Part shown: positions 1-64,000 of the stretch, one piece after another
Layout of the letters: each line of letters begins with the position of its first letter
How positions within the stretch are numbered: the first letter of the stretch is position 1
Source of the DNA: Candidatus Jettenia sp.
GTDB taxonomy: Bacteria; Planctomycetota; Brocadiia; Brocadiales; Brocadiaceae
Direction of reading: 5' to 3'
Length of the DNA: 64,000 bases
Assembly (NCBI GenBank): GCA_021650895.1
Contig: CP091278.1
Location: 1,455,659 to 1,519,658 of the forward strand
Notes under the pieces: generated by a model
Database searches by the model: none
What the model was told of the DNA's origin: nothing
The model's input: the letters and a program-made list of their open reading frames with translations, nothing else
Position numbers and translations under genes: made by a program

Positions 1-2
1 GT

Positions 3-1172
3 GATGATCAGGTGACGCATTTTGATACGTTAAGTATAGGGGTGGATGACCCGGAGGGAATCGAATGTAATCCGGATAATAATCGTCTGTATTTAGTTGG
101 TAAACCCAGAACACAATTGGCTGAATTAACGAAGACAGGTGCCCTGACGCAGATGTTCGATATTTCTGCGGCAAACGCCAAAAAGCCTGCCGGACTTGCC
201 TTTGGTCCTGGTAGCCTGAACCCGAATGTGAAGAACATCTATATCGCTGCACGGGGAATTGATAATGATAGTAACCCGAACGAGAACGATGGCAAGGTGT
301 ATGAAATGTCCTTCACACAAACTCCGCCGGGCAATCAACGCCCCACGGTTAGTGCAGGCCAGGATCAGACAGTTACCCTGCCGGCGAATGCCTCTCTGAA
401 TGGTACAGTATCCGATGACGGCTTGCCAAATCCACCTGGTGCCGTGACTACTATCTGGAGTAAGGTAAGTGGCCCAGGCACAGTGACATTTGGCAATGCC
501 AATGCCGTTGATACAACGGCGAGCTTTTCGGTAGCAGGAACCTATGTGCTGCGCCTGACTGCCGACGATAGTGAATTAAACGCCAGCGATGATGTAACCA
601 TTACTGTCCTGGATACTACGGGAGGAGGAACCATAGACGTCAGAGTTTCGGCGAGTTCAGATGATGCGGAAGAGACTGCTTTGGGTAATATGATACGGAG
701 CAGCAGCGACCTTGATCTGGTCACTACCAGTAGTGGCAATCAGAAGGTGGGGATGCGTTTTACTGGAATCAATATCCCAAAAGATGCCGCCATTATGAAT
801 GCCTATATTCAATTTAAGGCAGATGAGATACGCTCCGGAGCAATTTCCCTGATCATTCAGGGAGAAGCTGCCAATAATGCCGCTCCATTTACCTCTACCA
901 ATGGGAACATATCGTCCCGGTCAAAAACAATAGCAGCCGTACCATGGTCCCCTGCAGCATGGACAACCATAGGAGCAACCGGTCCTGACCAGAGGACGCC
1001 TGACATATCCTCAGTCATTCAAGAGATCGTAAACCGTGCCGAATGGTCAAGCGGCAATTCGCTGGTAATTATCATTACAGGCACTGGCAGACGAGTAGCG
1101 AAGTCCTACAATGGTGACCAGGCCGGTGCGCCATTGCTCCACGTCGTATATAGTGTAGGGCAAACGAATTAA
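3..1172 (+). CDS. C-terminal part of an exported beta-propeller/PKD protein (runs off left edge)
   Basis: The frame is open to the left edge, so the true start lies outside the window; a GTG at 12 is internal. The first ~100 residues look like the end of an NHL/SMP-30-type propeller ([22 protein letters not shown]). A PKD-like Ig domain follows ([14 protein letters not shown] to DDVTITV). The last ~170 residues resemble the DNRLRE-type carbohydrate-binding beta-sandwich found at the end of secreted enzymes ([32 protein letters not shown]). Together they indicate a cell-surface or secreted protein. Enzymatic function cannot be assigned because the N-terminus is missing. Confidence 0.75.
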
Positions 1173-1302
1173 CCTTTGTAGTTATAGAGAATCATTTCCA
1201 TTTGCTTGTAGAATTCCTCTTACCATAATCTCAGTAAATTTATGAGATGGTTTAACATTACCTACGCATCGCACTACAATAAAAGACATAAAAGGAAGGA
1301 GA

Positions 1303-1497
1303 TTGTATTGGGAAACTATCGATAATGATGTATCGACAGGTATTGACATAAAAGAGAAGATTATTGGAGGAAGTATACTAGAGAGTGATACGTTTGTTCA
1401 ATGGGTAAGAAGCACATATTTACCCGAGTTTATAATCCAATTTAACGTAAACAGTAAAAAAATAATAACGAAGCATTTCTCCTTAAGTTATCTATAG
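1303..1497 (+). pseudogene. C-terminal relic of an IS200-like (Y1/REP-associated) transposase
   Basis: The 64-residue frame has only a TTG start. It resembles the C-terminal tail of REP-associated Y1 transposases, where a Y..(F/I)V..G segment is followed by K..I.LGS..FV..(V/I); here the equivalent reads KEKIIGGSILESDTFVQWV. The catalytic N-terminal HUH/Tyr part is absent. Its stop codon lies inside the left end of a MITE copy. Two other fragments of the same protein type occur in the window (40136-40370 and 43292-43597). The assignment rests on motif resemblance only. Confidence 0.4.
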
Positions 1498-1664
1498 TGC
1501 ACTGTCAACTTAATTTATCATAATAGACTCTCTCGTATGTGTCATTGCGAGGGGTATTTTTCCGAAGCAATCTCTTTTAAAATATCCAGGGGATTGCTTC
1601 GGACAATACCCTCGCAATGACACAGCCCCATGCAGTTGAACCGTATTATCATGAATTGTAATAG
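1495..1664. mobile_element. MITE copy 1 (degraded right end)
   Basis: This is nearly identical to the intact copy at 10442-10620. It begins TAGTGCACTGTCAA and contains a long internal inverted repeat built on CATTGCGAGG..GAAGCAATC and its complement GATTGCTTC..CCTCGCAATG. It then reads CAGCCCCATGCAGTTGAACC, but the right terminal repeat has decayed to ATAGTACGCTG. It has no coding capacity. Confidence 0.75.
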
Positions 1665-1709
1665 TACGCTGCCAAAGTAATTTCTCATAGTATTTTTCCT
1701 GATTCCTTT

Positions 1710-1760
1710 CATTCCTCTTGATCTCCCTTTAAAAAAGAGGAATCAAGGGGGATTCGGTAA
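1710..1760. repeat. Dispersed palindrome of the CCCTTTAAA..AATCAAGGGGGATT type
   Basis: TTGATCTCCCTTTAAAAAAG is followed by AGGAATCAAGGGGGATT, giving an imperfect hairpin. The same motif reappears in the repeat nest near 9826 and near 10130. It lies between the MITE and the 3' end of the redoxin-like gene, where it could act as a transcript-end hairpin. Confidence 0.5.
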
Positions 1761-1801
1761 CGTTTATCGAATCAGTAAAGAGTAAATTCTGTTATTACGA
1801 A

Positions 1802-2341
1802 TCATCTTAACGATGTATTAGATAATTCGATAAGTAAAGGCTTTATTTCACTTTCGATTGCCGCTTTTTCATACTCCTGATTGTATACTACTTTTAATGC
1901 CGGGTCGACGATCAATAACTTACATTTGTTATCTTCACCTCCAAGCGCCTTTGTTACTCCACCATCCCAGTCCAAAAGAAAGGGAATTTCTTTTGAAGTT
2001 GTATCCTGTGCTGAAATTTTTGACTTCAGTGCAAATTTTGGAACAAGCGAAGGTCTTTTCCTCAAATCCATAATCGCAACCATCTGTACTGCCTGATTTT
2101 TCGGGATCAGCCTCTTCAACTGTGTCTTGCAATCGATTGCGGTTTGAAGAGTAGTTCTGCTCTGCAAAACAACAAGGGTTATTTTTCCTTCTAAATTAGC
2201 TTGAGAATACCGTGCCTCATGTAAATCTTCCAAACTGAAATCTACCAGCCTACTACCCACTTCTGAGCCAAAAACAATGGAGAAATTTATGAAATAAAAC
2301 AGAAGCACAATAAATAAAAGCCGTCTCAGCATCTTCCGCAT
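1802..2341 (-). CDS. Exported redoxin-like protein without CxxC
   Basis: 179 residues with an N-terminal signal peptide (RRLLFIVLLFYFINFSIVFG). The remainder has a thioredoxin-fold pattern like the YtfJ/peroxiredoxin-like families: a VDFSLEDL entry segment, the strand KITLVVLQS, a later IPFLLDWDGGVTKALGG, and the strand KLLIVDPALKVVYN. There is no CxxC; only isolated cysteines (C73 and one near K140) are present, so classic disulfide exchange is doubtful. The start has a GGGAG ribosome site a few bases upstream. Function unknown beyond a periplasmic redoxin fold. Confidence 0.6.
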   Translation of the reverse strand: MRKMLRRLLFIVLLFYFINFSIVFGSEVGSRLVDFSLEDLHEARYSQANLEGKITLVVLQSRTTLQTAIDCKTQLKRLIPKNQAVQMVAIMDLRKRPSLVPKFALKSKISAQDTTSKEIPFLLDWDGGVTKALGGEDNKCKLLIVDPALKVVYNQEYEKAAIESEIKPLLIELSNTSLR

Positions 2342-2427
2342 ACTTTTCTATCTCCCTCGAGACAAATATTTACTATTGTAGGTATCCATAATACGTTGAC
2401 CACTTCTCTTCTATCCTTATAAATAAC

Positions 2428-3495
2428 TCACATGAAATAACTTAATCGTTTAAAGGCATCCATCTTCTCATTATTGCCAACTTTCGCCTGCTTGAGTGCT
2501 CCTCTTAATATATCGATGGAACAGTCATAAACATCTTTGTCTACGGGATACGGATGACCATCTTTACCACCATGAGCAAAGCTGTACCTTACCGGATCGT
2601 GAAAACTCGGAGCTTTACCATACACAATCTCGGAAATGAGGGCCAAGGCTCGAACTGTTTTTGGTCCTACACCCTCAATTCCAAGTAAGGATTCAAAATT
2701 TTCAGGAATACTCTCATAGGTTTTTATAAATGTCTTATAAAGCCTGTCAGGATGAATATCATGGACATCTACCTGATGATGAGATGGTAAATGTAAATTT
2801 TGTAACCTCTTAATCTCACTCACTAACGTATCAGGCTTCTCCTGTGAAAGCATGACGGTAGCCTGTCTGGCCTCTTCGCTCTCCACTGCTGTCATATTTA
2901 AGGCGTTCCCCCTGGAATCACAGCAAATGGCGCTATGAGGCTCCACGACAAAATTCTCTACTTTACTGCCCAACCAGTGATATCTGCGGGCATATTTGTT
3001 GGCATCGCTCATTCCTTGTTGAACAACAGCCCAATCTCCGGACTTCGTGAAGATGAAAGAATGGTGGTACAGTTGATATCCGTCCTGAATCGCACTATTA
3101 TCTACCTTAGCACTCATCTTACTGGCATAGACTAATTTTTCAGGATCACACGACAATTGATCACCTGCACTCAGTATTTCCGAAGGTGTTTTTCGTGATG
3201 TTGCACCCTTACCTCCGGTAATAAATAACCCAAGCTCTTTTTCGAGTCCTTTGATACCTTCCTTCAATGCTCCGCACGTGGTCGTGGTCACACCGCTCGA
3301 ATGCCAGTCAAATCCCAATACACAACCTAGCGCCTGGAACCAGAACGGATCGGAAAGTTTCCGGAGAACTTCCTGAGGGCCATACTCACTTACCATAGCG
3401 ATGATAATCTCACGCGCAAGGCGTTTCATACGCTGGAAGAGCCATGATGGCGCCTTGCCTCCGTGAAGCGGCAAATGTGCAATACCTGTTTTCAT
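2428..3495 (-). CDS. DUF763 family protein
   Basis: 355 residues from the Met of MKTGIAHLPLHGGKAP, which matches the usual start of the DUF763 family. The frame extends 40 residues further upstream, but that part is unlike the family. Conserved-looking blocks include LGFDWHSSGVTTTTCGALKEG, YYHSFIF-type sequence and a helix-hairpin-helix-like segment ESLLGIEGVGPKTVRALAL. The HhH segment suggests DNA contact, but the biochemical role of the family is not established. It is transcribed toward the redoxin-like gene. Confidence 0.8.
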   Translation of the reverse strand: MKTGIAHLPLHGGKAPSWLFQRMKRLAREIIIAMVSEYGPQEVLRKLSDPFWFQALGCVLGFDWHSSGVTTTTCGALKEGIKGLEKELGLFITGGKGATSRKTPSEILSAGDQLSCDPEKLVYASKMSAKVDNSAIQDGYQLYHHSFIFTKSGDWAVVQQGMSDANKYARRYHWLGSKVENFVVEPHSAICCDSRGNALNMTAVESEEARQATVMLSQEKPDTLVSEIKRLQNLHLPSHHQVDVHDIHPDRLYKTFIKTYESIPENFESLLGIEGVGPKTVRALALISEIVYGKAPSFHDPVRYSFAHGGKDGHPYPVDKDVYDCSIDILRGALKQAKVGNNEKMDAFKRLSYFM

Positions 3496-3950
3496 AATAT
3501 AGTATAAAAGAGGTGAAATATAGCATCCAATATATGAAGCCGAACAGAATGGGCAAAAGTTGATCTTTGGTTGTATGCAAATGTATGGAACATACGGAGT
3601 CCTTAAACATGTCATTGGGCCAGCAGATTAGTCTTTCGTCAGTTGAGGATATGTTCGGTTTCATCCTTGGAATACTATAATGAGAAACCTATGGATGAAA
3701 CCGAATACACCATAAAATAATAGTACCATTTTAGACATCCCTATGCCACCTAAATTTACTTCTGCGATTATACTTGAAGTTGCTAAACCATTCGTCTTTT
3801 TACTTGAATTAACAGGGATTCACAGAAACGTATAGATAAATAATAGCGTAAAATCCTTGACATATCTCTTATCAGTCTATTAGATACAGTATGCTGTTTC
3901 ATTTCATAATTTTTGAGCAATAATTTCTCATCCTGTAAAAGGAGACAACA
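3496..3950. other. Intergenic region upstream of the metal-efflux pair
   Basis: No convincing gene is seen. A possible sigma70 promoter is TTGACA at 3857-3862 and TAGATA at 3881-3886 (18-base spacer), pointing to the lipoprotein gene at 3951. CCTGTAAAAGGAG just before 3951 supplies the ribosome site. Confidence 0.4.
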
Positions 3951-4283
3951 ATGATAGCGCGGATACTAGCAATTATTCTGAGTATGATACCGTTGACAAG
4001 TTGTGCTAACCAGATATATGAATTACCTCCTACTGTCAATGACCCAGCTAATCCGAATGCCCCGGAAGCACCTTTTTCTCCACAGCTTAACCGATTTCAG
4101 GGAGAAATACCTGTCAAAGCGAATCAACAGATTACTGAACCGACACCGCAAACGACATCTGCAATTTTTACCTGTCCCATGCACCCTGAAATAGTTCAAT
4201 CGGAACAGGGTGTGTGTCCAAAGTGTGGGATGAGATTAATTCCCAAAGATCAGAAAGAGAGTGATCCAAAAGAAAAACAATGA
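3951..4283 (+). CDS. Small lipoprotein with heavy-metal-binding (HMBD) motif
   Basis: 110 residues. The signal peptide ends in lipobox LTSC (Cys18), so it is probably anchored in a membrane facing the periplasm. A proline-rich linker leads to the C-terminal motif CPMHPEIVQ..GVCPKCGM, the heavy-metal-binding domain seen in CusB-type and copper ATPase proteins. The stop overlaps the next start by four bases (ATGA), so the two genes are translationally coupled. The pairing with a TolC-type protein suggests a role in divalent or copper-group metal efflux. No RND pump genes lie beside it. Confidence 0.8.
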   Translation: MIARILAIILSMIPLTSCANQIYELPPTVNDPANPNAPEAPFSPQLNRFQGEIPVKANQQITEPTPQTTSAIFTCPMHPEIVQSEQGVCPKCGMRLIPKDQKESDPKEKQ

Positions 4284-5764
4284 CGAACAGATCGGCAGGC
4301 ATTTTGATAATATTAATAATCATGATAGGTAGTATAGTATTTACCGGATGTGCTTCTGTACCTAAAGACGCTGGATTTTCAGATGTTCAGAATATTACCA
4401 GGCAACGTACCGGTCACCAGGTGGAATGGAATCGCAGTACACCTGAAGACGGAGAAGTAACTGAATCAATCCATTCTATGCTCCAGCAGGAACTAACTCT
4501 GGACGAGGCCGTACAAATCGCATTACTCAATAACCGGTCCTTACAGGCAATGTATGAGGAACTAGGTATAGCTCAGGCTGATGTTGTTCAAGCAGGTTTA
4601 CTGAGAAACCCCGTCTTTGGGGCCAGCTTCCGATTTCCGGATAGACCGGCAGATGGACATCGTGGCACAAATACTGAATTCTCTGTAGTACAAGATTTTC
4701 TTGACCTGCTGGTGATTCCGTTACGAAAGAAGATAGCAGCAACACAGTTTGAGCAAACAAAGCTGCATGTTGGTAATGCAGTACTGAACCTTGCCTCGGA
4801 GGTACGATCGGCTTACTATACCCTGCAAGCAGACAAACAAATATTGGAAATGCGTCTTACCGTGGCCCAGGCTACGGAAGCTGCCGCTGAGCTTGCTTCC
4901 CGGCAACACGAGGCCGGTACGTTAAGCATGCTGGATCTCATGAATCAACAAGGGTTCCATGCACAGGCAAAGCTTGATGTGGCACAAACAGATATCCAGA
5001 TTATCACCGGTCAGGAACATCTCAATCGTCTCATGGGGCTTTGGGGCGTGAATACAACCTGGAATATCCCTCATAGATTACCGGAATTGCCGGAAAACGA
5101 GGTCATGCTGGATCAATTTGAATCCAAAGCCATATCGCAACGATTGGACCTCGCTGCGTTACGTAAAGAGGTGGATACCATCGCTTACGCACTATCATTG
5201 ACGCGCAGATATCGATACTTTTATGTATTCGAGGTTGGTGTTGATACGGAACACGATGTCGCTGATGATGTAAATTTCACAGGACCTAATGTAACCATTG
5301 AACTTCCGATCTTTAACCAACGACAAGCCGAAATCGCTCGCTTAGAGGCCCACTTACGGCAGAGGCGGCAACAACTCGCTTCTTTAGCCATTGATATACG
5401 CTCGGAGGTCCGGGCGCTTCGTGACCAGCTTTTAGCGGCTCGCAATAGAGTCAAATACTACCATGATAGTATTCTTCCCCTTCGTCAGCGTATTGTGGAA
5501 GAATCGCAGCTTTATTATAACGGTATGCTTATCGGCGTATATGAATTACTCCTGGCCAAGCAAAATCAAATTAATGCCGGTCGTGAGTACATTGAAGCAC
5601 TGCGAGACTATTGGATTACCCGATCAGAACTTGAACGTGCCGTGGGAGGAAATCTTACCGGCATAAGAAAAACTGCCCGGACATCTTCTCAGTCGACAGA
5701 ACAAATAACTATCCAGGCGTCCGAATCATTCAAGTATGATTACCTTAATGAAGTTGACAACTAA
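4280..5764 (+). CDS. TolC-family outer-membrane efflux lipoprotein (CusC-like)
   Basis: 494 residues. The signal peptide with lipobox FTGC suggests a lipidated outer-membrane factor. The OEP repeat pattern is clear: LTLDEAVQIALLNNRSLQ, QADVVQAGLLRNPVF, a central NVTIELPIFNQRQAEIARLEA, and long coiled-coil stretches. Such proteins form the exit channel of tripartite RND/ABC efflux systems; the CusC branch serves metals. It overlaps the HMBD lipoprotein gene by four bases, which supports a metal role. The inner-membrane pump and adaptor are not in the window. Confidence 0.9.
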   Translation: MTNRSAGILIILIIMIGSIVFTGCASVPKDAGFSDVQNITRQRTGHQVEWNRSTPEDGEVTESIHSMLQQELTLDEAVQIALLNNRSLQAMYEELGIAQADVVQAGLLRNPVFGASFRFPDRPADGHRGTNTEFSVVQDFLDLLVIPLRKKIAATQFEQTKLHVGNAVLNLASEVRSAYYTLQADKQILEMRLTVAQATEAAAELASRQHEAGTLSMLDLMNQQGFHAQAKLDVAQTDIQIITGQEHLNRLMGLWGVNTTWNIPHRLPELPENEVMLDQFESKAISQRLDLAALRKEVDTIAYALSLTRRYRYFYVFEVGVDTEHDVADDVNFTGPNVTIELPIFNQRQAEIARLEAHLRQRRQQLASLAIDIRSEVRALRDQLLAARNRVKYYHDSILPLRQRIVEESQLYYNGMLIGVYELLLAKQNQINAGREYIEALRDYWITRSELERAVGGNLTGIRKTARTSSQSTEQITIQASESFKYDYLNEVDN

Positions 5765-5808
5765 GGGTTTTAGCATATAATCCAGATAGAAACCCTGAAG
5801 CAGACAAT

Positions 5809-5939
5809 AGGGGCAGGTTTCAAACCTGTCTCTACCCACAAAAAATGAAATCAATGTAGGGCAAGGCTTTAGCCTTGCCTTCCCTGCCTGAATGTGCACG
5901 GGGAGCACCTAAGGGTTGCCCTGCGGAATTGAAATTCCT
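5809..5939. repeat. Dispersed repeat family A, copy 1
   Basis: A GGGGCAGGTTTCAAACCTGTC hairpin comes first. Then follows the family core: TGTAGGGCAAGGCTTTAGCC TTGCC, a short spacer with CCTGAATGTGCACGGG, then GGGTTGCCCTGCGGAATTG and AAATTCCT. Seven copies sit in intergenic gaps of this window. Each half can form a hairpin. Confidence 0.8.
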
Positions 5940-6017
5940 ATACATTATACATTATATAAATGTATTATGAGGATTTTGTAAAAATCTCATATCTGGATTC
6001 AGCTAAGGAGAAACACA

Positions 6018-6932
6018 ATGGCTGAAACGAGAAAGATCCACAAAGTCTTGAAAAGTAAACCTACAATCGAAGGAGCTGGCGTCCATCTTAAACGGGCGTT
6101 CGGACATAGCCAGGTTCCGATGTTTGATCCTTTTTTGCTGCTGGACGACTTTCACTCAGACAATCCGATGCACTATATTAAGGGCTTTCCATGGCACCCG
6201 CATCGCGGAATTGAGACAATCACCTATGTTCTCTGTGGAGATGTAGAACACGGCGACAGCATGGGAAATAAGGGTATTATATCCTCTGGTGATGTACAAT
6301 GGATGACCGCCGGAAGTGGGATCATACATCAGGAAATGCCCAAAGGAGACCCTGATGGTCTGATGTTCGGATTTCAACTTTGGGCCAATCTTCCTAAATC
6401 CCATAAAATGACGGAGCCTCGCTACCGGGATGTGAAAAGTAATCAAATCCCGGAGGCAGTGCTGGAGAACGGCACAAAAATCAGGATTATATGCGGAAAA
6501 GTGAATGGTAAGCAAGGACCTGTTCGGGACATCATCATCGATCCGGAATACATCGATGTAACAGTTCCTGCCCGATCGGAATTCACCCATCCCACCAAGC
6601 GCGGCCACACCGTTTTCGCATATGTCATCGAGGGTAAGGGGTACTTCTGCAAGGAGAAGAATCCGTTTTCTTATGAGATTGAAGGAACCAATTATTTTGA
6701 TATTCAGAGAGACCCCTTTATAAGCAATAAAACCCTCGTCCTATTTGATGATGGCGATCAGATGATGGTCTCAACAGAAGACGATGCTATCAGGTTCCTG
6801 CTCATATCGGGTAAGCCTATTGTTGAACCGGTCGCATGGTATGGCCCTATTGTAATGAATACGGAAGATGAACTACGGATTGCCTTTGAAGAGTATTCCA
6901 ATGGTACATTCATCAAGCACAAGAGAGCTTAA
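6018..6932 (+). CDS. Pirin family protein
   Basis: 304 residues, a typical pirin length. The cupin N-domain carries FPWHPHRGIETITYVLCG and DVQWMTAGSGIIHQEMP, with the metal-binding His/His/His/Glu set (HPHRG, and H..E in IHQE). The C-terminal pirin_C cupin includes VIEGKGYF and LLISGKPI..PVAWYGPIVMNT. Bacterial pirins include quercetinase-type dioxygenases and redox-sensing regulators; which applies is not evident. An AAGGAG site precedes the ATG. It is flanked on both sides by family A repeats, so it is probably monocistronic. Confidence 0.92.
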   Translation: MAETRKIHKVLKSKPTIEGAGVHLKRAFGHSQVPMFDPFLLLDDFHSDNPMHYIKGFPWHPHRGIETITYVLCGDVEHGDSMGNKGIISSGDVQWMTAGSGIIHQEMPKGDPDGLMFGFQLWANLPKSHKMTEPRYRDVKSNQIPEAVLENGTKIRIICGKVNGKQGPVRDIIIDPEYIDVTVPARSEFTHPTKRGHTVFAYVIEGKGYFCKEKNPFSYEIEGTNYFDIQRDPFISNKTLVLFDDGDQMMVSTEDDAIRFLLISGKPIVEPVAWYGPIVMNTEDELRIAFEEYSNGTFIKHKRA

Positions 6933-6989
6933 ACTTCTATCGGTACTAAGACAAAAACTACAATTACAAGTTTTATCTTTTACACAAGA

Positions 6990-7085
6990 TGTAGGGCAAG
7001 GCTTTAGCCTTGCTCCCCGCCTGAATACATACACGAGGATAGCACCCTAAGGGGTTGCCTGGCAAGGCTAAAGCCTTGCCCTACA
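6990..7085. repeat. Dispersed repeat family A, copy 2
   Basis: GTAGGGCAAGGCTTTAGCC TTGCTCCCCGCC, then CCTAAGGGGTTGCC followed by GGCAAGGCTAAAGCCTTGCCC TAC. The outer arms are inverted copies of each other, so the whole unit can fold into one long hairpin. It lies downstream of the pirin gene. Confidence 0.8.
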
Positions 7086-7280
7086 TCGACTCAGACTCAG
7101 TTTTTTTCATGAGGATAGACTGTAAGATTTAACATCTCTCCTACCAAAGATAGCCTCATGTATGATTTATATAAATACTGAATGAGAGAACCATGATCAG
7201 GAATGTTTCTCTTTAAGTTATCTATAGACATGAAACGAATCATATCGTCAACTTCTTGAAAGATAAAGAAAGGAGTTCAG

Positions 7281-7847
7281 ATGAGTAGAGAAAAAATGGT
7301 TACTATTTTAGGTTTTGCGGGAAGCTTACGGAAAGAATCTTACAATAAATCGATCTTACAAGCTGCCCTGGAGCTTCTTCCGGAAGATGCCAAACTTGAA
7401 ATCTTCGATCTTGAAGGAATTCCCCTATTTAGTCAGGACTTGGAAAATCAATTCCCGGATAAGGTTAAGCAATTCAAGGCAAAAATCAGGGCTGCCGATG
7501 CTATTCTTATTGCTTCTCCGGAATATAATTACTCAATACCAGGCGTCCTGAAAAACGCAATTGACTGCGCTTCCAGGCCATACGGAGATAATGCCTTCGA
7601 TGGTAAACCGGTAGCGGTAATGGGTGCTTCTATCGGAATGACGGGAACGGCAAGGGCACAATATCATCTCAGGCAGAGCTTCGTTTTCCTCAACATGCAT
7701 CCCATAAATCAGCCGGAGGTTATGGTCCCGTTTGCTCATGAAAAAATTGACAAAAACGGAAAGGTGACCGATCAAAAAACAAGGGAAAAAATTAAGGAGC
7801 TCATTGAAAGTCTGGTCGCCTGGACGAAAAGACTTAAACAGAGTTGA
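7281..7847 (+). CDS. NADPH-dependent FMN reductase (flavodoxin-like)
   Basis: 188 residues with the FMN-reductase signature of the ChrR/YieF/azoreductase type. The FMN phosphate loop is GFAGSLRKESYNKSIL and the second flavin-binding block is SPEYNYSIPGVLKNAIDCAS. A GASIGMTGTARAQYHLRQ segment follows, as is usual in the family. It is likely a cytosolic quinone, chromate or azo reductase using NAD(P)H. A strong AAAGGAG lies upstream of the ATG. It stands alone among repeats. Confidence 0.92.
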   Translation: MSREKMVTILGFAGSLRKESYNKSILQAALELLPEDAKLEIFDLEGIPLFSQDLENQFPDKVKQFKAKIRAADAILIASPEYNYSIPGVLKNAIDCASRPYGDNAFDGKPVAVMGASIGMTGTARAQYHLRQSFVFLNMHPINQPEVMVPFAHEKIDKNGKVTDQKTREKIKELIESLVAWTKRLKQS

Positions 7848-7893
7848 TTAAGAAATCCAACTATAGATAACTTACCAGAAAACACCCTTGGTC

Positions 7894-7926
7894 ATTGCAG
7901 GGCAAGGCTAAAAGCCTTGCCCTACA
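7894..7926. repeat. Family A repeat, hairpin half only (copy 3)
   Basis: GCAGGGCAAGGCTAAAAGCC TTGCCCTAC forms a near-perfect hairpin just downstream of the FMN reductase gene. Only one half of the family A unit is present. Confidence 0.65.
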
Positions 7927-8013
7927 CGTAAATGGAGATGTAGGACAAGTTCTCAATGGTGGATTCAACGCAAAAAATAGCGCCTTAATTCACCCTACTC
8001 ATTATAGAATTAC

Positions 8014-8071
8014 TGGTAGGATGGATTCAGCGGAGCGAATCCACCATAGCATCTTTTCAGACAGCCTCTAA
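8014..8071. repeat. Dispersed repeat family C, copy 1
   Basis: GGTAGGATGGATTCAGCGGA with GCGAATCCACCATAGCATCT, then TTTCAGACAGCCTCTAA. A second copy is at 9611-9663. GGATTC..GAATCC gives a small hairpin. Each copy lies shortly after a redox or hydrolase gene. Confidence 0.65.
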
Positions 8072-8180
8072 GGTTGCTTCTGTGAAAATCGATAAGATAC
8101 TTTATCAAATGGTTTCAGGGACCATTCGGTTCTTGTGGGATGTACTCATTAATAACATTACTATTTAAGGAGGCATTACT

Positions 8181-8750
8181 ATGGAAAATAAAATTACATG
8201 GGAATCGCAGATGGATGCTGCTCTATCAAAAGCACGGTCTGAGAGAAAGCCGGTATTACTCGATTTTTTTAATCCGGGCTGAATCGGCTGTCAGCAGATG
8301 GATACGGTCTCGTATCCTGAGAAAAAAGTTAATGAATTCATTACCACTTCTTTAATTCCACTGCGTGTACGCTCTGATACTCAACCTATTGCTACTAATT
8401 TTAACTTGAAATGGACCCCAACCCTTATTGTCCTTGATACAGAAGGTAAGGAACATCACAGGTCAATAGGTTTTCTTTCTCCCGAAGAGCTAATTCCTTC
8501 ATTACTACTGGGAATAGCAAAGGTACATTTTGATTTGAATGAATTTAAGGAAGCACTTTCAAAATTGGAAAAGGTTTTATCTGATTTCCCTGAAAGTAGT
8601 TCAGCGCCGGAAGCAATGTATTTAAGAGGTGTGTGTTTATACAAAAGCACAAATAACCCAAAGGGACTCAAGGATGCCTACGAACAACTCCAAAGCAAGT
8701 ATCCTGAGAGCGAGTGGACAAAGCGGGCATATCCCTATCGGCTTCTGTAG
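8181..8750 (+). CDS. Thioredoxin-like/TPR protein with in-frame UGA: candidate selenoprotein (UxxC)
   Basis: Reading from ATG 8181, which has AAGGAGG at 8167-8173, codon 34 is TGA (8280-8282). The frame then continues to 8750, giving 189 residues. The thioredoxin strand VLLDFFNPG leads straight into UGA-I-G-C, exactly where thioredoxins have CxxC, so the UGA replaces the first catalytic Cys. A later segment, LKWTPTLIVLDTEGKEHHRSI, holds the thioredoxin cis-Pro. Residues ~115-189 form a TPR-like region (ALSKLEKVLSDFPES, AMYLRGVCLYK). A perfect 7-bp hairpin with a GUCU loop follows the UGA. The alternative is a Cys-to-stop nonsense mutation. No selenium-incorporation genes lie in the window. 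Confidence 0.7.
8300..8317 (+). promoter_or_regulatory. Candidate bacterial SECIS hairpin
   Basis: GGATACG-GTCT-CGTATCC pairs perfectly over 7 bp. The loop begins 24 bases after the UGA ends. E. coli fdhF has a GGUCU motif at its apical loop and bacterial SECIS elements usually lie within about 16-37 bases of the UGA. Here the same GGUCU string (8306-8310) sits at the top of the stem. This is seen by eye; no folding program was run. Confidence 0.65.
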
Positions 8751-8783
8751 TTGTGTACCCTGCAAATTCAAATTATGCTGCCT

Positions 8784-8912
8784 TTAGCAGTAGAGGCAGG
8801 TTTAAAACTTGCCCCTACTCATAAAACAGAGGATGTAGGGCGAGGCTTTAGCCTTGCAAAGGGCGCAAACCTAAAGGTTTGCCCTACAGAATTGAATTTC
8901 CTAACGCCACTT
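8784..8912. repeat. Dispersed repeat family A, copy 4
   Basis: It begins with an AGAGGCAGGTTTAAAACTTG CCCCTAC hairpin, as in copy 1. GTAGGGCGAGGCTTTAGCC follows, then GCAAACCTAAAGGTTTGCCC TACAGAATTGAATTTCCT. It fills the gap between the candidate selenoprotein gene and the isochorismatase gene. Confidence 0.8.
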
Positions 8913-8957
8913 TTAAGAAACACCAACAGCCCTAAACCAACCGTAAAGGAGTTACCT

Positions 8958-9590
8958 ATGAATACAAAATATACTTACCGTCGTCTCTCTAAGGACAACG
9001 CTGCCGTTCTCCTTATTGACCATCAATCCGGCCTTGTCAACCTTGTGCAGGACTATTCGCCGAACGAATTCAGGAACAACATCCTCGCTCTGGCTGACCT
9101 TGCCAAATACTTCAAGCTGCCGACCATCCTGACGACCAGCTTTGAAGAAGGTCCCAACGGTCCAATCGTGCCGGAAATTAAGGAAATTCACCCGGAAGCT
9201 ACCTACATTCCACGTCCTGGCCAGATTAATGCCTGGGACAACGAAGACTTCGTGAAGGCTATCAAGACCACTGGACGCAAACAGTTGCTCATAGCCGGTG
9301 TCCTGACTGAGGTTTGTGTGGCCTTCCCAGCACTTTCTGCACTAGAGGAAGGCTTCGAGGTCTTCGTTGTTACTGATGCTTCCGGAACCTTCAACGAGGC
9401 CACGCGCTACGCCGCTTGGACGCGTATGGCGGCTGCAGGCGTTCAGTTAATGAACTGGATGGCTGTTGCCAGCGAATTGCATCGTGACTGGCGAAAAGAC
9501 ATCGAGGGGTTGGGCAAACTGTTATCCAGCCATCTGCCTGCTTACAGAAACCTGATTACAAGCTACTCGGCAAAAAGACCTGTGACCTAA
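8958..9590 (+). CDS. Isochorismatase-family cysteine hydrolase (YcaC-like)
   Basis: 210 residues from ATG 8958, which has AAAGGAG eight bases upstream; the frame is open further 5', but that region is repeat DNA. Family motifs are the catalytic Asp in VLLIDHQSGLV and the nucleophile Cys in LIAGVLTEVCVAFPA. VVTDASGTFNEATRYAAWTR is also typical of YcaC-like hydrolases. The substrate is unknown. Codon third positions look visibly more GC-rich than in its neighbours, which hints at acquisition from outside. The gene sits alone between repeats of families A and C. Confidence 0.9.
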   Translation: MNTKYTYRRLSKDNAAVLLIDHQSGLVNLVQDYSPNEFRNNILALADLAKYFKLPTILTTSFEEGPNGPIVPEIKEIHPEATYIPRPGQINAWDNEDFVKAIKTTGRKQLLIAGVLTEVCVAFPALSALEEGFEVFVVTDASGTFNEATRYAAWTRMAAAGVQLMNWMAVASELHRDWRKDIEGLGKLLSSHLPAYRNLITSYSAKRPVT

Positions 9591-9610
9591 CCATATGATG
9601 CAATGTCCAA

Positions 9611-9663
9611 GTGATGGATTCAGCAGAGCGAATCCATCATAGCATCTTTTCAGGCAGTCTCTA
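9611..9663. repeat. Dispersed repeat family C, copy 2
   Basis: GTGATGGATTCAGCAGAGCG AATCCATCATAGCATC, then TTTTCAGGCAGTCTCTAA. It closely matches the copy at 8014-8071. Confidence 0.65.
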
Positions 9664-9694
9664 ATCGACCCCGCACATCACAACCCCTGTTAGC

Positions 9695-9735
9695 AGCTTA
9701 ATGCATATGAGACTTCACCATATATGCATTAAGCT
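9695..9735. repeat. Perfect 14-bp palindromic hairpin
   Basis: AGCTTAATGCATAT and its exact reverse complement ATATGCATTAAGCT flank a 13-base loop. There is no T-run, so it is not a standard terminator. It lies at the left edge of the repeat nest downstream of the isochorismatase gene. Confidence 0.6.
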
Positions 9736-9825
9736 ATGAATGGATAGAAGCGAAAACACCTGGACTTTCCCTTGAGGAAGAAAGGATCAAGGGGTATGTA
9801 AACGGTGGAGAATAACAAACCACCC

Positions 9826-10210
9826 ATAATCCCCCTTGATTCCCCTTTAAAAAGCTTATCCTTACCCACAAGTTAGGTAGGGAGCGAAGGTAGAAGCAAG
9901 GTAAACCACGAAGTACACGAAGAAAGAAGAACGTAGAGAAGCAAGATTTTGCGAAAGATATAGAGACGCAAGATTTTGCGCTTTTACAATTGAGGTAGGG
10001 GTGTGTTGCTTCGCCTCAAGAAGGGATCGATCATAAAAAGAATTTATTGAGATTTGGAACTCTCTTATTCTTCGTGTACTTCGTGCTCTTTGTGGTGGTA
10101 TTTAAAGATGTGGGTAAGGACAAGTTTAAAAAAGGGGGAAATGGTGAATGTTTTAGAAAAAGGTGAAAAAGAGGAAGTCCCCCTTTAGGAACTTATCCTT
10201 ACCCACAAAC
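9826..10210. repeat. Nested inverted and direct repeats sharing CTTATCCTTACCCACA
   Basis: The string CTTATCCTTACCCACA occurs near 9846 and again near 10192 in direct orientation. Its inverted form TGTGGGTAAGGACAAG occurs near 10108. Each is next to a CCCCCTT..TTTAAA-type motif. The interior has two runs of GAAGTACACGAAG / TTCGTGTACTTCG-like sequence in inverse orientation. No gene is recognised; the stretch looks like layered repeat insertions. Confidence 0.55.
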
Positions 10211-10252
10211 CAGACTGTCCTGGGCAGCAGCTCATAAAAAAACAGCATGACG

Positions 10253-10441
10253 ATAGGGGTAGGGAAACTTCCACCTCCCCTCCCTCCGAACCGTACAGGC
10301 GGATCTCCCGCATACGGCTCTCCGGTCAATGAGTTCCCCATCGGGATTGACAGGGACGCAGTTAGAGTTGGTTACAAGGTGAAAAGCGTTTTCCCTGAAG
10401 AGGTCTCTCACCTCTCTGACAGCGCACACCCTCAGGCGCAC
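10253..10441 (-). mobile_element. Relic of a group II intron 3' end (domains V and VI)
   Basis: On the minus strand 10320-10288 reads GAGCCGTATGCGGGAGATCC then GCCTGTACGGTTC. This is a 33-base domain V with an 8-bp basal stem GAGCCGTA/TACGGTTC and the AGC triad. A domain VI-like hairpin follows (GGAGGGGAGG..CCCTACCCCTAT), ending near 10253. The upstream side (10321-10441) matches the usual pre-domain-V region, but no reverse transcriptase frame is left. The MITE at 10442 abuts and truncates the relic. Confidence 0.75.
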
Positions 10442-10620
10442 TAGTACACTGTCAACTTAATTTATTATAATAGACTCTCTCGTGTTTGTCATTGCGAGGG
10501 TATTTTCCCGAAGCAATCTCTTTTGAAATATCCAGGGGATTGCTTCGGACAATACCCTCGCAATGACACAGCCCCATGCAGTTGAACCGTATTATCATGA
10601 ATTATATTGACAGTGTACTA
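10442..10620. mobile_element. MITE copy 2, intact (179 bp)
   Basis: The ends are perfect 14-base inverted repeats: TAGTACACTGTCAA on the left and TTGACAGTGTACTA on the right. If the outermost TA on each side is the target duplication, the terminal repeat is GTACACTGTCAA. That would fit IS630/Tc1-mariner-type transposition. An inner inverted repeat (TCATTGCGAGGG..GAAGCAATC and its complement) lets most of the element fold back on itself. There is no ORF, so mobility would need a transposase supplied elsewhere. Confidence 0.85.
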
Positions 10621-10668
10621 GGGCAAACCTTTGGTGTTGCCTGTCAAGGCTAAAGCCTCGCCCTACAT
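10621..10668. repeat. Family A repeat fragment (copy 5)
   Basis: GGGCAAACCTTTGGTGTTGCC then CAAGGCTAAAGCCTCGCCC TACATCGAC. It directly abuts the right end of the MITE, so the MITE may have landed next to or in this repeat. Confidence 0.65.
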
Positions 10669-10706
10669 CGACTCCGTGAGTGTTTCCATGGTAAATATTG
10701 ATTAGG

Positions 10707-12430
10707 TTATTTTATTTTAGCAACACCGATATTGGCATCGCCCAGAGAATTATCGCCCCATGCCCCGATAAACCCATTATTCGTCTTTGAGGCATCTTGT
10801 GCAATAGCAATATAATCTCCCATATAGTCCTCATCAACAAAGAAATCATTTACACCAGGAATCGGAGCAAAACTCTTCTTTGTTACTTTACTATTTGTCC
10901 ATGTTGCCCCTGCGTTTTTGGAGGTAGCTATGGTAACATCTATTAAAAAATTGCGTAAATTATATTTACGGTCGTAATAGAGAATACCTATCTTACCGGT
11001 TTTATCTACAGCAATGGCAGGCATAAACTGATCAGCTTTCCTTGTAATGAGATCATTGTTTATCCTGACAGGGACTGACCAGGTACTCCCTCCATCTGTG
11101 GATTTGCTAAAAAGGATATCCGCAAAATGGTACTGCCCATCGAAAGCAAAGAAATCACTTTGCGAAAGGTTTCTACCGTCATGCCAAACGATGTAAACAT
11201 TGCCATTGGTAGCTGTACCAGAGGTATCAACAGCAAGACCCTGAAGATCAAAATTGGCTCGGAAACCTCCTTGAAGTAAAAAAGAATCTCCCACAGGAAT
11301 GACAGAAGAAACTTCGACTTTGGTACTAAAGGTCTTTCCATCATCAATAGACTTACGAATCTTAATACTGCGATCTTCGGACTCATCAAACTCTTCCCAT
11401 GCTACATAGATTTCTCCTGTTGGTCCAACAGCTACCTGTGAATTGGTTACCAGGATTCTCTCTGAGCCCTCCACAATTTTTACCGGTTGTGACCAGGTTA
11501 CTCCACCATCAGCCGATTTTACCAATTCTATTCTTGTTATATCTGATGTAACACCAAATTCAAACTTAGTATAGGTAACATAAATACTATCGGGTGATCC
11601 TGGTTTAACAGCCATCCATGGTTTATCAAGGAAATCCCCGCCATTCACAACCGATGCCATAACAGAGCCTCCCCATGAAAATCCTCCATTCGTAGATTTG
11701 GAGACAGAAATGCCATCACCTACAACTTCATCGTCAACGATGTCCTGAGCAATACTTGCATAATAGAATGTAGAGCTGCTCGTAGCCCTTACAACGGGGT
11801 CTCCCAGCAAATCGCGGGCATCAATATCATCAGGAATAGGGTCGGCCACAAGTATTCCTTTATCCGTAAAGGCCGCTCCTGCTTTACTGGATCTAGACCA
11901 TCCGATAAAACTAAAACTACCGCTGGGGCTTGGACTGGGAGGAAGTGTTGGATCAAAAAGCGGAAGAAATGTGGCCGCGAAGGATCCAGTATCGTTAAAA
12001 CCGCATACGGCATTATTCCCCACCAACCCACACTGGTTTCATTCTGTGTCGATCCTGCAAAACGTGAGAAGAAGTCCGATTTCGCAAATGGGTTATTTCC
12101 GGTAAAAGGAGCTAAAGGAGCCAGGAATTTATCAACGTTGGTATCCATACCTCTTTCCTTTAAAAATCCACCCCGCTCTACAACTCTCTCTAAAATGGGC
12201 TTAATACTACCCCATTGTTCCCCGAAATTGACAATCATTTTACCCCCGGTAGAAAGATGGTTGACCCCTTTTCCTAGACGTTGTTTTAAAAATTTTCCCC
12301 GATCAGATAATCTTTCAAGCCGTGCAAGGGCAGTTTTGTGACCAGGTTGTGCTCCTACAGGCATACTCCCAAAAAGCCCTACAATACTTATTATACTTAT
12401 TACGGATATTACCTTTTCCCTCCTCAGCAT
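10707..12430 (-). pseudogene. Exported sialidase/BNR-repeat protein split by a frameshift
   Basis: The gene starts at ATG 12430 (AAAGGAGAG upstream) with a signal peptide (VISVISIISIVGLFGSMPVGA). The frame reads to STQNETSVGWWG near 12030. The remaining ~430 residues are in another frame, resuming at VGNNAVCGFNDTGSF. Joined by one inserted base, the protein reads QNETSV-x-VGNNAVCGFND, a normal sialidase-like entry. BNR/Asp-box-type repeats follow (SKSTNGGFSWGG, SADGGVTWSQP, SIDDGKTFS, STDGGSTWS, SKNAGATWT). The break lies in a G-rich run (GTGGGTTGGTGGGG), so a sequencing indel is possible. True glycosidase activity is not implied. Confidence 0.75.
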
Positions 12431-13087
12431 TTTATCTCTCCTTTCACTTACACGTTTTAAACAAAGCTGTTTATTATATTTACTAACTATCAATCCCATA
12501 AAAGAATATGTGCCAACGCCAATATACCTTGCTTTAAATTTCCTAAAATGCAAATTAAGACTTCGGTAACTTCTGCAACATCAGGAATCTCCACCACCAC
12601 GAGAGAAAGTAACAGTTATTTTACGTTAGGTCAAAAAACATACCGCAAGAATTTATCCTGCAAAACTATAATTACATCCTCCCACTACACATGCGTTTTA
12701 ATGTAAAGAATTATTTATGATAATATATTGATAAAATTGGCTTTATAGCTTATAAGAGGAAGATTTAAAAAAAGATCATTTATGGCAATAAAAAACATGA
12801 TTACATCATTTTATGCGAAGGAGGTTAAAGTGTAACATGACACAAAAGTGTGCCGATACAAAAGTGAGACATACTACATGTCACCAATAATCCATTCGAG
12901 GATAATTATATTAGGTATCTTGTTAAGATTATGGAAGGCAGAAAGAAATGAACTCCTCCTTTCATAAGAATACCAGAGCAATCCAGCCTTATCTTGAGTA
13001 ACTACAATAAGTCATAGAAAAAAAGATAAATAAGCGATATAATCGGCAATGGATTTTTTAAAAAGCAAACAGAGGAAAATTACTCGC
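12431..13087. other. Gene-free region between divergent genes
   Basis: No gene is recognised. It contains AT-rich stretches suitable for two divergent promoters, but no box pair strong enough to name. Confidence 0.4.
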
Positions 13088-13810
13088 ATGAAAGTAGCAT
13101 ACAAAACGGATGTTGGTAAACAGAGGACACACAACGAAGATAGCATTCTTATTGATATGTGTATGGGTATTTTTCTCCTCGCCGATGGATTAGGAGGACA
13201 CCAGGCAGGTGAAGTAGCGAGCAATCTGGCTGTTAAAGAATCTTATACCTATCTCAAAGAAAATTTGAACAAGGTGAAAAGTGAAGGAGAAGTTTTAAAA
13301 CTCTTGACCGAATCCCTTTTAAAGGCACACAATACCATAAGAGCAAAATCAATGGCAGATATAAACCTTATGGGTATGGGGACAACCCTTATACAGATGT
13401 TGATTAAAGATAGTAGCGCGTATATTTGCCATGTAGGCGACAGCAGGGTATATTTTTTCAGAGAAGAAATAAAGCAGATTACCAAAGACCATACATTTGA
13501 AAATTATCTTATGGAAGATGAAATAATACAGCGCGAGTATCTTCCTTTACAAAAACTGCACATACTTACGCAGGCTGTAGGTGAGTCAGAGACAATAGTC
13601 CCGGAATTAAAACAGGTAAAACTGAAAGCAGAAGATATGCTTCTCGCTTGTTCGGACGGTCTCACCGATATGCTCTCAGGCAAAGAAGTAGAATCAACAA
13701 TTTACCAGTATAGAGATAATCTCAACACGGCGGTAGATAGCCTGATAAAAGAGGCAAACAATAAAGGCGGAATGGATAATATTTCTGTGATATTAATAAA
13801 GTATGAATAA
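13088..13810 (+). CDS. PP2C-type serine/threonine phosphatase
   Basis: 240 residues from the Met of MKVAYKTDVGKQRTHNEDS, with AGAGGAA 11 bases upstream; an ATG at 13049 would add 13 unlikely residues. PP2C metal-binding motifs are clear: VGKQRTHNEDS, LLADGLGGHQAG, CHVGDSRVYFF, ACSDGLTDML and GGMDNISVILI. It would dephosphorylate Ser/Thr targets of Hanks-type kinases using two Mn/Mg ions. No kinase is adjacent. It is cytosolic, with no membrane segment. The M1-like gene follows 31 bases later, so the two may be cotranscribed. Confidence 0.92.
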   Translation: MKVAYKTDVGKQRTHNEDSILIDMCMGIFLLADGLGGHQAGEVASNLAVKESYTYLKENLNKVKSEGEVLKLLTESLLKAHNTIRAKSMADINLMGMGTTLIQMLIKDSSAYICHVGDSRVYFFREEIKQITKDHTFENYLMEDEIIQREYLPLQKLHILTQAVGESETIVPELKQVKLKAEDMLLACSDGLTDMLSGKEVESTIYQYRDNLNTAVDSLIKEANNKGGMDNISVILIKYE

Positions 13811-13841
13811 AAGTGAATATTGAGAAAAAGAGGTTTATAAC

Positions 13842-15974
13842 ATGTTTAATCTAAGATCGGCGAAGAATATATTGCTTTTTGTTTATTTTACGATACCCAT
13901 AACCATGTTCTCGGTAAATGCAGAGGCAATCCATAAAAACAAGATCGTGAACCATACCATAGAAATCGAGCTCTTTTTGAAAGATCACAAGCTAAAGGCC
14001 ATCGATCATATGAGTATACCTTATGAACATGATGAGAAGGTTTTGTGCTTTATGAATCGGTCATTCCAAATCTTATCAATCAGTACTTCAAAGAGAAAAT
14101 TAGATTTTCATATAAGAAATACACCTGATAAAGGGCCGCAATGTCTGGAGATATCCATACCATCCGACTTAAGGGAACGTAATGAATTAACTTTAGACAT
14201 TGTGTATGAGGGGTCTCTCACTGCAACACCTGTTTCACTGGAAGAGGAAGATGTCGGCGAGACAACGGGTACTATCAGTGAGAGAGGGGTTTATCTGAGT
14301 CCTGCGTGCATCTGGTATCCTGATATACCTTCTTCTCTGGCAACCTTTAAGATAACGGTCATTACCCCTATAGGATATGAGGCGGTAACCCAGGGCGCAC
14401 TGATAAGCAAAACATCAGATGACCATAAGACGTATACAACATGGGAAGAAAAAAATGTATCCGAGGGATGCGATCTTGTAGCGGGAAAATATCAGGTAAC
14501 GAATATGAGCCATAACGGCATCGATATTTATGCCTTTTTCTTCCCTGAAGAGCAAAATTTAGCAAAGACATACCTGGATGCTACCATACGCTATTTGGAT
14601 ATGTACCAAAAACTTTTGGGAAATTACCCATATAGAAAGTTTGCTATCGTGGAAAATTTTTTTCAAACCGGATATGGTATGCCATCGTTTACTCTCCTGG
14701 GCAGTACCGTTGTAAAATTACCCTTTATTGTAGATACTTCGCTTGGTCACGAGATACTGCATAACTGGTGGGGCAACTCTGTCTTTGTGGATGAGTCACA
14801 AGGAAATTGGTGTGAGGGACTGACTACCTATATGGCAGATTATTATTATAAAGAACTCAAGGATAGTAATTCAGCAATGGAATATCGCAAGGATATTTGC
14901 AGAAAATACACCAATTATGTAACCGAACAGAATGATCTCCCGTTATCAAAATTTACCGGCAGAATAGACCCGATAACTCAGTCTGTCGGATATGGAAAGA
15001 CAGCAATGGTATTCCATATGTTAAGACGCATGGTCGGTGACGAGTTGTTTTATACAGCCTTGAGGAATTTTTATAAAAACAAAATCTGGCAACAGGCTAG
15101 TTGGAAAGATATCCAGCATACGTTTGAAGATATCGGCAAAATAGATCTGTCCTGGTTTTTTGAACAATGGGTTAACCGGAAAGGCGCGCCTTTTATTGAA
15201 TTGGGTAAAACAGAGGTAGAGAAGGTTAGTGACGGCTGGTTGGTAAAGGTAGAGATCTTGCAAAAAGATACACCATACCGCCTCTCCATACCGGTCATTC
15301 TGGAATTGGAAGATGGAAATTTTTCTACAACTGTAGAACTAAAAGAAACATCGAATACCTTTTCCATACAAACAAAATCTCAACCTAAATATATTGCCAT
15401 AGACCCTCAGCATGACGTATTTCGGCGTTTACATCTTGGAGAAATTCCTCCCACCATAGATTTAGTACTGGGAGATTATGAGAAGGTTATTGTATACCCA
15501 ACAGGTGGTGAAAGCGCTTCGCAGAAGGCTTATAAAAAATTAGCAGAATCGATAGCGGATAATGAAGGAATTGTAAAAGCGGATACAGAAGTCACAGAAA
15601 CGGAAATAACTCAAAAAAGTTTGTTCATTTTGGGAGGGTTATCCGAGAATAAACTAACAAAGATGCTTTTAGGAGATTTGCCAGAAAATTTCTTGCTTGA
15701 AGAAAATGCTTTTACCGTAAACAGTACAACCTTTAATAATAAAGGTAATGCACTTCTGGTAACCCTGAGAAATCCTCAAAACAGAAAAAAAGGTATTGCC
15801 TTGTTCCTCACTTTTAATGCTGCCACGATTGATACCTTAGGCTTAAAGATTCCGCGCTATGGAAAGTATAGCTATCTTATCTTTGCTGACGGAAAAAATA
15901 TCGATAAAGGAACCTTTACCGTAACAGATAGCCCATTACAACGGGAGCTTCGAATCTTACTTTTTGGTAAATGA
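13842..15974 (+). CDS. Exported M1-family (gluzincin) aminopeptidase-like protein
   Basis: 710 residues with a signal peptide (ILLFVYFTIPITMFSVNA). The zinc site is HEILH at residues 303-307, with the third ligand Glu325 in GNWCEGLTTYMADY. The spacing is 17 residues, as in the prokaryotic HNWWGN..NWCEGL subgroup. An upstream NYPYRKFAIVENFF..GYGMPSFTLLG block takes the place of the GAMEN region. The last ~250 residues form beta-rich domains of unclear function. It is probably a periplasmic peptidase. It follows the phosphatase gene closely. Confidence 0.88.
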   Translation: MFNLRSAKNILLFVYFTIPITMFSVNAEAIHKNKIVNHTIEIELFLKDHKLKAIDHMSIPYEHDEKVLCFMNRSFQILSISTSKRKLDFHIRNTPDKGPQCLEISIPSDLRERNELTLDIVYEGSLTATPVSLEEEDVGETTGTISERGVYLSPACIWYPDIPSSLATFKITVITPIGYEAVTQGALISKTSDDHKTYTTWEEKNVSEGCDLVAGKYQVTNMSHNGIDIYAFFFPEEQNLAKTYLDATIRYLDMYQKLLGNYPYRKFAIVENFFQTGYGMPSFTLLGSTVVKLPFIVDTSLGHEILHNWWGNSVFVDESQGNWCEGLTTYMADYYYKELKDSNSAMEYRKDICRKYTNYVTEQNDLPLSKFTGRIDPITQSVGYGKTAMVFHMLRRMVGDELFYTALRNFYKNKIWQQASWKDIQHTFEDIGKIDLSWFFEQWVNRKGAPFIELGKTEVEKVSDGWLVKVEILQKDTPYRLSIPVILELEDGNFSTTVELKETSNTFSIQTKSQPKYIAIDPQHDVFRRLHLGEIPPTIDLVLGDYEKVIVYPTGGESASQKAYKKLAESIADNEGIVKADTEVTETEITQKSLFILGGLSENKLTKMLLGDLPENFLLEENAFTVNSTTFNNKGNALLVTLRNPQNRKKGIALFLTFNAATIDTLGLKIPRYGKYSYLIFADGKNIDKGTFTVTDSPLQRELRILLFGK

Positions 15975-16187
15975 AATTATATTATGAAAACACCATTTCA
16001 TCCATGAAATTTCTTATCTATAATCCCATGATAATAAGACACATCTTTATTAATATTTAAGTGGCACTGAAATTTACTACTTAGAAGATATTTTACGTTT
16101 TTTTAGTTTTTATTACCAAGTGGAACGTCTTTTGTCTTCTTTCTAAGGATTATTATTATTTATGTATTTAAAAGCGTACAAAGTCTC

Positions 16188-16925
16188 ATGAGACAATTAC
16201 TTTCTTTTAGCGTTTTACTTGCACTCTTAAGTTGGAATATTATATCTTCAAAGGATATAGTAGCCGGCCAGAGTTATACCGAAACAGAAGTTGTGGATGG
16301 TGGCACCATTACAGGAAATGTGAAATATGAGGGTGTTTTAGCAGCACAATCATTAAACCTGCAAGGTGGCTGGGAACTACCCGATATCTCCAAAACTGTT
16401 TCTGAAAAAATTGTTGTTAACAAGGTCAATAGCGGCCTCAAATATGCGGTTATCTCAATTACCGATATTACAGAAGGTAAGAAGAAAGAAATACCAGCTA
16501 TTCATCCGATTATAGATCAACAGAAAAATACCTTCATCCCTCGTGTAACTGCGATTTTAGAAGGAACTACCGTAGACATCTTAAACGGGGATGAAGAACT
16601 CCATACGGTTCATACCCGATCAGTGAAAAACCAACCCTTTAATCTTGGCACAACGTATAAGCAGAGAATATCAAAGAGATTTGACCATTCCGAGGTTATT
16701 AAATTATCTTGTGATATTCACAAGAGTTCGTATGCATGGATTATCATCCTGGATAATCCCTATTTTGATATAACAGATAAACATGGATATTTTGAGATTT
16801 GTGACATCCCCCCAGGAATATACAAATTAAGAGCGTGGCATGAGGAGTTAGGAAATCTAGAGAAGGAGGTAACGGTTAAACCCAAAGAAATTACAAACAT
16901 AGAATTAATATATTCTCAGGATTAG
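16188..16925 (+). CDS. Exported cupredoxin-like/carboxypeptidase-regulatory-like protein
   Basis: 245 residues with a signal peptide. The N-terminal part (GGTITGNVKYEG) and the final part (GYFEICDIPPGIYKLRAWHEELG) look like the prealbumin-type regulatory fold. The centre resembles the plastocyanin-like proteins annotated near methylamine-utilization genes: TVDILNGDEELHTVHTRS and KLSCDIHKSSYAWIIIL. The His, Cys and His residues there could bind copper. It precedes the diheme cytochrome and HAO-like genes by about 85 bases, so a role as an electron carrier or assembly factor is plausible but unproven. Confidence 0.7.
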   Translation: MRQLLSFSVLLALLSWNIISSKDIVAGQSYTETEVVDGGTITGNVKYEGVLAAQSLNLQGGWELPDISKTVSEKIVVNKVNSGLKYAVISITDITEGKKKEIPAIHPIIDQQKNTFIPRVTAILEGTTVDILNGDEELHTVHTRSVKNQPFNLGTTYKQRISKRFDHSEVIKLSCDIHKSSYAWIIILDNPYFDITDKHGYFEICDIPPGIYKLRAWHEELGNLEKEVTVKPKEITNIELIYSQD

Positions 16926-17010
16926 AAATGTGGTAAAGAGTTGTAATAGTTAAAAATAGTTACATTTATAGTTAGGTTTGTAAAACGCAATCGAAAGGAG
17001 GAGGGCAGAT

Positions 17011-17808
17011 ATGAGACCTAAGGTTTTATTGGATAAGGTTGGCTTATGGAGCACTACGGCAGTGGCAAGTATAGCGCTGGCGCTAAGTATTGCACCGACT
17101 ACTGCTAAAGCAGTTACTATACCAACAGAGGTCACAGAATTGGGTAAAAATACCTACAAAAAATATTGTAGCGCCTGTCACGGTGAAGAAGGACATGGGG
17201 ATGGACCTTTGGCAAGATCCATGCTTCCAAAACCACGTGATTTTACCCGAGGAGCTTATAAATTTAGAACAACCCCCAGCGGTTCACTCCCTACAGATAA
17301 TGATATCTATAGAACGATTTCCTTTGGAGTACCGAATTCGACGATGATCCCCTGGGATATTTTGTCTGAAGAAGAGCGTGCCTCAGTAATTCCGGTTTTA
17401 AAGAGTTTCTCAGAGGCATTTGAATTCAGACAACCAGACGCACCTGTGAATGTCGGATTAGAGGTAAGACCGACAGAAAGGACTATTGCAGAAGGAAAAA
17501 AGATTTACGAGGAAAAGTTAGAATGCTGGAAGTGTCATGGTGTTGAAGGGCGTGGTGATGGTCCCAGCGCAGCAGAACAAGAGGATGATTTTGGGTTCCC
17601 CATAAAACCTTTTGATTTTACTACGGGAAAATTCAAGGGTGGAAATTCATCCACAGATATATATCTCAGATTTACTACCGGATTGAATGGTACTCCTATG
17701 CCATCTTTTGCCAAGGAGCTTACAGACGAACAAAGGTGGTATTTAACCCACTACGTAATGTCACTCGTAAAACCAGAGGAAAATCATAAAAATAAAGAAT
17801 GTAAATAA
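17011..17808 (+). CDS. Diheme cytochrome c
   Basis: 265 residues with an N-terminal signal segment (TTAVASIALALSIAPTTAKA). There are two class I cytochrome domains: CSACH at 53-57 and CWKCH at 172-176. Each is followed by GEEGHGDGP- or GVEGRGDGP-type loops and a distal Met candidate (NSTMIPWD, NGTPMPSF). A strong AAAGGAGGAGG lies upstream. It is followed 33 bases later by the octaheme gene. In Kuenenia, diheme protein kustc0457 pairs with the octaheme kustc0458 in the same way, so this is probably its electron partner. That correspondence is from memory and needs alignment. Confidence 0.92.
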   Translation: MRPKVLLDKVGLWSTTAVASIALALSIAPTTAKAVTIPTEVTELGKNTYKKYCSACHGEEGHGDGPLARSMLPKPRDFTRGAYKFRTTPSGSLPTDNDIYRTISFGVPNSTMIPWDILSEEERASVIPVLKSFSEAFEFRQPDAPVNVGLEVRPTERTIAEGKKIYEEKLECWKCHGVEGRGDGPSAAEQEDDFGFPIKPFDFTTGKFKGGNSSTDIYLRFTTGLNGTPMPSFAKELTDEQRWYLTHYVMSLVKPEENHKNKECK

Positions 17809-17841
17809 CATTTAATATGTTGATCATAGGGAGGTAAAGAG

Positions 17842-19455
17842 ATGAAAAAATTAGGGTTAGGCATATGTTTGTCTGCAACATTGGCGTTTACTTCTCTGGC
17901 GTGGGCTGCTGATCAGACTCCCCCCAAGAAGGACACACCACCAGATTTATATGAAGGACTGCCCGATTGGTATAGGGCCACGTATAAAGATAATGTTGGC
18001 ATGAACGAAGGTTCTGGTCCGTTTAAGGACTATTTCAAGCCACAGATGCTGGATATGTACTGGCAACCCAACAGGCACTATGAACCAATGAAGAATTTTG
18101 ATCACTCTATCTTTATTGAAAAAGAAAGAAGAGATTTGTGCGTAACATGTCATGAGGAGGCAACACCTGGTGTCGTGAGAGATTGGAGAGAATCGGGACA
18201 TAAAAATCCTAAAAGTACTCCCTATCTTTCCAGCAGAACGGCAGAGATCGAGAAGAACACAGGCAGGATTTTAGATGAGGTTCACTGTTTTGATTGCCAT
18301 GCCGATACAAAAAAGAAGCAAATCAGAATGCCAACAGGAGAAGTATGCGGAGAATGCCATAGAAAACAGTTTGATGATTTCGTGAGAGAACGGGAAGTAG
18401 GTCGTCCTAACCACGTTCAATCATGGGAAGCAAACACCATTGTACCATGGTATGCAGAAGCTGCAAGAAGAGGTTATCTCTACGGACAGCATGGTTGTGA
18501 TATGTGCCACTCCGGCGCAGAAAAATGTGACGTATGTCATACCAGGCATAAGTTCAGCGCTGCTGAAGGCAGACAACCAGAAGCCTGTATCACCTGCCAC
18601 ATGGGTCCGGATCATCCAGATGCAGAATCTTATGGTGAGTCAAAGCATGGTGTAATCTACCATCAGGAAGAAGAACACTTCGATTTTACCAGACCGTTAT
18701 CTGAAGTAAGGCCTGGCAAGGATTATCGTACTCCAACATGCCAGTACTGCCATATGTATGAGAAACATGGACGGTTTATTCATAACCCGGTCATGAAAGG
18801 TATCTGGCGTATGGGTACAATACCGCCAAAGAATATAGAATATACCTCTTCCTTGAAAGATTACCCATATGGAATTAAGATCATCGGTGATAAAATCGAT
18901 ATCTATTCAGAAGAAAATATTGCGAAGAGATCGTATTGGTTAGAAGTCTGTGCAAAGTGCCATAGCGATCGGTTTGCCGATACCTATTTAAAATCATTAG
19001 ATCAATTTATGTTCCAGGCACATACTTTAGCAGATCAGGCACAGAAGGTAGTCGAGGATTTAATTGCTGATGGGGTCTTATATCCTGATGCTTCAAAAAG
19101 GGACCCATACCCATTGAGCGATGGAATTGAAAAGATGCTCAGTCCGGCATTCCTTGGCGAGCCTGTTTACAATGCCTTTAAGACTCTAAAAGGTAAGTTC
19201 CCTGTAGTTGGTCCTATCCTCGGTGTTTATGGTATGTTCTTGCAACAACAAGACAATCCATCCACCATCGAGAATATGTACAACAGGTTATGGTTCTGGT
19301 ACAAACTGCAAGGTTACAAAGGAACAGCACACGCCCAGCAAGATGTTTCCTGGTGGTGGGGTCAAGCGCCTATGATGATGGAGTTTACCAAAATACAGGC
19401 AGAGGCTGCCCGGTTACGAAGAGAGGCTGGTATCGAAAAAGCTGCTATGAAATAG
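17842..19455 (+). CDS. Octaheme hydroxylamine-oxidoreductase-like protein (HAO family)
   Basis: 537 residues with signal peptide LGICLSATLAFTSLAWA. Eight CxxCH motifs begin at residues 100, 149, 169, 219, 229, 249, 300 and 370, the HAO count and layout. The C-terminal region GYKGTAHAQQDVSWWWG corresponds to the part of HAO that in some members carries the tyrosine cross-linked to the catalytic heme. Whether that Tyr is present decides between hydroxylamine/hydrazine oxidation and nitrite reduction, and this cannot be settled by eye. A GGGAGG site precedes the ATG. A strong terminator follows at 19490. Likely location is the anammoxosome or periplasm. Confidence 0.93.
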   Translation: MKKLGLGICLSATLAFTSLAWAADQTPPKKDTPPDLYEGLPDWYRATYKDNVGMNEGSGPFKDYFKPQMLDMYWQPNRHYEPMKNFDHSIFIEKERRDLCVTCHEEATPGVVRDWRESGHKNPKSTPYLSSRTAEIEKNTGRILDEVHCFDCHADTKKKQIRMPTGEVCGECHRKQFDDFVREREVGRPNHVQSWEANTIVPWYAEAARRGYLYGQHGCDMCHSGAEKCDVCHTRHKFSAAEGRQPEACITCHMGPDHPDAESYGESKHGVIYHQEEEHFDFTRPLSEVRPGKDYRTPTCQYCHMYEKHGRFIHNPVMKGIWRMGTIPPKNIEYTSSLKDYPYGIKIIGDKIDIYSEENIAKRSYWLEVCAKCHSDRFADTYLKSLDQFMFQAHTLADQAQKVVEDLIADGVLYPDASKRDPYPLSDGIEKMLSPAFLGEPVYNAFKTLKGKFPVVGPILGVYGMFLQQQDNPSTIENMYNRLWFWYKLQGYKGTAHAQQDVSWWWGQAPMMMEFTKIQAEAARLRREAGIEKAAMK

Positions 19456-19488
19456 TGGTTTTATAAAAGTTTTACGTTACATTAGTTA

Positions 19489-19527
19489 AAAAAAGCCCAT
19501 GATGTTTACCATCATGGGCTTTTTTAT
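19489..19527 (+). terminator. Rho-independent terminator of the cytochrome locus
   Basis: AGCCCATGATG (19494-19504), a TTTAC loop and CATCATGGGCT (19510-19520), then a T-run. A-run on the 5' side could make it work in both directions. Confidence 0.9.
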
Positions 19528-19619
19528 TTATTGCAAAGGTCAACAGTAATTGTAATGGGTGTTTTTATTATGTTATGCAAAATTAAACCACTATCGGCAC
19601 ATCTCTCCGCAAATTCACG

Positions 19620-19946
19620 TTATCCCACGTGATTACACCAGGACTCAGTTATTTTTTTATCCGGATCAAAATCCTGATGTGTTGATAAAAAAGAGCCTAC
19701 GGCAGAAAGCTCCGGCCTTTCTAATTATGTCAATGCACCGGGGTTCCATGAAGCGGCTGTCGCATCTTCGGCAACGGCAATAAAGGCACTTCCCTGCCCT
19801 AAGGTCCTTACCCCTGAACCTATGGGAAGAGGAATGGCATTAATGGTAGTCTCTTGTGCAAAAGAAGGCGTGGTTAATTGCATAAAAATAAAGATAAGAC
19901 TAATATAACAAGAACATATCTTGATCTCATATCTATCCTTGAACAC
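19620..19946 (-). pseudogene. Relic of a PorV/TraF-like outer-membrane protein gene
   Basis: The frame starts MFKDRYEIKICSCY with a signal peptide. It then shows the family entry IPLPIGSGVRTLGQGSAFIA and VAEDATAASWNPGAL, and stops at TAA just after GALT (19725-19727). The same frame goes on with LERPELSAVGSFLSTHQDFD, the expected next segment of the family. A second stop follows at 19620-19622. It is therefore a short, broken start of a beta-barrel protein that is normally several hundred residues long. It lies convergent to the HAO-like gene. Confidence 0.7.
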
Positions 19947-20158
19947 CTCCTCTTAGTTTCCTACAAAAAACATTTTAATGTTTTTAGCAAAAAATCATGA
20001 TTTATGAATTACAATATTTTAAGTAATTACAAATCCCATTGCCAATGTACTTCTCAACTATGAGTATCTGAACATAAGTATTTGTATAAATACTCAAATA
20101 TCAGTTTACATTGAGTGTTGCAAGTATATAAGATATAAGATTTCTGAAAGGCGTGATA

Positions 20159-20722
20159 TTAAAATTTTACCTTTGGTGCCTCTTTTTCAACTTCGGCAAC
20201 TTCAAAATATTTTGCCTCAGTTAATCCAAGATGAGCAGCAAAGAAACGACCGAAGAAGCTCTTTGTATAAGTATTAAATTCTCTAACAACATCATTGTAT
20301 CTCTTGCGTTCTACGGAAATGCGATTCTCACTGCCTTCTAAGGTGTCCTGCAGCTTAAGAAATGATTCGTTTGCCTTCAAATCAGGGTACGTTTCACGAA
20401 ATGCGAGTAGGCGGGATAAAAACCCTTCGATCTGTGTTGCAGCCTCAGCTTTTTTTTCTACTGTCGGAGCAGTAAAATAACCTTTTCTTGCCTCAGCAAG
20501 ATTCTCAAATATTTCTTTCTCGTGGGCAGCATAACCTTTTACAGTCTCTACGAGATTAGGGATAAGATCGTATCGTCTCTTAAGCTGTGTATCGACTTGA
20601 GACCAGGCATTTTTAACATTCTCATGCAGGTTAATGACCTTATTATATTCCTTGACATACCAGACACCGAAGATAACGCCTAAAAATACCAGAATTGCGA
20701 TAACGGGTAATATCTTTCTCAT
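20159..20722 (-). CDS. lemA: LemA family protein
   Basis: 187 residues with one N-terminal membrane helix (ILPVIAILVFLGVIFGVWYV). The LemA core follows: ENVKNAWSQVDTQLKRRYDLIPNLVETVKGYA, plus the C-terminal RKRYNDVVREFNTY..FPGRF-like segment (KSFFGRFFAAHLGL). LemA proteins are membrane-anchored helical bundles of uncertain function. They often lie next to TPM-domain genes, as here (115 bases downstream of the YgcG-like gene). Confidence 0.9.
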   Translation of the reverse strand: MRKILPVIAILVFLGVIFGVWYVKEYNKVINLHENVKNAWSQVDTQLKRRYDLIPNLVETVKGYAAHEKEIFENLAEARKGYFTAPTVEKKAEAATQIEGFLSRLLAFRETYPDLKANESFLKLQDTLEGSENRISVERKRYNDVVREFNTYTKSFFGRFFAAHLGLTEAKYFEVAEVEKEAPKVKF

Positions 20723-20837
20723 AGTTTCCTTTCTGCTTGCTCTTCCTTACTAATACCTAAAAACGTTAACCTAAAAAACAGTAGAAGTCTGAGCAAATCA
20801 AAGCTAAAACTTATTTTCTAATCTAGATTACCATCCA

Positions 20838-21632
20838 TTACCAACGTCCTGATGCCCCACCACCACCGAATGAGCCGCCTCCACCACCACCAAAACTGCC
20901 AAAGCCTCCAAACCCACCAGATCCGCGTGAACCAAATCCTCCCCGGCCACCAAAGATAATGGGAGGACCGCCCCACCAGTTTTGTCGTCTGTTAAAGAAA
21001 TAACTTAAAATAAATGGCAAGAGAATAAGCAGAAATACGAGTGAAAAAAGTGGATTTTCACGCCCCCTTGCCTTTTTTCTTAATTCAGCGATATTTGGCA
21101 TTCCCGTGATCTGTAATCCGTGTTCTTCTGCAATCTTATGAACCATAATAACCACACCCTGGTATATGCCTTCACCGTAGTTTCCCTTCCGGAAATTAGG
21201 AACAAAATACGTCCTTCCAACCGTACCACAAAAGCTATCCGGCAGTGTGCCCTCAAGTCCATATCCAACCTCAATCCTGTAAGCACGGTCATCCTTTGCT
21301 ATAACAACAAGGGCTCCATTATCTTTTCCCTTCTGCCCCAGTTTCCATTTTGTTGCAAGTTCTATTGCGTAAGTTTCGATGGGGATATCGCCCGTTGTAT
21401 TAATCGTAAGAACAATGAGCTGTGCGCCTGTCTTCTGTTCTAATTCCTGAAGATAGCCGTTCAGATTTCTCTCTATCGTATCGCTCACGATACCAGCCCT
21501 ATCTTCCACATACCTCTGAGGAACCGGAAGCAATCCCTGTGCCTGTACGATCGAACAAAGGCACAGGAAAAATACCAATAATCCCGGATACAGGTAAGGG
21601 CGCCTTTTATACACGCTCAATTTTAAATTCAT
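20838..21632 (-). CDS. TPM-domain (YgcG-like) membrane protein
   Basis: 264 residues: signal peptide (LLVFFLCLCSIVQAQ), then the TPM domain (VEDRAGIVSDTIERNLNGYL, TGAQLIVLTINTTG, GKDNGALVVIAKDDRAYRIE). One membrane helix follows (LVFLLILLPFILSYFF), and the tail is Gly/Ser-rich, ending GGASGRW. TPM proteins include a thylakoid acid phosphatase and photosystem repair factors; the bacterial role is unclear. The gene overlaps the upstream nucleotidyltransferase-like gene by 26 bases and precedes lemA, so the three are likely one operon. Confidence 0.9.
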   Translation of the reverse strand: MNLKLSVYKRRPYLYPGLLVFFLCLCSIVQAQGLLPVPQRYVEDRAGIVSDTIERNLNGYLQELEQKTGAQLIVLTINTTGDIPIETYAIELATKWKLGQKGKDNGALVVIAKDDRAYRIEVGYGLEGTLPDSFCGTVGRTYFVPNFRKGNYGEGIYQGVVIMVHKIAEEHGLQITGMPNIAELRKKARGRENPLFSLVFLLILLPFILSYFFNRRQNWWGGPPIIFGGRGGFGSRGSGGFGGFGSFGGGGGGSFGGGGASGRW

Positions 21633-22362
21633 CTATCCTTCTCCCAAGAGTATCTAATGTATGATACAGATTTTCAAAAATTACCTTCAGGGTTTCAACA
21701 GGAGGATAGATATTATTTGACTTCATTTCCAGGAGTTTTGTGAAGATGCCTGTATCGATGTCAAGATACTTTTCTAAAGCACAAAGGACATCGCTTTTTG
21801 CTTTGAGCGGTTTATGGTCATACAGGAAGAGTATCCCATGAAAGATGGGAAAATAACCGGAAACCGAACCTACAAACAAGTCTGTCAAGACCGTTTTATT
21901 GCCCATTGCTCTTATATACCCCTGACAGAGATTTTGCAACCTGCCTTTCAATTCCCGTTCGCATTCGAGTCGAACATTGGCCTTTTCAATCTTTATATCT
22001 TTTAAGACATCATCTCCGTACACCCTTTGATGTATCAATTTCATCTCCAGGAATTCTAATGGAAACTCCTGTAATGACCTGTTGATGTAATCTAAAGTCA
22101 TAACGAAAGGGGCATGTATCTTCTTTTTACCATAACGCTTGCCTAACGTCGAAATAAAGTCGAAAAATGAAATCTTAATCTCTTTTACGACAATGAGCGT
22201 ATTAATATCAGAGTATTTTGTATGGAAATCTCTTGTTACGGCACTTCCAATGACATATACCGAAATAATATTCTCTTTACCATGCGATAAGATATCCTGG
22301 AAGAAAGGTTCTATAACCTTTTGTGCTTCTACGGGTATATTGGATAATACAAGACTTTCCAT
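21607..22362 (-). CDS. Nucleotidyltransferase-fold protein, probably degenerate
   Basis: 251 residues. The N-terminal half has the MNT/pol-beta pattern (SVYVIGSAVTRDFHTKYSDI), but the usual D-x-D pair reads SDINTLIVV, with Asn in the second metal position. Catalysis may therefore be lost. The C-terminal half is helical (CERELKGRLQNLCQGYIRA) and unassigned. It heads the TPM/LemA operon and overlaps the TPM gene by 26 bases. A regulatory or substrate-binding role is possible. Confidence 0.65.
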   Translation of the reverse strand: MESLVLSNIPVEAQKVIEPFFQDILSHGKENIISVYVIGSAVTRDFHTKYSDINTLIVVKEIKISFFDFISTLGKRYGKKKIHAPFVMTLDYINRSLQEFPLEFLEMKLIHQRVYGDDVLKDIKIEKANVRLECERELKGRLQNLCQGYIRAMGNKTVLTDLFVGSVSGYFPIFHGILFLYDHKPLKAKSDVLCALEKYLDIDTGIFTKLLEMKSNNIYPPVETLKVIFENLYHTLDTLGRRIDEFKIERV

Positions 22363-22399
22363 GTTATTATGTTATCTTCAATAAGGAACCTGGGAGGAA

Positions 22400-22666
22400 T
22401 TACTTATTATTTCCCTGTTCTTCCAGTTTTTTTCTTAATGCTGTATTCTCCTTTTTAGTCACGTCTAAATCAAAGAGCAGGTACTGTACATTCAGCCGCA
22501 ACGAATCGAGTGAATCCTGTAATGCTATTAAACTAAGCTTGAGATCCTCATACTTCTTACCAAGTTCACCTGTCAACATCTCTAAACTCTCACGCTTTAT
22601 TTCTGGAAATCTTTTAATTTCTTCAATTAAATTTAACAATTTTTCATGGAACTTCTGATCATCCAT
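22400..22666 (-). CDS. Small coiled-coil protein
   Basis: 88 residues from ATG 22666, which has CGGAGG seven bases upstream; an earlier in-frame start at 22699 lacks a site. Almost entirely heptad-like helix (KFHEKLLNLIEEIKRFPEI, LGKKYEDLKLSLIALQDSLD), with a charged tail ending EEQGNNK. No family recognised. It lies 37 bases upstream of the nucleotidyltransferase-like gene on the same strand and is probably in its operon. Confidence 0.6.
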   Translation of the reverse strand: MDDQKFHEKLLNLIEEIKRFPEIKRESLEMLTGELGKKYEDLKLSLIALQDSLDSLRLNVQYLLFDLDVTKKENTALRKKLEEQGNNK

Positions 22667-22955
22667 TTTATAACCTCCGTAATAAATTATTGGTATCAAA
22701 AATAAGCCTCATTCGTATCTATCCATAAGTCTTAAAATGACACCACGAGAAAAATCTTTAATTATATTCTTAATACATTTAAAAATATAAGATTCATACC
22801 GTTAAATGTCAAGATTTAAAATATTTAGGAATAAATAGAATAAAATTCTCCCTTAAAAATTTCAAATTGACATTCATCCTTTTTACAAATATAATATTTG
22901 AGTTTGTAGTATTATAGATATAATCAGTAAGTTTATGAAATAAATCGTTGATTTA

Positions 22956-22988
22956 AAAATTGCCTCAATTATTTATTGTGGCAATTTT
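22956..22988 (+). promoter_or_regulatory. Leader hairpin before the PCP_red/SiR-like gene
   Basis: AAAATTGCC and GGCAATTTT form a perfect 9-bp stem around a 15-base loop, followed by ATTTT and then the AAGGAG ribosome site of the TTG-started gene at 23007. It could be an attenuator or an mRNA-stability element. Confidence 0.4.
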
Positions 22989-23006
22989 ATTTTAAGGAGA
23001 TTACTC

Positions 23007-23438
23007 TTGGAGTGGGATAAGTCTGCATCAATACTACTAGAAAAGGTACCTCCCTTTGTACAAAAGATGGTCCGTGAAAAGGTTGAAGCTATTGCCCGTA
23101 ATCGTGGAAAAAATTTAGTAACCGAGGCGGAGGTTATCGCCGCAAAAGAAGGATTTATGGGTAAACCGGATCCACAGCCTGCTGTTACAAAACAATCCTT
23201 AACTATAGATAATGAAAAGCTCTCTATCCTCCGGAAGTATACCAAATATTTCGATAAAGATGGAAATCCTGTTCTTTATCAGGTGAAACCTTGCCGGGGC
23301 GCAGAGGTTAATTGTCCGTTTCTTATCATAGATTCCAGAATCTTAGCAAATAAACTCCAAAACAGGCTGGAGAAATTACATTTCACGGAAAAATTAATCG
23401 ATAAGATCGATGGACAAATTCTTCCCACCATACGATGA
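23007..23438 (+). CDS. PCP_red domain plus first half of a sulfite/nitrite-reductase-like cluster domain
   Basis: 143 residues from TTG 23007, with AAGGAG seven bases upstream. Residues 1-~50 match the PCP_red domain at the end of protochlorophyllide-reductase ChlB-type and related proteins (WDKSASILLEKVPPFVQKMV, NLVTEAEVIAAKEG). The second half has CRGAEVNCPFLIID, like the first cysteine pair (C-x5-C type, here x6) of the siroheme/[4Fe-4S] domain. The stop overlaps the next ATG by four bases (ATGA). The next ORF starts exactly where the missing half, with SGCPNSC, should continue. This is either a translationally coupled split protein or a frameshifted fusion. Confidence 0.7.
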   Translation: MEWDKSASILLEKVPPFVQKMVREKVEAIARNRGKNLVTEAEVIAAKEGFMGKPDPQPAVTKQSLTIDNEKLSILRKYTKYFDKDGNPVLYQVKPCRGAEVNCPFLIIDSRILANKLQNRLEKLHFTEKLIDKIDGQILPTIR

Positions 23439-24349
23439 AGCTCGCTGTATCGGGATGCCCAAATAGCTGTTCCATGCCACAGATCAAGGACTTCGGTGTT
23501 CACGCAATAGAACCTGTTTCCGTAGATACACATTCAGAATGTATTGAATGTATGAAATGTGTGGAGACCTGCCGTGAAAATGCCGTTACGGTAACCAATA
23601 ATCAAGTTACTATTGACAAAGAAAAATGTGTACACTGTGGCCTTTGCGCTAAAGTGTGCCCTACAGGCTCAATAAAAGCAGAAGAAAAAGAGTATCGGGT
23701 AATGATCGGTGGAAAAGTCGGAAGACATCCCAAATTTGCCATAGATTTACTCCCTCAGGCGGACGAACCCACCACATTAAAGGCTTTAGATGTATGTGCA
23801 GATATTATCCTTTCAAATAAAACTGAGCACCGATTCAGGACGCTCATAGAACAACAAGGAATTGAGGAAATAAAAAAGAATATGATACTTTGCGATACCG
23901 ATAGAAAGATACTTCACCGTTTACAATCCAACCTGCCTCTTGTATCAAGACCATTTCTGGCATTGAGCAAAGAACTTGATATCGATGAAGACACTATTAT
24001 TGAACGTGTCAAATTCATGATTGAGAAGGGATATGTAAGACGGCTTGCTCCAATTATTAATACACAAGCTATGGGCAGGGAAGCAACACTCGCTGCAATA
24101 AAGGTTCCGGAAGATCGCATAGAAGAAGTAAGTGCGATCATCAATGAATATAGTGGCGTATCTCACAATTACCTCAGAAAAGGGAGAAACACCCATATAC
24201 CTTACAATATGTGGTTTACCATGTCAGCCAGGGACGACGAGGAGCTCCACTGTCTCTTGAAAGAAATTGAGGACAGGACGGGACTAACAGTCCGAAGTTT
24301 ACCAACAACAAAGAAATTCAAAATTGGCGTACGCTTTAAAATTTATTAA
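23435..24349 (+). CDS. Ferredoxin-AhbA-type siroheme decarboxylase fusion
   Basis: 304 residues. It opens with KLAVSGCPNSCSMPQIKDFG, the second cysteine pair of sulfite/nitrite-reductase cluster domains. Two [4Fe-4S] ferredoxin motifs follow (CIECMKCVETC and CVHCGLCAKVC). Residues ~145-304 are an AsnC/Lrp-like AhbA/NirD-type domain (CDTDRKILHRLQ, EKGYVRRLAPIIN, and a YSGVSHNYLR block holding the probable functional His). AhbAB decarboxylates siroheme to didecarboxysiroheme for heme, and the NirDLGH homologues do so for heme d1. The attached ferredoxin part suggests an electron supply or a cluster-sensing role. Confidence 0.8.
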   Translation: MKLAVSGCPNSCSMPQIKDFGVHAIEPVSVDTHSECIECMKCVETCRENAVTVTNNQVTIDKEKCVHCGLCAKVCPTGSIKAEEKEYRVMIGGKVGRHPKFAIDLLPQADEPTTLKALDVCADIILSNKTEHRFRTLIEQQGIEEIKKNMILCDTDRKILHRLQSNLPLVSRPFLALSKELDIDEDTIIERVKFMIEKGYVRRLAPIINTQAMGREATLAAIKVPEDRIEEVSAIINEYSGVSHNYLRKGRNTHIPYNMWFTMSARDDEELHCLLKEIEDRTGLTVRSLPTTKKFKIGVRFKIY

Positions 24350-24434
24350 TCTTAATTAAAGGATAACATGAATAAATAGGAAGTGGCGACCCCGACGGAT
24401 CGTCTCTTCTGAATTATCCATGCTAACTTAAACT

Positions 24435-24905
24435 ATGACAAACAAAAAAGAAGATATTGATGTAAAGCTCATTAAACATATCCAGGAAGGTCTGCCCGTC
24501 ACCAAGACCCCATACAAAGATATTGGTCAGGCATTAGGGATGTCAGAAGAAGAGGTAATACAAAGACTTCAAAAACTTCTGGAATCCGGCAAGGTAAGGC
24601 GGCTTGCAGCTTCCATTGCCCATCGTAAGATTGGTATTAATGCAAATGCCATGTGTGTATGGAAGGTGCCCAAAGAGCAGGTTGATGAAGTGGGCAAGAT
24701 TATGGCTGGTTTTGAAGAGGTCACACACTGCTACGAACGGCCTATCTATTCCGATTGGGAATATAACGTTTTTACCATGATCCACGGTTATACTGATGCC
24801 GAATGCGAAGCTGTAATCCAGGCTATCAAAAAAAAGACAGGTTTAAATGACTATGTGATCCTTTATAGTGAGAAGGAATTTAAAAAGGTTGGGGTAAGGA
24901 TATAA
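24435..24905 (+). CDS. ahbB: AhbB-type siroheme decarboxylase subunit (Lrp/AsnC-like)
   Basis: 156 residues with the two-part AhbB/NirDLGH pattern: a winged-helix-like start (DVKLIKHIQEGLPVTKTPY, ESGKVRRLAASIAH) and an AsnC-like domain with FEEVTHCYERPIYSDWEYN. The HCYERP block carries the conserved His. It follows the AhbA-type gene by 85 bases. The pair would convert siroheme to didecarboxysiroheme in alternative heme or heme d1 synthesis. That would suit a heme-rich organism. AhbB versus NirG/NirL naming is not resolved by eye. Confidence 0.85.
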   Translation: MTNKKEDIDVKLIKHIQEGLPVTKTPYKDIGQALGMSEEEVIQRLQKLLESGKVRRLAASIAHRKIGINANAMCVWKVPKEQVDEVGKIMAGFEEVTHCYERPIYSDWEYNVFTMIHGYTDAECEAVIQAIKKKTGLNDYVILYSEKEFKKVGVRI

Positions 24906-25146
24906 CGTTGAACGGTAAATTAAACAAATTGATCCATCAAAATAAGATTTTATTCCAAATCCATCTCATTCATAACCCATAACTGAAGGCTTTTTTAATC
25001 CCTGATCTGCTGAATACAACCTCTGCTTTACGGCACGCTAAAAAGATCCATAAAGCCAGCCCTTTTGAGGACTTCAAATATAGCCATGCTTAACAGGGTT
25101 GTAATGTACGGAGTTCATTATGAGTACGTGTATTCCTTTTGATTAG

Positions 25147-25485
25147 CTAAATAGCCTTTTCTCCCCTCTCACCGGTTCTGATACGGATAGCATCTTCGAT
25201 AGTGCTAATAAAAATTTTTCCGTCCCCTATACTGCCTGTTGCGGCCTCCCGTAAGATACATTTAATGATGTCTTTAACATCCTTATCCGGAACCACCATT
25301 TCCATCTGTATTTTGTTTACAAAATCAGTCTTAAAAGTCCTGCCACGCCATTGCTCGGTAATGCCCTTTTGACTGCCGTGTCCTTTTACCTCAGTAACCG
25401 TCATCCCCGGATATCCAATATCTAACAAAGCATCTTTTATTACAGCAAACTTCTCTTCCCGCACAATCGCTATAATCTTTTTCAT
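25147..25485 (-). CDS. PII nitrogen-regulatory protein (GlnB/GlnK family)
   Basis: 112 residues, standard PII length. It shows the MKKIIAIVREEKFAVIKDAL start, the T-loop region (KGHGSQKGITEQWRGRTFK) and the C-terminal GDGKIFISTIEDAIRIRTGE. The position that in E. coli GlnB is the uridylylated Tyr51 (YRGAEY) reads WRGRTF here, so covalent uridylylation is unlikely. Sensing would then be by ATP/ADP/2-oxoglutarate alone. No amtB or glnA is adjacent, so the partner is unknown. Confidence 0.93.
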   Translation of the reverse strand: MKKIIAIVREEKFAVIKDALLDIGYPGMTVTEVKGHGSQKGITEQWRGRTFKTDFVNKIQMEMVVPDKDVKDIIKCILREAATGSIGDGKIFISTIEDAIRIRTGERGEKAI

Positions 25486-25579
25486 ATCTTATCCCCCAAT
25501 CACTATAGGTTTCCTGCTGATTCCTTCGGAATTTACCAGAATGTCTGTGATGGATCCTTACCATTATTCTATTATTCTA

Positions 25580-26590
25580 TTATTCTATATCTCCATCATC
25601 CAGCCGATAAGGAGCATTAATTCCAGGGCGGGAGACCAGCTTGCCTGTGTAGATAATGGTACGTCCTATTCTTATATCCATAACTTTTTCAAACATCTTC
25701 CAATCGAATATGACTTCCACTTCTGCATCTTTATCATTGTCATGACTTATCCCAATGCGATTCCAGTCTACCCTTCCCATCCCTTTATAAGATACAATTC
25801 CACGCCATTGAACATATTTCCCCTTGTATTTCTTCCACAATTCATTCCTTTCAGAACGGGAAAGGGCACTCTCCCTTCCAAATTGCTTATCCATCTCTTC
25901 AAAAGAGATATGAATAAATTCCTTAGCAGTTATCCCTGCAGGTCTTTCAGGCTTCTCTGCAATCACAGTCTCTTCATTCGGTATATTGTCTGGTATAATC
26001 TGTTTTTCATCAGTAGTACGGGAATCAATTTCAGGTACAGAGGGATAGTCTTTTACCGTCCTCTCATTTTGAGTTGCTAAGAGAGGAGCAACTTCTCCCT
26101 CAGTAAACAACCGATAAAATATATTCTTATAGACATGAATTTTATCAGGATCGTAGTAAAATAACACATCGTTATAAATAATTCTATTCCGATAGGCAAG
26201 CCAATTATATACACCTGTCGCCAGCATTCTATTATCAAATATAATAAAATCTTGTACAAGTTTATCGCTCAATTGCAGATTCAGAATCCTGACATCGAAT
26301 CTTTTATCTATCAACGCCTTTGCCAGGAAGTCCTGTAAATCATTTCTGGTATGTTTTAAAACTACAACACGTACCTGAACGCCCCTATCCCTTGCAGCAT
26401 TCAATTCTTTCTCAATATCCACTGCAGCAAAATCATGAATACACATATCCAAAGAGCGTTGCGTATACTGAATCCCCTCTTTCAATTGCCCCTGAATGGT
26501 ACCTTGAGGGGCATAATAAAGATTATTTGCTATACAGAGAGAGTTAAGAGCCAACCCTAGCATGATGATAATGAATATTTTTATACCCAC
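25580..26590 (-). CDS. Exported PLD-fold protein lacking the HKD motif
   Basis: 336 residues with a signal peptide (IFIIIMLGLALNSLCIA). The first ~170 residues follow the phospholipase D-like fold (NNLYYAPQG, RDRGVQVRVVVLKHTRND, ATGVYNWLAYRN). The HxKx4D catalytic motif is replaced by VQDFIIFD, so hydrolysis is unlikely. Residues ~225-336 form a second beta-rich domain (YKGKYVQWRGIVSYKGMGRV, GRTIIYTGKLVSRPGI) that may be an OB-like module. Ten bases separate it from the NnrD gene upstream. Confidence 0.7.
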   Translation of the reverse strand: MGIKIFIIIMLGLALNSLCIANNLYYAPQGTIQGQLKEGIQYTQRSLDMCIHDFAAVDIEKELNAARDRGVQVRVVVLKHTRNDLQDFLAKALIDKRFDVRILNLQLSDKLVQDFIIFDNRMLATGVYNWLAYRNRIIYNDVLFYYDPDKIHVYKNIFYRLFTEGEVAPLLATQNERTVKDYPSVPEIDSRTTDEKQIIPDNIPNEETVIAEKPERPAGITAKEFIHISFEEMDKQFGRESALSRSERNELWKKYKGKYVQWRGIVSYKGMGRVDWNRIGISHDNDKDAEVEVIFDWKMFEKVMDIRIGRTIIYTGKLVSRPGINAPYRLDDGDIE

Positions 26591-26599
26591 ATATTTCCC

Positions 26600-27469
26600 T
26601 TACAAGCCTTCTTCACAGGCTAAAAACGCCTTGGGTAAACTATCGAGAATATCGGTAGCAATCAGTGAAATCTGACCCACCTCCTGTGCCGCAAGATCAC
26701 CTGCCAGGCCGTGCAAATATACGCCTAACTGCGCTGCCTTAAAAGGGGTATATTGCTGTCCTAAAAGGGCAGCAATTATACCGGTCAATACATCCCCAAC
26801 TCCGGCAGTTGCCATTCCAGGGTTACCTGTCTCATTCAGATAAAATTGTTCTTCATCCATAACAATAGTCCTATATCCTTTTAATACCAGGGTCACATTC
26901 CGCCTGCCTTTAACAAACATCCGGGATATTTCCAGACGCCTCGATTGAACCTCTTTCGTTGATACCCCAACAAGACGTGCCATTTCTCCGGGATGTGGTG
27001 TAAGAATAATGTGTCTCTTTATTTGATCTAATATTTTTGGGTTATCAGCAAGGGCATTAATACCATCGGCGTCTAATACAATGGGAAGATCTAAAGATTG
27101 TAATAGCCATAGTACCAATCTTTTTGTCTCCAGATATTGGGATAGACCAGGACCAATAGCAATCACATCGAATCGCTGTGAGAAATCGAGAATGTCCTGG
27201 CGACCGAGGTCGGATAAGGTTTTTACCTGCGTTTCCGGTAAGGGATGGGTCATGACGCAGGTCAACTGGGATGCTACAATCCCATTGAGGCTTTCCGGAA
27301 TACCCAGGGTAACAATCCCGGCACCAGCACGCAGAGAGGCAGTACTGCACAGACATGCTGCGCCAGTCATACCAATTGAACCTGCAAGCACCAATACTCG
27401 CCCGTAGTCACCTTTGTGGGTATCAAACTTTCTGGAAGAAATTTTCGGTATATCTTTTATTTCATACAT
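26600..27469 (-). CDS. nnrD: ADP/ATP-dependent NAD(P)H-hydrate dehydratase
   Basis: 289 residues of the YjeF C-terminal (ribokinase-like) domain alone, without the epimerase domain. Motifs are HKGDYGRVLVLAGSIGMTGA, VLDADGINALAD, LTPHPGEMARL and NPGMATAGVGDVLTGIIAAL, which include the ATP/ADP and catalytic Asp region. It repairs NAD(P)H damaged by hydration, in the cytosol. The PLD-like gene follows 10 bases downstream. Confidence 0.92.
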   Translation of the reverse strand: MYEIKDIPKISSRKFDTHKGDYGRVLVLAGSIGMTGAACLCSTASLRAGAGIVTLGIPESLNGIVASQLTCVMTHPLPETQVKTLSDLGRQDILDFSQRFDVIAIGPGLSQYLETKRLVLWLLQSLDLPIVLDADGINALADNPKILDQIKRHIILTPHPGEMARLVGVSTKEVQSRRLEISRMFVKGRRNVTLVLKGYRTIVMDEEQFYLNETGNPGMATAGVGDVLTGIIAALLGQQYTPFKAAQLGVYLHGLAGDLAAQEVGQISLIATDILDSLPKAFLACEEGL

Positions 27470-27546
27470 AAGCTCATCACAGCCTTTTACTCACCGCAGA
27501 GAATGCAGAGATATAAACTAAGGCGCCTTCTATCTCTTAGTATAAG

Positions 27547-27638
27547 ATGTAGGGCAAGGCTTTAGCCTTGCTTCCCCGCCAGAATATGTAATCAGGGGGA
27601 GCAAACCTAAAGGTTTGCCCTACAGAATTGAATTTCCT
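27547..27638. repeat. Dispersed repeat family A, copy 6
   Basis: TGTAGGGCAAGGCTTTAGCC TTGCTTCCCCGCCAGAATATG, then GCAAACCTAAAGGTTTGCCC TACAGAATTGAATTTCCT. It is a full-length unit lying between nnrD and larB. Confidence 0.8.
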
Positions 27639-27787
27639 GGAAGCCATACCAAAATCACAATTTAGCATCTATAAGCATTCGAAATATCAGTATTCACAAG
27701 GAGTTTTGGATGCAAAAACAGGTTTGGGATAACTTCTCAACATAAGTCTGCTTTCTCATACTCTCTGGCGTCCTCTACGGCACACCA

Positions 27788-28540
27788 TCATTCCCTTATT
27801 CTATTAATCAAAGAGGCAACATAAGCAGCTCCAAAACCATTGTCAATATTCACGACGGAAACCCCGGAGGCGCAACTGTTCAACATAGACAAGAGTGGTG
27901 CAACCCCGTAAAAACTTGCCCCATAACCGATACTGGTAGGCACACCAATAACAGGACAATCTACCAGCCCTCCCACTACACTTGCCAATGCCCCTTCCAT
28001 CCCCGCCACTACGATAATTACATTGGCCTTGAGTAATTCTCCATGGCTTTTCATTAACCGATGAATACCGGCTACACCGACATCATACAAAACCTTCACA
28101 GCATTGCCCATAATCTCTGCTGTTACTTTAGCTTCCTCAGCTACAGGAATATCAGAAGTACCCGCTGTTATAATCAAAATCATTCCTTTGTGAGGTTTTC
28201 GGCGTGTCTTTTGTATCGTAATTGCCTTTGCCTGTTCATGATAAACAGCATCGGGAAACTCCCGGGAAACGGCATCATATATTTCCCTATCAGCGCGGGT
28301 CGCAAGCATATCATTTCCACCTGCAACGATATGTTCTGCAATCCTTACTACTTGATCGGGGGTCTTACCCAGGCAAAAAATAACCTCCGGAAAACCGCAA
28401 CGGATTTTTCGATGGCTATCCACCTTCGCAAAACCAATGTCCTTATAAGGTAATTCTTTAATCTTTTCAAGGACATCGTGTATCGATACGTCTCCAGCCT
28501 TATAATTTTCTAATAGTTTTTTTATTACATCAATATCCAT
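27788..28540 (-). CDS. larB: LarB, nickel-pincer cofactor biosynthesis carboxylase
   Basis: 250 residues. The AIR-carboxylase-like domain has GTSDIPVAEEAKVTAEIMG, GVAGIHRL, VVAGMEGALASVVGGLVDCP and PTSIGYGASFYGVAPLLSML, diagnostic for LarB. LarB carboxylates and adenylylates nicotinic acid adenine dinucleotide in making the Ni-pincer nucleotide of lactate racemase-like enzymes. No larC, larE or larA is beside it here. It follows tsaD by 48 bases on the same strand. It adds to the nickel theme of the window. Confidence 0.92.
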   Translation of the reverse strand: MDIDVIKKLLENYKAGDVSIHDVLEKIKELPYKDIGFAKVDSHRKIRCGFPEVIFCLGKTPDQVVRIAEHIVAGGNDMLATRADREIYDAVSREFPDAVYHEQAKAITIQKTRRKPHKGMILIITAGTSDIPVAEEAKVTAEIMGNAVKVLYDVGVAGIHRLMKSHGELLKANVIIVVAGMEGALASVVGGLVDCPVIGVPTSIGYGASFYGVAPLLSMLNSCASGVSVVNIDNGFGAAYVASLINRIRE

Positions 28541-28588
28541 ATCTTATTTTCGCAATTATTTTCAATACAACGGAAAAGCTATTAAATC

Positions 28589-29596
28589 TTATGGAATAGT
28601 TTCAAGGGTAAGATCGGCAATATTTCCCTCTAAATATTTCTTATAAGCCAGCCCTGCTACCATAGCAGCATTATCAGTACATAATCTCGCAGAAGGGTAA
28701 TATACGGGGATACCTGTCTCTTCTGATTTTTCTTTTAATCTTTGGCGTAACCTTGAGTTTGCTGCCACACCACCACCCACCAGTATTCCTTGAACATTAT
28801 ACCTGTGTGATGCCTGGACGGTCTTATCTACTAAAACATCAATGACTGCCTCCTGAAAACTCGCCGCAATATCGGCAATCTCCTGATTGGAGAGTGGCTT
28901 TGATTTCGAAGCGTTTGAATCCTGTCCCCGATAGTAATATAATACTGCAGTTTTAAGCCCGCTAAAGCTGAAGTCAAGCGAGTCCTTTTCAAGATAAGAC
29001 CTTGGAAATGCAATCGCACTTCGGTTTCCTTGCTTTGCAAGCTTATCAATAACAGGTCCTCCGGGGTAACCGAGACCTAATATTTTTGATACTTTGTCAA
29101 AAGCCTCACCCGCAGCATCATCGATTGTTCCCCCCAATGAAATATGCTTCGTCTCGCTTTCCGATAAAAAAAGGGTTGTATGCCCTCCGGAAACTACCAA
29201 ACTTATTGTTGGGTACTGTATATCCTCATGCTCCAGATTATTTGCATAAATATGGGAATGAAGGTGATTAATGGCTATGAGAGGTATATTCAGCGCCATA
29301 CATAACGTTTTGGCAGATGTCACACCGATAAGCAAGGCACCAATAAGACCCGGTGTATTAACAACGGCAATCGCATCGATTTCGGCAAGCTGCACCTTCG
29401 CATCGACAATGGCATTGTTAATAACACTGATAACAGATTCTAAATGTGCCCGGCAAGCAATTTCTGGAACTACACCACCAAACTGACGATGTAAAACATC
29501 CTGGGATAGAATAATATTTGATAGTATTTCATTTCCATCTTTTACAATGGATGCCGAAGTCTCATCGCATGATGTTTCAATACCAAGAATTAGCAT
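28589..29596 (-). CDS. tsaD: tRNA N6-adenosine threonylcarbamoyltransferase TsaD
   Basis: 335 residues from ATG 29596, giving the canonical start MLILGIETSCDETSAS; a TTG 36 bases upstream would translate a terminator hairpin. Family motifs: the metal-binding His pair in INHLHSHIYAN, SLVVSGGHTTL, LSLGGTIDDAAGEAFDKV-like and GGGVAANSRLRQRL. It transfers threonylcarbamoyl to A37 of ANN-reading tRNAs together with TsaB and TsaE, which are not here. The start has no obvious SD. A terminator hairpin ends only about five bases before it. Confidence 0.95.
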   Translation of the reverse strand: MLILGIETSCDETSASIVKDGNEILSNIILSQDVLHRQFGGVVPEIACRAHLESVISVINNAIVDAKVQLAEIDAIAVVNTPGLIGALLIGVTSAKTLCMALNIPLIAINHLHSHIYANNLEHEDIQYPTISLVVSGGHTTLFLSESETKHISLGGTIDDAAGEAFDKVSKILGLGYPGGPVIDKLAKQGNRSAIAFPRSYLEKDSLDFSFSGLKTAVLYYYRGQDSNASKSKPLSNQEIADIAASFQEAVIDVLVDKTVQASHRYNVQGILVGGGVAANSRLRQRLKEKSEETGIPVYYPSARLCTDNAAMVAGLAYKKYLEGNIADLTLETIP

Positions 29597-29600
29597 ACAT

Positions 29601-29627
29601 AAAAAAGGCAGGAATAACTCCTGCCTT
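29601..29627 (-). terminator. Terminator hairpin between ctpA and tsaD
   Basis: On the minus strand AAGGCAGGA, a short GTTAT-type loop and TCCTGCC are followed by TTTTTT, which abuts the tsaD start region. It would end the transketolase-ctpA transcript. Confidence 0.8.
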
Positions 29628-29667
29628 ATCAAAATAATCTCAATGTAAAAATAACTCGATAAATTCT

Positions 29668-31017
29668 TTAAGGAGTATTCGCACCCTTCGCATAGACCTC
29701 TATACCTTTCAGAATATCAATGGCTCTCTCAAGCTGAACATCTCTATAGGGTGACTTCTCTTTTCTCACAGAAGAACCTTGCGGTACAACCTCTTTTCTC
29801 TTACTTTCTTCTTCTCTGACCTCATTAGTCTTTGTATCTCTATCTATCATGGATAAATGTTCATGCAATGCCTTTGTCTCAGCAAAACTGAGGGGAACCT
29901 TAATATGCGGCTCAATCCCTTTCTCATGGATACAAACCCCTGATGGAGTATAATATCGCGCAGTCGTTAATTTCAAGGCAGTTTTACCATCCCAAACAGG
30001 AATCAGACTCTGCACTGATCCCTTACCAAATGTTTTAATACCCAATAATAAACCCCGTTTATGATCCTTAATAGCCCCGGCAACAATTTCTGATGCGCTT
30101 GCGCTTCCATTATTTACCAGCACCACTAAAGGAAACTTGGGATATGTCCCCTGTTTTCGTGCCTGGTACGTATAATTCTGTGTCGTATCTCTTCCTTTTG
30201 TAGAAACAATCAGACCTCTCTCCAGGAATTTATCGGCCATATCGACAGCAATATTCAATAACCCGCCCGGATTAAATCTCAAATCCAGTATCAGGCTTTT
30301 CATACCCTTTTTCAACAAATCCTGAACGGCTACATCCATATCCTTTGTGGTATTTTCCTGAAAATTTGTTACGGCAAGGTAGCCAATCTTATAATCATCA
30401 TCTACTATTCTGGCGCCGCGTATGCTTTTTACATGGATCGTTGCGCGTTCCATAGTAATATCGACTGGAACTGTATCCCCCTCATGGACAACGGTCAAGG
30501 TAATTGTTGTTCCTAATTTGCCCCGAAGTTTCTTTATGGCATCTCTAACACTCATGTTCTCGGTAAATTCACCGTCGATCTTAATAATCCGGTCGCCTAC
30601 CAATATTCCGGCTTTAAAAGCCGGAGAGTCAATAATCGGGGTAATTACTGTCAACAATCCTTCCCTTATAATTACCTCAATTCCCAGCCCCTCAAATTCA
30701 CCCTCTGTCTCGATCTTGAGATCTTCTAATTCTTCAGAACTAAAATATTGACTATAGGGATCAAGCCCTGAAAGCATGCCGCGATATGCGTTGGTAAGAA
30801 TGGTATTAACATTTATCTCATCAACGTATTTATCCTGCAATTCCTTTATGACCTTAATAAACTCCTCAAATTCTTCATAAATATCCTCTTTGGTCTCTTT
30901 AGCTTTTTCTTTAACCTCTGCATTAGGCTTTTCAAGAGGTTTATCTTGCCCGAACGAAACCGTTCTAACTGACAAAAGCGTTATACAGAATAAAAGAACA
31001 TATACCCTCGTTTTCAT
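29668..31017 (-). CDS. ctpA: C-terminal processing peptidase (S41 family)
   Basis: 449 residues: signal peptide (VYVLLFCITLLSVRTVSFG), N-terminal helical segment, PDZ domain (GLGIEVIIREGLLTVITPII, AGILVGDRIIKIDG), then the S41 protease core with NNGSASASEIVAGAIKDHKR (nucleophile Ser) and KTFGKGSVQ (general-base Lys). The charged tail (SKRKEVVPQGSSVRKEKSP) is probably flexible. A periplasmic serine/lysine-dyad protease. Its start overlaps the transketolase C gene by four bases. Confidence 0.94.
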   Translation of the reverse strand: MKTRVYVLLFCITLLSVRTVSFGQDKPLEKPNAEVKEKAKETKEDIYEEFEEFIKVIKELQDKYVDEINVNTILTNAYRGMLSGLDPYSQYFSSEELEDLKIETEGEFEGLGIEVIIREGLLTVITPIIDSPAFKAGILVGDRIIKIDGEFTENMSVRDAIKKLRGKLGTTITLTVVHEGDTVPVDITMERATIHVKSIRGARIVDDDYKIGYLAVTNFQENTTKDMDVAVQDLLKKGMKSLILDLRFNPGGLLNIAVDMADKFLERGLIVSTKGRDTTQNYTYQARKQGTYPKFPLVVLVNNGSASASEIVAGAIKDHKRGLLLGIKTFGKGSVQSLIPVWDGKTALKLTTARYYTPSGVCIHEKGIEPHIKVPLSFAETKALHEHLSMIDRDTKTNEVREEESKRKEVVPQGSSVRKEKSPYRDVQLERAIDILKGIEVYAKGANTP

Positions 31018-31958
31018 TTTCTCTTACGCCCTATAGCTCGCCTGGCAGCTAAAACAATATCCTCCGGCAGGAGATGGTATTCCTTAAAGAGAATATCAGG
31101 TTCGCCAGACTGACCAAATCGATTATCTATACCAATCATCTCAACAGGCACAGGATAATTTCGGGATAATACGGATGCAACCGCGCTACCCAAACCACCA
31201 TCCAGTACATGCTGTTCTGCAGTTACTACTGCATTTCCCTGTTTTGCAACACTCACAACAACATCCTGATCTATGGGTTTGATTGTATGCATGTTAACAA
31301 CTGTTGCCTCGATCCCATCCTTCGATAATATATCAGATGCTGTAAGAGCATTGGCAACCAATGCCCCACAAGCAATAATTGCCACATCTTTACCCGTTCT
31401 GAGAATATTTGCTTTTCCAATAGTATAAGAATCTTCTTTTTTGGTAATTACGGGTACGGCCGCCCTGCCCAGACGAATATATACGGGACCTTTATAATCT
31501 ACAGCAGCCAGGATGGATTTTCTCGTTTCGAATGCATCGCAAGGTTCAATAACTGTCATGGTTGGAATCGTTTTCATCAAAGATATATCTTCTATACACT
31601 GATGTGATGCCCCATCCGGCCCCACAGATACACCACTGTGCGTGGCAACGATCTTTACATTTAATCCGCTATAACAAACGGTATTTCTGATCTGCTCCCA
31701 CGTCCGTCCTGTAGCAAAAATACTGAAACTGCTCACAAATGCTATTTTCCCGCAGGTTGCTAACCCGGCAGCCGTATTCACCATATTCGCCTCGGCTACC
31801 CCCATATTAAAAAACCTGTCAGGAAATTTCTTGCCGAATTTAGCTGTGGTCGTGGATTTCGAAAGATCTGCATCCAGTACTACAATATCTTTATTCTTTT
31901 CCCCCAGTTCTACCAGTGCGTCACCATATGCCTGACGCGTAGCTATCATTTCAGCCAT
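31014..31958 (-). CDS. Transketolase, C-terminal subunit
   Basis: 314 residues covering the pyrimidine-binding and C-terminal transketolase domains: TRQAYGDALVELGEKNKDIV, FNMGVAEANMVNTAAGLATC, SGVSVGPDGASHQCIEDISL, and the C-terminal VVTAEQHVLDGGLGSAVASV. The catalytic Glu is in GVAEANM. It pairs with the N-terminal subunit encoded 94 bases upstream; together they equal one transketolase of the non-oxidative pentose phosphate pathway. A split enzyme is common in anaerobes. The stop overlaps the ctpA start (ATGA-type). Confidence 0.93.
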   Translation of the reverse strand: MAEMIATRQAYGDALVELGEKNKDIVVLDADLSKSTTTAKFGKKFPDRFFNMGVAEANMVNTAAGLATCGKIAFVSSFSIFATGRTWEQIRNTVCYSGLNVKIVATHSGVSVGPDGASHQCIEDISLMKTIPTMTVIEPCDAFETRKSILAAVDYKGPVYIRLGRAAVPVITKKEDSYTIGKANILRTGKDVAIIACGALVANALTASDILSKDGIEATVVNMHTIKPIDQDVVVSVAKQGNAVVTAEQHVLDGGLGSAVASVLSRNYPVPVEMIGIDNRFGQSGEPDILFKEYHLLPEDIVLAARRAIGRKRK

Positions 31959-32052
31959 TGTATTCTTTCATCATTAAATTGTTCCTTATACATTCATTCA
32001 ATACTTCACTTCTTTTACGGTATTCAGTATCTTTCCGGAATAGGATCTGGTG

Positions 32053-32880
32053 TTACCTCATTTCAGCCAGTGCACGTTCGGTCTCTTCTCTCGATGGTGC
32101 CTTTCCATGCCAATCAACGTGATTTTCCATAAAGGAGACCCCTTTCCCCTTAACTGTTTTTGCCACAATAACCGTAGGTTGACCTTTTATCTTCTCTGCA
32201 TCATCATAAGCAGCTAAGATAGACTGGTAATCATGCCCGTTAATTTCTATCACATGCCAGCCAAAACCGCGCCATTTTTCAGGGATAGGGTGTGAGGACA
32301 TAATCTCATGGATAAACCCATCGATCTGCAATCCGTTTTGATCTATGATTGCGCATAAGTTGTCTATTTTATAATGACTTGCTGCCATTGCTGCTTCCCA
32401 TACCTGCCCCTCCTCAATCTCTCCATCACCTAACATAACATAAGTACGGAAATCCTTTTTATCCAACTTTGCAGCCAGAGCGATCCCCAAACCAACGGAA
32501 AGCCCCTGCCCTAACGATCCGCCGGATATCTCAATCCCAGGCGTTGTTTTCATGCAGGGATGCCCCTGCAGAATACTGCCAAACTGCCGCAAGGTATCGA
32601 GTTTATCGACACTAAAATAACCCTGTTCAGCAAGGGTGGCATACAACGCCGGACAGCCATGACCTTTCGATAAAATAAACCTATCCCTGTCCGGCCATGT
32701 GGGTAATTGCGGGTTATGTCTTAATTTCTTATAAAAAAGCGCAACCAGTAAATCTACGGTTGATAATGAACTACCAGGATGGCCAGAACCGGCCTTTGCT
32801 ATCATCCTTATCACATGTCTTCGGATAACCTTTGCATGTTCTTCTAAAGATTGAATATCTAAATTTTGTAAATTCTTCAT
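32053..32880 (-). CDS. Transketolase, N-terminal (TPP-binding) subunit
   Basis: 275 residues from ATG 32880 (MKNLQNLDIQSLEEHAKVIR); the frame extends eight residues upstream without support. It has the TPP-domain motifs GSGHPGSSLSTVDLLVALF, DRFILSKGHGCPALYATLA, GSLGQGLSVGLGIALA and the GDG..N thiamine-binding motif GDGEIEEGQVWEAAMAA with DQNGLQIDG. Mg-TPP-binding half of transketolase. It heads a minus-strand operon with the C-terminal subunit and ctpA. Confidence 0.93.
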   Translation of the reverse strand: MKNLQNLDIQSLEEHAKVIRRHVIRMIAKAGSGHPGSSLSTVDLLVALFYKKLRHNPQLPTWPDRDRFILSKGHGCPALYATLAEQGYFSVDKLDTLRQFGSILQGHPCMKTTPGIEISGGSLGQGLSVGLGIALAAKLDKKDFRTYVMLGDGEIEEGQVWEAAMAASHYKIDNLCAIIDQNGLQIDGFIHEIMSSHPIPEKWRGFGWHVIEINGHDYQSILAAYDDAEKIKGQPTVIVAKTVKGKGVSFMENHVDWHGKAPSREETERALAEMR

Positions 32881-33063
32881 AAATATAAATACCAATAAAA
32901 ACAAAATATTCTAAGATATCATGGGTAATAAGTTACGAGTAAAAATGGATCATCAAACAGGGAATGATAAAAAGGCAGGAATGAACTACATTGAATAATT
33001 ATCTTATAGGTGAAGTAGCACAAAATTTTGAGTTGATTATGTTAAACTACCATTCTCAATAAG

Positions 33064-33139
33064 TGGTGGGCAGAGGCGGGATCGAACCGCCGACACCAGG
33101 ATTTTCAGTCCTGTGCTCTACCAACTGAGCTATCTGCCC
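33064..33139 (-). tRNA. tRNA-Phe (GAA)
   Basis: 76 bases including an encoded CCA. Acceptor stem GGGCAGA/TCTGCCC, D-arm GCTC..GAGC, anticodon stem CAGGA/TCCTG with loop CTGAAAA (anticodon GAA), and T-arm GGCGG TTCGATC CCGCC. Discriminator base A. Confidence 0.97.
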
Positions 33140-33217
33140 TTTTTTATTCTTTCTGCAAAAAACGTCTCTGCATAAGAAATACATTGTTTATTATTATAGA
33201 AATGAGGTAGAGATAAG

Positions 33218-34009
33218 TCAAGATTTTTTATTATCCCGTTCGCAAGGAGTACTTCCCCAATCCCAGTCCTCAATTTTCTTGTAAAGATATTGATCTGTCA
33301 AATCGTAACGAAGAGGTGTAACGGAGATATAACCTTCATTAACGGCGCTGATATCCGTTCCCTCCTCGTGGTGAATGGATTTATTAGTACCTATTAACCA
33401 GTAATAATCCTTCCCGTTCGGGTCTTTACGTTTTTCAAAAGTCTCTCTGAAATCATGAGCAAATTGCCGTGTTATCTTAATTCCTTTCATTTGACTGGAT
33501 GGACAAGAAGGAATATTCACGTTGAGCAGCGATCCTTTCTGTAGTTTATGCCTGGTAATGCGTTCTATAACATTTCTCGCTACTTTTGATGCATCGTTAA
33601 CATCATCATACCGCTCAGAAATATCAAAGGAGACAGCAATAGAAGGAAATCCCATAATAGCCGCCTCCACAGCCGCAGCAACTGTTCCTGAGTAGAGGAT
33701 ATGAATACCCACATTGGCTCCCATATTAAGCCCTGATATAACAATGTCCGGTCCTCCTCTCATAATTTCAAAAATAGCCAATTTCACACAATCAGCTGGC
33801 GAGCCATTCACACCATAACCAATAAACTCATTATTTAAATGCACCTCACGAATACGTAAAGGATGGCCGAAGGTAATTGAATGCCCTACACCACTCTGCT
33901 CAATATCAGGCGCTACTACGGTTACTTGTCCCAAATCCTGAATATTCCGTTTTAAGGCGGCAATACCTGGCGCATAAATGCCATCATCGTTCGTCAATAA
34001 TATCTTCAT
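33218..34009 (-). CDS. surE: 5'/3'-nucleotidase SurE
   Basis: 263 residues with the SurE N-terminal metal site MKILLTNDDGIYAPGIAAL, VAPDIEQSGVGHSITF, VNGSPADCVKLAI and VISGLNMGANVGIHILYSGT. It dephosphorylates nucleoside monophosphates in the cytosol and is a stationary-phase survival protein. It lies alone, next to tRNA-Phe. Confidence 0.95.
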   Translation of the reverse strand: MKILLTNDDGIYAPGIAALKRNIQDLGQVTVVAPDIEQSGVGHSITFGHPLRIREVHLNNEFIGYGVNGSPADCVKLAIFEIMRGGPDIVISGLNMGANVGIHILYSGTVAAAVEAAIMGFPSIAVSFDISERYDDVNDASKVARNVIERITRHKLQKGSLLNVNIPSCPSSQMKGIKITRQFAHDFRETFEKRKDPNGKDYYWLIGTNKSIHHEEGTDISAVNEGYISVTPLRYDLTDQYLYKKIEDWDWGSTPCERDNKKS

Positions 34010-34433
34010 AAATTTACCTCAATATCATTATAAATACATTTCATTATTCGTAACACTTTCGTTTTTTGAAAAAATACCGTGAAAAGCTCCGTTGGGAGCG
34101 AAATGTTTATAGATAAATCATTCTGCCACAATTAATTCTATAAACATTCCCCCTATGGGGTTATTTTTTAAAAACTATAAATCGTTACCATTATCCGAAA
34201 TATTCATATCCCCCCAATAGGGCGGAACAATGGGTTATTCATCAATAATTGTTGTACTATTCTTTTTTATTAGTACTAGAAACAATTTACCCAGTAATAC
34301 GATATTGTCAACAAAAATAATGGGAGTAGATTTTCTTAAGAATAAAGGTAAAATACAGTGTTTAAACTATAAGCTTTGAGAAGTTTTAAGCTATCACAAC
34401 AATCGAAAGGCACGGATAGAGGGAGATTATTAC
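34010..34433. other. Intergenic palindromes upstream of leuB
   Basis: No gene is seen. It holds short palindromes of the type AGCTCCGTTGGGAGC followed by GAAATGTTTATAG, and CCCCCTATGGGG followed by a T-rich run, with the AATGTTTATAG motif present again in inverse form (CTATAAACATT). A GGGAGATT ribosome site precedes leuB. Confidence 0.5.
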
Positions 34434-35555
34434 ATGAAAAAATGCATTGCTGTATTGGCAGGAGATGGGATTGGACCAGAAATAATGAAGGAAGGACTTA
34501 AAGTGCTTGACGCCGTAGCAAAGAAATACGGCCATACCTTTGAATATAAAGAGGCATTAGTAGGTGGATGCGCCTACGATACCTATGGTCATCCACTCCC
34601 TGATGAAACAAGAAAGGTCTGTGATAGTGCCGATGCTATATATTTTGGTGCGGTAGGCGGGCCGAAATGGGAAACATTGCCAGCAGAATTGACTCCCGAG
34701 CGCGGGGCATTACTGCCCCTGAGGTCTATTTACGGCCTTTTTGCAAACTTGCGTCCTGCCGTAATTTTTGGCCCATTAGCAGATGCCGCATCTCTGAAGT
34801 CAGAACGGTTGAAGGGGGGGCTGGACATCCTGATTGTGCGAGAGCTGACGGGCGGGGTTTATTTCGGCAGAAATAAGGTCACATCACTTGCCCTGAAGGA
34901 AGGGATTGTTCAGGGAGAATATGCTGTCGATTACATGATTTACTCAGTACCGGAGATTGAAAGGATTACCAAAGTAGCCTGCGAAGCAGCCATGAAACGC
35001 AGTAAAAAGTTAACTTCTGTTGATAAGGCAAACGTCCTTGAGAGCTCAAAACTATGGCGGAAAGTGGTTATTGATTACGTTCAAAAAAAATATCCGATGA
35101 TCCAGTTGAATCATATGTATGTCGACAATGCAGCCATGCAACTCGCAACAAACCCGAAACAATTTGATGTTATTGTCACTGAAAACATGTTTGGAGACAT
35201 CTTGTCAGATCTGGCATCGGCCATTACCGGGTCCATTGGCATGCTTCCCAGCGCCAGCCTTTCAGAAACAGGTTTTGGGCTTTTTGAGCCTATTCACGGC
35301 TCTGCGCCGGATATTGCAGGGCAAGACAAGGCCAATCCGCTGGCACAAATCTTATCAGGGGCAATGATGCTCAAATACGCTTTCGGACTCAGTAAAGAAT
35401 CAAACGCTATTGAACATGCTATTATGTCGGTGCTGGAGGATGGATATCGGACCGGTGATATTGCCTCTGCTAACACGCCAAAAGACAAAATACTTTCAAC
35501 TTCTGGAATGGGAATCAAGGTAGCGGAGTATATAAGCAAGGTGGAGGGAAAGTAA
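34434..35555 (+). CDS. leuB: 3-isopropylmalate dehydrogenase
   Basis: 373 residues. Signature regions are [47 protein letters not shown]-type [22 protein letters not shown] and the nucleotide site [35 protein letters not shown]. It oxidises and decarboxylates 3-isopropylmalate with NAD in leucine synthesis. Other leu genes are not adjacent. A transposase relic begins immediately after the stop on the other strand. Confidence 0.95.
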
Positions 35556-35760
35556 AGCGAATAATCTCCCTCCATCAGTTCACCCGTAGCGCTGTGTACA
35601 TACCACTCCTGATGAAAACGAAATTCGTCTCCCGGATCAATCAACCGGTAACAACTCAACGCTTTCAGCATATTCAGCCAGCTTGGACGGCAAACGCAGG
35701 TCTGGGCTTGCCTTTAATGCGCCGCAATTCGGCAATATACCAAAACAGAATTAATTCATG
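35556..35760 (-). pseudogene. Fragment of an IS4-type transposase
   Basis: On the minus strand one frame (35671-35556) reads LKALSCYRLIDPGDEFRFHQ then EWYVHSATGEL. This matches the RLIDPGSEWRLHR.W..SAM..LL block of IS4/IS1634-type transposases. Both sides are truncated; the remnant ends at the leuB stop. The upstream part to about 35760 is degraded into other frames. Confidence 0.5.
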
Positions 35761-35794
35761 GAATGAATGCAGGGTAGAAGGACCTCTATGATGG

Positions 35795-35836
35795 TTTATG
35801 AGATTGCTTCGGACAATACCCTTGCAATGACCCGCA
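35795..35836. repeat. Fragment of the MITE internal hairpin (copy 3)
   Basis: GAGATTGCTTCGGACAATACC CTTGCAATGACC matches the right inner arm of the MITEs at 1495 and 10442; the terminal repeats are missing. Confidence 0.6.
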
Positions 35837-36109
35837 TTCCTACTCCTATCATGAGACTGAAGTTAATATGAAGTATTGGAGTAATGGTGATTTTCATAAC
35901 AACAATCCATTACTCCATGCCGGTTGCTCCACAACTATAGTACTGAAAAAATGTGGATAAGAATGTGCAAAGATACAATTATACAATCCTCAAGACTATT
36001 GCATACAATAATTAATAGTATATAATATATCAATTTTAAAGAGAATGTTCTCACATGATATCTTCAAAATACGATGAATTTTTCGGTAAATTATACGTAA
36101 AGGTTTTTT

Positions 36110-39100
36110 ATGGAAATCAAGAAATTTAAAAAGCTTCTCGTTGCCAACCGTAGTGAGATAGCGATACGGGTCTGCCGGGCAGCGCATGAACTTGGTATTA
36201 GAACTGTAGCAATATATTCCCACGAAGACCGCTTTGCACTTCATAGATTTAAAGCTGATGAAGCGTATCAGATTGGTAAGGGCAAAGAGCCTGTCAGAGC
36301 TTATTTGGATATAGAAGGAATTATTCAATTGGCTAAAGATAAGGAAGTTGATGCCATACATCCGGGCTATGGGTTTCTCTCTGAAAATGCCAACTTTGCC
36401 CGTGCCTGTGAAAAGGCAGGTATTACCTTCATCGGTCCCCGCCCGGAAATTCTTAGTATGCTTGGAGATAAAACCTCGGCCAGAATAATTGCTGAGAAAG
36501 CCCAGGTTCCCATACTTTCCGGATGTAACCATCCCATAAAAAGTCTGGATGAGGCTAAGTCCCTTTGCAATAAACTGGGATATCCGGTTATCATCAAGGC
36601 TGCCCACGGGGGTGGGGGTCGCGGTATGCGCGTGGTTCGCGGTGAGTTAGAGCTGAGCCATCGTCTGAACGAAGCACAGCGTGAATCCCTGACAGCCTTT
36701 GGCTCTGATGAGTGTTTCGTAGAAAAATATGTCGAAAAAGCACGCCATATTGAGGTACAGATCCTTGGTGACAAGTACCATAATATTGTACACCTGTTTG
36801 AGCGCGACTGCTCCCTGCAAAGACGCCATCAGAAAGTTGTCGAGATCGCCCCGGCACAGAATCTCGATAAAAACATCAGACAGAGCATCTGTGATTCAGC
36901 CGTAAAAATATGTAAATCTGTGAATTATGATAACGCCGGTACCGTAGAATTTCTTCTTGATACAGAAACTAACAAGTATTATTTCATCGAAATAAATCCC
37001 AGAATTCAGGTCGAACATACCGTCACCGAAACTATTACCGGTTTCGATCTGGTTAAGAGACAAATCTTAATCAGTGAAGGGTTTCCCCTCAATTCACCAG
37101 AAATCCGCATACCGAACCAGGAGGCAATTCATATCAATAGCATTGCCTTCCAGTGCCGTATTACCACGGAGGACCCCTCCAATGGGTTTGTTCCCGATTA
37201 CGGGCGTATCCAGCATTACCGTTCTGCCGGCGGTATGGGCATCCGCCTTGACGCCGGAACTGCCTTCTCCGGCGCCCTCGTAACTCCTTACTATGATTCT
37301 ATGCTGGTGAAAGTTACAGCATTTGGAACCTGTTTTGAAGAAACAGCACATCGTATGGACAGGGCATTGGATGAGTTCCGGATTCGTGGGGTAAAAACCA
37401 ATATTCCGTTTCTCATTAATCTGGTTAACCATAAAGATTTCCTGGCAGGTAAATGCACCACGCGCTTCATTGATGAAAATCCGAGCCTCTTCCACTTTCC
37501 ACGCCGCAGGGACCGAGCTACCCTCATCATGCGTTTTGTGGGTGATATGCTGGTCAACGGCCATACTCTTATCAAGGAAATACCGAAGTCTGTATGCCGC
37601 CGTAAAGCACCGGTTCCGGCTGTTGATCGTAAAAACCCCAGACCGAAAGGCAGTCGTGACCTTCTTCTGGAAATGGGACCGAAAAAATTTGCACAGCACA
37701 TCCTCAGGGAGAAAAAACTGTTGCTGACGGATACAACCTTCCGCGATGCACATCAGTCTTTGCTGGCTACCCGTATGAGGACAGTAGATATGCTGAATAT
37801 AACTGAGGCCTACTCGAGAAACCATGCTGATTTCTTCTCCCTTGAAATGTGGGGTGGAGCAACCTTTGATACTGCCATGAGATTCCTCTCGGAGTGTCCC
37901 TGGGAACGCCTGCGCTTCATGCGCAGACTAGCGCCCAATATACTCTTCCAGATGCTGCTCAGAGCCTCGAATGGTGTTGGTTATACCAACTACCCCGATA
38001 ATGTCGTTAAGGCATTTATCAAACAGGCTGCGGAAAGCGGTATGGACATATTCCGTGTCTTCGACTCACTGAACTGGGTTACGAACATGAAAATAGCGAT
38101 GGATGCCGTTCTGGAAGAAACTCATGCCCTCTGTGAAGCTGCTCTATGTTATACTGGAGATATTCTGGACCCAAAACGGACAAAATACACGCTCGATTAT
38201 TACGTAAAAATGGCAAAAGAGCTGGAAGGACATGGTGCACATATCCTTGCAATTAAAGATATGGCTGGCCTTTTGAAGCCTTATGCTGCCTATGAACTTG
38301 TTCGTGCCCTGAAGTCCGAGCTAAAGATCCCCATACATCTTCATACTCATGATACATCAGGTGGTCAGATTGCCACCCTTATCAAGGCTGCAGAAGCCGG
38401 TGTAGATATTGTCGACGTCGCAATGGGGCCTCTTGCCGGCCTGACATCTCAACCCAATCTGAATACCCTGGTGGAAATGATGCGTTTTCATGAACGTGAC
38501 ACGGGTATGGACTTCAAGGCCCTGGGATTGCTCTCGGACTATTGGGAAGTGGTCAGAGAGTATTATGCGCCATTTGAGTCTATTCAAAAATCAAGCACTG
38601 CCGAGGTGTACCATCATGAGATACCTGGTGGCCAGTTTACCAATCTTTTCCAGCAAGCACACTCTATGGGGTTGGCGCACCGATGGCATGAAATCACTGA
38701 TGTTTATGCGGATGTCAACCAGCTTTTTGGAGATATTGTGAAAGTTACTCCATCCTCGAAGGTCGTTGGAGATCTGACACTTTTTCTGGTGACAAATGAC
38801 CTCAAGGCTCAGGATATCGTTAAAAATAATAGGGAAATTTCTTTTCCTACCTCTGTGGTAGAATTTTTTGAAGGTCGTCTTGGCCAACCGACGGGAGGTT
38901 TCCCGAAAGAGGTACAATACAGAATTTTGCGCGGGGCGCCTGCTTTTACGGAAAGACCCGGTGCTAATCTACCGCCTGTCAATCTTGACGAGATTAAAGA
39001 AGAAGTTGAGGATCGGCTCTCCAGGCCCATCACCAACGAAGAACTCATGTCCTACCTGATGTACCCGGATGTCTTCATTCAGTACGCTGAGCACAGAAAG

Positions 39101-39562
39101 AAATATGATGACGTGTCTGTCATTCCCACGGATGTATTTTTCTATGGTCTGCCCATGAACGAAGAAGTTGCTATTGACATCGAGGAAGGAAAGACCCTGA
39201 TTTTCAAACTGGTAGCCATAAGCCCGTCAAACGTAGAAGGAAATTGTACCGTCTTCTTTGAGCTTAATGGCCAGCCGCGTGAAGTAGTTATTGCCAACCG
39301 CAAAGCGGCAGCTTCAGTAACCAAACGTCCCCAGACAGAAGAAGGAAACACCAAACACGTAGGTGCGCCCATGCCAGGCATGATTGTCACGATAAAAGTG
39401 GCAGCCGGTGATAAAGTTGCGAAAAATGACCCGCTTCTCATCATGGAGGCCATGAAGATGGAAGCAACCATTTATGCTGAACACGACGGTGAAATTGGAC
39501 AGGTGTTGGTTAAGAAGAGAGACTGTGTTGAGGCAAGAGACCTGCTGATCGTCTACAAATAG
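36110..39562 (+). CDS. pyc: Pyruvate carboxylase
   Basis: 1150 residues, the full single-chain length. Biotin carboxylase domain (~1-460): LLVANRSEIAIRVCRAAHEL, KAAHGGGGRGMRVV (ATP loop), FIEINPRIQVEHTVTE. Carboxyltransferase domain (~530-1000): DTTFRDAHQSLLATRMRT, LEMWGGATFDTAMRFL, LHTHDTSGGQIATL. C-terminal biotinyl domain has MEAMKMEAT, with the Lys that carries biotin. It carboxylates pyruvate to oxaloacetate, an anaplerotic step for an autotroph. The gene stands alone between transposon relics. Confidence 0.97.
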   Translation: MEIKKFKKLLVANRSEIAIRVCRAAHELGIRTVAIYSHEDRFALHRFKADEAYQIGKGKEPVRAYLDIEGIIQLAKDKEVDAIHPGYGFLSENANFARACEKAGITFIGPRPEILSMLGDKTSARIIAEKAQVPILSGCNHPIKSLDEAKSLCNKLGYPVIIKAAHGGGGRGMRVVRGELELSHRLNEAQRESLTAFGSDECFVEKYVEKARHIEVQILGDKYHNIVHLFERDCSLQRRHQKVVEIAPAQNLDKNIRQSICDSAVKICKSVNYDNAGTVEFLLDTETNKYYFIEINPRIQVEHTVTETITGFDLVKRQILISEGFPLNSPEIRIPNQEAIHINSIAFQCRITTEDPSNGFVPDYGRIQHYRSAGGMGIRLDAGTAFSGALVTPYYDSMLVKVTAFGTCFEETAHRMDRALDEFRIRGVKTNIPFLINLVNHKDFLAGKCTTRFIDENPSLFHFPRRRDRATLIMRFVGDMLVNGHTLIKEIPKSVCRRKAPVPAVDRKNPRPKGSRDLLLEMGPKKFAQHILREKKLLLTDTTFRDAHQSLLATRMRTVDMLNITEAYSRNHADFFSLEMWGGATFDTAMRFLSECPWERLRFMRRLAPNILFQMLLRASNGVGYTNYPDNVVKAFIKQAAESGMDIFRVFDSLNWVTNMKIAMDAVLEETHALCEAALCYTGDILDPKRTKYTLDYYVKMAKELEGHGAHILAIKDMAGLLKPYAAYELVRALKSELKIPIHLHTHDTSGGQIATLIKAAEAGVDIVDVAMGPLAGLTSQPNLNTLVEMMRFHERDTGMDFKALGLLSDYWEVVREYYAPFESIQKSSTAEVYHHEIPGGQFTNLFQQAHSMGLAHRWHEITDVYADVNQLFGDIVKVTPSSKVVGDLTLFLVTNDLKAQDIVKNNREISFPTSVVEFFEGRLGQPTGGFPKEVQYRILRGAPAFTERPGANLPPVNLDEIKEEVEDRLSRPITNEELMSYLMYPDVFIQYAEHRKKYDDVSVIPTDVFFYGLPMNEEVAIDIEEGKTLIFKLVAISPSNVEGNCTVFFELNGQPREVVIANRKAAASVTKRPQTEEGNTKHVGAPMPGMIVTIKVAAGDKVAKNDPLLIMEAMKMEATIYAEHDGEIGQVLVKKRDCVEARDLLIVYK

Positions 39563-39648
39563 AATAATGTAATGAAGGCCAAATCAACGATCTTCAGAGC
39601 TTATTCAAGACCTCAAGACTTGTTCCCAAGTTCTATTACTGAAACACC

Positions 39649-39728
39649 GTAGGTTGAGGTACGAACCTAACATGTTATTAAATGCAATAAACGGTTGGTA
39701 TTGGGTTTCGTACCTCAATCCAACCTAC
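39649..39728. repeat. 80-bp palindromic repeat
   Basis: GTAGGTTGAGGTACGAA at the left is mirrored by TTCGTACCTCAATCCAACCT AC at the right, separated by an AT-rich middle. It can form one long hairpin and follows the pyruvate carboxylase gene, where it may protect or terminate the transcript. Confidence 0.6.
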
Positions 39729-40135
39729 CCAGATGTTGCAGACTATGTAAGTTGCAATAAGGCAAATTTTTAAAGGGCATCTCTTCTGTGAGAAATACGT
39801 TACTTTCTGAAGATCCAGTTTCTTCTAATGTGCGAACGTTCTATACGATAGCAAAAGAATCTTTTCACAAAATGGAAACCAATGAAAAAGAGACAAAAGG
39901 CACAAGCCCAATGGCGAACCCAGTTACATTATTACTTTCGGTCCTGACCAACGGTATCATGAACCCCTCCGACTCCCTCTCCAGTCTGCTGTAATTTCGT
40001 TTCCTTTAAGATTAAACAGATGTTACTGCGTACGGACACTATACTTAATTTCAGAGATTATCATTTTTCTTTTGAGACACCTTTGGACCAGGTTTCTGCT
40101 TATGGAGCATTCTCCCAGGTACATTTTCAGCCGGG

Positions 40136-40370
40136 CTATAAAACTTTCACTGAGGCAAAACGTCCTTGCCATAGGTGTCCTCTCCAGCCTTCCCGAAAGT
40201 TTACTCGACGTGTGTAATGCAGATGTGCTTCGCCAATTGCCTGGCTAAGCGCCTTTTCAGAAGGCGGAACTGCACATATACACATCTAACTTATCTTAAA
40301 ACATTATCAATAATTAAGTATGGTGTCCCCGGAATTCAATCGCTACACTTAAGAAGTGTGGATTATCAGT
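40136..40370 (-). pseudogene. Middle fragment of an IS200-like (REP-associated) transposase
   Basis: From 40285 to 40136 the minus frame includes GEAHLHYTRRVNFREGWRGH then LWQGRFASV, a close match to the GEAHRRYTR.IN...GW.GHLWQGRF block of REP-associated Y1 transposases. A stop follows, and the NPVRA segment is lost. A degraded start (IEF..G) can be seen toward 40370. It overlaps no other gene and is surely non-functional. Confidence 0.65.
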
Positions 40371-40376
40371 CGATCG

Positions 40377-41708
40377 TCAGACAAACAGGTAATATCTGAT
40401 GATAATATAGATGGTGGACAAGACCAGTGTTTCCAGGGTAATTGGTATTGAATAGACAAGGAATTTTCTGAAAGTTATGGGGTATCCAGCCTTTTCGGAA
40501 AGGCCGATAGTAATAACATTGGCAGAAGCGCCAATTGGGGTGCCGTTTCCTCCAAGACAAGCACCTAATGCTAAAGACCACCAAACAGGCATAAGAGTTG
40601 TGTGCTGAAGAAAAGGTTTGATATCCCATCCTCCCGGCAATACGGCCTCTGCCGTGCCCCTTACCAGAGGAATCATGCTTGCCACAAAAGGGATATTATC
40701 AACAATCGATGAGCCTATTGCTGAAAACCACAACAATGCCACCGACAGGGTAAACATGCTTTCGGCGTTTGGTTTTGTCAGCACAATCAAACCTTCGGAA
40801 AGCTTTGAAATGAGGCCGACCTTGACAACACCACCCACGATAATAAACAATCCTATAAAAAAGAACAGGGTTGACCATTCCAGCTCCCGAAATACATGAT
40901 GTACGTCTTCTTTTGAGATGAGAAGCAACACTGCCGCTCCAACAAGTGCAATAGTTGCCGGCTCATAGTGAAACGTCCCGTGAAAGACAAATCCGAGCAT
41001 AACCATCCCCAAAACACCAAGAGATTTTTTTAACAAACCAACGTCTTTAATCAATGCATATTCGTCCATGGCAAGTATCTTCTTCCGTACCTCTTCACTT
41101 ACATGCATCTTGTTTCCGAAGATGTATTTCATAGTAAGAATATATGCGCCGAATATGAATAAGACAGCGGGTGTTAGATGATAAACGAAGTCCATGAAGG
41201 TGAGTTGTACCTTGCTTGCAATCATGATATTGGGAGGATCGCCAATGAGCGTTGCAGTGCCGCCAATATTGCACGCCATGATCTCAGAAAGCATAAAAGG
41301 AAATGGATCCAACTCCAACTCCTCAGCAATGAATAGCGCAACGGGAACAAGAAGCAGAACGGTTGTAACATTATCAAGCAGCGCTGATGCAAACGCAGTT
41401 ATGCACGCAAAGAAAACAAGGATCGGGAAAGGCCTGCCTCGTGCAAGTTTTGCCGATTTAATTGCGACGAATTGAAATATTCCCGTTTTTTTGAGGATAT
41501 CGACGATAATCATCATGCTTATGAGTAAAAATATTACGTTATAATCTATCGAGTAATGCTCATCATAAAAGGCCTCATGTTGGCTGACGATTTTGAGGAT
41601 TATCATCAAACCGGCACCAGTCAATGCTACTTTTGTTTTATCCAGTTTTTCCGAAACAATTAACCCAAACGACACAAGAAATATTAATGTAGCAATCCAA
41701 AAGACCAT
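40377..41708 (-). CDS. NhaD/ArsB-type ion transporter (Na+/H+ antiporter-like)
   Basis: 443 residues from ATG 41708, with GAGGG about 10 bases upstream; a TTG 18 bases earlier is the alternative. It has about 11 hydrophobic helices. The IT-superfamily motif NIGGTATLIGDPPNIMIAS and the second re-entrant motif LGACLGGNGTPIGASANVI identify the NhaD/ArsB/CitM group. Residues SSIVDNIPFVASMIPL are typical of NhaD. Probably exchanges Na+ for H+ at the inner membrane. No ArsR or ArsA is nearby to support arsenite. The CBS-domain gene is divergent to it. Confidence 0.88.
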   Translation of the reverse strand: MVFWIATLIFLVSFGLIVSEKLDKTKVALTGAGLMIILKIVSQHEAFYDEHYSIDYNVIFLLISMMIIVDILKKTGIFQFVAIKSAKLARGRPFPILVFFACITAFASALLDNVTTVLLLVPVALFIAEELELDPFPFMLSEIMACNIGGTATLIGDPPNIMIASKVQLTFMDFVYHLTPAVLFIFGAYILTMKYIFGNKMHVSEEVRKKILAMDEYALIKDVGLLKKSLGVLGMVMLGFVFHGTFHYEPATIALVGAAVLLLISKEDVHHVFRELEWSTLFFFIGLFIIVGGVVKVGLISKLSEGLIVLTKPNAESMFTLSVALLWFSAIGSSIVDNIPFVASMIPLVRGTAEAVLPGGWDIKPFLQHTTLMPVWWSLALGACLGGNGTPIGASANVITIGLSEKAGYPITFRKFLVYSIPITLETLVLSTIYIIIRYYLFV

Positions 41709-41892
41709 AATGTTTATTTCCCTCAAATTTTTATTAAAATAATTGATTATCGTGTTTGAAAACGTAGAATGGTATCATAAAAAACTTTAATTAAAAATAA
41801 CAAAATTTAGGATTTGAAATATTTTTTCTTCATATGACACATTAATAAAAATCGGAATTTATTTTTTATTGTGGAAGGGAGAGTAATAAAAC

Positions 41893-42348
41893 GTGAAGGT
41901 TAAGGATATTATGAGTACTGATCCAACGGTAGTTCCTATTTCAGGCACATTTTTGAACCTGATGGAGATGCTCGGAAAGATCAGATTTCATGTCATATTC
42001 GTAGTTGACAAGGATGAGAAACTTGCCGGGGTTGTAACCGAGACAGATCTTTTGAAGGTACTTATGCCAAAGTATTTAAATACGGATAATGCATTGTTTT
42101 CGATTATGAGTGAAGATTATTTTGATAAAAGATGTCATGAGTGCAAAAATTTAAGTATTACTGAAATTATGTCAAAACCAATTATGGTCGCTACTGCGAA
42201 AGAGGACGATACCATAATCAAGGTGGCCGCCGCCTTGCTAAACAAAAAAATACACGCCGTCCCCGTGTTAAGAGACGGCAAGGTTGTGGGAATTGTGTCC
42301 AGGTTACTCCTTTTACGATACATGACAAAGGTTATCAAAAAGAAATAG
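41893..42348 (+). CDS. CBS-domain pair protein
   Basis: 151 residues from GTG 41893, with GGAAGGGAG upstream. Two CBS motifs: VKDIMSTDPTVVPISGTFLN..VTETDLLKVLMP and ITEIMSKPIMVATAKEDDTI..KIHAVPVLRDGKVVGIVSR. A stand-alone CBS pair usually senses adenine nucleotides and acts on a partner protein. The divergent neighbour is the NhaD-like transporter, which could be that partner; this is inference. Confidence 0.88.
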   Translation: MKVKDIMSTDPTVVPISGTFLNLMEMLGKIRFHVIFVVDKDEKLAGVVTETDLLKVLMPKYLNTDNALFSIMSEDYFDKRCHECKNLSITEIMSKPIMVATAKEDDTIIKVAAALLNKKIHAVPVLRDGKVVGIVSRLLLLRYMTKVIKKK

Positions 42349-42570
42349 GAGGGTTTAAAGTAAGATTAATATCCACTTTATCTAACCGATAAAGGATAAT
42401 AAGATGGGAATATTCATCTATCCCATCCAAAGCGTCTAACCCGCATTTCTCACGGGGTGTAATGTGTGACACCAATAGGTCTCAAAATACGTACTGCGGT
42501 TGTTTTACAGAACTGATTTTTCGTAACTATTCAATGTATTTTCATCCACCGCTGCTACGAGCCGTCAAAA

Positions 42571-43067
42571 TCAGGCAAATTCGTCACGGAATACCATCTG
42601 TAATGCCTGGCTCAAGTTTACTCCTTGTTTTCGACAGGCCGAGAGATAACTACGAATGCGGCAAAAAATTTTTGCTCCGTCCAGAGAACGAAAACAGCCC
42701 GATATCTTCTGCTGAACCTTCGTCATCCTGATATCGTTTTCAGCCAAATTATTCGTGAAGGGTACGTTTTTGTTGTCCATAAACCTCAGCACATCACCCT
42801 CATACCCCCATAATCGTTCCAGGAGATTCCGTGCCTTTGTCCTTCCACCTGATATTTGCCTTGCGGATACTTCCGACGGTCTACCTTTATTATTTCCACC
42901 TTATCAGGATTGTCTACCTTTTTCAGCGTTACCCCATCACGGCTCTCTTGCTCCCCTGCCTTCCTCTCACCTTGCGCACGGCTTCCCCTCTTGTGATTCG
43001 GATCGCTTGACGGCAGCTTGCTGCTGGTACGACTGTTCCGGTTCAGACGCACCACAAAAGTATGCAA
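42571..43067 (-). pseudogene. Internally deleted IS66-family transposase
   Basis: The N-terminal part (43067 to about 42840) reads LNRNSRTSSKLPSSDPNHKRGS and VTLKKVDNPDKVEIIKVDRRK, like the start of IS66 TnpC (SNNSS..PPSSD). From about 42837 another frame begins directly in the C-terminal end (ARNLLERLWGYEGDVLRFMD, FTNNLAENDIRMTKVQQKIS). The whole central catalytic part, roughly 250-300 residues, is missing at the junction. It cannot encode a working transposase. Confidence 0.8.
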
Positions 43068-43291
43068 TTCTCTGGTTGGATAAAAACCACACCTCTCTTT
43101 GCAAAGGCTTCCTTATTGACTATGGTGGCCACATCTACAGCCCTATATGCCACCAACCTTACCGACCTGCCTGCTTTCCTCATATTAAGTGTCAAATAAT
43201 TTCTAAAATATTTTCGCTGAATAGTTACTTTCATCACATCATCGGGATCATACCTTGATTAGCGATTTAATTTCTTCTAATTGTTAAGGTG

Positions 43292-43597
43292 TCAGTTTCG
43301 CCTGTGTTTTATATTATACCGGCATGTATACGTAGTGCCAAACCATTGCATGCCTTGAGAAATATTGGGCTTATTGGTTTTGAGGAGTAAGTAATAATGG
43401 TTATTCATGAGGACATAGGCATAAACCTCAATCTCAAACCTTTCAGACATGTTTCCCAAAATATCCAGAAACGAAATACGATCATCATTATCAGTAAAAA
43501 TATCCTTCGCTCATTTCCCCGTGATAGAACCTGTCCTCGTGAAAACGGGGATGTGATAGTACGCCCCTTCAAATTCTATGCGCCATTGTCTTGTCAT
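43292..43597 (-). pseudogene. N-terminal fragment of an IS200-like (Y1) transposase
   Basis: From ATG 43597 the frame reads TRQWRIEFEGAYYHIP, then has an insertion and an in-frame TGA. It resumes in the same frame with DRISFLDILGNMSERFEIEV and YAYVLMNNHYYLLLKT, the usual Y1 block where HxH is altered to HYY. It continues through MQWFGTTYTCRYN to a stop at 43292. The catalytic tyrosine part downstream is gone. Confidence 0.75.
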
Positions 43598-43662
43598 AGC
43601 AGACAAGATAGCACAAGATATGACCCCACTGACCAATGATGACCCCAAGAGCCAAAACCTGC

Positions 43663-43691
43663 TTGACAAAAGATACGCACTACTATACTAT
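43663..43691 (+). promoter_or_regulatory. Sigma70-type promoter of the toxin-antitoxin operon
   Basis: TTGACA at 43663-43668 and TACTAT at 43686-43691 with a 17-base spacer. It lies about 50 bases upstream of the antitoxin ATG. Confidence 0.65.
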
Positions 43692-43699
43692 GAAGTATA
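43684..43699 (+). promoter_or_regulatory. Putative AbrB-type antitoxin operator
   Basis: TATACT-ATGA-AGTATA is a perfect inverted repeat overlapping the -10 box of the promoter. Antitoxins of this type commonly repress their own operon by binding such a palindrome. Confidence 0.55.
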
Positions 43700-43738
43700 A
43701 CATTTATTAAAGTATGACTATTTAGTGAGGTACAACTT

Positions 43739-43996
43739 ATGGAATACATACTGAAGGTTTCACCGAAGGGACAAGTTACATTTCCGAAGAAATTGAGAGA
43801 AGCCCTTGGAGTAAAAGACCGCATAGAGGTTGAAATCAAGGACAGAAAAGCTATCGTTAGAAAACCCGAATCTGTAACAGATGACCTTGCGGGCTGCTTT
43901 AAAAAATATACCCTTAAAAAGAAATTTACAGCGAATGAAGACGTAGAGAAAGCCGTTGAGATTACTGCCCATGAAATTGCCGAAAAAGATAATTGA
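43739..43996 (+). CDS. AbrB/MazE-type antitoxin (VapB-like)
   Basis: 85 residues. The N-terminal swapped-hairpin DNA-binding domain is clear (ILKVSPKGQVTFPKKLREAL GV), with KDRIEVEIKDRKAIVRKP next. The C-terminal tail (LAGCFKKYTLKKKFTANEDV) would wrap the toxin. The PIN-domain toxin gene overlaps its end by 26 bases, the usual antitoxin-first order. A promoter with an overlapping palindrome lies just upstream. Confidence 0.9.
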   Translation: MEYILKVSPKGQVTFPKKLREALGVKDRIEVEIKDRKAIVRKPESVTDDLAGCFKKYTLKKKFTANEDVEKAVEITAHEIAEKDN

Positions 43997-44384
43997 CGCC
44001 AACGTAATATTGAGATTTTTTCTCGAAGATGATGAGGAGAAATTCCAGAGGTCAAAGGAGTTTTTCAGGAAACTTGAATTCGGGGAAGATGACGCCCTTT
44101 TGACAGAGATCGTATTTGCCGAAGTCGTCTGGATCCTACAGAAAGTTTATAGCATTCCGAGGAAAGAGATCAGCCCGATATTTCTGAAATTACTAAATTA
44201 TCACGGCTTAAAAACCGTTTTCAGCAAAGAAATCTTTTCAGAGAGCCTGAAATTGTACGCCGTTCACACCGTAGATATTCAGGATATTTTTCTGGCGGTT
44301 TTGGCAAGAGTGAAGGGCAGTAAGATCATTTCCTTTGATAAAGCGGATTTCAAGAAATTGAAGGCTGATTTCTTGGAGCCTTAA
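43971..44384 (+). CDS. PIN-domain toxin (VapC-like)
   Basis: 137 residues from ATG 43971 (MKLPKKIIDANVILRF); an earlier ATG at 43956 would add five residues. PIN acidic residues are seen: Asp in IIDANVILRF, Glu in LTEIVFAEVVW, Asp in VDIQDIFLAVLA and Asp in IISFDKADFKKL. It is probably a Mg-dependent ribonuclease that attacks tRNA or rRNA when free of antitoxin. It overlaps the antitoxin gene by 26 bases. Confidence 0.88.
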   Translation: MKLPKKIIDANVILRFFLEDDEEKFQRSKEFFRKLEFGEDDALLTEIVFAEVVWILQKVYSIPRKEISPIFLKLLNYHGLKTVFSKEIFSESLKLYAVHTVDIQDIFLAVLARVKGSKIISFDKADFKKLKADFLEP

Positions 44385-44505
44385 TATTCACAAGTGGTCA
44401 AGTCTTTCAAATAGAAAATCTTTCTTCAACGATAAAGATTTGACCCCTTTCCTGTTTTTTTCGCTTGACAAAAGCCTTCTAATGGGTGACCCCTTTCTTG
44501 GCAAT

Positions 44506-44769
44506 TTAGTTGTGATATACGAGAGGATATTTGTCAGGGTCTACCAATGATTCTATTTCAAGGTCTATATCCAGTTTCTCCCATCTCAGGTGATTATCAT
44601 GGAAAAGTTCTACTTCTAATATCTCACCTATCTTTGCTTCTTTAAACCATGGAAACTCTTCGAATGGTAAAAAATACTCTGTACCTTTGACATACAGCCA
44701 TATCCCATGATTAGATATATTGGTTACCTCAACGTGAGAAATGTTTTCTCCAACTTTCTTTGATTTCAT
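44506..44769 (-). CDS. DUF2442 family protein
   Basis: 87 residues: VEVTNISNHGIWLYVKGTEY FLPFEEFPWFKEA is the family core, with a C-terminal HLRWEKLDIDLEIESLVDPD. DUF2442 genes often sit next to DUF4160 genes in a toxin-antitoxin-like pair, and the start of this one overlaps the end of a DUF4160 gene. Function not established. Confidence 0.85.
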   Translation of the reverse strand: MKSKKVGENISHVEVTNISNHGIWLYVKGTEYFLPFEEFPWFKEAKIGEILEVELFHDNHLRWEKLDIDLEIESLVDPDKYPLVYHN

Positions 44770-44967
44770 AAATTCTTTCCTTTGTTATTTTAAGCAATTC
44801 GCTGATTTCGTTCTGTTTCAATCCTTTAGTTACTGCTAATTCAATCTCAGGTTCCAACCATATTTTTGTCTCCCCATCAGGAGACCATACATGCACATGC
44901 ATCCTTCGCTCTTCTCTTGAGAAAATAGAAATCTATATTGTTTGTAGCGAAAAACTGTTGGACTCAT
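44729..44967 (-). pseudogene. DUF4160 family gene with a frameshift
   Basis: It begins at ATG 44967 with MSPTVFRYKQYRFLF, the family start. It then needs a one-base shift near 44925 to continue as FSREERRMHVHVWSPDGETK, IWLEPEIELAVTKGLKQNEI and ending KESWRKHFSR at 44729. The end overlaps DUF2442. A GDGE..LEPEI block of this kind is typical of DUF4160. It may be a true mutation or a sequence error. Confidence 0.7.
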
Positions 44968-45310
44968 TTATGTTCCTCTGTACATAGATACACCATAGGT
45001 CATTGTTTTGTCGTTGCCCTGTTCATCTTTTCGCCATTACAGCATATATTGCTCAAAAGAAGAACAAGAATCTCCAAAATTAAAGGATTCTGTTACCGGG
45101 GTCATCTTTGAAAATATGAATTCTTTTCGTTGGATTTACCTCTTGTGCCATATCAGACAGATAAACTGCTACATGGCTAATAGCTTCTCTGTCACGCTGA
45201 AATTTCGTGGAAAGTACTTCTAAGATATCCTTGATGATTTCCTTAAACAGTTTCACCAAAATAACTATTTTTGTTACAAAAACGACCTTTTTAATTACTT
45301 ATTTTCTTTA
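44968..45310. other. Gene-free region
   Basis: No gene, RNA or strong signal is recognised between the DUF4160 start and the 3' end of mscS. Confidence 0.4.
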
Positions 45311-46351
45311 TCAAGAATGAAGTTTAAGTAGGGTAGGCCTTTCAATTCCCCGGGCCTCGAACTCCTCATAAATACGAAAATTAATCCTTTGCTGGATATC
45401 CATATACTTATTAAAGTCAGATCCAATAATGTAATAAACTATCTCAAAAATCATGCTAGAGTTTTCATATGATTGAAAATGTGCGCGGCCAAATACGGCA
45501 TCGTCAATATTCTCAATAATATTTTTTATAATACCGGGCATTTCTTTTAATTTTTGGAGAGGTGTTTGATATGTTACACCAATCGTAAAAAGGACCCGCC
45601 TCCTTTCCATCTGCTTATAGTTATGGATACGGGAACTTGTAAGACGGGAGTTGGGAAAAACGATTTGCTCGCCAGCTACGCTTGTGATTCTTGTTGTTTT
45701 TACACCGATGTTTTCAACAATTCCCATTTTATCATCAACAATGATAAAATCACCAACCTGGAAAGGACGGTCAAAAAATATCACAAAGTAACCAAAAAAA
45801 TCACTTAATACCGCTTGTGCTGCAAAAGCTACAGCGATACCACCAATGCCAAGTCCCGTTATAATTGCTGAAATCCTGAAATCAAGATTATCTAGAAGGA
45901 AAAGAAGGCCGAGTCCCCAAACTACAATAGTTACAATAGTCGATATCCCCCTCAAGTTTCTCATACTTTCTTTATCGCCAACCCTCTTCTCCCAATAATA
46001 TTTAAAGACATAGTGGGTAATCACAACAGTAAATCGAATGATAAAAAAAGCAACAATTATAACAAGGGCAGAATGAAAGATTTTTGCTACTGATGTACTC
46101 AGGTCTAAATAGGTTAATCCAAAGTAAAAAGCACAAAAATAAAGTAAGGGAATAATGAATTTTTCAATCCCCGAAATAATAACATCATCAATGATGATTT
46201 TTGTGTTTTCAATCCATGCCTTTAATCGCTTCTGAATAAAACCTTTTAGAATCCTGATAGTAAGCACTAATACGATAATAATACCAATGCTTATGAGGTA
46301 ATCTAAGAGGGTATTACCAAAATATTTTTGTTCTGAAATGAAGTGAATCAA
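45311..46351 (-). CDS. MscS-family mechanosensitive channel
   Basis: 346 residues with four or five membrane helices (LISIGIIIVLVLTIRILKGF, IIPLLYFCAFYFGLTYLDL). The pore-lining TM3 and beta domain follow: GLGIGGIAVAFAAQAVLSDF FGYFVIFFDRPFQVGDFI, VDDKMGIVENIGVKTTRI. The C-terminal alpha/beta domain has RRVLFTIGVTYQTP. It relieves turgor during hypo-osmotic shock. It lies downstream of the hemC terminator, so it has its own promoter. Confidence 0.92.
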   Translation of the reverse strand: MIHFISEQKYFGNTLLDYLISIGIIIVLVLTIRILKGFIQKRLKAWIENTKIIIDDVIISGIEKFIIPLLYFCAFYFGLTYLDLSTSVAKIFHSALVIIVAFFIIRFTVVITHYVFKYYWEKRVGDKESMRNLRGISTIVTIVVWGLGLLFLLDNLDFRISAIITGLGIGGIAVAFAAQAVLSDFFGYFVIFFDRPFQVGDFIIVDDKMGIVENIGVKTTRITSVAGEQIVFPNSRLTSSRIHNYKQMERRRVLFTIGVTYQTPLQKLKEMPGIIKNIIENIDDAVFGRAHFQSYENSSMIFEIVYYIIGSDFNKYMDIQQRINFRIYEEFEARGIERPTLLKLHS

Positions 46352-46452
46352 ATTTTTTCTCCTATAATTTTAGAATACTTCTCAGGTATAGATTCAGGAA
46401 ATAATCTTTAGAAACCGTGCTTCTTCCAAAAGTTTACAGTAAATTTGTAAAT

Positions 46453-46487
46453 AAAAAAAGCCTATGATGGTAGTGTCATCATAGGCT
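46453..46487 (-). terminator. Terminator downstream of hemC
   Basis: AGCCTATGATG (46459-46469) and CATCATAGGCT (46477-46487) form an 11-bp stem; on the minus strand it is followed by a run of seven T. Confidence 0.88.
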
Positions 46488-46530
46488 CTCTTCTTTCTTA
46501 TAGAAAGAAAAATGTAAAATCGATACTCTT

Positions 46531-47484
46531 TTATATATGGTTTATATTTTTCTGAAATTCCTGCCGAATCTCATTCAAAATCTTCATCCCACCATTTTCT
46601 AACATCCTTTGAGCAAGTTCATTCCCTATCTTTACTGCCTGACTCGCAGGACCACGGTGATTATCTCTTACGGCAGTTATACCATCCACCGAGCAAATAA
46701 TCGCTTCAAGATATATCTCATTCCCCTGCACATGTGCATGTGCCCCGATAGGAACCTGGCATCCACCTTCAAGCCTTGCCATCAATGCCCGCTCTGCTTC
46801 TACGGCAATTCTTGTCTCAGGATCATTGATGCCAGAAACAACTTTCTCAATACGATTATCGTGTTTACGGATTTCTATATAAAGTGAGCCCTGACCCACG
46901 GCCGGCAACATGATATCGAAAGGTATTTGGCTGATTTGACCTGCATAACCCATCCTGATCAATCCTGCATGGGCTAAAATAATAGCTTCCATAGTATCTG
47001 TTTCGAGTTTTTTAAGCCGGGTATCCAGATTACCACGCAGGTCCAGTATCTTGAGATCTGGTCTAAAAGCAAGCAACTGTGCTCTTCTGCGGAGACTGCT
47101 TGTACCGATACGTGCATTTTTAGGCAATTCTTTCAGGGTAGCATTATTATTGCTGATAAGAACATCATGAGGATCCTTACGCTTGGGTGTTGCACCCACA
47201 GTTAATTCCCCGTGGATCTCTGTCGGTACATCTTTGGCGCTATGAACGGCAATATCGATTTTTTTTTCAATGAGGGCTACTTCCAATTCCTTCGTAAATA
47301 AACCAACTCCACCTAAACGCGATAAGGGAGCATCTGTAATCTTGTCGCCCTTTGTAGTTATCTTCTCAATTTGAAACTCAAATTCAGGGTTCAATCGTTT
47401 TAGTTCAGATATAACCCAATTTGTTTGGATTAGAGCGAGTTTACTACCTCTGGAACCAACGATAATTTGTTTTTCCTTTGCCAA
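46531..47484 (-). CDS. hemC: Hydroxymethylbilane synthase
   Basis: 317 residues: VGSRGSKLALIQTNWVISEL, KITTKGDKI, KELEVALIEKKIDIAVHSAK DVP, GTSSLRRRAQLLAFRPDL and LRGNLDTRLKKL, plus the dipyrromethane-cofactor Cys in LEGGCQVPIGAHA. It polymerises four porphobilinogens in tetrapyrrole synthesis. This feeds the siroheme and heme routes suggested by the Ahb genes at 23435-24905. Followed by a clear terminator. Confidence 0.96.
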   Translation of the reverse strand: MAKEKQIIVGSRGSKLALIQTNWVISELKRLNPEFEFQIEKITTKGDKITDAPLSRLGGVGLFTKELEVALIEKKIDIAVHSAKDVPTEIHGELTVGATPKRKDPHDVLISNNNATLKELPKNARIGTSSLRRRAQLLAFRPDLKILDLRGNLDTRLKKLETDTMEAIILAHAGLIRMGYAGQISQIPFDIMLPAVGQGSLYIEIRKHDNRIEKVVSGINDPETRIAVEAERALMARLEGGCQVPIGAHAHVQGNEIYLEAIICSVDGITAVRDNHRGPASQAVKIGNELAQRMLENGGMKILNEIRQEFQKNINHI

Positions 47485-47631
47485 TGCTAGTTCTCTCCAT
47501 CTTTCATGAAATATAGTAATGATTGTAAATTTATTTAAATAAAGTGCTTATAATATCATAATGTATGACAGGTGTCAAATTCCTTTGGATATTTCATAAT
47601 GAGCCATTAAGGGAAAAATTATGATTACTCT

Positions 47632-48267
47632 TCAACCTAAATCATGAGATTTAATTTTCCCGCCAATTTTACTCTCGGTACCACGCAATAATCTTTCAAT
47701 ATTTGACTTATGCCTTACAATAAGAAGTATAGAAATAAATATTGAGAATAACGTCAGATAAAGCCCCTGACCAAAGGGATCTTTACCAAACAGTATTATA
47801 CATACAACTAATACTATTGAGCTAAGCATAGACCCCAGAGATATGTAACGGGAAATGGAGATTATCAATAACCATGCCGCAGCCGAGATAATAAGTGGTA
47901 AAGGCGCCAACCACAAAAATACCCCGCAACTGGTTGCAGCAGCCTTTCCCCCCTTAAAATTAAGGAAGACAGGAAACGTATGACCACAGATTACACCCAT
48001 ACCACACAGTATTAACGTTAGATTGTGTCCATATCCGGAAAATAATCGGTCAAAGAGAAAAACAGGCAGGAAACCCTTTAACATATCCAGGATAAACACC
48101 AATATACCATAAGGCTTGCCTAATACCCTTCCAACATTCGTTGCTCCTGGGTTTCCACTACCGAATTGCCGAATATCAACACCTTTTACCATCTTTGTGA
48201 TTAAAAATCCAAAGGGAATACTACCAATAAGATATGAAATAATTGGACTAAGAATATTTTGTATCAT
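47632..48267 (-). CDS. plsY: Glycerol-3-phosphate acyltransferase PlsY
   Basis: 211 residues from ATG 48267 (a GTG one codon earlier is possible). Polytopic membrane protein with the PlsY motifs IGSIPFGFLITKMVKGVDIR, GSGNPGATNVGR, GHTFPVFLNFKGGKAAATS. It transfers acyl groups from acyl-phosphate to glycerol-3-phosphate, the first step of phospholipid synthesis. The LPS-kinase-like gene lies 13 bases upstream. Confidence 0.95.
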   Translation of the reverse strand: MIQNILSPIISYLIGSIPFGFLITKMVKGVDIRQFGSGNPGATNVGRVLGKPYGILVFILDMLKGFLPVFLFDRLFSGYGHNLTLILCGMGVICGHTFPVFLNFKGGKAAATSCGVFLWLAPLPLIISAAAWLLIISISRYISLGSMLSSIVLVVCIILFGKDPFGQGLYLTLFSIFISILLIVRHKSNIERLLRGTESKIGGKIKSHDLG

Positions 48268-48279
48268 CACCGCTAACCT

Positions 48280-49323
48280 TTACTTTCCTGAAAGACCCAA
48301 AATCTGCCACCATAATTTATGGAGAGAATGATGAGACTGATATTGACGAATACATGCTTTCCAATCTCTATCAAGGGTATTATTATACCGTAGATACATT
48401 TTTAAAAACCGAACTCTATCTGTTTTAGAAATCAATTTTATTTTTTGGCCTAACGATACCGCTTTTATTTCCTCACCTGCTACATCCTGGGATATCAATG
48501 CATCGCATTGATATTTTTTGTCTGAAAATCCCTGTTTCATGCTATCTCTTCCCCCTTTCAAATGAAGCTTGAGGAAGGAATTATTCCTGTTTTTCTTCGC
48601 ATCTTTATCAGTAAGCCAACGTATTTTCTCCAGAGAGCGATCAAGGCGTAATAAATTTTTAATTCTTTCATTGATAGGGAATGTGGGGAAAATAACCGAT
48701 TTATCTAAATCTATTATATACACAGTAAACTCATCACGAGAATCACTTTTCAAAAGTATGTTTTTTATATGCAAATCTGCGTGATATATACCTGCATCGT
48801 GCATATTCCTTATTGATCTTGCAAGGGCAGAAATTATGGATTTTTTGGACTCCTGTATATATAACAAGGAAGATTCTTTAAGAAATTGAGCAATATCAAC
48901 TGCGCCGGATATCTCCTTCGTTATAAAATTTGCCTTATAAAATAAACCCCATACTCTTCTCTTGGTTACAGCAATCACTTCAGCAGATAGTACACCTTTT
49001 TGAGAGGCGTATTCATGGAGAGAGAATTCGTTGAAAGGTCTGGATTTATTGCAAAAAATGCCCCCAAGAAGTTTACCAAATAAACCACCGTGCCGATAAT
49101 CCCTGATAATAAGTCTTTCCCCACTATATCCTGTAACAGGTACTGATACATAACTTCCCCTTCCGGATTTTATGTTCGGTGTATCTGCATATCTCTCATG
49201 TACAGGTTTTGTATCAAAGACTATGTTCAGTATGGTCTCTTTGTACCCCGCTCTTACCAATATGGTTGTACCACCCCTTCTGATTATTGAAAAAGATGCC
49301 GGTATCTTTTGTTTCTGTAGCAT
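48280..49323 (-). CDS. Lipopolysaccharide (Kdo/WaaP-type) kinase family protein
   Basis: 347 residues with a eukaryote-like kinase fold: invariant Lys/Glu region (RGGLFGKLLGG, SAEVIAVTKRRVWGLFYKAN), the catalytic loop NMHDAGIYHADLHIKNILL (HxD with Asn) and the metal site VYIIDLDKSVIF. WaaP/KdkA-type kinases phosphorylate heptose or Kdo of lipid A core. The divergent heptosyltransferase-like gene supports an outer-membrane polysaccharide role. Confidence 0.85.
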   Translation of the reverse strand: MLQKQKIPASFSIIRRGGTTILVRAGYKETILNIVFDTKPVHERYADTPNIKSGRGSYVSVPVTGYSGERLIIRDYRHGGLFGKLLGGIFCNKSRPFNEFSLHEYASQKGVLSAEVIAVTKRRVWGLFYKANFITKEISGAVDIAQFLKESSLLYIQESKKSIISALARSIRNMHDAGIYHADLHIKNILLKSDSRDEFTVYIIDLDKSVIFPTFPINERIKNLLRLDRSLEKIRWLTDKDAKKNRNNSFLKLHLKGGRDSMKQGFSDKKYQCDALISQDVAGEEIKAVSLGQKIKLISKTDRVRFLKMYLRYNNTLDRDWKACIRQYQSHHSLHKLWWQILGLSGK

Positions 49324-49492
49324 AATGATAATCTGTTATGTATCCTTCTTTGCAACCCTTGCTTTTTATTTCGGATATTATATACAAGGATATAAATGAA
49401 TACAAACTTAATTGGAACTGGATTGCTATTGAAAAGATTTTTTATAAGGATTATTATAGCATTAACCTAAATCTTTCGCAGAAAATCTTTTA

Positions 49493-50587
49493 ATGTATAC
49501 ATCAATGGAAAGACAACTCAATAATCCAGAGAATATCCTGGTTGTTCGCCTGGGAGCAATGGGCGATATTATCCACGTTATACCTGCAGTAAAGAACTTG
49601 AGAATAACGTTCCCTTCTGCCCATATTGCATGGCTGGTAGAGGACAAATTAAAAGACCTCATTGAATGTATTCCAGAGGTAGATGAAGTTATTGTCTTCC
49701 CTAGAAAACAATGGCAAACCGCTCTTAAACACCCTCAGAAATATGTTAAAATCATTTCAGAAATGCGGATATTTTTTAAAAAATTAAGAAAAAAGAACTA
49801 TGATATCGCATTGGATTTTCATGGCAATTTTAAAAGTGGATTATTAACCTATCTGAGCAGCGCAAGAACAAGAATTGGTTTTTCTCGAGGATATTGTAAA
49901 GAATTTAACTTTATTTTCATGAATTTACGGATTACACCGCAACAAAAAAAGATGCACAGGATTGATAAATATCTCAACCTTTTACAGGGCTTACGTATAA
50001 AGGCGGGTTATCAAAGGCCTGTATTTTCAATTCCGGATACTGACCGTCTCTATATTCAGGATTTTATTCACCACAATTATCATAATCAAAAATCTGTTAC
50101 AATAATCCACCCGGGAACAAGCATATTTGGTGAATATAAACGATGGCAAACTAAAAATTATGCCCTTCTTGCAGACCGGCTAATACAGGAACTTAATCAT
50201 TCAGTCATTTTTACCTGGGGCCCACTTGAATACAAAATAGTAGAGGAAATTATCTCTCTCATGCATTATAAGGCTACTGTTGCATGCAAGACATCATCGG
50301 CGAAGCAATTAATTGCATTACTCCACTATGCACATCTTTTTATCGGCAGTGATACCGGTCCCACCCATATTGCTTCATGCATAGGAGTTCCTACCGTTGC
50401 GATTTTTGGCCCCAAAGACCCCGTTATTTACGCACCTTATGGCAAAAACGCTGTAATTGTAAAGAAAGATATCCCCTGTAGCCCTTGTGAAAAAAGAACA
50501 TGTGATCATATTACCTGTATTAATTCCATCACTTCAGAAGATGTCTTTGATGCTGTTTGTAAATTACTTAAGACGCAAATACATTAA
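49493..50587 (+). CDS. Glycosyltransferase family 9 (LPS heptosyltransferase-like)
   Basis: 364 residues. GT-B fold signatures: NILVVRLGAMGDIIHVIPAV KNLR, ALDFHGNFKSGLLTYLSSAR, and the C-terminal nucleotide-sugar site HLFIGSDTGPTHIASCIGVP TVAIFGPKDP. It transfers heptose (or a related sugar) to the core of lipopolysaccharide from the inner-membrane face. Three cysteines near the end (PCSPCEKRTCDH) match heptosyltransferase I/II endings. A start at 49505 (second Met) is also possible. Confidence 0.9.
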   Translation: MYTSMERQLNNPENILVVRLGAMGDIIHVIPAVKNLRITFPSAHIAWLVEDKLKDLIECIPEVDEVIVFPRKQWQTALKHPQKYVKIISEMRIFFKKLRKKNYDIALDFHGNFKSGLLTYLSSARTRIGFSRGYCKEFNFIFMNLRITPQQKKMHRIDKYLNLLQGLRIKAGYQRPVFSIPDTDRLYIQDFIHHNYHNQKSVTIIHPGTSIFGEYKRWQTKNYALLADRLIQELNHSVIFTWGPLEYKIVEEIISLMHYKATVACKTSSAKQLIALLHYAHLFIGSDTGPTHIASCIGVPTVAIFGPKDPVIYAPYGKNAVIVKKDIPCSPCEKRTCDHITCINSITSEDVFDAVCKLLKTQIH

Positions 50588-50678
50588 TATCGAAAAGAAG
50601 TTTGACTTTTTCTCTATCGCTTGATATTATAACCTCTTATTATCTTTACCAATATTACAAAGAAGGAGATCGTTAATT

Positions 50679-51650
50679 GTGGAAACGGTGGGTATCTTCG
50701 ACTCAATCAAAGCCGATATGGAAGAGGTTGAAAATCGATTTTATAAAGAATTAAAACCCGAGAGCAATTCATTAGCTGATCTTATCTCTCATATCAGTAA
50801 ATATAAGGGAAAAAGGTTACGACCCGCTTTGGTATTATTGTCGGGGAAATGCGCCGGTGATATATTGCCTCAGCATGTTGACCTTGCAGTCGTAGTAGAA
50901 ATGGTTCATACTGCAACCCTTGTTCATGATGATATTATTGATGAAGCATCTATGAGAAGACATGTTGAAAGTGTAAACTCAAAATGGGGAAGAGAGATAT
51001 CTATCTTATTCGGGGACTATCTGTTTTCCAGGGGTTTTACTATACTTTCTGCCCTTGATTCTCAAATTGCGACCCTTCTGCTTTCTCAAACCGTTAATAT
51101 CATGAGTGAAGGAGAGATAATTCAACTTCAAAGGCGTTATGATATTGAACTGAGTGAAAATGATTATTTCGATATTATCGAGAGAAAAACAGCTTCCCTT
51201 TGTGCTGCAAGTTGCCGCCTGGGAGCTGCATTTGCCGGAGCTAATCGCAAGATATTAGATATGTTATCCAATTATGGTTTAAAGATCGGTATTGCTTTTC
51301 AGATTGTTGATGACTGCCTTGATATGATGGGCACTGAGGACGAGGTTGGTAAATCGTTAAACACGGATATACAGAAGGGTAAACTTACGTTACCTCTCAT
51401 ACATCTCGTGAATCAGCTGCCAAAAAACAAGCTCAAGACAACGAGAGAACTGATATTCCAAAATGATGTGAAAGAAACGAAGGCTGCTATTCTCGAATTG
51501 TTAACAGAACATGATGCCATCGAATATGCCTTTAGCACTGCAAAAAATATCGTAAAGCAGGCACAGGAAGAAATTGCTCCGCTTCCAGATTCAAAATATA
51601 AAACTACCCTCTTAGAGTTGGCCGATTATATCGTTACCCGAAAGAAATAA
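50679..51650 (+). CDS. Polyprenyl diphosphate synthase
   Basis: 323 residues from GTG 50679 with AGAAGGAG upstream. The trans-prenyltransferase motifs are GKRLRPALVLLSG, the first Asp-rich site HTATLVHDDIIDEASMRR (DDIID) and the second IAFQIVDDCLDMMGTEDEVG KSL (DDCLD). It elongates isoprenoid diphosphates, probably making a C40-C50-class chain for quinone. The bulky-residue rule that sets chain length was not analysed. The tatA gene follows 14 bases downstream. Confidence 0.93.
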   Translation: METVGIFDSIKADMEEVENRFYKELKPESNSLADLISHISKYKGKRLRPALVLLSGKCAGDILPQHVDLAVVVEMVHTATLVHDDIIDEASMRRHVESVNSKWGREISILFGDYLFSRGFTILSALDSQIATLLLSQTVNIMSEGEIIQLQRRYDIELSENDYFDIIERKTASLCAASCRLGAAFAGANRKILDMLSNYGLKIGIAFQIVDDCLDMMGTEDEVGKSLNTDIQKGKLTLPLIHLVNQLPKNKLKTTRELIFQNDVKETKAAILELLTEHDAIEYAFSTAKNIVKQAQEEIAPLPDSKYKTTLLELADYIVTRKK

Positions 51651-51664
51651 AAGATAGGAGGATT

Positions 51665-51877
51665 ATGATGATTTCTATGCCCGGTGGTTGGGAATGGATC
51701 GTGATTGGTGTCATTACTTTTATTATATTTGGCAAAAGACTACCCGGTACGATGAGATCGCTAGGAAAAAGTTTTGCTAATCTCAAACAGGGTTTTAAAG
51801 GTGTCGAAGAGGAAATCAAAGAGGTCAAAGAAATAAAAGATGATATTGACACTATTACAAAACTCAAGATAGGTTAA
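51665..51877 (+). CDS. tatA: Twin-arginine translocase subunit TatA/E
   Basis: 70 residues: short periplasmic start, membrane helix WEWIVIGVITFIIFGKRLPG (with FGKRLP hinge), amphipathic helix TMRSLGKSFANLKQGFKGVE, and an acidic/charged tail. Forms the protein-conducting ring of the Tat export system for folded proteins. TAGGAGG upstream. TatC is not in the window. Confidence 0.93.
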   Translation: MMISMPGGWEWIVIGVITFIIFGKRLPGTMRSLGKSFANLKQGFKGVEEEIKEVKEIKDDIDTITKLKIG

Positions 51878-51885
51878 AATGTACC

Positions 51886-52692
51886 TTACCAGCTTTCAAT
51901 ATCTGCTAAGTTAAATTTCATTCCATCTCCAGCAGCAATAATTCTTAACCCTGTTTCCTTTGACAACTGCTCTGCAACTATACGGGGTTGCGCCTTGACC
52001 ATAGTCATACCAAAGTGATTTAATATCGTTACTTTAGGCTTCAGGGCTGTTACCATTTCCTTCACGTCTCTTATGCTCAAATGGTAAAGCCATTTCTTCG
52101 TATCTTTATCTACCGTATAGCGGACTACGTTAACAATCAGGATATCCCCTTTATAATATTTCAATAATTCTGGAAAATAACGGGTATCTACGATCAGCGA
52201 GATCGTATACTTTGGAGTAGAAAAATTAATGCCGTATGTCTCGCTTGGATGATGGTGTTTTATTGGCGTCTCGAAAGAAACCGTATCAGATAATTGGTAA
52301 CGTCCTCCCTCTTTCACAATTTCTATACGTGATATATAGCTCCTTACATACTGAAACACCACAGGGTCCTCTGTTAATGCATCTTCCGGCGCATAAAGGG
52401 TGCCACGTTTTTTAAATCCGCCTTCAGTCATCGCCTCAATCATTACATTTACATCAGCAGCATGATCGAGGTGTCTATGCGTCAGGATTATAGCGTCTAA
52501 TTTCATAGGGTCCATTTTTGGCTTACTGGAAACACATCTGACTAAACATCCCGGACCAGGATCAACCAAAACATTCACACCAAGTAAGGAATACCACATC
52601 CCGCCCGAAGCACGTAATTGTTTGGCTACTACAATTCTTGCGCCAGCTGTGCCAAGAAATTTTATAAAATCTGTTCCTATCATATCTTCCAT
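51886..52692 (-). CDS. MBL-fold metallo-hydrolase
   Basis: 268 residues. The zinc-binding motif HRHLDHAADVNVMIE (HxHxDH) is present, with TAGARIVVAKQLRASGG near the start and later histidines (PIKHHHPSETYGI, VTILNHFGMTMV) as further ligands. It resembles beta-lactamase-like hydrolases related to the RNase Z or phosphoribosyl-phosphodiesterase group. The substrate is unknown. It is convergent to tatA. Confidence 0.88.
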   Translation of the reverse strand: MEDMIGTDFIKFLGTAGARIVVAKQLRASGGMWYSLLGVNVLVDPGPGCLVRCVSSKPKMDPMKLDAIILTHRHLDHAADVNVMIEAMTEGGFKKRGTLYAPEDALTEDPVVFQYVRSYISRIEIVKEGGRYQLSDTVSFETPIKHHHPSETYGINFSTPKYTISLIVDTRYFPELLKYYKGDILIVNVVRYTVDKDTKKWLYHLSIRDVKEMVTALKPKVTILNHFGMTMVKAQPRIVAEQLSKETGLRIIAAGDGMKFNLADIESW

Positions 52693-52798
52693 ACGGATAA
52701 TACTACCATGAGTTCATAAAGGGAGGAATAGAAAAATACATACTGCTCCGAAAAATACAGAGAATACAAGAGACAAAATTCGTATCATACAACGGATT

Positions 52799-53473
52799 TT
52801 ATGGTTGAGTATACCACCACTTTTTCTTTTCCGGAATGTCCGTCGTATGAAAAGAAAAAAAGAAGAACACCTTTCGAAAATTAAGGTATGCAAAACCGCT
52901 GATAGGTCCAACGGCAAGCAATTGCTCACCAGTAAACTTATCATAGATATTGATGGCAAATTTAGCAATGCCTGATTGCTTGATAGCTTTATAGAAGGCT
53001 ATTTCCGGGGTCCCAAGATTTCCGGCAAGAGGGATTGGCAAGGTAAATGACGGCACACCCACAAAGGAGTCGGCACGATCGATAGACAAGGCGCCCGTAG
53101 TGATTGCGGCGATTACTTCAGCCTCTTTTTTGTCTTCAACAATGAACGCACCGTGCTTCCCTAACAAGATCGATACCAGGCCAATCACGTATGCCTTTTC
53201 TGCATGCTCAAAACCATGCGTTTCAAGAAATACCTCCTTGTATTTTAGATATACATCGTCAGCGCCTTCGAGACTCCGTTCTTCAACAAATACCTTCTTT
53301 CCTTCCAGTTTTTTTAAACTTATTCCCATCAAAGCCCGATCGGCAGCGGTACTCAAAAGCAACTGTTCTACTGCCGTTTCTTTTGGATCCGTAACGCGGG
53401 GAGTACCCATGCAGCCCCCAAAGAAAAGAATACTAAGTATTCCAGCTGATATATGCAATAATAGCTTTGGCAT
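52799..53473 (-). CDS. Lipoprotein of unknown function (DUF6655-like)
   Basis: 224 residues with signal peptide and lipobox FFGGC, so it is lipidated and faces the periplasm. The body begins TDPKETAVEQLLLSTAADRA and GKKVFVEERSLEGADDVYLK, with a later VIGLVSILLGKHGAFIVEDK. It resembles the DUF6655 family from memory; the name is not certain. The C-terminus (FFFFSFHTTDIPEKKKWWYT) is aromatic and charged. GGAGGAAAT precedes the ATG. Confidence 0.6.
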   Translation of the reverse strand: MPKLLLHISAGILSILFFGGCMGTPRVTDPKETAVEQLLLSTAADRALMGISLKKLEGKKVFVEERSLEGADDVYLKYKEVFLETHGFEHAEKAYVIGLVSILLGKHGAFIVEDKKEAEVIAAITTGALSIDRADSFVGVPSFTLPIPLAGNLGTPEIAFYKAIKQSGIAKFAINIYDKFTGEQLLAVGPISGFAYLNFRKVFFFFSFHTTDIPEKKKWWYTQP

Positions 53474-53823
53474 TCATATTTCCTCCTAAAGAAAAAAATA
53501 ATAAATTATGAAAATGGTAAAAGTATATCTTGCCACAGAAGTGTGTTGTTACACAATGTAATGTGTTACATCTCCCTAATAATTTTTCAACAAATCTTAT
53601 AACAAATCCTTGCCATTTTATAACATCAGCGATGATCTCTACAAATTAAAAAGACGTTTGTAATAGGCTATACCAAATACACTGGATGAGGATGCACCAA
53701 TCCATTAACAGTTTGTAAGAAAATACAATATACCCGTTACATAATTATTCTAAAATTACAATACTTGCACTTGCCGTACTGAAAAATATTACCTGAGAGC
53801 TTATCGAAAATATGAGAAACCCA
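53474..53823. other. Gene-free region with GTTACA-type repeats
   Basis: No gene. Near 53541-53570 a cluster reads GTGTGTTGTTACACAATGTA then ATGTGTTACAT, which contains TGTAA-TGTG-TTACA and a GTGTTAC half-site (53563-53569) like those before nikR. It lies upstream of the lipoprotein gene on the other strand. Confidence 0.4.
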
Positions 53824-53851
53824 TTGACATTATTACTATCAGTGTTACAAT
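53824..53851 (+). promoter_or_regulatory. Sigma70-type promoter of nikR
   Basis: TTGACA at 53824-53829 and TACAAT at 53846-53851 with a 16-base spacer. Confidence 0.65.
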
Positions 53852-53868
53852 ATTAAAAACCGTAGCAT
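53842..53868 (+). promoter_or_regulatory. Putative NikR operator
   Basis: GTGTTAC-N13-GTAGCAT. The Geobacter-type NikR consensus, as I recall it, is GTGTTAC-N13/14-GTAACAC; here the left half is exact and the right half differs at two positions. The site overlaps the -10 box, so Ni-loaded NikR would block its own transcription. Confidence 0.55.
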
Positions 53869-53888
53869 CAATAATAATGAGGAATACT

Positions 53889-54305
53889 ATGTCAAGTTTA
53901 GTTAGATTCGGAGTCTCTCTCGAGAAGGAATTACTTCAAAGGTTTGATGAGTGTATAAAAGAGAAAAAATACACGAACCGTTCAGAGGCCATACGAGACC
54001 TGATTAGAGATGACTTGGTTAAAAAGGAGTGGCAGGAAGGGAAAGAGGTTACCGGATCAATTACCCTTGTCTATAATCACCATAAAAGGGAATTAACGAA
54101 TTTCCTTATCGATATTCAGCATGATTACCATGATATCATCCTCTCTACCCAGCATATCCATTTGGACCATGATAACTGTTTAGAGATCATTGTGGTAAAA
54201 GGCAAGCCGAAAGCAATAGATGAATTGTACGGGAAGTTAAAATCTGCAAAAGGGGTAAAACACGGCGGGTTTGCTATGACCACAACAGGAAAGGAAATAC
54301 TGTAA
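53889..54305 (+). CDS. nikR: Nickel-responsive regulator NikR
   Basis: 138 residues from ATG 53889, with GAGGA six bases upstream; an ATG at 53877 is a weaker start. N-terminal ribbon-helix-helix (SSLVRFGVSLEKELLQRFDE, NRSEAIRDLIRDDL) and a C-terminal ACT-like tetramer domain. The four high-affinity nickel ligands are present as H78, H89, H91 and C97 (QHD, STQHIHLDHDNC), matching E. coli H76, H87, H89, C95. It represses nickel uptake when nickel is plentiful. The ECF transporter genes follow after a terminator. Confidence 0.95.
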   Translation: MSSLVRFGVSLEKELLQRFDECIKEKKYTNRSEAIRDLIRDDLVKKEWQEGKEVTGSITLVYNHHKRELTNFLIDIQHDYHDIILSTQHIHLDHDNCLEIIVVKGKPKAIDELYGKLKSAKGVKHGGFAMTTTGKEIL

Positions 54306-54316
54306 ACAGGAGTATA

Positions 54317-54359
54317 TCCCCCGCCTTTTGCAAGACAAAAGGTGGGGGATTTATTTTTT
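54317..54359 (+). terminator. Terminator after nikR
   Basis: CCCCCGCCTTTTG (54318-54330), loop CAAGA, then CAAAAGGTGGGGG (54336-54348) and a T-rich run. It separates nikR from the transporter operon, which therefore needs its own promoter. Confidence 0.88.
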
Positions 54360-54365
54360 ATAGTA

Positions 54366-54392
54366 GTAACACTAAAATAATAACTGTATCAC
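54366..54392 (+). promoter_or_regulatory. Possible second NikR site before the nickel transporter
   Basis: GTAACAC (54366-54372) and GTATCAC (54386-54392), separated by 13 bases, the same spacing as before nikR. They are in direct, not inverted, orientation, so the match to a NikR operator is partial. Confidence 0.35.
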
Positions 54393-54410
54393 CCTTGGAG
54401 GAGGTTTTTG

Positions 54411-55016
54411 ATGCATATCAGCGACGGGATTCTCTCCCCATATGTTGTTGGAATAGGCTGGGCAATAGCCTTACCTGCGTTGGTAATATCTGTTCGCCGT
54501 TTGCAAACTGATCAGGTAGGTGCTTACGGGGTGGTTGCGGCTGCTTTTTTTGCTGGTTCAACAATCCATATACCTGTCGGGCCATTCAGTATGCATCTTG
54601 TACTCAGTGGCATGGCTGGGCTGTTACTTGGTTGGGGTGCTTTAACCATAGTAACAGTAGGTCTTTTACTCCAGGCACTGTTAATCGGCTTTGGCGGCCT
54701 GACAGTTTTGGGAATCAATATTTCCATCATGGCATTGCCTGGCGCCATAATGGGAATGCTTGGACGTCATTGGATAAAACAATCTTCCCCTAAAAAACGC
54801 CCATGGATAGGATCGCTTATCGGAGGAGGAACAATCTTGATTTCGGCTATTTTACTCTATGTAGCACTATCCACGACTCATACGGCGCTTATGCCTCTTG
54901 CCAAATTAGTCTTTCTGGGCCATATTCCCATCGCTATCGTAGAAGGTGCCATCAGTTTTTGGCTAGTATATTTTCTCCAAAAAGTTAAACCATCATTACT
55001 GGGAATTGCCATATGA
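54411..55016 (+). CDS. cbiM: CbiM-type nickel/cobalt ECF transporter substrate component
   Basis: 201 residues from ATG 54411, with GGAGGAGG upstream. The CbiM/NikM N-terminus MHISDGILSPYVVGIG is present; Met1 and His2 form part of the metal site. About six hydrophobic helices include GSTIHIPVGPFSMHLVLSGM with the conserved His residues. Because it follows nikR, nickel rather than cobalt is the likely substrate (NikM). The stop overlaps the next start by four bases. Confidence 0.93.
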   Translation: MHISDGILSPYVVGIGWAIALPALVISVRRLQTDQVGAYGVVAAAFFAGSTIHIPVGPFSMHLVLSGMAGLLLGWGALTIVTVGLLLQALLIGFGGLTVLGINISIMALPGAIMGMLGRHWIKQSSPKKRPWIGSLIGGGTILISAILLYVALSTTHTALMPLAKLVFLGHIPIAIVEGAISFWLVYFLQKVKPSLLGIAI

Positions 55017-55432
55017 AGATCGTTCTTTTCTGTATTTCTTCTCTCCTTTTTTTACTGCCTTCCATGGCAAATGCCCACGGACTTTATGTATCTTCTGAAA
55101 GAGGAAAGTTACATGCCAATTTCAGCGATCATTCCCCGGCCTCTGGCGCTGTGGTTACTGTTGTGGATGAGAATGGTATCATACTTATCAGAGATATATT
55201 GAATGAAAAAGGGATGTGGACGTTACCAAAAGATATACAGGGAGAACCTGAATTTGTTATTGTCGAGGCGCCGGGTGGGCACCTTACACGGATTGCATGG
55301 CAAGAAGTTTTCCATGGAACAACAAAAGGTTTCTTTGATTATTTCGGTATTCGCATTACAATTGGAATTGCCGTCCTTGTCGGAGGCGGTCTTATTATAA
55401 GACATCTGTTAAATCTAAAATCCAAAACCTGA
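55013..55432 (+). CDS. NikL/CbiL-like accessory component of the nickel transporter
   Basis: 139 residues: signal peptide (LFCISSLLFLLPSMANAHG), a beta-rich extracytoplasmic domain (HANFSDHSPASGAVVTVVDENG) and one C-terminal membrane helix (ITIGIAVLVGGGLIIRHLL). Such small accessory proteins (NikL/CbiL/NikN types) are needed with NikM for uptake. It overlaps cbiM by four bases and precedes cbiQ by eight bases. The subgroup is inferred from position and layout. Confidence 0.75.
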   Translation: MKIVLFCISSLLFLLPSMANAHGLYVSSERGKLHANFSDHSPASGAVVTVVDENGIILIRDILNEKGMWTLPKDIQGEPEFVIVEAPGGHLTRIAWQEVFHGTTKGFFDYFGIRITIGIAVLVGGGLIIRHLLNLKSKT

Positions 55433-55440
55433 AAACTGCA

Positions 55441-56178
55441 ATGAATATATCTCCTCCTTCAACACGGCTTGGCACAATACTTATTTTATTAATTCTCATA
55501 GGACTTGGGTTGCTCAATAATCTCTTTTATCTTCTCATTTGTTTCGTGAGTATTAATGTATTAGCTGTGTTCGTGGTAAGAAAAACGTTTATCACCGCAT
55601 GGCATTGTAAAGGTGTATTAATTTTTTTCCTACTAACGGGTGTAACCTTGCTTTGGACAGAGGAGGGACGTTCTCTTGCCCCTGTCCTGATAACGAAGAT
55701 GTTGTCTATGTGGTTGTGGGTCGTCACCTGGATTAGCTGGGTTGGTTTCGAACGAATCTTGTTAACCTTTGAAAAGTTAAAGGTACCGTCTGTTTTGATA
55801 CATATAGTAGCATTTACTGCGCGGTTTTTACCAATCTTATCAGAACGGTTAAAGATGATGCTTGCCGCACAAGCATCCCGTGGGGCAAAAAAGGGTATAC
55901 ATCCTTTACAATTGCGCAATATTGCAGAAGGAATCGGCTGTTTGCTATTAGCAAGTTTTGAACAGGCTGAAAACGTCGAACGAGCCATGCAGTCCCGCGG
56001 GTTCAGCGGTATGTTACCTTCCCTTGCTGAAGATACCGTTGCAGTTCCTTATGGTAGTTTGTCTTTTCTCTTTATTCTTATGTGTATTGTATGGTTTGGA
56101 GTAATTTGCTATGTCCTGTGTTATTCGTGCCAGGAATTTATCTTTCAGGTATCAAAATGGAGGGCTGGCGCTATCTGA
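55441..56178 (+). CDS. cbiQ: CbiQ-type ECF transporter transmembrane (T) component
   Basis: 245 residues with hydrophobic helices (LGTILILLILIGLGLLNNLF, VVTWISWVGFERILLTFEKL) and the two A-R-x motifs in the coupling helices: AAQASRGAKKG and AMQSRGFSG. These contact the ATPase. It is the scaffold (T) subunit between CbiM and CbiO. Its 3' end overlaps the cbiO start by 68 bases, a long overlap in another frame. Confidence 0.93.
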   Translation: MNISPPSTRLGTILILLILIGLGLLNNLFYLLICFVSINVLAVFVVRKTFITAWHCKGVLIFFLLTGVTLLWTEEGRSLAPVLITKMLSMWLWVVTWISWVGFERILLTFEKLKVPSVLIHIVAFTARFLPILSERLKMMLAAQASRGAKKGIHPLQLRNIAEGIGCLLLASFEQAENVERAMQSRGFSGMLPSLAEDTVAVPYGSLSFLFILMCIVWFGVICYVLCYSCQEFIFQVSKWRAGAI

Positions 56179-56833
56179 TCTGTCATTATCCGTTCATCAG
56201 CATGAGAAAGTGGGAGTAATTGGACCAAGCGGGGCTGGCAAAACTACTTTCTTCTGGCATCTGAATGGTTTGCTAAAACCCAATTCAGGATATGTGGAAG
56301 TGTTAGACCGCACTCTTGCTGAGCATAAGAACATTAATGAAGTCAGACGTCACGTAGCGCTGACATTTCAACAGGTAAACGATCAACTTTTCTGTTCTTC
56401 CGTCTGGGAAGAAATTGCCTTTGGCCCAAGAAATTTAGGTTGGTCAAAACAAAAAACCCACGAAACAGTAGAAAAATGGTTGGCATATTTTGAATTGAAT
56501 GAAGTAAGCCTTCGGCCTCCGCATCATTTATCCGGCGGGCAGAAACGGGGTGTTGCTTTAGCCGCTGCAATGGCTATGGAACCGCAATTGTTGATCCTTG
56601 ATGAGCCGGCAAACGATCTTGATCACAAGAACCGACGCAGATTGATTACCTATCTCAAAGGTTTACCAATAGCCATTATGGTGGCTTCTCATGATTTACA
56701 TTTGATTTCGGAAGTTACACAACGCTGCGTTCTCATGGACAAAGGAAAAATCGTAGCAGACAGACCTACCAATGAATTAGTTCATGATGAATATGCATTA
56801 AAACAATATGGAATGGAGGCAATAAGAAGATAA
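56111..56833 (+). CDS. cbiO: CbiO-type ECF transporter ATPase
   Basis: 240 residues. Walker A IGPSGAGKTTFFWH, Q-loop LTFQQVNDQLFCSS, signature HHLSGGQKRGVALAAAMAME, Walker B LLILDEPANDLDH and switch His in MVASHDLHL. It drives nickel uptake with CbiM and CbiQ. The start lies inside cbiQ (68-base overlap), probably enforcing coupled synthesis. Confidence 0.95.
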   Translation: MSCVIRARNLSFRYQNGGLALSDLSLSVHQHEKVGVIGPSGAGKTTFFWHLNGLLKPNSGYVEVLDRTLAEHKNINEVRRHVALTFQQVNDQLFCSSVWEEIAFGPRNLGWSKQKTHETVEKWLAYFELNEVSLRPPHHLSGGQKRGVALAAAMAMEPQLLILDEPANDLDHKNRRRLITYLKGLPIAIMVASHDLHLISEVTQRCVLMDKGKIVADRPTNELVHDEYALKQYGMEAIRR

Positions 56834-56972
56834 ATAAATATTTTTTTTGATGTTGGTAGCACGAATATTATAAATATGTTACCTATGTGTTTTGTGTATT
56901 TTTCTTAGATGCCATTGGAAAAGAGAAGATTCTGATAATTATCATTAACTAATTTAAAGATATGGAGATAGA

Positions 56973-57992
56973 ATGTTAGCAAGGAAAAGATACCGTCATT
57001 ATTTTGTATGCTTCGTTTTTTTCATTTTTATCTTTATAATGAATTTGAATAGTAGTTTTGCCCATCATGGTGGAGTTTCTACGGCGTTTGGGCCAGGGGC
57101 ACCTATTGAAACGGCTTCTCCCTTGGCTCTGGGAAAGGGGAAATTTTTATTATACGAAAAGTTTGAATACGTGCCTTTTGAACACAAAGACCATGCGGAA
57201 CCGGAAAACATCGATACCTTTACCTTCTTTAACACCCTTGTAGGGTATGGCTTTACCGATGCCCTCAGTATCTATGCCATATTACCGGTGACGATAAAGG
57301 AACAGGATAGTCTGGGTACTTCTAGTGGCTTGGGAGATTTGGGATTTATTTTTCAGTATGGTTTTAAATACGGCGAAAGGGACGGTATTCGTGGTTTATA
57401 TGGTTACGGCCCGGAAGACTCATATGGTGCCGAATACAGCACGGATGACTTAAAAATGGCCATGCAGGCAGGGTTTACGGTACCAACCGGTGAAACATCT
57501 AATCGTGATAATAAGGGAAATATCTTTGATATGGGTATGCAGCCGGGTTTTGATGCCCCCACTTTTATGTTTGGCTTTGTCGCATCGAAGATGATCTTTC
57601 CTTATTTTACCCTGACTGGGGATACATCGCTTACGACATTTACTGAGCACAATAATGGCAAGCCAGGTAACGAAATCCGATTTAACGTAGCAGGTGGTTA
57701 CGAAATTTATGAGAAAAAGAACGGATTTCTCTCCCGGCTTGATATTATTGCAGAATCGAACTTACTCCATCTTACAAAAGATCGGGATGAAGAGAACGAA
57801 ACAGATGATGCGACAGGCGGGACGATTCTTTACCTTTCACCGGGTTTAAGGGCAACGTTTGGCAAACACGTTAGCATTGGAATGCTGATAAAATTGCCCA
57901 CATGGAAAGACCTGAACAACGAACCCGATCAGCAAGGTGCTGAGGGTCTGGAAGAGTACAGGGCAATAGTTACCTGTTCAATATCTTTTTAA
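56973..57992 (+). CDS. Outer-membrane beta-barrel protein (phenol-degradation MetA-like family)
   Basis: 339 residues with a signal peptide (YFVCFVFFIFIFIMNLNSSFAHH). It has alternating beta-strand patterns (KFLLYEKFEYVPFEHKDH, LVGYGFTDALSIYAILPVTI) and a C-terminal strand ending in Phe (YRAIVTCSISF), as in outer-membrane barrels. It resembles the transporter-like group PF13557. Its position after the nickel importer suggests an outer-membrane entry route for nickel, but this is inference. 139 bases separate it from cbiO. Confidence 0.75.
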   Translation: MLARKRYRHYFVCFVFFIFIFIMNLNSSFAHHGGVSTAFGPGAPIETASPLALGKGKFLLYEKFEYVPFEHKDHAEPENIDTFTFFNTLVGYGFTDALSIYAILPVTIKEQDSLGTSSGLGDLGFIFQYGFKYGERDGIRGLYGYGPEDSYGAEYSTDDLKMAMQAGFTVPTGETSNRDNKGNIFDMGMQPGFDAPTFMFGFVASKMIFPYFTLTGDTSLTTFTEHNNGKPGNEIRFNVAGGYEIYEKKNGFLSRLDIIAESNLLHLTKDRDEENETDDATGGTILYLSPGLRATFGKHVSIGMLIKLPTWKDLNNEPDQQGAEGLEEYRAIVTCSISF

Positions 57993-58029
57993 ATCCAACC
58001 TTCGGCAATTAGGTAAAATACAAGTAAAA

Positions 58030-58119
58030 TGTAGGGCAAGGCTTTAGCCTTGCTCCCCCACCAGAATATATGCCCGGGATAGCAACCCTGAAGGGTTGCC
58101 CTACAGAATTTAAATTCCT
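58030..58119. repeat. Dispersed repeat family A, copy 7
   Basis: GTAGGGCAAGGCTTTAGCC TTGCTCCCCCACCAGAATATA, then GCAACCCTGAAGGGTTGCCC TACAGAATTTAAATTCCT. A full unit inserted between the barrel gene and the next exported protein gene. Confidence 0.8.
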
Positions 58120-58143
58120 TTACATTAACAGGAAAAGGAGGTA

Positions 58144-58704
58144 ATGATGCTTAAAAATAGTTATTTCAAAAAATACATGACAACCCTATTGTTTTTCTAT
58201 TGTTTTTTCATGTACGATCATACTATTTCTGCCCATGAAGGCCATGATCACTCTCATGAAGCTGTAATTACCATTGGAAAAAAGACCGTTGTTCATCTTC
58301 AATCGATCATCGCAACGTATCAGGAAGTTTATCATCATTTAGTAAAGAAAGATTTGCATGGCATTACAGATTTAGCCCAAAAATTAGGAGATGCAGCCCG
58401 GCAAGCCATGCGAACCGAATCAAAAGGCGCTGGCCATCATATGATGCAGCATGTCTTTGCAGGCGCAGAAGATCTGAAGAAAACACAAGGTATTCAGGAT
58501 GCCCAAAAGGCGTTTGCATCAATGAGTAATGCCCTGTTGCCATTTTTTAAGTCCTGGCCTAACCAACTCAAACGGAATGGATTGAAGATATGCCAATGCA
58601 AACATGATGGACATTGTTGGCTTCAGCCACAGAACTGTTCTTCTGTCTGTCCCTATTCTGCGGATCAGGCAAAAATGTGTTCAGACATTGAAGAGATAAA
58701 GTAA
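58144..58704 (+). CDS. Exported His-rich protein with DUF3347-like domain
   Basis: 186 residues: signal peptide (TTLLFFYCFFMYDHTISA), then a His-rich stretch HEGHDHSHEA likely to bind metal. A helical domain follows (QSIIATYQEVYHHLVKKDLH, LAQKLGDAARQAM), like DUF3347 proteins linked to CusB-type efflux. The Cys-rich tail (CQCKHDGHCWLQPQNCSSVC) may be a second metal or cluster site. GGAGG precedes the start. Located at the end of the nickel region, so a periplasmic nickel or copper chaperone role is possible. Confidence 0.75.
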   Translation: MMLKNSYFKKYMTTLLFFYCFFMYDHTISAHEGHDHSHEAVITIGKKTVVHLQSIIATYQEVYHHLVKKDLHGITDLAQKLGDAARQAMRTESKGAGHHMMQHVFAGAEDLKKTQGIQDAQKAFASMSNALLPFFKSWPNQLKRNGLKICQCKHDGHCWLQPQNCSSVCPYSADQAKMCSDIEEIK

Positions 58705-58739
58705 TTATCTATAATCGTTATGAGACTTATAGTACCCTC

Positions 58740-58925
58740 TGTATGAAACCGAACATACCGCTTTCAACCCCGAAGGGGTGAAATGATTCTAGATAAAACA
58801 TTACCGTATAATCAAATCCCGAAGGGATGACATATCAACGCAGATATCCCATGTCACCCCTTCTGGGTTGAAGGGCTTTTTTCTGCTTTTTGCTATAATC
58901 ATGACATCCCTACGGGATTGGGTAG
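58740..58925. repeat. Cluster of CCCGAAGGG-type palindromic repeats
   Basis: CAACCCCGAAGGGGTGA, ATCCCGAAGGGATGACA, CACCCCTTCTGGGTTGAAGGG and ACATCCCTACGGGATTGGG follow one another, each a short hairpin. Related units lie at 34081-34260. No gene is seen. Confidence 0.6.
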
Positions 58926-59041
58926 AGACGCAACTCTTGCATCTCTACCATTGTGTACATAGATACCTTGTAAATTTTTGTATAACTTCTGATATAATAA
59001 TTTAACTATCTTAATTACTATCGTTAAAGAGGAGATCGAAC

Positions 59042-60547
59042 GTGGACCAAATACTTATCGGTAAGGGTGAGCAGCCCATACACTTGCTTGTTAAATACGG
59101 CAACCGTCATGGCTTGGTGACCGGTGCTACCGGTACCGGCAAGTCGGTGTCACTGATGGTGATAGCGGAAGGCTTTTCACGTCTGGGAGTGCCAGTGTTC
59201 CTCGCTGATGTGAAAAGCGATATCGCCGGCCTCGCTGTTGCCGGTACTTCAAACGATAAGATCATGCAACGTGTGCAGCAGATCGGCATCGAAGGTTACG
59301 TTAACGAACCTAACCCGGTGGTGTTCTGGGATCTCTATGGCAAATACGGTCATCCGGTGCGCGCCACTGTATCCGAGATCGGCCCTACCCTGCTCGGCCG
59401 TATGCTGGAGCTCAACGATACCCAATCCGGCGTACTCGATATAGCTTTCAGGCTGGCCGATGACTATGGCTGGCTACTGCTCGACCTTGACGATCTGCGT
59501 GCTTTGCTCAGCTTCCTGGCCGAAAACCGAAAACAGATATCTGTCAATTACGGATTCATCAGCATGCCTTCAGTCGGCGCAATCCAACGTGCCCTTTTAC
59601 GCCTGGAACAGGACGGCGGTGACTGTTTCTTCGGCGAACCGGCGCTGGAACTTACCGACCTCATGCGTACTGACCTTAATGGCCGCGGCATGATCAACAT
59701 CCTCGTCGCTGATCACTTAATCCTGAAGCCACGCCTGTATTCAAGCTTCCTGCTGTGGTTGCTGTCGGAGCTATTTGAGAACCTGCCGGAAGTTGGCGAC
59801 CTCGACAAACCCAGGCTGGTGTTTATGTTCGACGAGGCGCACCTATTATTCGACGATGCACCGCCGGCGCTGAAACAGCGAGTTGAGCAGGTTGTGCGCA
59901 TCATCCGTTCCAAGGGCGTGGGAGTGTACTTCTGCTCGCAGTTCCCCGATGACGTACCCGGCGACATTCTCGGCCAGCTCGGTAACCGCATTCAGCACGC
60001 ATTACGCGCCTTCACTCCGCGGGACCAGAAAGCGGTACGCACGGCGGCTGAGACCTTCGTGGGAAACCCAGGCATGGATGTAGCCAAGGTAATCTCACAA
60101 CTTGGCACTGGTGAGGCGCTGGTCTCGACTCTGCAGGAGAAAGGCATTCCGATGCCGGTACAGCGCACTCTCATCTGCCCTCCACGCTGCCGCATGGGAA
60201 CGATTACGCCGGAAGAGCGTGCTGTAGTGCGTTCTCGCAGTCCTGTCGGGGCTAAGTATGACAATGCAATCAATCGGGAATCGGCACATGAAATTCTCGC
60301 CCGCAAAACACAAGGCACGACCGCTTCAGTGCCTGATGCCGCACCCCCCGGCCCTTCCACCCCGCAAACTGAAAAAAGCAGCGACATCGGCGTCAAGCTG
60401 AGAGAATGGTTGTGGGGTACCAAGCGTCGTCAGGGGATGATTGAGACCATGGCAAAGCAAACTGCCCGAACTGTTGGCAGCCAGATCGGCCGAAAAATCC
60501 TGCGCGGCGTGCTGGGAGGCATCCTTAATGAATCCCACCGCCGTTAG
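59042..60547 (+). CDS. HerA-like ATPase of the DUF853 family
   Basis: 501 residues from GTG 59042 with GAGGAG upstream. FtsK/HerA-type motor: Walker A VTGATGTGKSVSLMVIAEGF, Walker B PRLVFMFDEAHLLFDDAPP, and VYFCSQFPDDVPGDILGQLG NRIQHALRAFTPRD after it. The C-terminal ~100 residues are a low-complexity linker and a short tail. DUF853 proteins are putative DNA translocases of unknown job. Third codon positions are much richer in G and C than in flanking genes, so recent transfer is likely. No nuclease partner (NurA-like) is adjacent. Confidence 0.9.
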   Translation: MDQILIGKGEQPIHLLVKYGNRHGLVTGATGTGKSVSLMVIAEGFSRLGVPVFLADVKSDIAGLAVAGTSNDKIMQRVQQIGIEGYVNEPNPVVFWDLYGKYGHPVRATVSEIGPTLLGRMLELNDTQSGVLDIAFRLADDYGWLLLDLDDLRALLSFLAENRKQISVNYGFISMPSVGAIQRALLRLEQDGGDCFFGEPALELTDLMRTDLNGRGMINILVADHLILKPRLYSSFLLWLLSELFENLPEVGDLDKPRLVFMFDEAHLLFDDAPPALKQRVEQVVRIIRSKGVGVYFCSQFPDDVPGDILGQLGNRIQHALRAFTPRDQKAVRTAAETFVGNPGMDVAKVISQLGTGEALVSTLQEKGIPMPVQRTLICPPRCRMGTITPEERAVVRSRSPVGAKYDNAINRESAHEILARKTQGTTASVPDAAPPGPSTPQTEKSSDIGVKLREWLWGTKRRQGMIETMAKQTARTVGSQIGRKILRGVLGGILNESHRR

Positions 60548-60793
60548 TGCGGACCTTTTGTATCCTGTGGTATATCACGCCCCAACAGCCGATGAAGTTG
60601 ACGGTTGCCTTCGGCTGCCCACTGTTTTATGATCGATTCTCTACTATCATAACTTCAAGATCCCGAAACAGGGAATTGTGAGATCCAACCCTATGTGATT
60701 AATTCTCCTGATGAAATGTAGAACACAAAGACTCCTCATACAAAGATGACACGTCCGTAAATATTTCCCTGTAGTTTTCTATTTTAAACTGTG

Positions 60794-62131
60794 CTACGTC
60801 TTTGCAACCGCATTTAATATCGCATATGCAATTTCGTTATGGCATATATCCGAATGGTCTTTGATGACCGCATCGGAATTCAGATTATAAAGTTTACCCG
60901 GCTGGAACTGATAAGAATCCTGGCTGTTAAGATTAAGGAGGATACCTTCACTGGCTTCAGGCGTTTTCTGGGCGCCGTTGCGGCCAATGCCACCGTACTT
61001 ATCATTCTTGTCGCCAAGCGCAGCTGCAATCTGTCCTGCAATTAATGAAGCAAGCGGATACATCTTCCCAACAGCCTTATCATTTCGGGTACAACTGATC
61101 ATTATCGGTCCTGTTACCGTTTTGTTTATTATCACCCTGCGGAAGAATCCATCATTCACTCCGTCATAATGCTCCGAGAAACCATAATGCGAAAAGGCCG
61201 CCTGCAAGAGTGTCATCGTACTCACCTTAACAGGCAATTGACCTTCAGACCCGGCAGCGGCAGCAGTGACCAGGCGGCCACCAAAACTATGACCGATTAA
61301 GTGAGTCTTAATATCCGGATTCTGAGCAAGGATTTTTCTGAGCACTTGATTTACTCCCGTACTGCCAACGATACCTGATCGCTCCTTCATCTCATAGTAC
61401 GTCAAGTAGTTGAGCAAGTTAAGCACACCCGATTTAATTCCGCTAAAGAACTGTATGAGTCCAGCCGCACCTCCCATGCTTGCAGATGGACCACCTCCAA
61501 CTGCTGCGGCCCCTCCGCTTGATATCGGTTTTGACTCCACAATCGGTACAGGCTTACTCAGGCGGTTGATGACCTCATCGCCGGGAAGCGTAAAAAAATC
61601 ACTTGATGCGTCAATATCTACAGAGGTTTCTTTCGGCAGTATTGAACGCAACAAATCAGTAAACTCTTTCCGGGCTTTCGGGCTATCTTCAAGTTTTGGC
61701 ACCAATAGCTTTGCCTTATCGAGAACCGCATCTGCCTGGGGATCATCAAATACACCCTTCATTTCTTCAAGCTCTTGCCTGAGGAGATCGTTGGTTATTG
61801 GCGATTCAGCGCCTGCAGCGCCGCTTGGAATGAGGTCTTTCTCGGCAAATTTCTTTGAGGGCCAGAGTACAGCCATAATGGCAAACTTACGTGTGCTGAT
61901 ACCGGCTACTACTCCGGAATTTATCATATGGCGCATACAGCCGAAGAACCGCGTATAAAGATTGCGGGCATCGCACATATCATTATTCCATCCATGCGAG
62001 ATGACGAACAGATCTGAGATACCGCTTTGTGCGAGAAAATCTATCAATTCTTTCACCTGATTCTGATCATGCACCTCACCCCTCTTGTTAAATTCCACTT
62101 CAAAATAAGGAAAACCTTTCAAGTCTTGCAT
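60794..62131 (-). CDS. Alpha/beta-hydrolase (serine hydrolase) protein
   Basis: 445 residues, no signal peptide. Oxyanion region LFVISHGWNNDMCDARNLYT and nucleophile elbow THLIGHSFGGRLVTAAAAGS (GxSxG) indicate an esterase- or lipase-like fold. A Gly/Ala-rich insert (SSGGAAAVGGGPSASMGGAA) lies mid-protein. Towards the end, NSDAVIKDHSDICHNEIAYA may carry the catalytic His. The subtilase-like gene is 15 bases upstream on the same strand, so both are probably one operon. Substrate unknown. Confidence 0.75.
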   Translation of the reverse strand: MQDLKGFPYFEVEFNKRGEVHDQNQVKELIDFLAQSGISDLFVISHGWNNDMCDARNLYTRFFGCMRHMINSGVVAGISTRKFAIMAVLWPSKKFAEKDLIPSGAAGAESPITNDLLRQELEEMKGVFDDPQADAVLDKAKLLVPKLEDSPKARKEFTDLLRSILPKETSVDIDASSDFFTLPGDEVINRLSKPVPIVESKPISSGGAAAVGGGPSASMGGAAGLIQFFSGIKSGVLNLLNYLTYYEMKERSGIVGSTGVNQVLRKILAQNPDIKTHLIGHSFGGRLVTAAAAGSEGQLPVKVSTMTLLQAAFSHYGFSEHYDGVNDGFFRRVIINKTVTGPIMISCTRNDKAVGKMYPLASLIAGQIAAALGDKNDKYGGIGRNGAQKTPEASEGILLNLNSQDSYQFQPGKLYNLNSDAVIKDHSDICHNEIAYAILNAVAKT

Positions 62132-62146
62132 ACTATCCTCCCTTCA

Positions 62147-63750
62147 TTATACAGATTGAATAGCCCTCATTAAATCTACAAGGCCGTACCCCTGAAAATA
62201 TCGCTCACGTTTCAGGTCCGTAGCGGTGGACAGAAATATCTCTTTAACCTTTTCTGGTCGCCCAATGAATTCGCGCCTTATTGAAAGGAATGCGGCAATC
62301 ACACCTGAGACATGCGGCGCAGCCATACTCGTGCCGCTCTCTTCCAGATAATCACAATCACCGATCTTTTCTCTCATTTCTGCGCGCCGCTTGCCCGCCG
62401 CACAGGATAAAATTTTTTCACCGGGAGCAACAAGATCTGGCTTGATCCGTCCGTCACCAGTTGGGCCTTTCGATGAGAAATAAGAAACACCGTAGACATG
62501 CGGCATATCTTTATGCGTCGAACCAACGGTAATCGCAAGTTCAGCATTACCCGGATCATTGATAGTCAAGTCCATACCGGCTGAGATAACTCCCCGAAAC
62601 TGGCTTTGTGCAACTCCATAACCGGTATTGCCTGCTGCAACAACAACGACAACGCCGAACGAACGAGTCTGTCTACTTCCACACAGAGGGGACTCTGTCC
62701 ACAGGCAAACCATTCAGGCTCAAAGTCGTAACCAACACTCATATTTACTCCATGAATCAGTAGGCGACGACCATACCCGTTAATCTCCTGTATCATTTCA
62801 ATTGCCGCTATAAGGTTGCTTGCCAGGCCATCTCCTTTTTCGTCAAGCACCTTGAGACTCAAAAGCTTACATTTAGGCGACATTCCCGAAATAGCATCGA
62901 GGGTAAGTTCGTTATAGGATATCTCTCCATCTTCATTGCGCAATCGGGTATACGCCCGGATTTTCTTCGCCTCCGCTTCCTCTCCCCTTCCACCTTTATT
63001 CTTAACTCTCATTTCACCCGCAATGATACCTGCCACATGTGTGCCATGACCGAAAGCATCTTGCTTCGCATCTTCCGGGTTTGCAGAACCTAATTTGGTG
63101 AAATCTGTATGGATGAGCGGATCCTTAAGATTGAGATTATCGTGCAAGGTAAAATGCGGATGAGTCGCATCTATCCCTGAATCAAGCACTGCCCACACAA
63201 TACCCTCGCCATAGGCAGAAAATGAAGTTTGTGCAGCGTCGGCCTTCACGGTGCTGATTGATTTATTGATGAGAGATTTAACGGGAAAATCAGGCCAGAT
63301 ATGATAAATCGCCCGTTCCTTTACTTTTGCTCTGCTATCCCGCTTCACCAACTCACGTATCACATCACCTTCAAGACTTGCAAACAGGTATTGCTGGCTG
63401 CGTTTACTTTTCAACTCGTTGATTCCCTGATGTCCGGGATCTTTATCTTTTCCTATTTCACTGATTATTTCTTTCGTTGTTTTCATAACCCAATCTCTCG
63501 CCCCATCACGCCCTGTAGGATACTCCAGGTTTAAATCAATGATCACCGGGAAGACTTTGGGTTTATGTGCCGGACCTTCTTTAAGTTTCTTCTGCTTCTC
63601 TTTGAGCATTTCCTCTTTAAGCATCTCCTCTTTGAGCATTTTGAGAAGCGGTATTGCGATTACCGTTGAGTCCAAAGTTTCTGGTGTAAATGGTTTTTTC
63701 ATAGGGTCTTGTTGCGTCAATCCATCTATACCGGTTTTCTGTTTAGCCAT
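62147..63750 (-). pseudogene. Subtilisin-like (S8) serine protease split by a frameshift
   Basis: Two frames together give one S8 protease. N-terminal part (63750 to about 62655): charged repeat KMLKEEMLKEEMLKEKQKKL, an I9-like propeptide region, then catalytic Asp (WAVLDSGIDATHPHF) and His (GHGTHVAGIIAGE). C-terminal part (about 62655 to 62147): VVVVVAAGNTGYG and catalytic Ser (ESGTSMAAPHVSGVIAA). A one-base insertion at CGTTC/GGC near 62655 would join CVEVDRLVRS to GVVVVVAAGN, as in intact family members. The triad is divided by the break. No signal peptide, so an intracellular protease is suggested. Confidence 0.8.
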
Positions 63751-63984
63751 AGATATCCTCCATAATAGACTTCAATACGTAGTCCGTTCCAATCATTATT
63801 GGGTAAGAGAAAACTTTTATTTACCAGGCGGCATTATCTGGCAGCAATGAAGGTGTGAATGTATAATAAAATAGATTATTCTGTCAATAGTAATTTAAAA
63901 TGAGGAGATTACTATGCATGAAACTAAATAGTAAATATCGCTCTACATCAGATTATTGAAATCACTTCAACGGAGGAAAATAAA
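63751..63984. other. Divergent promoter region at the right edge
   Basis: No gene is seen. A strong AGGAGATTACT site at about 63902 precedes a five-codon ORF (MHETK, ATG 63914), perhaps by chance. Confidence 0.35.
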
Positions 63985-64000
63985 ATGGATACAAATAATA
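63985..64000 (+). CDS. Start of a gene cut by the right edge
   Basis: GGAGGA at 63972-63977 is followed by ATG 63985 and the codons MDTNN. Only five residues are visible, so no product can be named. Confidence 0.4.

Follow-up and report, generated by a model that had tools for sequence, protein, structure and literature searches.

A predicted thioredoxin-TPR selenoprotein with a UxxC active site in Candidatus Jettenia and related bacteria

The frame at positions 8181-8750 of the window (the 64-kb stretch of Candidatus Jettenia DNA analysed here) is very likely a functional selenoprotein gene, a reading to which we assign a probability of about 0.96. Its predicted product joins a thioredoxin-fold domain bearing a UxxC active site to a short C-terminal TPR half (Table 1). 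This reading is carried by a recoding signature, by the selenocysteine (Sec) machinery of the genome, by purifying selection, and by the joint loss of the UGA and a downstream hairpin in forms with cysteine (Cys), all of which can be read from the sequences compared. A selenoprotein had already been proposed in the initial annotation of this DNA; each contrary sign named there that is accessible to sequence comparison was sought, and none was found.

The interrupted frame and the selenocysteine machinery

Retranslation agrees with the initial annotation that the frame is broken by one TGA only. With this TGA translated as Sec, U34 is the single interruption of a 189-aa frame and lies in the context FNPG-U-IGC, that is, on the first Cys of the thioredoxin CxxC, where it had been placed. 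The ribosome-binding site described as well placed was likewise located upstream of the start codon. Scans for promoters and terminators near the gene gave no match.

Table 1. Features of the predicted selenoprotein gene, its surroundings and related loci of the same genome. Positions are those of the window unless a contig (G000:C1) is named.
Feature	Position	Strand	Basis
Predicted selenoprotein gene, 189 codons with UGA as Sec; stop TAG 8748-8750	8181-8750	+	sequence, homologues, dN/dS
Ribosome-binding site AAGGAGG, 7-nt spacer before ATG 8181	8167-8173	+	sequence
UGA codon 34, predicted Sec, UxxC active-site position 1	8280-8282	+	sequence, homologue alignments
Resolving Cys37 (TGT) in U-I-G-C, invariant in A2 alignment	8289-8291	+	alignment
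Predicted bacterial SECIS hairpin, stem GGATACG/CGTATCC, loop GTCT (8307-8310)	8300-8317	+	folding, homologue pairing
Thioredoxin-fold domain, residues 1-105, conserved WTP	8181-8495	+	Pfam, phmmer, alignment, Foldseek, AlphaFold model
C-terminal TPR-type helices, residues ~106-183	8496-8729	+	Pfam, model, structure comparison
Pirin family protein, near gene in 11/13 family loci	6018-6932	+	neighbour comparison
NADPH-dependent FMN reductase, three Jettenia loci only	7281-7847	+	neighbour comparison
Isochorismatase-family hydrolase, 9/13 family loci	8958-9590	+	neighbour comparison
GGCAAGGCTAAAGCCTTGCCC copies	5859-5880, 6994-7015, 7060-7081, 8838-8858, 10643-10663, 27552-27572, 58034-58055	palindromic	sequence
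selD with in-frame TGA (L018)	G000:C1:2198205-2199131	-	sequence search
UGA paralogue L055 (group B), SPTUAGC, signal-like N-terminus, same hairpin	G000:C1:3562290-3562829		sequence
UGA paralogue L056 (group C), MIGUASC, signal-like N-terminus, same hairpin	G000:C1:2279953-2280492		sequence

The window genome, which belongs to an anammox bacterium and is a single contig of 3.82 Mb, 99.9% complete, holds the full set of Sec genes that the initial annotation had proposed to look for: tRNA-Sec (67.8 bits; called SeC by ARAGORN, with anticodon TCA), selA (536 bits), selB adjoining it (394 bits), and selD (359 bits). The selD gene has one in-frame TGA, in the N-terminal motif TCGGU-AGK, and SelD is probably itself a selenoprotein. 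A thioredoxin reductase is also encoded (371 bits). Across the genomes of the family, those without SelA are mostly also without the UxxC family (table 22/2/3/6, Fisher p = 0.0017, with two partial SelA matches counted as present). The gene is present and selA undetected in two assemblies, G001 (84% complete) and G013 (510 contigs), where the missing selA probably reflects assembly gaps. These observations bear on the idea that another suppressor inserts Trp or Cys at the UGA, for which no supporting point was found. It is opposed by the dedicated tRNA-Sec, SelA, SelB and SelD, by the distribution of the gene relative to SelA, and by the fact that Cys forms come without the hairpin; we consider it highly improbable.

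Elsewhere in the 64-kb window, a search for other Sec-type frames with a single TGA returned weak candidates only, with no supporting context. One of them, at 25370, overlaps an ordinary ORF on the opposite strand.

The hairpin downstream of the UGA

The hairpin GGATACG-GTCT-CGTATCC has a stem that starts 17 nt, and a loop that starts 24 nt, past the TGA; the perfect 7-bp hairpin of the initial annotation, given there as 24 bases downstream, is thus recovered, with 24 as the distance to the loop. Its GGUCU apex, presumably akin to that of E. coli fdhF, had been singled out as well; it is restricted to the Jettenia sequences plus a handful of others, CGUGAC being the commonest loop. The consensus for bacterial SECIS elements comprises a loop of 3-9 nt with a G within its first two positions, a stem of 4-16 bp, a distance of 16-37 nt from UGA to apical loop, and a minimum free energy of at most -7.5 kcal/mol (PMC13188914, Fig 2A legend). 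The Jettenia hairpin lies within each of these limits, with a 4-nt loop, G at loop position 1, a 7-bp stem and a distance of 24 nt; folding of 51 nt gives this stem as the structure of lowest energy (-13 kcal/mol), and the value for 34 nt is -9.8.

Taken alone, the fold energy is modestly unusual (z = -1.9, with 9/200 shuffles equally good) and not decisive, and covariation and the contrast between Sec and Cys forms were therefore used instead. All six stem pairs form in 95/102 distinct UGA forms and in 0/28 distinct Cys forms (Fisher p = 3e-22, a value that is descriptive only, because related sequences are not independent). It is this conservation, rather than the energy, that excludes a chance origin of the hairpin. 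Pairing reaches 0.96 in register. Sliding the 3' side lowers it to 0.58 at most, and shuffling the letters of that side to a mean of 0.90 (maximum 0.92). Compensatory pairs are found among the UGA forms (A-T/G-C, T-A/A-T/C-G and C-G/G-C), and the stem occurs as GGATAC/GTATCC, GGGTAC/GTACCC, GGAAAC/GTTTCC, GGGAGC/GTTCCC, GGACAC/GTGTCC and GGCCAAG/CTTGGCC. A G occupies loop position 1 or 2 in 101/102 UGA forms. The hairpin is absent in this register from 7/102 UGA forms, most of which fold other local stems. A synonymous-site profile of the gene, where conservation is only mildly raised from the hairpin region onward, was given no weight in the conclusion.

The contrast is also seen within the order Geobacterales, in which 18 UGA forms pair at 6/6 positions and 12 Cys forms at 4/6 at most, within a nearly identical surrounding peptide. 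This order constitutes an unusually clean natural experiment, the UGA and hairpin being lost jointly on the change from Sec to Cys, and natural variants therefore allow the minimal SECIS code to be read.

Homologues with selenocysteine and with cysteine

Within the same family (Brocadiaceae), 41 UxxC homologues were found in 33 genomes, and all have TGA at the active-site position. They fall into group A (13 orthologues, NPGUIGC), group B (PTUT/AGC) and group C (IGUASC and variants), and the window genome encodes one of each, the window gene representing group A. No signal peptide is seen by eye in group A, whereas a hydrophobic, signal-like stretch is present at the N-terminus of group B and of most of group C; the two paralogues of the window genome probably serve the same function outside the cytosol. 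Homologues on plasmids or phages were searched for, and none was found.

Downstream of the TGA, group A shows dN/dS of 0.03-0.19 at dS of 0.18-2.9, dS exceeding 1 for all orthologues from other genera. Purifying selection therefore acts on the downstream half, and the UGA has outlasted the saturation of silent sites. The initial annotation had named truncated homologues in close relatives as evidence that would count against it; these relatives keep the TGA yet conserve the whole downstream protein, and selection of this strength on it argues that their TGA is not a shared truncation.

The same data weigh on two readings in which the UGA is an ordinary stop. The first takes the frame for a pseudogene or the TGA for a sequencing error, the original Cys codon having mutated to a stop or been misread; in line with it, ordinary annotation would call only a 150-aa ORF from ATG 8298. 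It is contradicted by the recurrence of the same TGA in dozens of independently assembled genomes, by strong purifying selection on both sides of the TGA alongside saturated synonymous change, and by conservation of the hairpin among UGA forms, and it is refuted by orthologues that keep TGA and reading frame at 40-60% identity; we regard it as exceedingly improbable. The second supposes a gene in two pieces, with translation truly ending at the UGA and starting anew at this ATG (Met40), a residue that is indeed conserved in close orthologues. The codon is, however, mostly CTG or TTG in group B, the restart product would have neither the first strand nor the active site, and the covariation of UGA with hairpin and the existence of Cys versions would be left unexplained. 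This we find as hard to credit as the first.

Beyond the family, TGA is present in nearly all full-length homologues from the Planctomycetota (392 genomes sampled). TGA-bearing relatives of group A also occur outside the phylum, in Deltaproteobacteria, Syntrophaceae, Myxococcota and a Nitrospira (Nitrospirota), at 42-62% identity. Relatives in Geobacter, Geomonas and Citrifermentans have Cys at the same residue, which answers the question, raised in the initial annotation, of whether other species carry Cys at residue 34. In a tree of which several deep branches are weakly supported, the Cys forms of the Geobacteraceae make up a clade inside the Sec forms, a position suggesting that they arose by replacement of Sec with Cys. 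A homologue on a long branch from the same order as the window genome (L097, genome G385) has Cys (HHPLCSGCK) and no hairpin, and is a candidate for an independent replacement of the same kind.

Separately, distant thioredoxin proteins of other Planctomycetota (L175, L176, L177 and L182) were observed to combine a UGA with a similar GGATNC...GTATCC hairpin, some of them with different domain partners (e.g. YADWUGNC, LTDGUKFC), hinting that the thioredoxin-like selenoproteins of planctomycetes form a wider set.

Fold, relation to known proteins and proposed role

The protein matches Thioredoxin_2 (PF13098; 38.7 bits, cut-off 27) and also TPR_6 in Pfam, and its AlphaFold model (pLDDT 95.7, pTM 0.91) predicts a thioredoxin fold that extends to about residue 110, with TPR-type helices after it. 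The closest solved structure for the first half is a Bacteroides fragilis domain (3f9u; Z 13.6, rmsd 2.2, 119 aligned), with DsbD-gamma close to it (1vrs_E; Z 13.2, rmsd 2.0, 106 aligned). The second half aligns with BamD (5waq; Z 13.3, rmsd 2.0, 83 aligned), a Z that helical repeats easily reach. Position 34 and WTP 78-80 are, like Cys37, invariant in the A2 alignment; by analogy with thioredoxins, P80 sits in the usual position of the cis-Pro. Thioredoxins of the DsbD gamma and DsbH types share the fold and are the best relatives of residues 1-110 in sequence and structure, but they have Cys rather than Sec and no TPR half, and DsbD gamma, unlike the window protein, is a domain of a membrane protein.

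A 2004 paper is said to have been the first to list a 'thiol:disulfide interchange protein' among selenoproteins. This UxxC protein was catalogued in 2006 and 2026 from Geobacter metallireducens, G. uraniireducens and Syntrophus aciditrophicus (PMC1794560, PMC13188914), the later catalogue assigning it to PF13098 with WP_011366075.1, listed under G. metallireducens, as representative (PMC13188914). It shares with the family described here the domain PF13098, for which the window protein scores above the cut-off, and the UxxC motif, and UGA forms of the family were found in many Geobacterales genomes; by this taxonomic pattern, the deltaproteobacterial branch is probably the catalogued protein. 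The catalogues, by contrast, name neither a TPR half nor planctomycete or anammox members (PMC1794560, PMC13188914). The view of the initial annotation, which was not aware of a described selenoprotein with the UxxC-TPR layout in anammox bacteria, therefore needs qualifying: a UxxC selenoprotein of PF13098 was on record, while the TPR half and the planctomycete members are absent from that record. A literature search for selenoproteins combined with anammox, Brocadia, TPR or Planctomycetota yielded no description of the window protein, and the planctomycete expansion and the TPR half are apparently new as far as the literature was searched.

Other thioredoxin-fold selenoproteins gave weak matches, namely the VPGUxxT proteins (NF041383/NF041382) and TsoB (NF045694; 42.7 bits, cut-off 805), both of which differ in domain layout. 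Membership of the VPGUxxT family was rejected, as the score for NF041383 is 30.5 bits with a cut-off of 275 and the motif is absent, the window protein having NPGUIGC (UxxC). No curated NCBIfam model scores above its cut-off for the window protein, and a new model could therefore be built from the homologue alignments; no membership was found in PHROGs.

The gene neighbourhood offers some context. Besides the neighbours in Table 1, Brocadiaceae loci carry a WrbA-like FMN reductase (6/13) and an HtrA-like protease (6/13); the order varies between genera, and conservation of these neighbours does not extend beyond the family. Pirin, isochorismatase, FMN reductase and HtrA together suggest that the selenoprotein works in a quinone or oxidative-stress context.

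Several copies of the short palindromic repeat GGCAAGGCTAAAGCCTTGCCC flank the gene; genome-wide there are 144 forward and 156 reverse matches (<=2 mismatches), and 0 for a reversed-pattern control. Another dispersed sequence, GCGAATCCACCATAGCATCTTTTCAG, has copies on either side of the gene (8035-8060 and 9628-9653, 0-1 mismatch).

We infer the redox role (from knowledge of the family), the reductant, the function of the TPR half and the client proteins. The hairpin would direct SelB and tRNA-Sec to decode the UGA as Sec, giving a 189-aa protein that we lean towards regarding as a cytosolic seleno-disulfide reductase of thioredoxin fold, with the active site UIGC. The chemistry at residue 34 needs a thiol or selenol. 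By analogy with thioredoxins, Sec34 would attack a disulfide or oxidised thiol and Cys37 would resolve the selenenyl-sulfide, after which the genome's own thioredoxin reductase, or a comparable donor, would recharge the protein; the short TPR half is probably a docking site for clients or other protein partners.

Instead of a general reductase, the protein might be a chaperedoxin similar to CnoX/YbbN, a redox-active holdase that passes clients to chaperonins and in which Sec would confer resistance to over-oxidation. The order of domains, thioredoxin then TPR, is that of CnoX (PMC6282202), E. coli YbbN (3qou) ranks third in Foldseek (E 3.5e-7), and several Brocadiaceae orthologues have the HtrA-type protease gene nearby. 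Nevertheless, the model as a whole superposes poorly on YbbN (rmsd 11.9, TMq 0.43), phmmer matches are to DsbD-gamma and DsbH-type thioredoxins with YbbN absent, and the window protein differs in its shorter TPR part, its Sec active site and the lack of any detectable close sequence relation; the active site of E. coli CnoX is SxxC, and CnoX is not a reductase (PMC6282202). We thus regard a chaperedoxin role as doubtful and continue to favour the reductase.

As a tentative extension, at present unlikely in its entirety, the homologues may constitute a phylum-wide family of chaperedoxin-like thioredoxin-TPR proteins in Planctomycetota, almost always with Sec and rarely with Cys there, of which the anammox expansion would comprise one cytosolic and two exported forms. 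If this were true, selenium supply would be a determinant of redox protein repair in anammox bacteria. 

Independently of this extension, anammox bacteria, which matter for the nitrogen cycle and for wastewater treatment, very probably produce thioredoxin-like selenoproteins that automatic annotation would cut short or overlook, and a selenium requirement is predicted for some anammox genera, and not for those without selA.
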